Shown here: positions 1-21,571 of the stretch, piece by piece | Numbering within the stretch: the stretch's first letter is position 1 | Layout: each line of letters begins with the position of its first letter | DNA from: a virus | Length of the DNA: 21,571 nt | Virus record (IMG/VR): IMGVR_UViG_3300032053_009316 | Span: 1 to 21,571 of that record | Strand: one strand, 5' to 3' | Notes under the pieces: generated by a model | The model's input: only the letters and a program-made list of their open reading frames with translations | What the model was told of the DNA's origin: nothing | Database searches by the model: none | Translations under genes and position numbers: made by a program

Positions 1-150
1 TGCCAACAATTTATAATTTAATCCTGATGTTGCGGTTTTTTGGGGTACACTTGGACGTGTTCCTCCTGAAACTTGTTCATTTAACAATCGGTTCTCCAAT
101 CTCTGATTAGATTCCTGTATGTGTCTTATTTTACTGTAACTTCTGTTCAT
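1..150 (-). CDS. N-terminal fragment of a tagged, possibly head-packaged protein
   Basis: The gene starts at an ATG complementary to 148-150 and runs off the left edge; 50 codons are visible. It opens MNRSYSKIRHIQESNQ and reaches RLLNEQVS at about residues 21-28. This is the same design as the N-termini of nine genes at 8082-15431: a short basic/amphipathic leader with an L-x-E motif (LNE, residues 23-25) followed by Q and then a low-complexity linker. In T4-like phages a leader of this kind targets internal proteins to the prohead and is cleaved after the Glu. The body of the protein is outside the window, so no function can be given. A TATATTTAT box lies 17 bases upstream of the ATG. Confidence 0.7.
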   Translation of the reverse strand, partial: MNRSYSKIRHIQESNQRLENRLLNEQVSGGTRPSVPQKTATSGLNYKLLA

Positions 151-167
151 GGTATTTTAGTTTATAC

Positions 168-176
168 ATAAATATA
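168..176 (-). promoter_or_regulatory. Phage-type TATATTTAT promoter box
   Basis: On the minus strand this reads TATATTTAT, 17 bases before the ATG at 150. The same nonamer, or its core TATTTAT, stands before eight other genes in the window. Confidence 0.5.
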
Positions 177-180
177 CACA

Positions 181-215
181 AAAACAAAAAACCCCACCTG
201 TATTAGAAAGTGGGG
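181..215 (-). terminator. Intrinsic terminator of the HNH gene
   Basis: Read on the minus strand, the stem CCCCAC/GTGGGG (210-215 with 192-197, 12-base loop) is followed by a T-rich tract from the A-run at 181-191. It lies just downstream of the HNH stop codon at 227. Confidence 0.75.
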
Positions 216-226
216 ATTGAAATATA

Positions 227-1042
227 TTAAACATTTATACAAACCTCTTTCAACAATTTAATATAATCATCATAAGATAAATTATTTTTAGACGTATTAA
301 CAAATTTGGTAACCAGTATTGTATTCTCTATTGTATAACCTAAATTACTATCCAATCTGTCTAATGATAAACCATACCAATCATTTTCCTTAAGAACCAA
401 TGGTTGTTTAGAAATGAAACACTTACCATCTTGAAGGATATATTTTTCATTAATGATTTCCTCATTAATTTCAAAGGGAATGTTTTTTTTAATTGACCTA
501 TGTTTAGCCGCTAATACTCTAACCTTAATTATGTTCCCCCCCACCCACTCTCTATTATTCTGAATGTATATTTTTTTCTTATCATCAGTCATATTACTAT
601 AAAATTGGTTGGTTGTAGATGTAGATAAAATACACTTCTTACACCTACTCTTTCTTTTAGGGTAAAAGTTTTCAATAATTGTTTCCCCACACATATTACA
701 ACAATAATTCTTTAATCTTAATAATCTTCGTTGAGATTTCATTTCCATTCTCTTATTATAATCTTCCAATATGATATCTTGTTTTCTCCTTTTTTTTTCC
801 TTTCCCTCTAACTCCTTTATTTTACGATTCTCCTCTAACACCTTTTTCCTAATAATCTCCTTATTTATTGATTCTTCTTTTAATATTAACTTTTCCTCTT
901 CACTTAATTTATTAAACTCCCTTCGACTTTTATTGTAACAAACTTTACATTCTGTTCTGTATTTGAACTTACCCTTTTTACTAAATTCATATATTGGTTT
1001 TTCTACCCCACATACTTTACAGGTCTTATCATCTTTTTCCAT
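227..1042 (-). CDS. HNH homing-type endonuclease with zinc-ribbon N-terminus
   Basis: This 271-residue protein is probably a DNA-nicking or cleaving endonuclease of the free-standing phage HNH type. The N-terminus holds a Cys4 zinc ribbon (CKVC at 8-11, CKVC at 32-35), followed by a long Lys/Glu-rich helical stretch (about 45-105), a second Cys4 knuckle (CNMCG ... CKKC) and a C-terminal HNH core with WYGLSLDRLDSNLGYTIEN, the SLDR-x-D-x-x-x-GY signature in which Asp replaces the first His. The zinc loop before the core reads GKCFISKQPL, where related proteins usually have C-x-x-C/T-G, so one metal-binding position may be lost. It has its own terminator and a TATTTATA box upstream, so it looks like an independent mobile gene rather than part of an operon. 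Confidence 0.8.
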   Translation of the reverse strand: MEKDDKTCKVCGVEKPIYEFSKKGKFKYRTECKVCYNKSRREFNKLSEEEKLILKEESINKEIIRKKVLEENRKIKELEGKEKKRRKQDIILEDYNKRMEMKSQRRLLRLKNYCCNMCGETIIENFYPKRKSRCKKCILSTSTTNQFYSNMTDDKKKIYIQNNREWVGGNIIKVRVLAAKHRSIKKNIPFEINEEIINEKYILQDGKCFISKQPLVLKENDWYGLSLDRLDSNLGYTIENTILVTKFVNTSKNNLSYDDYIKLLKEVCINV

Positions 1043-1054
1043 ATTACTCTTTAT

Positions 1055-1065
1055 TATAAATATTT
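1055..1065 (-). promoter_or_regulatory. Phage-type promoter box of the HNH gene
   Basis: On the minus strand this reads AAATATTTATA, 12 bases before the ATG at 1042, and is followed by ATAAAG-type sequence like the boxes at 11028 and 14233. Confidence 0.5.
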
Positions 1066-1108
1066 AACCCCCCTTCTTTTATTTCACTTTATAGTAAAAA
1101 TATTTTTA

Positions 1109-1321
1109 GGGGGGATAATCTCCGTTTTTTGATAATTTCTGCCAATTTTTTTTTTACATATTGAGATAATTTTAAAACAAGGGGTCGTGTCTGTAGACCG
1201 ACACGTAGTGAAGTGTTTATAGGAAAATAAAATCCCCTCTCTATATACATGGGGGAATTTTTCCAAAAATTTCTATAAACATTTTTTCATACAAATATTT
1301 CATTTAAGGGATTATCCCCCC
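1109..1321. repeat. Inverted repeat GGGGGGATAATC / GATTATCCCCCC
   Basis: Two perfect 12-base arms at 1109-1120 and 1310-1321 enclose 189 bases with no convincing gene. A palindromic single-site version, GGGGATAATCCCC, occurs at 2780-2792, so the sequence may be a protein-binding site rather than a hairpin. The enclosed DNA also holds a short hairpin, CGTGTC/GACACG (1186-1191 with 1200-1205). Confidence 0.6.
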
Positions 1322-1350
1322 TTTTGACGCCCCCAAAACCGCTATATGGA

Positions 1351-1375
1351 GGGGGGATACGGGGGAGGGAGGGGG
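1351..1375 (+). other. G-quadruplex motif
   Basis: Four G-runs (six, five, three and five G) are separated by loops of four, one and one bases: G6-ATAC-G5-A-G3-A-G5. This satisfies the canonical G3+N1-7 rule and stands out in an AT-rich genome. It lies in a non-coding stretch directly before a long G/C hairpin at 1387-1420. The structure is predicted from sequence only. Confidence 0.7.
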
Positions 1376-1386
1376 TATGTACCCCA

Positions 1387-1420
1387 TATAGGGGGGTATA
1401 GAGGGGACTCCCCCCCTATA
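1387..1420. other. Long G/C hairpin
   Basis: A perfect 10-base stem, TATAGGGGGG (1387-1396) with CCCCCCTATA (1411-1420), surrounds a 14-base loop that itself contains GGGG. No T-tract follows on the plus strand, so it is not a typical terminator. It lies in gene-free DNA from 1066 to about 1583. Confidence 0.65.
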
Positions 1421-1502
1421 AACGAGACGAGAGACCATGGGGTCCTCCCCTGTCTTATATGTAATGTATGGTGGTGATGTAATTACAACGACATATACAA
1501 CT

Positions 1503-1531
1503 AAACTTCGTCCCTCAGGTCGAGAAGTTAT
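1503..1531. repeat. Left arm of a long-range inverted repeat
   Basis: The reverse complement of this 29-base segment recurs at 3173-3200, 28 bases without mismatch, with a second copy of its core CTCGACCTGAGGGACGAAG directly after at 3201-3219. The arms bracket the structured-RNA candidate, the small metalloprotease gene, the small membrane gene and the 101-residue gene. Confidence 0.75.
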
Positions 1532-1583
1532 CAACATGACACATAGACATGTTCATAACTCATGGAATAAACATGGGGGAATG

Positions 1584-1615
1584 TTTGGTGGTCTCATATA
1601 TAATCCGTACCTTTG
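1584..1615 (+). promoter_or_regulatory. Host-type promoter TTTG-N20-TACCTTTG
   Basis: TTTG at 1584-1587 and TACCTTTG at 1608-1615 are 20 bases apart and match the Bacteroidota -33 / -7 consensus exactly. No convincing start codon follows; the predicted transcript begins near 1620 in DNA able to form several hairpins. The segment is an imperfect duplicate of the promoter at 1719-1750. Confidence 0.55.
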
Positions 1616-1619
1616 TATT

Positions 1620-1705
1620 GTCGGTGGTTAATACCGAGACGGGTTCGACAATTGGTTTTGTCGCAGAGGGTGGACGGAGCAGCGCTTTATATTATATATA
1701 AAGAT
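1620..1705 (+). ncRNA. Candidate small structured RNA
   Basis: Downstream of a consensus-quality promoter there is no plausible ORF. The sequence instead can fold into consecutive hairpins: TCGGT/ACCGA near 1620-1640, a perfect CGACAA/TTGTCG stem at about 1649-1666, and CTTTATA/TATAAAG at about 1684-1702. The middle portion is much richer in G and C than the surroundings. The 3' end is uncertain because no U-tract follows the last hairpin. It belongs to no RNA family I recognise, and it could instead be the leader of the downstream metalloprotease mRNA. Confidence 0.3.
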
Positions 1706-1718
1706 ATCCCCCATGTTA

Positions 1719-1750
1719 TTTGGTGGTGTGAGATATAATTTGTATCTTTA
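1719..1750 (+). promoter_or_regulatory. Host-type promoter of the small metalloprotease
   Basis: TTTG at 1719-1722, 20 bases, then TATCTTTA at 1743-1750 (last base differs from the TAnnTTTG consensus). The ATG at 1755 follows after four bases, as at 3591, 4228 and 16121, so the mRNA would be leaderless or nearly so. This rules against the alternative ATG at 1713, which lies upstream of the -33 box. Confidence 0.55.
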
Positions 1751-1754
1751 TAGT

Positions 1755-2183
1755 ATGGTCACACGTTTTATAACATATATAGAGAATCGGATTAAGTATA
1801 ACAACAATTCATCCGTTATGTCCCTAACACGTAGAGAGAGAAGAGTCCTTGCTATGTTCTGTCTTAACTATTGTATTGACACTCTTGGTCAGCCAAAGAA
1901 GAACGTCCCTACGGTCAGCGTTGTCAAAGCTACCAAGGAATATTATGGGGAGTATTCTAGTGAACATGGTAAGATATTCATATACTACAACATATGTGAA
2001 TCTGTGGGTCAGTTCATCAGCACATTCATTCATGAGTATACACATCACACTCAGAACCTTAAGAAGTATGAGAAACTTTTATCTACGGTCGGTTACTCTG
2101 ACCATCCCCAAGAGATTGAGGCAAATGAGATGGCAAAGTTACATAAACAAAAATGCCTTGAATTATTTCGTAAGTCCCTCTAA
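1755..2183 (+). CDS. Small zinc-metalloprotease-like protein
   Basis: This 142-residue soluble protein carries an HExxH zinc motif, FIHEYTHHTQ, with His93, Glu94 and His97. A likely third ligand sits in HPQEIEANEMA (Glu120 or Glu122), the spacing expected of small gluzincin-like proteases. The rest is a basic helical N-terminus (about 1-45) and a short strand-rich part (about 52-80). I recognise the fold class only from the motif; substrate and cleavage activity are unknown. The start was chosen because a host-type promoter ends four bases upstream. It has no signal peptide and no N-terminal tag. Its codons use more C-ending triplets (for example GTC, TCC, ACC) than the genes after 3591, which fits the distinct composition of this region. 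The next gene follows after nine bases. Confidence 0.7.
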   Translation: MVTRFITYIENRIKYNNNSSVMSLTRRERRVLAMFCLNYCIDTLGQPKKNVPTVSVVKATKEYYGEYSSEHGKIFIYYNICESVGQFISTFIHEYTHHTQNLKKYEKLLSTVGYSDHPQEIEANEMAKLHKQKCLELFRKSL

Positions 2184-2192
2184 TATTGTCTT

Positions 2193-2351
2193 ATGATGAA
2201 AATGTTTTTATTGTTAGTTATCTCCACCTTTGTGTTGATGACAACGTTCGTTCTGGTTAATCGTTCTATCTTATTGTTTTTCCCCAAGGACAACAGTCTC
2301 AGAATATGGTGGGTGAAAAATATATGTGATGACCAAGACCTTGAACCCTAA
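2193..2351 (+). CDS. Small single-pass membrane protein
   Basis: A 52-residue ORF begins nine bases after the metalloprotease stop and would be co-transcribed with it. Residues 4-30 form one hydrophobic segment (MFLLLVISTFVLMTTFVLV and following), then comes a charged C-terminus with a WW pair and an acidic DDQD end. The stop codon overlaps the last four bases of the converging gene. It matches no family I know; the close spacing and clean hydrophobic block favour a real gene, perhaps an inner-membrane partner of the upstream protease. Confidence 0.5.
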   Translation: MMKMFLLLVISTFVLMTTFVLVNRSILLFFPKDNSLRIWWVKNICDDQDLEP

Positions 2352-2653
2352 GGATTAACGTATGTGTTGAGAACCCCTAAGGAATGTTCCCGAATATACA
2401 TTTGTAAATCGTTATGGTCCTCACTTGTCAGTGGGGACTCCTTATGTATATACTCTATTATATCCCCCATGTCTGTCTCCGTTAATAACATTATTGTCTT
2501 AGGCTGAAGCCTACTCATCCCACTTTTTCCCACATACTTACAGGTCCCCTCGAATAACCCATGACTATATGTCACAATATAATGTCCCTCACTCTTGGTT
2601 ATACCTGTTGAAAACTTTTTTAGTACACTTTGGTACAGTTCTTTTCTATCCAT
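2348..2653 (-). CDS. Hypothetical 101-residue protein
   Basis: This small protein begins MDRKELYQSVLKKF and has no signal peptide or membrane segment. The central part (about 18-60) looks strand-rich (GHYIVTYSHGLF, KTIMLLTETD) and the last third is charged and probably helical (DMGDIIEYIHKES, EDHNDLQMYIREH). It converges on the small membrane gene with a four-base overlap. Neither a TATATTTAT box nor a TAnnTTTG box is evident upstream. Gene-like composition over 101 codons supports it; I assign no function. Confidence 0.5.
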   Translation of the reverse strand: MDRKELYQSVLKKFSTGITKSEGHYIVTYSHGLFEGTCKYVGKSGMSRLQPKTIMLLTETDMGDIIEYIHKESPLTSEDHNDLQMYIREHSLGVLNTYVNP

Positions 2654-3139
2654 AATTGTTGATAACTTCTTTAAAAAATCCTCCTGACACTATGTCAGTG
2701 GGGAATTGTTCATAACTATTTAATAAATAAATATGTTAAAATATTAGGAAATGTCAAAATGTCAGTCACGCTTTGTAATGGGGATAATCCCCTTACCCCA
2801 ATTTACTCCCATTCTTTAAACACTCTTTACCACATTTTACCACCACTTATGGTTGTGTGGATACCGTAATGATACTTTTTCCCTTCTGTAGGGGTCTACA
2901 GGACTACATTATTTACTATATGTATTTCCCAGCCAATTACGTCTTTAACAGTACAGTATCGGGTGGAACACGTAGTGTGTTAGAAATAACTTACTATTAC
3001 CATTAGATGTGTTAGGATAACCTTCAACGACCACCACTTAGTGGGACATTAACGACATATTATATTCCCCACCATAATGACATACCATAACAAATTATAA
3101 GATATCTACCGAACAAAGTTAATACTTCATATACAATAA

Positions 3140-3156
3140 GTCAGGTTATACCTGAC
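3140..3156. repeat. Palindrome GTCAGGTTATACCTGAC
   Basis: Seven-base arms around TAT. It shares the GGTTATA core and a following ACAATT-like tail with the two repeats at 3247-3302, so it is probably a third, diverged site for the same DNA-binding protein. Confidence 0.55.
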
Positions 3157-3172
3157 AATTCAGATATGATTC

Positions 3173-3222
3173 ATAACTTCTCGACCTGAGGGACGAAGTT
3201 CTCGACCTGAGGGACGAAGTTT
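3173..3222. repeat. Right arm of the long inverted repeat, tandemly duplicated
   Basis: The 21-base unit at 3178-3198 is repeated immediately at 3199-3219, both containing CTCGACCTGAGGGACGAAG. Together with flanking bases the first copy is the exact reverse complement of 1504-1531. Confidence 0.8.
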
Positions 3223-3246
3223 ACCATGAAAGATAACTGTATGGGG

Positions 3247-3302
3247 ATATAAGGTTATACCCTTACAATCACTCTGAAAATATAAGGTTATAACCTTACA
3301 AT
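3247..3302. repeat. Two direct copies of a palindromic operator-like repeat
   Basis: Copies of 23 bases at 3247-3269 and 3280-3302 differ at one position. The second contains the perfect 16-base palindrome TAAGGTTATAACCTTA (3283-3298); the first has one mismatch (3250-3265). The start-to-start distance is 33 bases, about three helical turns, which fits cooperative binding by a dimeric repressor. Confidence 0.65.
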
Positions 3303-3462
3303 TTGATTACCTCATCTATATACATGAAATCCCCACCATAACCATTTACATGAAAACAGTGGGTAATATGTCACCATAACAATGGGGGACTAATAAGAAT
3401 TCCCCCACACATAAATGGGGGGAGATATCCGTATTTATCCGTATATATATGATTTGATATAC

Positions 3463-3478
3463 GTAAACCATAATGAAA
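3463..3478 (+). promoter_or_regulatory. Motif GTAAACCATAATGAAA, copy 1
   Basis: First of three copies of GTAAACCATAA(Y/T)nAAA in front of the genes at 3591, 4228 and 4595. This copy lacks the GTTTA half seen in the other two. Confidence 0.4.
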
Positions 3479-3553
3479 GAATATGATTATGAATGAATCC
3501 GTAGTGAATGAAATGAACGGTAGGAGGAGTGAGTAATTAAATTCTTTCATTAT
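3470..3553. repeat. 13-base inverted repeat before the repeat-protein gene
   Basis: ATAATGAAAGAAT (3470-3482) is perfectly complementary to ATTCTTTCATTAT (3541-3553), with 58 bases between. The right arm ends just before the -33 TTG of the promoter at 3555, so a looped form could influence transcription of the gene at 3591. Confidence 0.5.
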
Positions 3554-3554
3554 A

Positions 3555-3585
3555 TTGTTATATTAAAATAAAATTATTAACTTTG
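3555..3585 (+). promoter_or_regulatory. Host-type promoter TTG-N20-TAACTTTG
   Basis: TTG at 3555-3557 and TAACTTTG at 3578-3585 fit the Bacteroidota consensus. The ATG at 3591 is five bases after the -7 box, in the same CTTTGTGATTATG context as the gene at 4228. Confidence 0.65.
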
Positions 3586-3590
3586 TGATT

Positions 3591-4139
3591 ATGGTTAGTA
3601 GTAGATTGAAGGATATTATATTTAAGAAACTGTATAGTGATTTATCTCGTGTGGAGATTATTCATTATCAAACTTATATATGGTTTATTGATAGAGAAGA
3701 TAAATGTTGGTATTTCAGGTATGATAAGTCTGACGGCACCCTTTTATGGAAGTACAGTTTTTTCTCTAATTTCTTTGCCCTCTTTACAATGTGTGATTCC
3801 GAATTTACTCCCATTCTTTCTTCTTGGGTGGAAGATGTCCTAAATTGTAAGGTAAACACAACTGATATAGGAACTTATTCTAATTCATATATGGTGGAAG
3901 CGGTCCTAAATTTTAATTTAAATTGTAAAATAAACACAACTGTAAGTGCCGATGTCAGTGTTATAACTTTGATGGAAGATGTTCTCAATTACAGGGTAAA
4001 CACAACTACAATTAAATACGGAAGATTCCCTATGTCGGTGAAAGAGGTCTTAAATTGTAAGGTAACCACAACGATAAACAAAAACCCCATTGAAGTTCGT
4101 GTGGTTGAAGAGGTTACAGGATTAAATCATAACGTGTAA
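3591..4139 (+). CDS. Repeat-containing protein of unknown function
   Basis: This 182-residue protein has an N-terminal domain (about 1-75) rich in aromatic residues (TYIWFIDREDKCWYFRY, SFFSNFFALF) and a C-terminal series of four imperfect units: VEDVLNCKVNTT (80-91), VEAVLNFNLNCKINTT (102-117), MEDVLNYRVNTT (128-139) and VKEVLNCKVTTT (150-161), with a period of about 22-26 residues and a possible decayed fifth unit at the end. The repeats look like recent tandem duplications of the end of the ancestral domain. It has no signal peptide. The ATG at 3591 was preferred over a GTG two codons upstream because that GTG overlaps the end of the -7 promoter box. I do not recognise the family; position and host-type promoter suggest an early phage gene. 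Confidence 0.65.
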   Translation: MVSSRLKDIIFKKLYSDLSRVEIIHYQTYIWFIDREDKCWYFRYDKSDGTLLWKYSFFSNFFALFTMCDSEFTPILSSWVEDVLNCKVNTTDIGTYSNSYMVEAVLNFNLNCKINTTVSADVSVITLMEDVLNYRVNTTTIKYGRFPMSVKEVLNCKVTTTINKNPIEVRVVEEVTGLNHNV

Positions 4140-4168
4140 AGAGAATTGAGTTTTGGTTACACTAAACA

Positions 4169-4190
4169 GTTTACTGTAAACCATAATAAA
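4169..4190 (+). promoter_or_regulatory. Operator-like GTTTACTGTAAACCATAATAAA, copy 2
   Basis: The first 13 bases form a palindrome with GTTTA/TAAAC arms. The motif ends exactly where the -33 TTTG of the next promoter begins (4191), a position suited to an activator or repressor. Confidence 0.45.
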
Positions 4191-4222
4191 TTTGTTTATC
4201 TAATGATTTAATCTTATCTTTG
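4191..4222 (+). promoter_or_regulatory. Consensus host-type promoter TTTG-N20-TATCTTTG
   Basis: TTTG at 4191-4194 and TATCTTTG at 4215-4222 are an exact match to the Bacteroidota primary sigma consensus. The ATG at 4228 starts five bases later. Confidence 0.7.
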
Positions 4223-4227
4223 TGATT

Positions 4228-4515
4228 ATGAAATATATACTACCTATTAATTATGAGGAACTACATTGGACTGAGAGACGTGCAGTTTTAAAACAATACA
4301 TTAAAGAACAGAATAATCTTTGTATGTATTGTGGAACATTATTGACTGGACCTCCCGCGAATCATATTACTGATAATAACATAAATTGGAGAAACTTTCC
4401 TACAGGTTTCTTGGATAACCCCATTCACTTACAACATCTACATACTACAGGTATGACTGAAGGTGCCGTTCACGCTTATTGTAATGCCGTGATGTGGCAA
4501 TATGACAATCGTTAA
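4228..4515 (+). CDS. Small HNH-type endonuclease, endonuclease VII-like
   Basis: A 95-residue protein with a zinc knuckle near the N-terminus (LCMYCGTLL) and the C-terminal signature NPIHLQHLHTTGMTEGAVHAYCN, which corresponds to the phage HNH/recombination-endonuclease pattern P-V-H-L-H-H-x-H-x-TG-x-x-x-GAVH-x-x-CN. The HLQHLH segment would supply the metal-binding and catalytic histidines and the final CN the last zinc ligand. The length fits this minimal family. It probably cuts or nicks DNA during phage replication, recombination or packaging, or acts as a homing nuclease. The ATG was chosen over a GTG six bases upstream because that GTG overlaps the promoter. Single gene with its own promoter, between two copies of the GTAAACCATAA motif. 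Confidence 0.7.
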   Translation: MKYILPINYEELHWTERRAVLKQYIKEQNNLCMYCGTLLTGPPANHITDNNINWRNFPTGFLDNPIHLQHLHTTGMTEGAVHAYCNAVMWQYDNR

Positions 4516-4523
4516 GTAAAGTT

Positions 4524-4546
4524 GTTTATTGTAAACCATAACTAAA
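4524..4546 (+). promoter_or_regulatory. Operator-like GTTTATTGTAAACCATAACTAAA, copy 3
   Basis: This has the same palindromic head (GTTTA-TTG-TAAAC, 4524-4536) and CCATAA tail as copy 2, about 50 bases before the sugar cassette. Confidence 0.45.
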
Positions 4547-4579
4547 TTCTTTTATTATGTATAATTGAATTATAATAAT

Positions 4580-4587
4580 TATATTTA
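4580..4587 (+). promoter_or_regulatory. Possible promoter box of the sugar cassette
   Basis: TATATTTA, seven bases before the ATG at 4595, is intermediate between the phage TATATTTAT box and the host TAnnTTTG box. No -33 TTTG is found at the expected distance. Confidence 0.35.
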
Positions 4588-4594
4588 AGAACGT

Positions 4595-5434
4595 ATGGTA
4601 TCAAATAAAATAATTAACTTTACCCCTACAGGTACACAAACGACCAGTGATAATTCTTTTGCCCCGTTATTACCATCTGAAATAATTGAGGAGGTTCATG
4701 AGGCTTATGAATATGGTATTACGATGGTGCATATTCATGCCAGAGACCCTGAGACATTAAAGAATAGTAGTAACAAAAATCATTATAGACCCATTATAGA
4801 AGGTATTAGACAACATTGTCCTAATTTAACTATATGTGTTTCATTAACAGGTAGATTCGAACCAAATATTGATAGAAGGACGGAAGTCTTAGAATTACTT
4901 CCCGATATGGGGTCATTAACCATGTCCTCATTAAATTTCCCGACTGGTGAATCAATTAATTCTCCTGATACTATTTTGAAATTAATTGAGAAAATGAAAG
5001 TATACGGTGTCACCCCTGAAATCGAATGTTTTGATTCTGGAATGTTAAACTACACTAACTATTTGATTAAAAAAGGTGTCTTAACGGGACCTCACTACAT
5101 TAATGTTATTTTGGGTAATATGTATAACGCACAATCAGACGTTGCATCACTGAATTCAATTATTCAGAATAAACCTAATAATAGTTTATTATGTTTGGGT
5201 GGTATCGGTAAAGAACAATTACCATGTAATCTGTTAGGTTTATTATATGCTGACGGAATTAGAATTGGGTTGGAGGATAATTTATATTACACAGATAAAG
5301 TCAAAACAACTAATATTAAATTATTACAAAGAATTCGTAAGATAATGGACGAAATGGGATTGGGTGTTTTATCACCATTAGATTTTAAAAACTTGGGTTA
5401 TGGAAATAGAAAAATTAACAATACTTGGATTTAA
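4595..5434 (+). CDS. Beta-keto acid cleavage enzyme (BKACE, DUF849 family)
   Basis: This 279-residue protein has the BKACE TIM-barrel layout. Enzymes of the family are zinc-dependent and swap an acyl group between a beta-keto acid and acetyl-CoA, giving acetoacetate and a new acyl-CoA. The N-terminal LLPSEIIEEVHEAYEYG is followed by the metal-binding VHIHARD (His46, His48), PEIECFDSGML near 141-151, and the late GIRIGLEDNL, whose Glu227 is the probable third zinc ligand. Length and motif order fit the family. The last 14 residues (YGNRKINNTWI) overlap the next gene by 35 bases and differ from the usual end. The family is catabolic (as in lysine fermentation) and strange next to sugar genes; here it may provide an unusual acyl-CoA for the acyltransferase that follows. 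Substrate cannot be read from sequence. Confidence 0.8.
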   Translation: MVSNKIINFTPTGTQTTSDNSFAPLLPSEIIEEVHEAYEYGITMVHIHARDPETLKNSSNKNHYRPIIEGIRQHCPNLTICVSLTGRFEPNIDRRTEVLELLPDMGSLTMSSLNFPTGESINSPDTILKLIEKMKVYGVTPEIECFDSGMLNYTNYLIKKGVLTGPHYINVILGNMYNAQSDVASLNSIIQNKPNNSLLCLGGIGKEQLPCNLLGLLYADGIRIGLEDNLYYTDKVKTTNIKLLQRIRKIMDEMGLGVLSPLDFKNLGYGNRKINNTWI

Positions 5435-6044
5435 TGAACCATCAATTACTATGTTATTAGATATTTTGAATTCAAAAGGTCTTTATCCATCCATTGAAAT
5501 CATCAATAACTTGGGATTATTACCAACAAAAAAATACGAACACCCCAAGTTTAATATCGAAATTATTAATGATATGGACATCAATAACAAAATGGTTACC
5601 TTGGGTGTTGTTAAACCTAAAATAAGAAAAATAGTTAGTAATGTATTCGAGATAAATAAGGACACTCTTTTGGTTAACCTAATATCGGATAACTCTGACA
5701 TCTCTCAGACAGTTAAATTAGGTAGAGGGATAGTTGTTAATACTTTGGTAAGTATTGCTGGTCACACAACGATTGGTGATTTTGTATTTATTAATAGAAA
5801 TGTTAGTATTGGCCATCATACTGTAATTGGTGAATACACAACAATAAATCCTGGTGTTAATATTGCTGGTAATGTGATAATTGGTGAAGGTTGTCAAATA
5901 GGGATTGGTGCGAATATAATTGACGGTGTTAAGATAGGAAATAATACCATTATTGGCGCAGGTTCTTTGGTGACCAAAGATATCCCTGATAATGTTGTTG
6001 CATATGGAAATCCTTGTAAAATAATTAGAAAAAATGAAACATAA
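5400..6044 (+). CDS. Left-handed beta-helix acyltransferase, NeuD/PglD-like
   Basis: The 214-residue protein resembles the sugar O- or N-acetyltransferases of the NeuD/PglD type. The N-terminal half (about 1-95) is a small alpha/beta domain that normally binds the nucleotide sugar; it lacks a clear Gly-rich loop. The second half (about 105-205) is a run of hexapeptide repeats (for example IGDFVF, IGEYTT, IGEGCQ, IGNNTI), with AGHTTIGDFVFI holding the candidate catalytic His, and ends in the family's IPDNVVAYGNPCKII. The predicted reaction is transfer of an acyl group from CoA to an amino sugar. It overlaps the BKACE gene by 35 bases and the aminotransferase gene by 11, which implies coupled translation. 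The missing nucleotide-binding loop makes the acceptor uncertain. Confidence 0.8.
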   Translation: MEIEKLTILGFNEPSITMLLDILNSKGLYPSIEIINNLGLLPTKKYEHPKFNIEIINDMDINNKMVTLGVVKPKIRKIVSNVFEINKDTLLVNLISDNSDISQTVKLGRGIVVNTLVSIAGHTTIGDFVFINRNVSIGHHTVIGEYTTINPGVNIAGNVIIGEGCQIGIGANIIDGVKIGNNTIIGAGSLVTKDIPDNVVAYGNPCKIIRKNET

Positions 6045-6630
6045 CCCATATAAAATAGTTGAGATGTTTGAGGAAGAAATTTCCGACTATACTGGCTCAC
6101 CTTTCGCAATTGCCTTAGACAACTGTTCTGACGCTTTATTTTTATGTTGCCTATACTTAAAAGTAAGTGAGGTAACAATACCTAAAAAAACTTATCTATC
6201 GGTTCCACAATCAATAATTAATTCTGGAGGTAATGTTAAATTTGAGGATATTGATTGGTCAGGAATTTACCAACTAAAACCTTACCCAATCTATGATTCG
6301 GCAAGAAGATTTACATCAGAAATGTATATACCAAACACATTTATGTGTTTATCATTTCACCCTAAAAAGATTTTAAAAATGAGAAAAGGTGGTATGATTT
6401 TAACCGATAATGAAGAGGCGTATAAATGGTTTAAAAAAATGAGACATGAAGGTAGGGATGAAATTCCATATACTCAAGATAATATCAGTATGGTTGGATG
6501 GAATATGTATATGACCCCCCCTGAAGCCGCGGACGGACTATGGTTAATGTCATCGATGGATAAACATAACCCAGACGGTGCGGAGAATTATCCTGATTTA
6601 ACAAATAACGATTTATTCAAAACACTATGA
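6034..6630 (+). CDS. Compact DegT/DnrJ/EryC1-type sugar aminotransferase
   Basis: This PLP-dependent enzyme would put an amino group on a keto-sugar nucleotide. Seen in order are the cofactor-binding ALDNCSDALFLCCLYL (27-42; usually GT-x-AL), IPKKTYLSVPQSIINSGG (family P-x-x-T-F/Y), the Asp of IYDSARRF (Asp88), and SFHPKKILKMRKGGMILTDN, in which Lys112 is the expected Schiff-base lysine. At 198 residues it is about half the usual length: most of the C-terminal small domain is missing, ending after GWNMYMTPPEAADGLW. The reading frame is intact up to a stop that overlaps the next start by four bases, so this is a short form rather than a recent truncation. Activity may require a partner subunit or be altered. 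Confidence 0.75.
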   Translation: MKHNPYKIVEMFEEEISDYTGSPFAIALDNCSDALFLCCLYLKVSEVTIPKKTYLSVPQSIINSGGNVKFEDIDWSGIYQLKPYPIYDSARRFTSEMYIPNTFMCLSFHPKKILKMRKGGMILTDNEEAYKWFKKMRHEGRDEIPYTQDNISMVGWNMYMTPPEAADGLWLMSSMDKHNPDGAENYPDLTNNDLFKTL

Positions 6631-7277
6631 TATCTAAAATAAATAAAGTTCCTGTAGTTTTACATACTATGGATTCTTATTCACCATATTGGGATAATTG
6701 GTTTTTCTTATTTACTAAACATTGTAAAAATCATGGACCTATTTTCTTTTTAAGTGAAGAAAAAGAACCTTCGTTTGTTAGTAAAGTAACACATATAAAA
6801 ACAGGTAATGGTGAATGGGGAGCAAGATTATTAAAAGGTTTTGAAAGTATCGATTCTCAATTAATAATCTATATGCAAGAAGATTTTTGGCCAAAAAAAG
6901 ATTTAACATTAACTGACGACCTTTTAAAGATTTTCCACGAAAAAAAGATGCAATGTCTTAAAATAAATAATGTAGTACAACCAATACAAGTAGATGTCAT
7001 TGATGGCGAATTATGTAAAGTAAGACAAAACTCACCTTATTCTTTAACTCACCAATTTGGTATTTGGAATAAAGAATTTTTTAAAAAACATATTTACCCT
7101 AATGAAAACCCTTGGGTTAATGAAATATCGGGTAGTAATAGAATAAATAAAGAACCACACAATATTTACCAAATAAACCATGAATGGTATGCTAAAGTAT
7201 GTTCAAGTGGGACTTTAAACGTTTATGGTAAAAGAATGTTGGAATCATATAATTTAAAATTTGAAGGTAAAGTATAA
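6627..7277 (+). CDS. Glycosyltransferase-like protein
   Basis: A 216-residue cytoplasmic protein with a GT-A-like outline: PVVLHTMDSYSPYWDNWFFLF at 9-29 as the first strand and turn, WGARLLKGFESI (about 69-80), and LIIYMQEDFWPKKDLT, where the acidic EDF takes the place of the metal-binding DxD. The later part (HQFGIWNKEFF, NPWVNEI) resembles acceptor-side segments of capsule and lipopolysaccharide transferases. It starts in a four-base ATGA overlap with the aminotransferase. Together with the next gene it would transfer the sugar made by the upstream enzymes. The family match is by pattern only and donor and acceptor are unknown. Confidence 0.6.
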   Translation: MISKINKVPVVLHTMDSYSPYWDNWFFLFTKHCKNHGPIFFLSEEKEPSFVSKVTHIKTGNGEWGARLLKGFESIDSQLIIYMQEDFWPKKDLTLTDDLLKIFHEKKMQCLKINNVVQPIQVDVIDGELCKVRQNSPYSLTHQFGIWNKEFFKKHIYPNENPWVNEISGSNRINKEPHNIYQINHEWYAKVCSSGTLNVYGKRMLESYNLKFEGKV

Positions 7278-7278
7278 A

Positions 7279-7848
7279 ATGTTACACATTATAACCCCAC
7301 TTTATCGGTTTAATTTATTAGAACAAGTTTATAATTCAATACTCATGAATGACGATATAATTTGGCATATCTCAAAATCAAATAAACGAGAAGAATTAGA
7401 TTATGATTTTTTAAAGAAAGATAAAAGAATTAGATTATATAATGTTGATTGTGAAGATACTGATACAACTTCTAAAAGAAACGCCGTTTTTGATAATATT
7501 AAAGATGGGTATTTTTGTTTATTAGACGATGATACTATTTTTCATGAAAATATGTATATAAAATATTTGGAATGTGTTGAAAATAATTTTAAAGGTATGT
7601 TAGTTGGTGAACAGATTGGTAAATATGGTAAGTTAAGACTTATTGCTAGCAAACCTGTATTTGGTAGAATTGATACAGGTAATGTATTATCTCATTATTC
7701 TTGTTTAATTGATTGTAAATGGCCGAGCGAACACATACCCAAAGTTAATCAAAAAGATTTTCTTTTTTGGAATTCGGTATATGAATTCTACGGAAAAAAA
7801 TGTGGTATTTGGAATCAGACAATAAGTATATATAACAAATTAACTTAA
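7279..7848 (+). CDS. GT-A glycosyltransferase (family 2-like)
   Basis: The 189-residue protein begins MLHIITPLYRFNLLEQVYNS, the typical first strand and helix of a GT2 nucleotide-sugar domain, and has the DxD motif in DGYFCLLDDDTIFHENMY, with KRNAVFDNI as the preceding helix. The C-terminal part includes ASKPVFGRIDTGNVLSHYS, which fits an acceptor-side loop, and a final FLFWNSVYEFYGKK helix. An in-frame TTG lies six codons upstream, but the ATG one base after the previous stop is the natural start. It is short for the family and has no membrane helix, so it is a soluble enzyme. It ends the five-gene cassette. Confidence 0.7.
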   Translation: MLHIITPLYRFNLLEQVYNSILMNDDIIWHISKSNKREELDYDFLKKDKRIRLYNVDCEDTDTTSKRNAVFDNIKDGYFCLLDDDTIFHENMYIKYLECVENNFKGMLVGEQIGKYGKLRLIASKPVFGRIDTGNVLSHYSCLIDCKWPSEHIPKVNQKDFLFWNSVYEFYGKKCGIWNQTISIYNKLT

Positions 7849-7858
7849 TAAAACTATT

Positions 7859-8038
7859 ATGAACGAAAATCAAAAAGCACAACAGTACGACAGATTTATG
7901 TACGAGTACGACCAACTAAGTAATCAAGTATCCTCAATTAAAGGTGAAAATTTTGAACTTAACGATAGTCAACGACAACGTATTCACGAATTAGAAAAAA
8001 AGATGAGATCCATCATGGAATCCGCATCTAGATTATAA
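7859..8038 (+). CDS. Small coiled-coil-like protein
   Basis: A 59-residue ORF ten bases after the glycosyltransferase stop. The composition is almost wholly polar and charged (MNENQKAQQYDRFMYEYDQL ... RQRIHELEKKMRSIM), with heptad-like spacing of hydrophobic residues after residue 38, as in a short coiled coil or a small structural or chaperone-type phage protein. It has no tag, signal peptide or membrane segment. It lacks its own promoter box and probably reads through from the sugar cassette. Function unknown. Confidence 0.55.
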   Translation: MNENQKAQQYDRFMYEYDQLSNQVSSIKGENFELNDSQRQRIHELEKKMRSIMESASRL

Positions 8039-8056
8039 TTATTTTTCAATCTCAGG

Positions 8057-8065
8057 TATATTTAT
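8057..8065 (+). promoter_or_regulatory. Phage-type promoter box TATATTTAT
   Basis: 16 bases before the ATG at 8082, at the head of the first three tagged genes. Confidence 0.55.
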
Positions 8066-8081
8066 ATAGTAAATCAATTAT

Positions 8082-8402
8082 ATGAATAAGGTTGTACGCT
8101 TAACAGAATCTAATTTAACTAAGATTGTTAAAAACATTTTAAATGAAAATGAATTTTTGGATGAACCAAGAGATGATTCATTTACTGTGGAACCAAATGT
8201 TAGGATGATCCCAAGAGAAAAACAAATACAAAATATGTTTGGTAAATACGAGGATCAGATTCCAAATGATATATTACGTTATATGAGAAAGAATCCTCAA
8301 CTAATGATGGATAGACTTGCAAGAATATATGGTGAGAATTTTATTGAGTATGCAGAAAAGGCTTATGTAAAAAATATGAAACTATGGAAAGACAATTATT
8401 AA
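8082..8402 (+). CDS. Tagged small protein, class A tag
   Basis: A 106-residue protein. Residues 1-22 are a class A tag: V-V-R-L-T-E-S-N-L-T-K-I-V-K-N-I-L-N-E, with LNE at 20-22 as the predicted cleavage site. The mature part starts with an acidic linker (NEFLDEPRDDSF) and continues as a mostly helical domain (DILRYMRKNPQLMMDRLARIYGENFIEYAEKAY) with no known motif. It would leave a protein of about 84 residues. The gene overlaps the next by 19 bases. Function unknown; the tag is the only informative feature. Confidence 0.65.
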   Translation: MNKVVRLTESNLTKIVKNILNENEFLDEPRDDSFTVEPNVRMIPREKQIQNMFGKYEDQIPNDILRYMRKNPQLMMDRLARIYGENFIEYAEKAYVKNMKLWKDNY

Positions 8403-8977
8403 AAGAAGAATTAAATATGATGAAATACCTTCTTTCTTATGAAAGAGGTGTCGTTATATCAGAACAAAGAAATAATCTCTCAGAAGAGACGGGAATGGGT
8501 TCCATGATGAAAGAAAAAATCCAATCTATGGTTGAAAAAGAGGTTGTTAACGATCCTTCATTGGGTGAGGTATCAAGTAATGTACCGAGTGTTGATGATA
8601 TCATATCTAATGATGAAGTCTGTGACATAGTAACAGGTAATGAAGAACACGATAACATCATTTCAAAAGTTAAGTCTGAGTTAATTAGAATGAAAAAAGA
8701 AAAAGGGGCGAACTCATTATGGGAAGTTCTTAAGAATGTTAAGAAAGGCATTAAAATGGCAATTGTTAAAAATAACTCAGGAGATACGTCCGAACCTGAA
8801 GAAGTTAACGAACAAATTGTTGCGGGTGGAATTATGATTGGAACCGCAATGGTGGGTTGGTCATTATTAATTGCGATCGGAGCAATTTTACTTGTAATTA
8901 TTATTGCAAGTGCATTAATAAAAGATAGTGGTCAAAGTCACGGATGTAGAAAAAACCTTAAGTGGGGTGAAGTGTAA
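8384..8977 (+). CDS. Tagged membrane protein, class B tag
   Basis: A 197-residue protein. The class B tag (EELNMMKYLLSYERGVVISE, ending in ISE at 25-27 followed by Q) is almost identical to that of the gene at 10039. Then come an acidic, helical middle part (about 30-145) and one long hydrophobic stretch at about 148-182 (IVAGGIMIGTAMVGWSLL, then AIGAILLVIIIASALI), long enough for one or two membrane passes, and a short basic tail. A membrane-inserting protein with a putative packaging tag fits a channel or anchor delivered with the DNA, as internal ejection proteins do in other phages. The ATG start lies inside the preceding gene, with a TAATG junction to the next gene. Confidence 0.65.
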   Translation: MERQLLKEELNMMKYLLSYERGVVISEQRNNLSEETGMGSMMKEKIQSMVEKEVVNDPSLGEVSSNVPSVDDIISNDEVCDIVTGNEEHDNIISKVKSELIRMKKEKGANSLWEVLKNVKKGIKMAIVKNNSGDTSEPEEVNEQIVAGGIMIGTAMVGWSLLIAIGAILLVIIIASALIKDSGQSHGCRKNLKWGEV

Positions 8978-10014
8978 TGAAAATCATATTAAGTGAGTCT
9001 CAAATATTGAATCTATTAAATGAAGATATGGGTGTTAGCAGATCAACATTACCATATGTAAATTTAATTTATAGAATTATAGAACCAATGGTGGAATCTA
9101 TGGTTCATAGTGGGAAGTCTTCACGACAAAAAATAAAAATAAGTTTAGATAAAATTAAGAGTATTATAAAAAATGAAGAAGATTCATTTTTAGAATTTCC
9201 GATGGAGGAGATTGAAATTGATATTTTATTTTCTTACGAAAAAGGTGATATAGAAAATCATTTTGGTAGTGGTGGTTCGGCATATCCATTAAATGAAAAA
9301 ACGGGAGATTATTCGTATATGAGAAAACCATCCCCTGAGATCCCCAAAAAAATTAAAAATGAAATTGATATGACATTAAATGCCAAAATAGACATTGATA
9401 TTTATATTGATTCAAAATTTAAGATGAGTCAGATGTATGAATTACTTATGGATGTTAGAGATACCATTATGCATGAAACATTACATTTATATGAATTTTA
9501 TAAAAGATGGTTAAGTACTGGTTCAGGAACATTTAATATAACCAAAACTTTTGCCGGTAGAGAAAATCCAAATACACCAAGAGAAATTTACGATTATTAT
9601 TCTGACTTTTTAGATTACGTTTATTATTCTGAACCATATGAAATAAATGCAATGACCCAAGAAGCATACTCAAAAGTTTTACGAATGAGTTTTGATACAT
9701 TTAAAACAACTAAGTATTGGATTATGTCAAACAAAATGGAAAATTTTAATGCCGATCAATATTATCGTGAATTAGAAAACAAAATTAAAGAACGTAGTGG
9801 TAAAGAAACATTAAATTATCATTTAAATAATTTACACAAATTCTATATAAAACAATATGTTAAAATCGCAAAAGATTTTAATCAACCTGTATCTAATAAG
9901 ATATTGAAGACCAAAAATATTTACGAATTAATAAAAAGTTTTGAACTTAGAATTACTCAATCAGGAAAAAATCTTAAACGTAAGTTTATGAAATTATATA
10001 GTCTTGAAAAATAA
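8977..10014 (+). CDS. Tagged zinc-metalloprotease-like protein
   Basis: A 345-residue protein. Residues 1-16 (KIILSESQILNLLNE) form the class C tag with LNE at 14-16. The core holds an HExxH motif in DTIMHETLHLYEFYKRW (His166, Glu167, His170) and a likely third zinc ligand in SEPYEINAMTQEAY (Glu222), the E-x-x-A pattern of gluzincins. Before it lies a strand-rich region with KIDIDIYIDSKF, and after it a long helical domain. It is not related to the small protein at 1755 beyond the zinc motif. If the tag targets it to the head, it would be a protease carried in the virion that could cleave head, ejection or host proteins. No substrate can be inferred. It starts in a TAATG overlap with the previous gene. 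Confidence 0.7.
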   Translation: MKIILSESQILNLLNEDMGVSRSTLPYVNLIYRIIEPMVESMVHSGKSSRQKIKISLDKIKSIIKNEEDSFLEFPMEEIEIDILFSYEKGDIENHFGSGGSAYPLNEKTGDYSYMRKPSPEIPKKIKNEIDMTLNAKIDIDIYIDSKFKMSQMYELLMDVRDTIMHETLHLYEFYKRWLSTGSGTFNITKTFAGRENPNTPREIYDYYSDFLDYVYYSEPYEINAMTQEAYSKVLRMSFDTFKTTKYWIMSNKMENFNADQYYRELENKIKERSGKETLNYHLNNLHKFYIKQYVKIAKDFNQPVSNKILKTKNIYELIKSFELRITQSGKNLKRKFMKLYSLEK

Positions 10015-10016
10015 CA

Positions 10017-10025
10017 TATATTTAT
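10017..10025 (+). promoter_or_regulatory. Phage-type promoter box TATATTTAT
   Basis: 13 bases before the ATG at 10039, beginning three bases after the upstream stop codon. Confidence 0.55.
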
Positions 10026-10038
10026 TAAACAAAAAATC

Positions 10039-10530
10039 ATGAGTAAAAAAATTATCAAAGAAGAACTTAATCAAATGAAATACCTTTTTGGTTATAAACG
10101 AGGGGTTGTTATTTCAGAACAAGAAATAGATGAAGATAAATTAGTTGTTACTCCGTATACGTTGGAAGCAACTAATGGTAATGTTAAAATAACGGATACC
10201 AAAACTAAAAAATCTTACGTCTATTCACTGAGTGCTTATGGAGTTAAAGTAACCGTAAACGATTTCCCTGATGGAGATAGTATCAGCTACTCAGTTCCTT
10301 TTAAAGGGACAAGTACCCAAGAAGTAAGTAATGATAGTGAATTACCTAAATTAATTAAATCTAATGTTGGTACTTGTGAGTTAAACCCTAAAGTTGGGAA
10401 TATCTCGGTAACCCTTAAATGTTTGTCAGGTTGTGTCGGATGTAAATCCTCTACTGAAAAAGTAATTGACTCAACTATTGACTCAACTAAAAACACCTTG
10501 AAAGGTGCGGCTTCTTATTTAGGATTTTAA
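10039..10530 (+). CDS. Tagged protein, class B tag, Cys-containing
   Basis: A 163-residue protein. The tag (EELNQMKYLFGYKRGVVISE, ISE at 25-27 then Q) matches the gene at 8384 closely. The mature part is strand-rich (KLVVTPYTLEATNGNVKITD, KSYVYSLSAYGVKVTV) and carries four Cys in the last third (TCEL, KCLSGCVGC), which could bind metal or form disulfides outside the cytoplasm. The C-terminus is small and glycine-rich (LKGAASYLGF). It matches no family I recognise. It stands alone between a TATATTTAT box and a strong terminator. Confidence 0.65.
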   Translation: MSKKIIKEELNQMKYLFGYKRGVVISEQEIDEDKLVVTPYTLEATNGNVKITDTKTKKSYVYSLSAYGVKVTVNDFPDGDSISYSVPFKGTSTQEVSNDSELPKLIKSNVGTCELNPKVGNISVTLKCLSGCVGCKSSTEKVIDSTIDSTKNTLKGAASYLGF

Positions 10531-10532
10531 AA

Positions 10533-10560
10533 GTTGTTGGTATTAAGAAATACCAACAAC
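10533..10560. terminator. Bidirectional terminator with 12-base stem
   Basis: GTTGTTGGTATT (10533-10544) and AATACCAACAAC (10549-10560) pair perfectly around AAGA, between two converging genes. The T-tract is better on the minus strand (CTTTTAAAA) than on the plus strand. Confidence 0.7.
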
Positions 10561-10968
10561 CTCAAGATCAAAAATTAATTTTTTACCAGCCAATGGGTGA
10601 TTAGCATCAATTACTACAACCTCATCTTTAACTTCCATAACTTTCACAAAACTAGGACCCATAGGTCCCATTGTTTGTAATACTTGACCAACCTCAACTC
10701 CTTCAGGAACTTTATCTTTGGTGATTTCAATGATCATATCATCAACGTGATCACCATAAGCATCAACAGATTCAATTTCAATTGTTTTTTTATCACCCTC
10801 TAACATATCAACAAGACCTGATTCAAACCCTTTAATAAGTTGTCCTTGACCTAAAGTTGTCGTTAATGGTTCTCTACCTTCAACTAAAGACGTGTCAAAA
10901 ATTGTCCCATCTTCTAATTTTCCAGTGTAATGTACCGTTACGGTACTGTCATTTAAAACTTTTTTCAT
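10543..10968 (-). CDS. SlyD-like FKBP-type peptidyl-prolyl isomerase
   Basis: This 141-residue protein has the FKBP fold interrupted by an insert-in-flap chaperone domain, as in SlyD: VTVHYTGKLEDGTIFDTS (9-26), GQGQLIKGFESGLVDMLEGD (40-59), the flap insert at about 65-120, and the closing DANHPLAGKKLIFDLEVVGI. It catalyses prolyl cis-trans isomerisation and aids folding in the cytoplasm. It lacks the metal-binding His-rich tail of E. coli SlyD. It looks close to the Bacteroidota chromosomal enzymes, so it may be a recent acquisition from a host. It is untagged and faces the tagged genes on the opposite strand; a role in folding virion or effector proteins is an inference. Confidence 0.9.
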   Translation of the reverse strand: MKKVLNDSTVTVHYTGKLEDGTIFDTSLVEGREPLTTTLGQGQLIKGFESGLVDMLEGDKKTIEIESVDAYGDHVDDMIIEITKDKVPEGVEVGQVLQTMGPMGPSFVKVMEVKDEVVVIDANHPLAGKKLIFDLEVVGIS

Positions 10969-11027
10969 AAATTATTCTTTTTTTAAGTATAGAATATATA
11001 TTTTATAATGTAAAATCAAAATAACGA

Positions 11028-11036
11028 TATATTTAT
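11028..11036 (+). promoter_or_regulatory. Phage-type promoter box TATATTTAT
   Basis: 16 bases before the ATG at 11053; the following TATAAAACTATAA closely matches the sequence after the box at 14233. Confidence 0.6.
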
Positions 11037-11052
11037 TATAAAACTATAAAAT

Positions 11053-11451
11053 ATGAAAAGTTTAATAAGTGAACAAGAAAAACTAAGAATACGTTCGATG
11101 CATATCAACGAAAAATACTCATTACTAAAAGAGGAAGGTCAATTTGATGATTTAATGCCAATTCCATTAGAAACAATTAAAAAAGATGATGGGACACCAA
11201 AGGTGGATGGAACAGTTAGTACTTGTGCGGTAGCACCTGAACTTAAAACATTAGTGGATGAAGGTAAATTCAGAACATGGGTAAAAACCACATACCCTAA
11301 TAATGCGGTTAGTGGGATTAAATTATCAGATAAAAGATGGAAAAATCCACCAACTGTTTTCTGTAATAAGGCATTGGCAAATTTATGGAAATCAATAGAA
11401 CCAACATCAAAAGAGACCTATGGTCAATTATACGTTAAAACAATTAAATAA
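11053..11451 (+). CDS. Tagged small protein, class B-like tag
   Basis: A 132-residue protein. The leader KSLISEQEKLRIRSMHINE ends with INE at 18-20, an I-x-E site, and is followed by KYSLLKEEGQFDDLMPIP. The mature part has TVSTCAVAPELKTLVDEGKF and a C-terminal aromatic/basic region with one more Cys (PPTVFCNKALANLW), perhaps a disulfide pair. Without the leader about 112 residues remain. No family recognised. It forms an operon with the next two tagged genes (gaps of six and four bases). Confidence 0.6.
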   Translation: MKSLISEQEKLRIRSMHINEKYSLLKEEGQFDDLMPIPLETIKKDDGTPKVDGTVSTCAVAPELKTLVDEGKFRTWVKTTYPNNAVSGIKLSDKRWKNPPTVFCNKALANLWKSIEPTSKETYGQLYVKTIK

Positions 11452-11457
11452 AAAAAT

Positions 11458-12606
11458 ATGGCAAAGATTATTAAATTAAACGAAAACGATCTTAAAAGAA
11501 TCGTTGTTAAAGTTCTTAACGAAAGACGACTTAATGAAGAAGATGAGGTTAAAACCAATGGGTTGGCGCCTGGTTCTATCACTCAAGATGTTGCGGATCA
11601 ATTAAAATATACTGAAACCGAAACGGGTGAACCTATCGAAAGATTTAGATCAATTTGTGATGTTTGTGTTTCAGGTGTCGATGGTTTAGGTCCTATATCA
11701 CAAAGTGAGGCGGCATTAGAAGGTATCGCAGAAAAGATTTATAATGCGGTGGAGAATACTGAAGCTTGGTATACTTTCGGTGGTGGTACTAATGAAAAGG
11801 CAGTTGCGACTGGAATTAGATCAACAAAAACTTTCCCTGACTTTTGTTATATGATTGATTCTTATGGTAAAAAATATGAAGATTTTTTCACATCTATGGA
11901 AGGTGATTTTGAGGACGATGCGGACCAAAGAGTATATCTCGTATCGCCAGTAGTTGATGTAATCAAAGCAAGTACTAAAATGGTCGGTAAAAAATCTGAT
12001 GAAGTGGTTAAAACTGATGACAATATTAAAAAAGATGACGATAAAAAAGATGAGAAAGTAATTGGTGGTGGTAGTGAAGAACAATCAGATAATTGGAATA
12101 TGTATATGTGTGTTATTGAACATCCTGATGCGATTCCCGAAAAATTCGCTGATGGTAAAAGAACTCGTTTTAGAATTGGAACTGATTACTATATGGGTAA
12201 TGGTAAAAAAATACGTAAGGGTGTTGAATTAGATTATTCATGTAGTGATAAAGAATTCAGAGGTATAAGTTTTGCGGACAAAGAAGATGATATGTCTAAT
12301 AAAAATAATAAAGGTAATAAAAGACCTATAGACTCAGAAGCGATGAATATCCAAGGATTCTTAACTGACGAAGGATATGATATTTCAAAGGACGGTAGAA
12401 TTGGATCTGAAACTGCGGGGGCTATACTTGATTATATCGTAGATAATAACTCAGATGAGTTTAAACCAGCTTCAGTTTTAGAACTTCAAAAGAAAATCAA
12501 TAGTTGTTATTCTATGAAAATAAAAGAGGACGGTAAAGTTGGACCAGAAACATTAAACGCCATTGCAGACGCATTGGAATCGGCACAACAAGGAGATCTT
12601 TGTTAA
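11458..12606 (+). CDS. Tagged protein with two peptidoglycan-binding-like repeats
   Basis: A 382-residue protein. Residues 1-22 are a class A tag (IIKLNENDLKRIVVKVLNE, LNE at 20-22). The middle (about 45-180) is unrecognised, with Cys in SICDVCVSG; residues about 190-212 are a Lys/Asp-rich linker (KKDDDKKDEK). The C-terminus holds two PG_binding_1-like units: IQGFLTDEGYDISKDGRIGS (from about 297) and LQKKINSCYSMKIKEDGKVG (from about 343), each with the L-x-x-x-G-Y/C ... DG-x-x-G-x-ET-x-x-A-I pattern. Such modules bind the cell wall. In a protein with a head-packaging tag this suggests action at the host wall during entry, though no catalytic domain is visible. Confidence 0.7.
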   Translation: MAKIIKLNENDLKRIVVKVLNERRLNEEDEVKTNGLAPGSITQDVADQLKYTETETGEPIERFRSICDVCVSGVDGLGPISQSEAALEGIAEKIYNAVENTEAWYTFGGGTNEKAVATGIRSTKTFPDFCYMIDSYGKKYEDFFTSMEGDFEDDADQRVYLVSPVVDVIKASTKMVGKKSDEVVKTDDNIKKDDDKKDEKVIGGGSEEQSDNWNMYMCVIEHPDAIPEKFADGKRTRFRIGTDYYMGNGKKIRKGVELDYSCSDKEFRGISFADKEDDMSNKNNKGNKRPIDSEAMNIQGFLTDEGYDISKDGRIGSETAGAILDYIVDNNSDEFKPASVLELQKKINSCYSMKIKEDGKVGPETLNAIADALESAQQGDLC

Positions 12607-12610
12607 TTAA

Positions 12611-13114
12611 ATGAATATTATTATCACCGAAAGTCAATATCGTATACTACTTGAAAATCAAGAGGAGGTTGATCGCATATTAGATAAAATTAGTGATGGT
12701 GGTTATGAGTCTTTAAGTATTGACGAAAAAAGATACTTGGATGTATTTTCAAAACATAAAGGAAGACCTGATGAATTTATTGATCCTTCTGAAAGTTATG
12801 ACGATAGAGAAGGTGAAAAATTTACCTCATCATTTAATCACATACCAAAGATAGAGTTTGTTTTTGATTATGAAGAACAAACTGAAAATGAAACCGCATT
12901 ATATGGGACAATATTGTTTAAAGATAAAGAATACATTGGTGGTTTATTCTTAAACAAAATGGGACACTTAATAAACTTTGATTTCTATGATATTAATGAA
13001 GAACCTGAAAGTATACACGATGATGTAGGTAGATTTCAAAATGAAATAGAAGGAATTGAATATGAAGTTAAAATGTTTTTTGAGGATGATGTTATTCCAT
13101 CATTAATAAACTAA
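12611..13114 (+). CDS. Tagged acidic protein with DUF6576-like segment
   Basis: A 167-residue protein with a class C tag (NIIITESQYRILLE, LLE at 13-15). Right after it comes VDRILDKISDGGYESLSIDE, which resembles the helical motif found at the C-terminus of Bacteroidota rhomboid-family proteins (DUF6576: LDKIS-x-x-GY-x-SL-x-x-EK). The rest (about 70-167) is acidic and strand-rich (KIEFVFDYEEQ, ALYGTILFKDKEYIGGLFL), with no motif that I can name. It is the last gene of the three-gene tagged operon. Function unknown; the DUF6576 resemblance is by eye. Confidence 0.6.
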   Translation: MNIIITESQYRILLENQEEVDRILDKISDGGYESLSIDEKRYLDVFSKHKGRPDEFIDPSESYDDREGEKFTSSFNHIPKIEFVFDYEEQTENETALYGTILFKDKEYIGGLFLNKMGHLINFDFYDINEEPESIHDDVGRFQNEIEGIEYEVKMFFEDDVIPSLIN

Positions 13115-13132
13115 AACTTTTTTAAAAATTAA

Positions 13133-13141
13133 TATATTTAT
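13133..13141 (+). promoter_or_regulatory. Phage-type promoter box TATATTTAT
   Basis: 32 bases before the ATG at 13174, a longer leader than at the other sites, with an A-rich stretch in front of the start. Confidence 0.5.
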
Positions 13142-13173
13142 ATATAACAATAAAAAACCGAAAAAAAATTAAA

Positions 13174-13692
13174 ATGAAAAGAAAAATAAGATTAACCGAA
13201 AGCGAATTAACCACTCTTATTAAAAGAATGGTAGAACAAGCACAAGATGGTATGGAAAATCCTGAAATGGAAGAAGGATGGTTAGGCGACAAATTCAAAG
13301 ACGTTAAAAGATGGGGTACCGGATATGGTGACGAGTCAGAGAAAGAAGAAGCTGAAAAGGCATTCTTTGATAAAATGGATGAGTTAGAGTCTGAGGTTAT
13401 GGAAGATCTTGAAAACTTTAGATATGAAGATGAACAAGGATGGGAAGATGCTAAAGAAAGAATTATCGGACAGGCTGAAGATAATAACTTTATGGGTGAA
13501 TTAAAAATGATATACCCAAGAGAAACTAATAGAGGTAGATTTATGCCAGGATTTATCAATTACATTAAAGGTGAGAGTAGAGCAAAAACACTTATGGGTA
13601 ATTTAGGTTCAGGAGCAGCAGGAGCAACAAGAAGTTACCAAAGTAAAGCTCAGGCAAATGAAAACAGATTTAACAGACGTAGATTAAGATAA
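13174..13692 (+). CDS. Tagged charged protein, class A tag
   Basis: A 172-residue protein. The class A tag (KRKIRLTESELTTLIKRMVE, MVE at 19-21 then Q) fits L/I-x-E less well than the others. The mature part is very acidic in the middle (ESEKEEAEKAFFDKMDELES; about 55-85, coiled-coil-like) and strongly basic at the end (SYQSKAQANENRFNRRRLR). The acidic-then-basic layout suits a DNA-contacting or core (scaffold-like) internal head protein. No family recognised. It ends 20 bases before a strong terminator. Confidence 0.6.
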   Translation: MKRKIRLTESELTTLIKRMVEQAQDGMENPEMEEGWLGDKFKDVKRWGTGYGDESEKEEAEKAFFDKMDELESEVMEDLENFRYEDEQGWEDAKERIIGQAEDNNFMGELKMIYPRETNRGRFMPGFINYIKGESRAKTLMGNLGSGAAGATRSYQSKAQANENRFNRRRLR

Positions 13693-13711
13693 TTAAAAAC
13701 AAATTTTATAT

Positions 13712-13741
13712 AAAACCGTAAGAGATCCTTACGGTTTTTTT
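13712..13741. terminator. Bidirectional intrinsic terminator
   Basis: The stem AAAACCGTAAG (13712-13722) / CTTACGGTTTT (13728-13738) is followed by a T-run to 13741 on the plus strand, with A-residues on the other side. It serves the converging genes ending at 13692 and 13729 and overlaps the end of the latter. Confidence 0.85.
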
Positions 13742-14154
13742 GTTTCCAATACAATCAAATCAATTTTGTTGATTGAGTCAATTCCTGACTCCAAGATTTT
13801 ATCCAAAACCATGTCTATCGTTAGATTATCTTTAATGTAAGAATCTAAAACATCTTTATTTTCAATATCAGAAAAAGATACGGTAAAATCTTCATTTATA
13901 TTATTTCCTGACAAAACCATAAATGTGATGTCCGAATAGTCAATTAAGATTTTATTTTTAGATAAAATTGTTTTAACTTGATCTGTCTTATAATCACTCA
14001 AAAAAGTATACATTAAATCAAGGTCTCCACACTCTCCCATAACAAAAGAATTGAATGGTTCGTCTTTAACCAATTCTTGAATCTTTCTGAATACCATACG
14101 GCCAACAGATTCGTACTTTGGTTTTCCTACTTTGAAATATCCTACTCGTTTCAT
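13729..14154 (-). CDS. Hypothetical 141-residue protein
   Basis: An untagged cytoplasmic protein: a basic start (MKRVGYFKVGKPKYESVG), a helix (RMVFRKIQELVKDEP), then alternating strands and helices with hydrophobic strands ILIDYSDITFMVLSG and IDLIVLETKK at the end. There is no signal peptide, membrane segment or catalytic motif that I can name. It has a host-type TATATTTG box 19 bases upstream and faces away from the tagged gene at 14256, so its timing is probably different (early). Confidence 0.6.
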   Translation of the reverse strand: MKRVGYFKVGKPKYESVGRMVFRKIQELVKDEPFNSFVMGECGDLDLMYTFLSDYKTDQVKTILSKNKILIDYSDITFMVLSGNNINEDFTVSFSDIENKDVLDSYIKDNLTIDMVLDKILESGIDSINKIDLIVLETKKP

Positions 14155-14173
14155 ACTTCTTATGTTTATATAA

Positions 14174-14181
14174 CAAATATA
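14174..14181 (-). promoter_or_regulatory. Host-type -7 box TATATTTG
   Basis: Reads TATATTTG on the minus strand, 19 bases before the ATG at 14154. The -33 position has only a weak TTTTC. Confidence 0.45.
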
Positions 14182-14232
14182 CGAAGAATATATTGAAAAT
14201 ACTAATTCGACCCTTAATTTTTTTTTATATGT

Positions 14233-14241
14233 GATATTTAT
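14233..14241 (+). promoter_or_regulatory. Phage-type promoter box GATATTTAT
   Basis: 14 bases before the ATG at 14256; the downstream AATAAAACTATAAT parallels the site at 11028. Confidence 0.55.
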
Positions 14242-14255
14242 AATAAAACTATAAT

Positions 14256-15431
14256 ATGAGTAAAATATTAAATGAAGAAATTCAAAGATATAAATCCCTT
14301 ATGGGGTTAACTGAATCTGAAAGTAATTTAACTGAACAACCTGTTGATTTTACAATTAGACCTAAATTTTGGAAAGGCGCAAAAGGTATTGGATCAGGTG
14401 GAGTTAGAGTACGTATTAGTAGAGGTAAAAGATTAAAATTAAGAAAAGGTAAATCAAGTAACTATCAAGAAGTTAGTGGTGAAGATTATGAGGTTGTAAC
14501 ACCGCAAGACCAATGGGATACATTTTTATCTAACGACTCTCAAATGAAAAAATTAATGAGTGATAGTTCTATAAGTGTTTGGGAAACTTTAAAGAAAGAT
14601 GAAGATGATAAACAATATGCGGTTATTGTATTAGAACAATTCAATAGTACATATCCTACTGAAAAATGGGAAACTGTTACCGTAGGTTTAACTGAAGGTT
14701 TTGAAGAAATAGTTGCGAAAGGTAAAGAAATAGTACACCCTGCATTACCAATCAGATTTCCGAATGATTTACCACCAAGCTCAAATTTTTTTAAGGATAA
14801 TTATTATGAGATTACCCCATTGTTTGTTGAGACCGTTAAAAAAGATATTATTGATCCTTTAGTAGAACAAATGGCATTATTAACACCGCCTCAAGGAAAA
14901 CCTAAAGCATTTTTGGAAGACATCGATGTTATTTCATCTTGTTCAACATTACCTAACGGTAAATCACCTGATGGTAAAACTTACACATTTGATCAATTAT
15001 CAAAATTAAGAGCTCAGACCGCAATGGATTATATAATTGCTCAATTACAAAAAATTGGTGTTGTTGTAAATGAAACAACCACTAAAGAGATGGCCTATAT
15101 GGGTGAAAATGGTGATGGTACTTCAGGCCCTTCTTGGCTTAAAGTTCCTCAGGCAGAAAAGAACGCTAAAAGACCTGAATTTAATCAATACAAAAAAATT
15201 GATATTGAATTAAGTGTTGTACTTAACACAAGTGTGGATCCGACAATTTCTAATGAACCTGATATTATTACTCAAATACCTACCGATGATTACACGGCAG
15301 AATTTAGTAAACCTGGTAAAAAAGGTTTATATTTAACGTTACCGAGAATACAACTTAGTTGGAAAAAAAGAAGAAGAAGAAAAACAAGAAAACATAAATA
15401 TAGAACAATTGATTGTCCTATCTTTAACTAA
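14256..15431 (+). CDS. Tagged protein with OmpA-like domain
   Basis: A 391-residue protein. The leader SKILNEEIQRYKSLMGLTE has two possible sites, LTE at 18-20 and LTE at 25-27 followed by QP. After a basic, glycine-rich stretch (about 40-70), residues about 165-330 follow the OmpA/MotB C-terminal pattern: FPNDLPPSSNFFKDNYYEITP, IDVISSCSTLP, and the signature FDQLSKLRAQTAMDYIIAQL (N-x-x-LS-x-x-RA-x-x-V), then YMGENGDGTSGPSW and QYKKIDIELSVVL. This fold binds peptidoglycan in envelope proteins. The end is extremely basic (KKRRRRKTRKHKYR), as in DNA-binding tails. An OmpA-like domain without a signal peptide but with a packaging-type tag is unusual. It has its own promoter box and terminator. 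Confidence 0.7.
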   Translation: MSKILNEEIQRYKSLMGLTESESNLTEQPVDFTIRPKFWKGAKGIGSGGVRVRISRGKRLKLRKGKSSNYQEVSGEDYEVVTPQDQWDTFLSNDSQMKKLMSDSSISVWETLKKDEDDKQYAVIVLEQFNSTYPTEKWETVTVGLTEGFEEIVAKGKEIVHPALPIRFPNDLPPSSNFFKDNYYEITPLFVETVKKDIIDPLVEQMALLTPPQGKPKAFLEDIDVISSCSTLPNGKSPDGKTYTFDQLSKLRAQTAMDYIIAQLQKIGVVVNETTTKEMAYMGENGDGTSGPSWLKVPQAEKNAKRPEFNQYKKIDIELSVVLNTSVDPTISNEPDIITQIPTDDYTAEFSKPGKKGLYLTLPRIQLSWKKRRRRKTRKHKYRTIDCPIFN

Positions 15432-15435
15432 TATC

Positions 15436-15466
15436 AAATGGGGGTTAAAACCCCCATTTTTATTTT
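15436..15466. terminator. Intrinsic terminator between converging genes
   Basis: The stem AAATGGGGG (15436-15444) / CCCCCATTT (15451-15459) with loop TTAAAA is followed by TTTTTATTTT on the plus strand. It overlaps the stop codon of the minus gene at 15460. Confidence 0.85.
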
Positions 15467-16038
15467 ACATCTCCCTGTACTACAATACCAATACTACCAT
15501 TTTTAACTGTTACACCAAAACCATATTGACGATTAGAGTTTTCATTCAATAAGATTGACATATGTATTGGACACCCAACAAAGATATCAAAGCAACAGTC
15601 GGCAATAATTTTATTAATGTCACCATCTTTTTCTGTTACTCTTGATAACATATTAAATGGTATAATTCCAATTGCCTCACTAAAAGTCATTGACTTACGT
15701 TTACTATGTTTGTAGTTAACAAATAATGATTTAGAATGTGCGATAGATGAATTAGTTAATGTTGAATCCTCCACAACTTTATTAAGACCGTAATCAGTTC
15801 TAAATTGATTAAACGATTCGAACAAATATTCTTGAACTTTTTTAGGGTTAATATTTGAGGTAACGTATGAATAATTAAAAGAAAATGACTTATAATCTTT
15901 AGGTCTAAATTCTGTAGTTGAATCAACATAACTAGAAACCCAAACATCGGACTTCAAAGGATGAGAGTTAAGATCGTATTTTTGTGAAAACACATTTGTT
16001 ACGACAAAAAAGATTGGTATTAAAAATATATTTTTCAT
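15460..16038 (-). CDS. Secreted CAP-domain (SCP/PR-1-like) protein
   Basis: A 192-residue exported protein. The N-terminus KNIFLIPIFFVVTNVFSQ is a signal peptide, with cleavage likely after SQ near residue 19. From about residue 70 it follows the CAP pattern: LFESFNQFRTDYGLNKVVED, TNSSIAHSKSLFVNYKHSKR (His ligands), FSEAIGI (Glu), and GCPIHMSILLNENSNRQYGF, with the family's closing H-x-x-x-L and YGFGV. CAP proteins are secreted and of mixed function; the bacterial role is mostly unknown. The ATG at 16038 was chosen because an upstream GTG adds only three residues. A TATATTTG box lies 16 bases upstream. It is Bacteroidota-like cargo, not a structural phage gene. Confidence 0.7.
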   Translation of the reverse strand: MKNIFLIPIFFVVTNVFSQKYDLNSHPLKSDVWVSSYVDSTTEFRPKDYKSFSFNYSYVTSNINPKKVQEYLFESFNQFRTDYGLNKVVEDSTLTNSSIAHSKSLFVNYKHSKRKSMTFSEAIGIIPFNMLSRVTEKDGDINKIIADCCFDIFVGCPIHMSILLNENSNRQYGFGVTVKNGSIGIVVQGDVK

Positions 16039-16054
16039 AGTCAACACGTTTATA

Positions 16055-16062
16055 CAAATATA
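16055..16062 (-). promoter_or_regulatory. Host-type -7 box TATATTTG of the CAP gene
   Basis: On the minus strand TATATTTG, 16 bases before the ATG; back to back with the host-type box of the gene at 16121. Confidence 0.5.
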
Positions 16063-16108
16063 CTAATTTATTTGACATTTAAAAACTATTATTCTATTAT
16101 TTTTTATA

Positions 16109-16116
16109 TATCTTTG
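16109..16116 (+). promoter_or_regulatory. Host-type -7 box TATCTTTG
   Basis: TATCTTTG followed by TACT and the ATG at 16121, the same near-leaderless layout as at 1755, 3591 and 4228. No clear TTTG lies at the -33 position. Confidence 0.55.
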
Positions 16117-16120
16117 TACT

Positions 16121-16711
16121 ATGAAAACATTTGAAAAATTAATAATCCCCGAAGACTCTGCTTGGGGTAGAAAAACATTATCAGCAAGAATATGGAGATT
16201 CTTACATTGGAGAATTAGATCGTTCCTAACAGGTTGTAAAAATGTCATAAGATGGTCACCAACTATTTTTAAAGATAGAGATTGGGATGACTGGTATATC
16301 TATAAAATCCTACAAAAGAAAATTGAGTACCAAAGAAAAGAAATAATCTATGCCAATAGACATACTATGGTTGATCGTGATAATCGTGATATGACAATTG
16401 CTCTTAATTTAATTGAAAGAGTTAAGGAAGACTATTATGGTACCGAATACCTTGACTACTCTGAATCAAAATTTAGATTTGAACCTATTGAGGGGGATAG
16501 AGAACTTTTCTCAATGGAGAAAGATGTTATTTCGGAAAAATATGATGACTATTTAAAAAAATATCCGTCAAGTGTTCGCAAAGTATCTAAACAAAAACCT
16601 GATTTAAATAAAGAAGATTTGTGTTTTTGGGTGGCGAAACATAATGAAGAAAAAGCTCATGATCTTTTACATAGAGTGTTAAAAGAAAGAATGAGAAGAT
16701 GGTGGGATTAA
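16121..16711 (+). CDS. Conserved phage-type protein of unknown function
   Basis: A 196-residue untagged protein. It has an arginine- and tryptophan-rich N-terminus (WGRKTLSARIWRFLHWRIRS), then FKDRDWDDWYIYKILQKKIE, a pattern (D-x-DWD-x-x-Y-I-Y-x-x-L-x-x-K) that I associate with small conserved proteins of marine phages, followed by a helix with RHTMVDRDNRDMTIALNLIERV. The C-terminus includes FWVAKHNEEKAHDLLHRVL, with regularly spaced His that could bind a metal. No enzymatic function can be assigned. The start is fixed by the -7 box four bases upstream. Confidence 0.65.
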   Translation: MKTFEKLIIPEDSAWGRKTLSARIWRFLHWRIRSFLTGCKNVIRWSPTIFKDRDWDDWYIYKILQKKIEYQRKEIIYANRHTMVDRDNRDMTIALNLIERVKEDYYGTEYLDYSESKFRFEPIEGDRELFSMEKDVISEKYDDYLKKYPSSVRKVSKQKPDLNKEDLCFWVAKHNEEKAHDLLHRVLKERMRRWWD

Positions 16712-16986
16712 TCTTTAACGTCCACTGATGGTAATATCATCAGTGGTTGTTTTCTACCAATAACTTTCCACCCCAATCTTACGATAGTCTCAAGACCGTC
16801 AGGATAAAACACCATCCCGTCTTCAATATTGGTTATATGTATTTTTACATGAACCATATATTTCTTTTGACTTTTAATATAATCTAAATGACCTACTTTA
16901 ACATAACTACCATCGCCAAACATAAGATCAAGTTGACCGCATAATGATGAGTTAATAATGTCTTCGAGTAATTCATTCCTTTTCAT
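16708..16986 (-). CDS. Hypothetical 92-residue protein
   Basis: A small cytoplasmic protein with a helical start (MKRNELLEDIINSSL) and a strand-rich body (YMVHVKIHITNIEDGMVFYP, IVRLGWKVIGRKQPLMIL). No known motif. Its end overlaps the converging gene by four bases and contains a terminator-like hairpin. Only a degenerate TTATTTTTAT box lies in front of the ATG. Compact and gene-like, but without other support. Confidence 0.5.
   Translation of the reverse strand: MKRNELLEDIINSSLCGQLDLMFGDGSYVKVGHLDYIKSQKKYMVHVKIHITNIEDGMVFYPDGLETIVRLGWKVIGRKQPLMILPSVDVKD
16722..16754 (+). terminator. Terminator of the gene ending at 16711
   Basis: CCACTGATG (16722-16730) / CATCAGTGG (16738-16746), a perfect nine-base stem with a seven-base loop, is followed by TTGTTTTCT. 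It lies inside the end of the converging minus gene. Confidence 0.65.
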
Positions 16987-17074
16987 GGGATAAAAATAAC
17001 CTAATAGTTATTAAAAGAAATAGCTTGAATATTCATTTAACGTTGTAAAAGACAACTTATAAATTTTAAATACG

Positions 17075-17081
17075 TATTTAT
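17075..17081 (+). promoter_or_regulatory. Phage-type core box TATTTAT before the adhesin
   Basis: TATTTAT followed by AAAT and the ATG at 17086; a five-base hairpin (GTTGT/ACAAC, 17043-17056) lies upstream. Confidence 0.4.
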
Positions 17082-17085
17082 AAAT

Positions 17086-19320
17086 ATGAAATTAATTACT
17101 TACTTATTATTGTTTATAACCTTTCAAGGGTTTGCACAATATTGCCCATATCTTGGGCCAGATCAACTATTACCTTGTGGTGTTGGTTCCACTACTCTAA
17201 CCGCCGATTTAACTCAATGTGGTGTCGGAGGATCTAATCCTAATCAAACCACAAACTATGTGGCAACAAATATTCCATTTGTTAACCAAACAAATACAGG
17301 AACAAATTTAACAATGGCAGATGATTCACAACAAGGACCATTTAATATTGGATTTAATTTCTGTTTCTTTGGGACAACCTACACACAATTTTACGTTGGA
17401 TCTAATGGGTGGGTTTCATTTAGTGGTGGTCAACCAACTACATTTACGTCACAAACAATACCAACGGGAAATGTTTTAGTTCCTAAGAATTGTATTATGG
17501 GTCCGTGGCAAGATTGGCATCCAGGTCTTGGGGGTCAAATTAAGTATCAAGTACAGGGGACCGCTCCTTGTAGAAAATTAGTCGTTAGTTGGATTGGAGT
17601 TCCAATGTTTTCTTGTACTTCTAATCAAGGAACGTTCCATATTGTAATTTATGAGTCAAGTAATCTAATTGAAAATCATATACAAAGTAAACCATCTTGT
17701 TTACAATGGCAAGGAGGAACTTCAGTGCAAGGTATACATAATTTAGGTGGTACGATAGGTATTACCTCACCAGGAAGAAACTCAACTGTATGGACCGCAA
17801 ATAATGACGCATACAGATGGACACCAAGTGGGCCTGTAGTAACACCTACACTTACTTGGTACCAAGTTGGTAACCCAATTCCAATTGGTACTGGACCAAC
17901 AATTAATGTAACCCCTCCATCAGGAGGTGCAAACTATACTTGTCAGTTTGTATACCCAATATGTAATGCAGGATGGTCAAGTTGTAACTCAGGAATAGGT
18001 AATTTAGGTCCTGACACCGTATTTGTTTTACCTGGACCACCAAACTTACCTTTACCAATAATAAATGTTGTAAATCCAACGTGTGATAACTTGTGTGATG
18101 GAATTATTGGTATTATACCACAAGGTGGAACAGGAGTTCAGACTATTTCATGGAATGGGTCTCAACCACCCACATTTAACCAAATTGGGTTATGTGAGGG
18201 AGTTTACTCTTTTATAATAACAGATGGTGCGGGTTGTACAGTTACCTCATCAGCAACTTTAACAGATCCACAACCCATTGTCATAGATCCAATAATTGGG
18301 GTAAACATTTTATGTTTTAACTCAACAACTAATCCATTTACGGTATCAAGTCCAACACCTAACCTAAATTATGTTTGGATCACAACAAATGGTACTATAA
18401 CTTCAGGTCAAGGAACTAATCAAATGAATTTGGATGTCACTGGTGTTGTTGGGGGGAATTATAATGGTATGGTATCGGTATATGGTCAAAATATAAATGG
18501 ATGTGTAAGTCAAACAGAAACATTTAATGTTAACATATTAAACATACTACCTGTTATAGATCCAACGGGTCCTTATTGTGAGTACGATGGATGTACAACA
18601 ATAAACCCAACACCTGCAGGTGGAACTTTATTTGGAAATAACATTTTGGGTAACCAATATTGTCCTGATAATGGTTTTGTGGGTATTGACAACGTTAGTT
18701 ATGTATATAATCAATCAGGGTGTGTGTTTAGTACAAATATAGATGTACAAGTTTACCAAAGACCAATGGTTAGTCCTGTTGTTAATGGTACTATTGATTT
18801 AAATAATGAGTATCATGAATTATGTGAGGGAGATAGTATAATTGATCTATATGAAGGAATTTCCCCTAATGGTGGTTATAATGAATGGTATGTTTTTGGA
18901 GATACCTTACAAGGACCAACAATTAACATAACTTGGGATACTGAAGGTGTGTTTAACTTTGAGGTTGTTAGATGGGAGAATGGGTGTTCCTCATTACCAC
19001 AGGATTTTAATGTTACAATAGAACTTTGTCCTGATATGATTTATTATATACCTAATTCCTTTACTCCTGACGGAGATGAACATAATAATACGTTCAAATG
19101 GATTTTTACAAGCGGTTTTGATCCCATGAACTTCAATATTGTGATATTTAACAGATGGGGAGAACTTATATTTGAAAGTAATAACCACATGAGTTATTGG
19201 GATGGTACTTATGGTAATAAAATATGTCCATTAGGTGTCTATACGTATAAATTACAATTTGGTGATCCTAAAACAGATGGAAAATATGTACTAACAGGTA
19301 ATGTTAACCTAATTAGATGA
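17086..19320 (+). CDS. T9SS type B-sorted surface adhesin with SprB-like repeat
   Basis: A 744-residue secreted protein. Signal peptide 1-18 (KLITYLLLFITFQGFAQ, then Y-C). Residues about 60-245 form a beta-rich N-terminal domain (FNFCFFGTTYTQFYVGSNGW, KLVVSWIGVPMF) common in large Bacteroidota adhesins. A SprB-like repeat at about 328-395 begins VNPTCDNLCDGIIGIIPQGG and has TISWNG and GLCEGVYSFIITDGAGC. More Ig-like segments follow. Residues about 655-744 are a type B T9SS sorting domain (gliding-motility C-terminal type): IPNSFTPDGDEHNNTFKW, IFNRWGELIFES, WDGTYGN and GVYTYKLQF. Such proteins cross the outer membrane by T9SS and stay on or leave the surface. No PorP/SprF partner gene is adjacent, so export would rely on the host. 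The gene overlaps the next by four bases. Confidence 0.85.
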   Translation: MKLITYLLLFITFQGFAQYCPYLGPDQLLPCGVGSTTLTADLTQCGVGGSNPNQTTNYVATNIPFVNQTNTGTNLTMADDSQQGPFNIGFNFCFFGTTYTQFYVGSNGWVSFSGGQPTTFTSQTIPTGNVLVPKNCIMGPWQDWHPGLGGQIKYQVQGTAPCRKLVVSWIGVPMFSCTSNQGTFHIVIYESSNLIENHIQSKPSCLQWQGGTSVQGIHNLGGTIGITSPGRNSTVWTANNDAYRWTPSGPVVTPTLTWYQVGNPIPIGTGPTINVTPPSGGANYTCQFVYPICNAGWSSCNSGIGNLGPDTVFVLPGPPNLPLPIINVVNPTCDNLCDGIIGIIPQGGTGVQTISWNGSQPPTFNQIGLCEGVYSFIITDGAGCTVTSSATLTDPQPIVIDPIIGVNILCFNSTTNPFTVSSPTPNLNYVWITTNGTITSGQGTNQMNLDVTGVVGGNYNGMVSVYGQNINGCVSQTETFNVNILNILPVIDPTGPYCEYDGCTTINPTPAGGTLFGNNILGNQYCPDNGFVGIDNVSYVYNQSGCVFSTNIDVQVYQRPMVSPVVNGTIDLNNEYHELCEGDSIIDLYEGISPNGGYNEWYVFGDTLQGPTINITWDTEGVFNFEVVRWENGCSSLPQDFNVTIELCPDMIYYIPNSFTPDGDEHNNTFKWIFTSGFDPMNFNIVIFNRWGELIFESNNHMSYWDGTYGNKICPLGVYTYKLQFGDPKTDGKYVLTGNVNLIR

Positions 19321-19514
19321 TAAAATTTGTAAAATATCTTTTAACATGGGTATCAAGTAATTTAAGTGTACCTTTTTGGGTTGTAGGTCATGTTCATTTA
19401 ACTATGAACATATATAAAGACCTACATGAGATCATTGCATCACTATTAATGAACATAATTGTTGCAATTGGATTTTGGATTAGTTGGTTAGAGACAAAAA
19501 ATAATACAAAATAA
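19317..19514 (+). CDS. Small membrane protein after the adhesin
   Basis: A 65-residue protein starting in an ATGA overlap with the adhesin stop. Residues about 15-32 (NLSVPFWVVGHVHLTM) and 40-58 (IIASLLMNIIVAIGFWISWL) are hydrophobic and could be two membrane segments, with a charged KNNTK end. It could help the adhesin, or be a holin-like protein given the cell-wall enzyme encoded next door, but neither is shown. It lies directly before a terminator. Confidence 0.55.
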   Translation: MIKFVKYLLTWVSSNLSVPFWVVGHVHLTMNIYKDLHEIIASLLMNIIVAIGFWISWLETKNNTK

Positions 19515-19515
19515 A

Positions 19516-19540
19516 AAAGGGACCGAAGTCCCTTTATATT
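19516..19540. terminator. Bidirectional intrinsic terminator
   Basis: AAAGGGAC (19516-19523) / GTCCCTTT (19528-19535) with a CGAA tetraloop, A-rich on the left and T-rich on the right, between the converging genes ending at 19514 and 19539. Confidence 0.85.
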
Positions 19541-20135
19541 ATTTAATATCTGATGATTCAATCAAGGTGTAAGTAAATGAATTACCATGAATCTCTTTAG
19601 CTTTTCTACAGATTTTCATAAACTCTTCAAAGTCAGCGGATTTTTTAAAAACTTGGCATCCTTCACTCCAATTTTCAACATAGGTTGAATCGGCACCTGC
19701 CTTATGGATATTAATACCAAAAACACCCTCATCAATTTTTGTTTCATCATATTTCATATCCTTATTAGGATCTCTAAAAACTTTAACAGGTTTGTTCTGT
19801 CCAAGTGCTTCGTATTTACCAGCATGAAGTCTCATTGTATGTGATCCTCTATATTGTCCCTCTACTAATCTTGCAACACCTGCCTTGTTACCAAATTGCA
19901 TAACACCTTTAGTTCCTGGATCTGTTGTTGCCGGCCAAATATGGAATTTTTTCTCACCATCTACTTTGTAAGATAGTGTTATGTAATCATCAAACACATT
20001 TGTTACTTTTTGACCTGTACTTGAATTTCTAATACCTATGATATTAACATCATAACCTTTATTGTTTGGATCCTCAAACCAAACATACCCTTTGGATTTT
20101 ACTGCGGTTTCAACCTGTTCTCTTGTATAGTTCAT
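19539..20135 (-). CDS. L,D-transpeptidase-like (YkuD-fold) protein
   Basis: A 198-residue protein. The C-terminal half has the YkuD-like active site: GVFGINIHKAG with His144 and, 16 residues on, NWSEGCQVF with Ser157, Gly159 and Cys160 (family H-x14-17-[ST]-x-G-C). It is preceded by VKVFRDPNKDMKYD. YkuD enzymes act on the stem peptides of peptidoglycan through the Cys; in a phage this would be a wall hydrolase or modifier. The N-terminus (NYTREQVETAVKSKGYVWFE) resembles the first helix of phage and Bacteroidota wall-enzyme domains. No signal peptide and no tag are visible, so it needs lysis-type release or a holin. A TATTTATA box lies 15 bases upstream, which suggests late expression. Confidence 0.65.
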   Translation of the reverse strand: MNYTREQVETAVKSKGYVWFEDPNNKGYDVNIIGIRNSSTGQKVTNVFDDYITLSYKVDGEKKFHIWPATTDPGTKGVMQFGNKAGVARLVEGQYRGSHTMRLHAGKYEALGQNKPVKVFRDPNKDMKYDETKIDEGVFGINIHKAGADSTYVENWSEGCQVFKKSADFEEFMKICRKAKEIHGNSFTYTLIESSDIK

Positions 20136-20150
20136 GTTATATATTTTTAT

Positions 20151-20160
20151 TATAAATATT
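20151..20160 (-). promoter_or_regulatory. Phage-type promoter box of the wall-enzyme gene
   Basis: AATATTTATA on the minus strand, 15 bases before the ATG at 20135. Confidence 0.5.
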
Positions 20161-20188
20161 AAGAATATTGAAAAGTAAAGAGTAAGGT

Positions 20189-20197
20189 TATATTTAT
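20189..20197 (+). promoter_or_regulatory. Phage-type promoter box TATATTTAT before the kinase
   Basis: Exact nonamer, four bases before the ATG at 20202, divergent from the box at 20151. Confidence 0.5.
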
Positions 20198-20201
20198 TAG
20201 T

Positions 20202-21571
20202 ATGAAATATCGTTTAAGAATAAAAATCACATTATCCATCGCTGCTATTTTAATGATTGCTTATATGTGTGTTAAAATTGCGGTTCTTATTGGATTAAGA
20301 GAATCTACGGAAACCACACGATGGATAGAATTTTTCGGAGTTATTTCTCTCATTCCCATATCAATTTTATTAATTAAAGATTTTATCAATTCCACTAAAG
20401 ATACTGTATCTAAAGAATCGGTGGGTAAATTGGTAGAATTAGAACATTTCTTAAATTCTTCTTCCATCATATCTAAAGCTGATGCAAAAGGAAAGATTAC
20501 ATACGTTAATCAAAAATTTACCGAAATTTCAGGTTATTCATTAGAAGATGTTCTTGGTAAAGACCACAATATTGTAAATTCTGGAACACACCCAAAAGAG
20601 TTTTGGTCTAATATGTACAAAACTGTTGTTGTGAATAAGGGTCTTTGGAATGAGGTTTGTGTCAATAGGGCAAAAGATGGAAGTCTTTATTATGTGGATA
20701 CTTTTATTAAATGTAGTTTTGATGAAAACGGTAAATTGTTAGAGTTTATGTCAATTCGTCAAGACTTAACTTCTTTAAAAAAGACTGAACAAGAAATATC
20801 AAATAGAATGAATGCGATTAACAGATCAAATGCCGTTATTGAATTTGATTTAGATGGCAACATAAAATTTGCGAATGATTTATTCTTAAGTACTTTAGGT
20901 TATGATTCACACGATGAACTCGTTGGAAAACACCATAGTATATTTGTTGAAGATGAGGTAAAAGACTCTGAAGAATATTCAAACTTTTGGAAGACTTTAA
21001 AAGAAGATCATTTCTTTATGGGTGAGATTATTAGAAAGAAAAAAGACGGATCTTTAATATATCTCCAATCAACATACAATCCTATCATAGGTACAGACGG
21101 TAAACCCTATAGAGTAATGAAAATCGCCACTGACATCACCCAAAGTATTAATCAACAAATGGAGATTGAAAAGAAAAATACCTATTTAGAACATGCCGCA
21201 AAGATATTAAGACACGATATGCATTCAGGTATAAACACTTATATGCCAAGAGGATTAAGTTCTTTAGAAAGAAGATTAAGTCCTGAAGATATTAAATCAT
21301 TAAAAATTGAATCTCCTCTTAAAATGATTAAAGAAGGACTTAAACATTCTCAAAAAGTTTATAAAGGTGTTTATGAGTTTACTAATTTAGTTAAAAAAGA
21401 TGTTGTTTTAAATAAGACAGAATGTAATTTAAAAACAATACTTGACGATTATTTGTCGGCAACCGCATATAGTAGTCAAGTTATTATTGAAGAATTACCA
21501 ACAATAGAAGTAAACGAAGCATTATTTTGTACTGCGGTTGATAACTTGATTAGAAACGGTTTAAAGTATAA
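20202..21571 (+). CDS. Membrane sensor histidine kinase with two PAS domains (3' truncated by window)
   Basis: 456 codons are visible and the frame is open at the right edge. Two membrane segments lie at about 8-34 (IKITLSIAAILMIAYMCVKI) and 45-63 (FFGVISLIPISILLI), followed by PAS domain 1 (about 88-200; ADAKGKITYVNQKFTEISGY, GKDHNIVNSGTHP) and PAS domain 2 (about 210-325; FDLDGNIKFANDLFLSTLGY, GKHHSIFVEDE). The dimerisation helix is KILRHDMHSGINTYMPRG, with His338 as the probable phospho-acceptor, and the N-box DNLIRNGLKY at 447-456 starts the ATPase domain, which continues outside. It would autophosphorylate and pass phosphate to a response regulator or act by kinase/phosphatase control; none is encoded in the window. 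The early His-box (HDMH) is atypical for the H-E-x-R/N type. Confidence 0.85.
   Translation, partial: MKYRLRIKITLSIAAILMIAYMCVKIAVLIGLRESTETTRWIEFFGVISLIPISILLIKDFINSTKDTVSKESVGKLVELEHFLNSSSIISKADAKGKITYVNQKFTEISGYSLEDVLGKDHNIVNSGTHPKEFWSNMYKTVVVNKGLWNEVCVNRAKDGSLYYVDTFIKCSFDENGKLLEFMSIRQDLTSLKKTEQEISNRMNAINRSNAVIEFDLDGNIKFANDLFLSTLGYDSHDELVGKHHSIFVEDEVKDSEEYSNFWKTLKEDHFFMGEIIRKKKDGSLIYLQSTYNPIIGTDGKPYRVMKIATDITQSINQQMEIEKKNTYLEHAAKILRHDMHSGINTYMPRGLSSLERRLSPEDIKSLKIESPLKMIKEGLKHSQKVYKGVYEFTNLVKKDVVLNKTECNLKTILDDYLSATAYSSQVIIEELPTIEVNEALFCTAVDNLIRNGLKY

Follow-up and report, generated by a model that had tools for sequence, protein, structure and literature searches.

The window, by which we mean the whole 21.6-kb stretch of viral DNA analysed here, contains an uninterrupted open reading frame on the plus strand (8977..10014, ATG start, stop codon included) that encodes a protein of 345 amino acids. 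Its features lie where an initial annotation had placed them. The first 16 codons (8977..9024, +) specify the presequence MKIILSESQILNLLNE, termed the class C tag, which ends in LNE (codons 14-16, 9016..9024, +) and thus in a putative gp21-type cleavage site with the cut predicted after Glu16. A HETLH motif is found at codons 166-170 (9472..9486, +) and would provide two metal-binding histidines and the catalytic glutamate. Glu222 (9640..9642, +), the predicted third metal ligand, sits within YSEPYEINA. The protein has no sequence match in Pfam, PHROGs, NCBIfam or the PDB, the Pfam scan gave no match to PF03420 (Peptidase_S77, gp21), and no second domain was found by Pfam, PHROGs or NCBIfam.

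The gene belongs to an array of nine plus-strand ORFs with tag-like N termini (8082..15431, +). All nine carry an [LIV]xE motif that ends within residues 8-30, compared with a mean of 5.7 ORFs in shuffled arrays, 20 of 1000 of which reach nine. Tag types in the array include RLTESxL, EELxxMKYLxxYxRGVVISEQ, IITESQ and others. Immediately upstream lies an ORF of 197 amino acids (8384..8977, +) whose tag is of another kind and which includes a hydrophobic segment. It overlaps the start of the protease gene by one base, and the two may thus be translationally coupled; this upstream ORF is related to the one at 10039-10530. Four relatives (L006, L012, L015 and L019) show a start overlap too, here with a tagged 293-aa ORF unrelated to the upstream gene of the window. 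This 293-residue protein may be a substrate, partner or inhibitor in those phages. An FKBP-type peptidyl-prolyl isomerase ORF (10543-10968, -; NCBIfam, below cut-offs) lies inside the tagged array on the opposite strand, and a similar ORF is present in one of the enzyme-carrying contigs (G005, 231584-232015). Further downstream, a 744-aa protein (17086-19320, +) contains a T9SS type B sorting domain (TIGR04131), which suggests a Bacteroidota host; the sequence data thus suggest that the source is a large environmental phage of Bacteroidota. A second HExxH ORF in the window (1713-2183, +; 156 amino acids, HEYTHH) has no obvious tag and shows weak Pfam likeness to the putative metallopeptidase DUF6782 (E 0.0029, below cut-off).

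We searched for relatives of the 345-residue protein. In a phage collection, tblastn found homologues in only 2 of 50,697 records, the uncultured huge-phage genomes LR756502 and LR745206 (630-640 kb), of which LR745206 holds a second copy (L068). A profile scan of IMG/VR added 29 loci with a homologue, and one 48-kb contig holds two very distant copies. A second viral scan using distant members returned no further contigs, no cellular homologue was found, and the genome_contigs collection yielded no confirmed relative. Including the window protein, the family comprises 34 sequences, 29 of them distinct, all from uncultured phages. By sequence comparison this tagged HExxH family is unnamed; Pfam, PHROGs and NCBIfam contain no family that covers it.

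Any HExxH motif occurs in 0.8% of composition-preserving shuffles of the window protein, and thus the motif by itself is suggestive rather than decisive. Its reality is settled by conservation across the family: the HETLH positions are invariant and HExxH-x-YE-x-Y is kept in all 29 distinct proteins. A second motif, E[LI]xAxxQ, follows 55-62 residues downstream in 28 of these by pattern, and the remaining protein, L068, has the recognisable equivalent FEINARISQ. The glutamate corresponding to Glu222, 55-62 residues beyond the first histidine of HExxH, is conserved in every member inspected. Glu219 is invariant in the closer set only and is absent from the distant copies, which makes Glu222 the better candidate for the third ligand. 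Within the close group dN/dS is 0.06-0.12 (for the window protein and L005, dN is 0.10 and dS 0.38). The sequences thus indicate that the enzyme is under purifying selection, active-site residues included, and the low dN/dS together with the conserved active-site residues argues that it is maintained.

We calculated an AlphaFold2 model from a 21-sequence family alignment (mean pLDDT 87.2, pTM 0.83); a single-sequence AlphaFold model was poor (pLDDT 44) and was dropped in its favour. Residues 1-20, which include the presequence, are poorly ordered in the alignment-based model (block means 46 and 59), and from around residue 21 onwards the domain is modelled with confidence. Its elements are a helix (residues 22-45), strands at 49-55 and 76-87, further strands, a strand at 133-144, and then three helices, 150-181, 202-217 and 220-234, of which the first carries HExxH and the last Glu222. 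The order of elements in zincins has been described (PMC5512222), and that of the modelled protein fits it, the two core helices being separated by an insert. For the metal site, His166/His170/Glu222, the prediction draws solely on sequence and secondary structure. The initial annotation had read HETLH and Glu222 as a gluzincin active site, a reading strengthened by the invariance of the pair in the family and by the model, a confident one, which places the pair on two helices of the domain core. The placement of the residues and the zincin-like element order agree with the zinc site that the annotation had suspected, but no solved structure matches significantly. A Foldseek search of the PDB with the family model gave no significant match, and in a VIA-align comparison with solved structures, which likewise returned nothing significant, the best hit was a designed helical protein (Z 5.1). 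Foldseek against BFVD recovered close family members (A0A6J5L9D6, E 9e-36) and weaker matches.

Among the top weak VIA-align hits, two of the longest alignments, at Z 3.7 each, pair the model with 8s5f, a HExxH oxygenase domain, and with 6atk, an M1 aminopeptidase. We rejected both as evidence for the fold; this score is at the noise level of the tool. The 8s5f alignment nevertheless brings up a reading in which a packaged HExxH protein does not hydrolyse peptides at all and is either an oxygenase dependent on iron and alpha-ketoglutarate, with a fold like that of zincins, or a structural protein that binds metal. HEXXH oxygenases are able to cut peptide backbones oxidatively (PMC12636437), and 8s5f ranks among the longest alignments, as does the peptidase 6atk. 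Given that noise-level score, the lack of any NCBIfam, Pfam or PHROGs match, and a standard zincin ligand set that is complete and invariant, unlike that of a structural relic, we regard this reading as quite improbable. It is quite likely that the predicted metallopeptidase is active as a protease.

We next consider the N terminus. Aligning the 21 distinct N termini of the family at the junction reveals one catalytic domain behind many presequences, which range from 6 to 77 residues in length and belong to several unrelated types. The class C type reads MKVVITEEQYKQM|LNE and another MRVRLSEEQLKKL|IKE; huge phages and their relatives have T4-like presequences such as MGIINFKNFQ|LNE, MKYIKPYSNFS|INE and MIICKFNEFMP|LNE. 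A very short one is MKELSL|ISE, and distant copies have long presequences of 24-77 residues, the longest in L068, which still keeps LNE at the junction. The junction glutamate is present in 21 of 21 N termini and [LI]xE in 20 of 21 (the sole exception is TNE in L032), counts that come from a small family with shared ancestry and are hence not independent. Across these N termini the junction directly precedes xxG[VLIR] of the common domain. Since the upstream sequence and its length vary while the last three residues and their position relative to the domain are fixed, the junction behaves as expected of a protease site.

In phage T4, the head protease gp21 cleaves after L/I-X-E, and internal proteins bear short N-terminal propeptides that target them to the capsid; in IPIII, the initial ten residues are enough for this targeting (PMC9026906). 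T4 IPII and IPIII begin with MKTYQEFIAE, and the enzymes from LR756502 and LR745206, which begin with MGIINFKNFQLNE and MKYIKPYSNFSINE, resemble them. Around the enzyme gene of the two huge phages, a T4-type tag pattern is shown by 9 of 40 ORFs in one region and by 8 of 39 in the other (shuffled means 0.9 and 1.0, respectively), an excess that is descriptive because the pattern was defined after viewing the huge-phage N termini. The aromatic/hydrophobic targeting pattern of T4 is present in the huge-phage homologues (L003 and L004) but absent from the class C tag of the window. Over all ORFs of T4-like contigs the enrichment of [LIV]xE is weak (z 0.8-1.8), and we thus do not claim that every tagged ORF is packaged. 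For both of these reasons the assignment of class C as a head signal draws mainly on the exchange of tags within the enzyme family. Searches with tag sequences gave no match, whether a short tag of class A was run through tblastn or the tag strings were sought in the literature.

The missing aromatic pattern and the weak overall enrichment also speak for a reading in which the N terminus is a helix or a sorting signal for somewhere else, such as the tail, an assembly chaperone or a host complex, and the protein an ordinary intracellular phage protease. We consider this rather unlikely, as unrelated presequences of differing length retain the [LI]xE junction and, in the huge phages, a T4-type tag replaces class C among T4-type-tagged neighbours. 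Sequence comparison rather favours an N terminus with the traits of a capsid-targeting propeptide that can be removed and that has a gp21-type [LI]xE site at its end. The packaging tag suspected in the initial annotation thus gains support from the conserved junction, from the exchange of tags, T4-like ones included, and from the head genes of relatives. Among these, the enzyme-carrying contigs G005, G006 and G008 encode both a gp21-type protease (PF03420) and a gp23 capsid protein (PF07068) above cut-off, and in LR756502 and LR745206 gp23 scores above and the gp21-type protease below cut-off. No gp21 was found in the window, which is a 21.6-kb fragment. On the contig of a relative (L022), a 316-aa ORF with a class C-like N terminus, MKISVSETQYQVILE (L055:203-1153), lies in the head cluster between the gp21-type protease gene and a 502-aa ORF preceding gp23; a Pfam scan of this ORF was uninformative.

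The metallopeptidase gene itself is located outside the head-gene cluster, and its neighborhood changes completely between lineages. It adjoins thioredoxin-like ORFs in L005 and a DnaK-like ORF in L023-L025, and is found inside a conserved T4-type-tagged cluster in the huge phages. Contexts that are unrelated between lineages and away from the head cluster fit cargo better than assembly machinery. The initial annotation had left a choice between an early effector delivered with the DNA and a head-maturation factor, that is, a second maturation protease that would cut phage head proteins in the prohead or virion with no need for injection. The latter would agree with an enzyme that appears to be targeted to the prohead, and a conserved zincin of group 1 jumbo phages has been proposed to carry out extra maturation cleavages (PMC7824862). 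Relatives, however, already encode a T4-type maturation protease, the gene is far from the head cluster in a context that is not conserved, and a homologue in only 2 of 50,697 phage records implies that such heads are generally matured without the enzyme. We thus judge a maturation role unlikely. An injected effector is favoured by the maturation protease already encoded in relatives, by accessory gene contexts that are unrelated between lineages and lie apart from the head cluster, and by the protein itself, which looks like a substrate of such a protease.

From the active-site motif, the loosely ordered N terminus, the [LI]xE junction, the exchange of tags and the gp21 and gp23 genes of relatives, all of which emerge from comparison and computation, we infer the following chain of events. 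The gene product would be a stand-alone zincin-type metallopeptidase, presumably binding zinc, that is made as a precursor. Its first 16 residues would act as a capsid-targeting propeptide that directs it to the prohead core, where the gp21-type prohead protease of the phage would cut after Glu16, so that residues 17-345 remain within the head as the mature enzyme. The mature enzyme would be carried in the virion, most likely be ejected with the DNA, and cleave one or a few proteins as infection starts. Its targets may be host proteins with defence or regulatory functions, or possibly co-injected phage proteins. Packaging together with processing appears likely to us; for the whole chain, including the injected role, we see an even chance or slightly better. 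More tentatively, and less likely than not, the family could be a new one of metalloproteases that are processed in the prohead, packaged in the head and injected by large T4-related phages so as to disarm host proteins. An exchangeable tag module would load them, one effector enzyme having been re-tagged for different head-assembly systems. If injected, the enzyme could be at work before the phage expresses any of its genes, as a stand-alone protease that the virion brings along.

We compared the family to known packaged proteins. T4 IPI-III and Alt likewise have an N-terminal propeptide ending in L/I-x-E, which gp21 removes in T4, and they resemble the family further in the gp21-type protease encoded in relatives' genomes, in diverse cargo behind an exchangeable tag and in accessory contexts. 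The cargo of the window, in contrast, is a predicted metallopeptidase, and its class C tag does not resemble that of T4 in sequence, whereas the huge-phage homologues use a T4-type one. Zincin domains are known in packaged or injected polyvalent proteins, for example the N4 virion RNA polymerase and P1 DdrB (PMC5512222). These MPTase domains are predicted zincins with HExxH and a glutamate on the following core helix and are thought to be packaged and injected, as we propose for the window protein, but they form part of large multidomain proteins. A proposed role in host-protein cleavage or virion maturation has been put forward for jumbo-phage zincin/SprT-like metallopeptidases, for which the accessible text describes no targeting propeptide (PMC7824862); the window protein has no SprT match in Pfam, and we set this identity aside on that ground. 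A HELQH-containing protein annotated as structural, CBB_322, was detected by mass spectrometry in particles of phage CBB (30 unique peptides, 43.57% coverage; PMC5259590). In light of these zincin domains and of CBB_322, a head-borne protease is less unusual than the initial annotation had supposed. New here would be, judging from sequence, a single-domain enzyme of an unnamed family that has its own predicted processed and exchangeable tag. Tag swapping within one enzyme family offers a means to tell from sequence alone which uncharacterised proteins large uncultured phages load into the head. It also marks out class C N termini (MKxIITESQ..LNE) as a putative capsid-targeting signal of T4-like Bacteroidota phages.

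The Rak2-like jumbo-phage HExxH proteins CBB_321/322 and BF_0319/0320 share with the family an [LIV]xE motif near the start of the conserved domain, but they are much larger and have no detectable sequence relation to it. Foldseek against BFVD aligned BF_0319 with the family fold (E 6.7e-3, low TM-score), a profile search in which the family alignment was run against the genomes of Serratia phage BF and PhiPA3 gave no match, and homology of the BF_0319/CBB proteins to the family is unsupported by hhalign (probability 1-3%). The two groups may thus be parallel rather than homologous. In both Serratia phage BF (L092:5959-9977) and phage CBB (L093:2690-6843), two of these HExxH proteins are encoded next to each other and annotated as structural, and the annotations make no mention of the metallopeptidase motif.

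Follow-up and report, generated by a model that had tools for sequence, protein, structure and literature searches.

The window analysed here, a 21,571-nt stretch of an IMG/VR virus contig, encodes a T9SS type B cargo protein whose relatives are spread across large T4-like phages, and which is probably exported through the T9SS of the host to the surface or surroundings of the infected cell. We infer the export route and the localisation of the protein, and any benefit to the phage is conjecture. The family combines a Bacteroidota-style signal peptide, a conserved Cys-rich N-terminal domain, a variable stalk and a type B sorting domain, and the related phage records searched were found to have neither PorP/SprF nor SprA of their own.

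Domain layout and export signals

The cargo gene is a single uninterrupted ORF with the following parts:

17086–19320, + strand: T9SS type B cargo gene, phage-encoded, 744 aa (ORF list; TIGR04131 and CHU_C matches over cut-offs; at least 168 viral relatives)
17086–17136, + strand: Sec signal peptide, residues 1–17, conserved in the family and predicted by sequence pattern
17137–17139, + strand: Gln18, at +1 after the predicted signal peptidase I site (Q-rule), invariant in alignment A1
17137–18045, + strand: N-terminal domain (N-domain), residues 18–320, all-beta, with many invariant Cys and weakly nidogen-like (alignments; AF2)
18046–19020, + strand: variable Ig/PKD-type stalk, residues 321–645 (Pfam search; alignment; pairs with a divergent middle)
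19048–19317, + strand: T9SS type B sorting domain (CTD), residues 655–744, with FTPDGDEHNN, FNRWGE, WDGTY and GVYTYKL (TIGR04131 and PF13585)

The signal peptide, MKLITYLLLFITFQGFA followed by Q, is common to the family. All 55 distinct family signal peptides have Gln at +1, a residue that makes up 4.9% of the mature proteins, and all 55 have Ser, Gly, Ala or Thr at −1. Gln at +1 after the signal peptidase I site is the Q-rule of Bacteroidetes (PMC5837995; PMC10653852), and the predicted family signal peptides follow it. The signal peptide noted in the first-pass annotation is a property of the whole family. The N-domain alignment contains many invariant Cys, for which an oxidising compartment fits better than cytoplasmic assembly.

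At the other end, the protein matches CHU_C (PF13585) at residues 655–728 with E 3e-14 and 53.3 bits, and TIGR04131 with 46.9 bits. CTDs were assigned by the curated cut-offs of 27 bits for PF13585 and 35 bits for TIGR04131; both are exceeded, in agreement with the earlier claim of a complete type B sorting C-terminus. The positions of the CTD motifs FTPDG, RWG, W.G and Y are the same in the phage and bacterial rows of the alignment. According to PMC12618676, secretion of type B substrates requires five conserved CTD motifs, A–E.

Within the stalk, Pfam places PKD_6 at residues 400–480 (18283–18525). An SprB-like repeat had also been proposed, and this did not hold up: no SprB-repeat family matched the cargo protein in Pfam at E≤0.01, and the resemblance of residues about 324–398 is by eye only. 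A PHROGs search gave no family for the protein, and the label "adhesin" first attached to it is a functional guess.

Selection and predicted structure

The N-domain is the most conserved part of the family in the alignments. By Nei-Gojobori estimates, in which dS is near saturation in many pairs, dN/dS is about 0.05–0.24 for the signal peptide plus N-domain in non-overlapping pairs, and 0.03–0.15 for the CTD in most of the closer pairs, with higher CTD values in divergent ones. L044/L065 is among the few divergent pairs in which the CTD is less constrained or replaced. For the most part, these values point to purifying selection on the N-domain and usually on the CTD. The middle region has higher dN/dS than the ends and is where modules are exchanged; stalk modules are swapped between phages, judging by pairs such as L035/L066, in which conserved ends enclose a diverged middle.

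The full chain was predicted to consist of successive beta domains (mean pLDDT 80.5, pTM 0.38), and the N-domain alone, modelled by AF2 with 100 phage and bacterial rows, reached pLDDT 89 and pTM 0.85. Among PDB structures the predicted N-domain had no match better than E 0.29, and a PDB sequence search with the whole protein and the N-domain profile returned nothing. Pfam NIDO matched weakly in 8 of 100 family members. BFVD matched further phage proteins, whose annotation reads "Gliding motility-associated, C-terminal domain". Whole-chain Foldseek matches (GhpA grappling hook, titin, cadherins) were set aside as generic Ig-repeat similarities with low TM-scores, which are uninformative.

Distribution among large phages

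Pfam, PHROGs and profile searches of the 21,571-nt window found no capsid or terminase gene, and the phage identity therefore had to come from relatives. Phage-family matches within the window include an endonuclease VII-type gene (phrog_1035), phrog_14729 and phrog_3000/endolysin phrog_33083. The genes that bear on the identity of the contig are:

227–1042, − strand: endonuclease VII-type phage gene (phrog_1035, E 8e-21)
10543–10968, − strand: FKBP-type PPIase, tying the window to other phage contigs (14 loci, about 58–69% identity)
12611–13114, + strand: DUF6576 gene, a conserved neighbour (Pfam; related loci)
16121–16711, + strand: conserved phage gene, cluster 25 (50–73% identical in L013, L029, L042, L056 and L057)
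16708–16986, − strand: conserved phage gene, cluster 36, directly upstream of the cargo gene in L013, L056 and L057 too
20202–21571, + strand: PAS histidine kinase, running off the contig (relatives in phage loci L042 and L057)

A scan of IMG/VR with the cargo protein found 142 relatives, and a scan with the alignment at least 168, counted as contigs and not as independent phages; clustering at 85% identity sorts 72 full-length cargo proteins into 46 groups. LR745206, a 634-kb uncultured phage from another collection, encodes a protein that is 51.7% identical over 98% of the length. Gp23-type capsid genes scoring above 85 bits are present on 12 family-carrying records, including ones of 229, 292, 436 and 634 kb, and a capsid gene of this type and score is also found in LR756502, which bears other T9SS cargo. 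Sheath, tube and baseplate hub genes lie beside the cargo gene in related contigs. Gp23-type capsid and contractile tail genes on the same contigs thus place the cargo gene in large T4-like phages.

The order FKBP, DUF6576, cluster 35, cluster 25, cluster 36, cargo is common to the window and to the loci L056 and L057. The 150-kb contig of L056 carries a Gp23 capsid gene (209 bits), and in L057 a PAS histidine kinase gene lies 3´ of the cargo gene as it does in the window. The FKBP-type gene is upstream of, and on the opposite strand to, the cargo gene in all 14 loci. In the capsid gene of the 436-kb record L239 (267424–268926) the Gp23 frame is interrupted by one TAG and one TAA codon, which could be due to an intron, a frameshift or recoding.

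Genomic context and putative expression signals

In 30 loci the cargo gene sits in a tail cassette, in the order sheath (phrog_23), tube (phrog_4542), cargo and baseplate hub (phrog_150), all on the same strand. Nearly all of these loci have a terminator-like hairpin (for example GCTCCAAAGAAATTTGGGGC, then a T-rich stretch) between the tube and cargo genes; it is conserved in L015, L025, L062, L074, L079 and others. The context is window-like in 19 loci, where the cargo gene is not among tail genes, and in ten loci an endolysin-type gene lies at most 3.5 kb 3´ of the cargo gene. Around the cargo gene of the window we noted the following:

16722–16746, + strand: terminator-like hairpin ahead of the cargo gene (the region has 5 of these where 2.4 are expected)
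17075–17081, + strand: TATTTAT box, 11 nt upstream of the cargo start (positional enrichment; also at 8 other window genes)
19317–19514, + strand: ORF for a 65-aa membrane protein, overlapping the cargo stop codon (ATGA), with weak relatives in L014 and L029
19516–19535, both strands: terminator-like hairpin that closes the unit 17086–19514 (hairpin scan)

The TATTTAT sequence, which had been taken for a phage-type promoter box, ends 4 nt before the cargo start codon. It begins 11–39 nt upstream of 9 of the 30 window genes in the sense orientation, the cargo gene included, and of none in the antisense orientation, against a null mean of 1.6. In all, the window has 22 copies where chance predicts 21.3, and simple over-representation was rejected; the enrichment lies only in the position ahead of genes. 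The count in the window of TATAAATA, the T4 late promoter, is at chance.

Evolutionary origin

When 84,980 prokaryote genomes were scanned, the N-domain turned up in MAGs of Bacteroidota, in some cases on contigs of 400–880 kb, and most of the nearest bacterial N-domain proteins end in a type B CTD. The MAG proteins L099–L109 share the N-domain at about 54–67% identity, and the complete proteins likewise have a CTD. They differ in that they lie on bacterial contigs and are mostly longer (824–1430 aa), and SprA and PorP/SprF were found in the four of their genomes that were examined. In a tree of 107 N-domains, built by a quick method with a viral set gathered by similarity to the window protein, such that deeper viral branches could be missing, all 45 phage sequences fall on one side of a branch with an SH-aLRT of 99. 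This phage clade includes the window protein and that of LR745206, with the Bacteroidota MAG proteins beside it. The simplest reading is apparently a single old capture from Bacteroidota, with the gene resident in phages for a long time since. Where the phage context is known, the tree implies four or more changes in the position of the gene, which indicates that the cargo gene moves within or between phage genomes.

Secretion machinery

PorP/SprF (PF11751) was absent from 23 related phage records and from the Pfam matches of the window, and was found in the positive control, four of four homologue-bearing Bacteroidota MAGs with 5–20 copies each. Likewise, SprA (TIGR04189) had no match in 18 phage records and was found in each of the four MAGs. 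Although many of the phage records searched are fragments, those of 226–642 kb were negative too. These results agree with the first-pass annotation, in which no PorP/SprF partner adjoins the cargo gene. The phage encodes a predicted Sec and T9SS type B cargo and none of the machinery searched for; that of the host would have to be borrowed.

The missing neighbour is not specific to phages, given that PorP was detected near the bacterial homologues at one locus only (L159), and that three orphan type B substrates of F. johnsoniae without a neighbouring shuttle use one unlinked shuttle (PMC12618676). The latter case also makes the missing neighbour compatible with secretion of the cargo. Proteins with a type B CTD are anchored at the surface by binding to PorP-like proteins (PMC9143113), and type B substrates depend on specific shuttles, one of which can serve several CTDs (PMC12618676).

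The first-pass annotation had pointed to viral genomes as a place to look for TIGR04131-type domains, and type B CTDs are indeed found there: the total over the 23 phage records is 30 type B and 16 type A matches, most of them over cut-offs, and scanning IMG/VR with the CTD gave 364 relatives. LR745206 has four type B and three type A matches and LR756502 three and one, in records of 634–642 kb. In L311, L313, L323, L327 and L328 (around 3710–4291) we observed proteins of ~190 aa that consist of a signal peptide and a type B CTD with almost no passenger.

Proposed mechanism and alternatives

We propose that the host Sec translocon would export the cargo after infection, that signal peptidase I would cleave before Gln18, and that host glutaminyl cyclase would convert this residue to pyroglutamate. 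The mature protein would fold with disulfides in the periplasm, pass through the outer membrane via its CTD and the host SprA translocon, and be held on the surface of the infected cell by a PorP/SprF-like host shuttle, the variable Ig/PKD stalk presenting the conserved Cys-rich N-domain outward. Its most likely use would be to change what binds the infected cell, be it by receptor masking against competing phages, by a block on re-adsorption of progeny to debris, or by altered cell adhesion. Receptor masking or superinfection exclusion is our first guess at the benefit, since the conserved N-domain would face outward and placement in the tail module suggests late expression. Against export by the host T9SS we counted the need of type B CTDs for a matching shuttle, an N-domain without a solved relative, and the loosened or replaced CTD of pairs such as L044/L065.

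A broader form of this model is possible, and we advance it tentatively. Since the single old capture, a lineage of large T4-like Bacteroidota phages might have kept a surface-display programme, in which each genome encodes several cargo proteins of types B and A that leave late through the host machine, recoat the infected cell and control adsorption to it, with the N-domain, of a fold unmatched in solved structures, as the active head.

That 30 loci have the cargo gene in a tail cassette would also fit a virion protein. The cargo could be a tail whisker or decoration whose Ig/PKD and N-domain regions bind hosts or surfaces, with the export signals as structural leftovers. Besides the same-strand site between the tube (phrog_4542) and baseplate hub (phrog_150) genes, this would suit the Ig-like domains, which are common on phage particles. 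Gut phages bear modular Ig/PKD/BACON adhesins near structural genes (PMC13370021). However, the signal peptide with Gln at +1 is kept in 55 of 55 cases, the CTD is mostly under purifying selection and many Cys are conserved; in addition, the hairpin separates cargo from tube gene in nearly all tail-cassette loci, and in the 19 window-context loci the cargo gene lies outside the tail genes. We therefore consider a virion role unlikely.

It is quite improbable that the protein is instead a decoy, the type B CTD of which occupies a host PorP/SprF shuttle or the translocon and thereby keeps host adhesins or receptors from being displayed. The specific shuttle dependence of type B substrates, with one shuttle for several CTDs (PMC12618676), and the minimal proteins of L311, L313 and L323 would be consistent with it, but the passenger N-domain is the most conserved part of the family, so the passenger itself seems to matter. 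A chimeric contig or host DNA mis-called viral, which relatives in Bacteroidota MAGs and a window devoid of capsid and terminase genes might suggest, can be set aside as very unlikely, because the window is colinear with L056 and L057, the L056 contig bears a capsid gene, and the tree separates the phage sequences, as one clade, from those of the MAGs. With many further contigs carrying T4-type capsid and tail genes, the objections of a chimera and of a bacterial chromosome fail, and the gene can be taken as genuinely phage-borne, as first claimed.

Relation to known systems

The idea that a phage borrows the host T9SS, which had been raised for this gene and is supported for it from sequence, is not wholly unprecedented (PMC7468147; PMC6949934). 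In Cryophage, three genes encode type A T9SS cargo (PMC7468147); these are likewise phage genes with T9SS sorting domains for which host machinery is presumably borrowed. The Cryophage type A CTDs are found on an endoglucanase, a GH39 protein and a PA14 protein and vary between strains, whereas here a single type B family, united by its N-domain, is conserved in many T4-like phages. Near the head module of gut crAss/BACON phages there are also ORFs with T9SS sorting domains (PMC6949934); these differ in having BACON domains and in being reported as annotation only, with no family analysis. Gln at +1 has similarly been described for Porphyromonas phage proteins, whose signal peptides suit the signal peptidase I of Bacteroidota, in a study that does not mention T9SS (PMC10367356).

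Among bacterial proteins, the type B cargo of F. johnsoniae (SprB, and the orphans Fjoh_1123, Fjoh_1720 and Fjoh_4934 with their shared shuttle Fjoh_1677; PMC12618676) resembles the phage cargo in its signal peptide and TIGR04131-type CTD, and the three orphans resemble it further in having no adjacent shuttle gene. In contrast to these, the present family is phage-encoded and far shorter than SprB, and its secretion is a prediction. Our search of the T9SS and phage literature, with subscription papers and preprints mostly outside its coverage, found no report of a conserved phage type B family. To the extent that we searched, what is new is the type B family and how widely it occurs in large T4-like phages, along with its single clade there, the retention of its export signals and its place in the tail cassette.

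Phages are known to change host surfaces through lipoproteins, O-antigen enzymes and prophage genes. To our knowledge, there is very little documentation of a lineage of large phages making systematic use of a dedicated outer-membrane secretion machine of the host. Our data suggest that phages carrying the cargo gene remodel the surface of infected cells. If so, infected Bacteroidota, which are common in fresh and marine water, would show a viral surface, and the T9SS would be a host factor of infection. A 99-residue signal that can be expressed makes the idea testable in a laboratory flavobacterium. The pairing of a Gln+1 signal peptide with a type B CTD could also serve as a marker that finds such genes and predicts the hosts of uncultured phages.

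Other genes of the window

In related phages (L057, 10392–13067; L042; L032) the PAS histidine kinase adjoins a 145-aa response-regulator-like protein, and the two are possibly a phage-encoded two-component system. Between 8082 and 15431 of the window, unrelated proteins have common short N-terminal tags (R-L-T-E-S-x-L... and ...MKYLFGYxRGxVISEQ), many of which end in (L/I)xE. The first pattern occurs in 25 ORFs of 16 clusters in the window and related loci, and never in the protein bodies that served as the control. These tags are reminiscent of the capsid-targeting peptides of T4, which the prohead protease cuts.

A sugar/surface module at 4595–7848 encodes a beta-keto acid cleavage enzyme, a NeuD-like acetyltransferase and a short DegT-type aminotransferase (198 aa), together with two further genes, one weakly glycosyltransferase-like. 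Finally, the window has metallopeptidase-like phage proteins with HExxH motifs at 1713–2183 and 8977–10014 (HEYTHH; HETLH), the former with a weak match to DUF6782.
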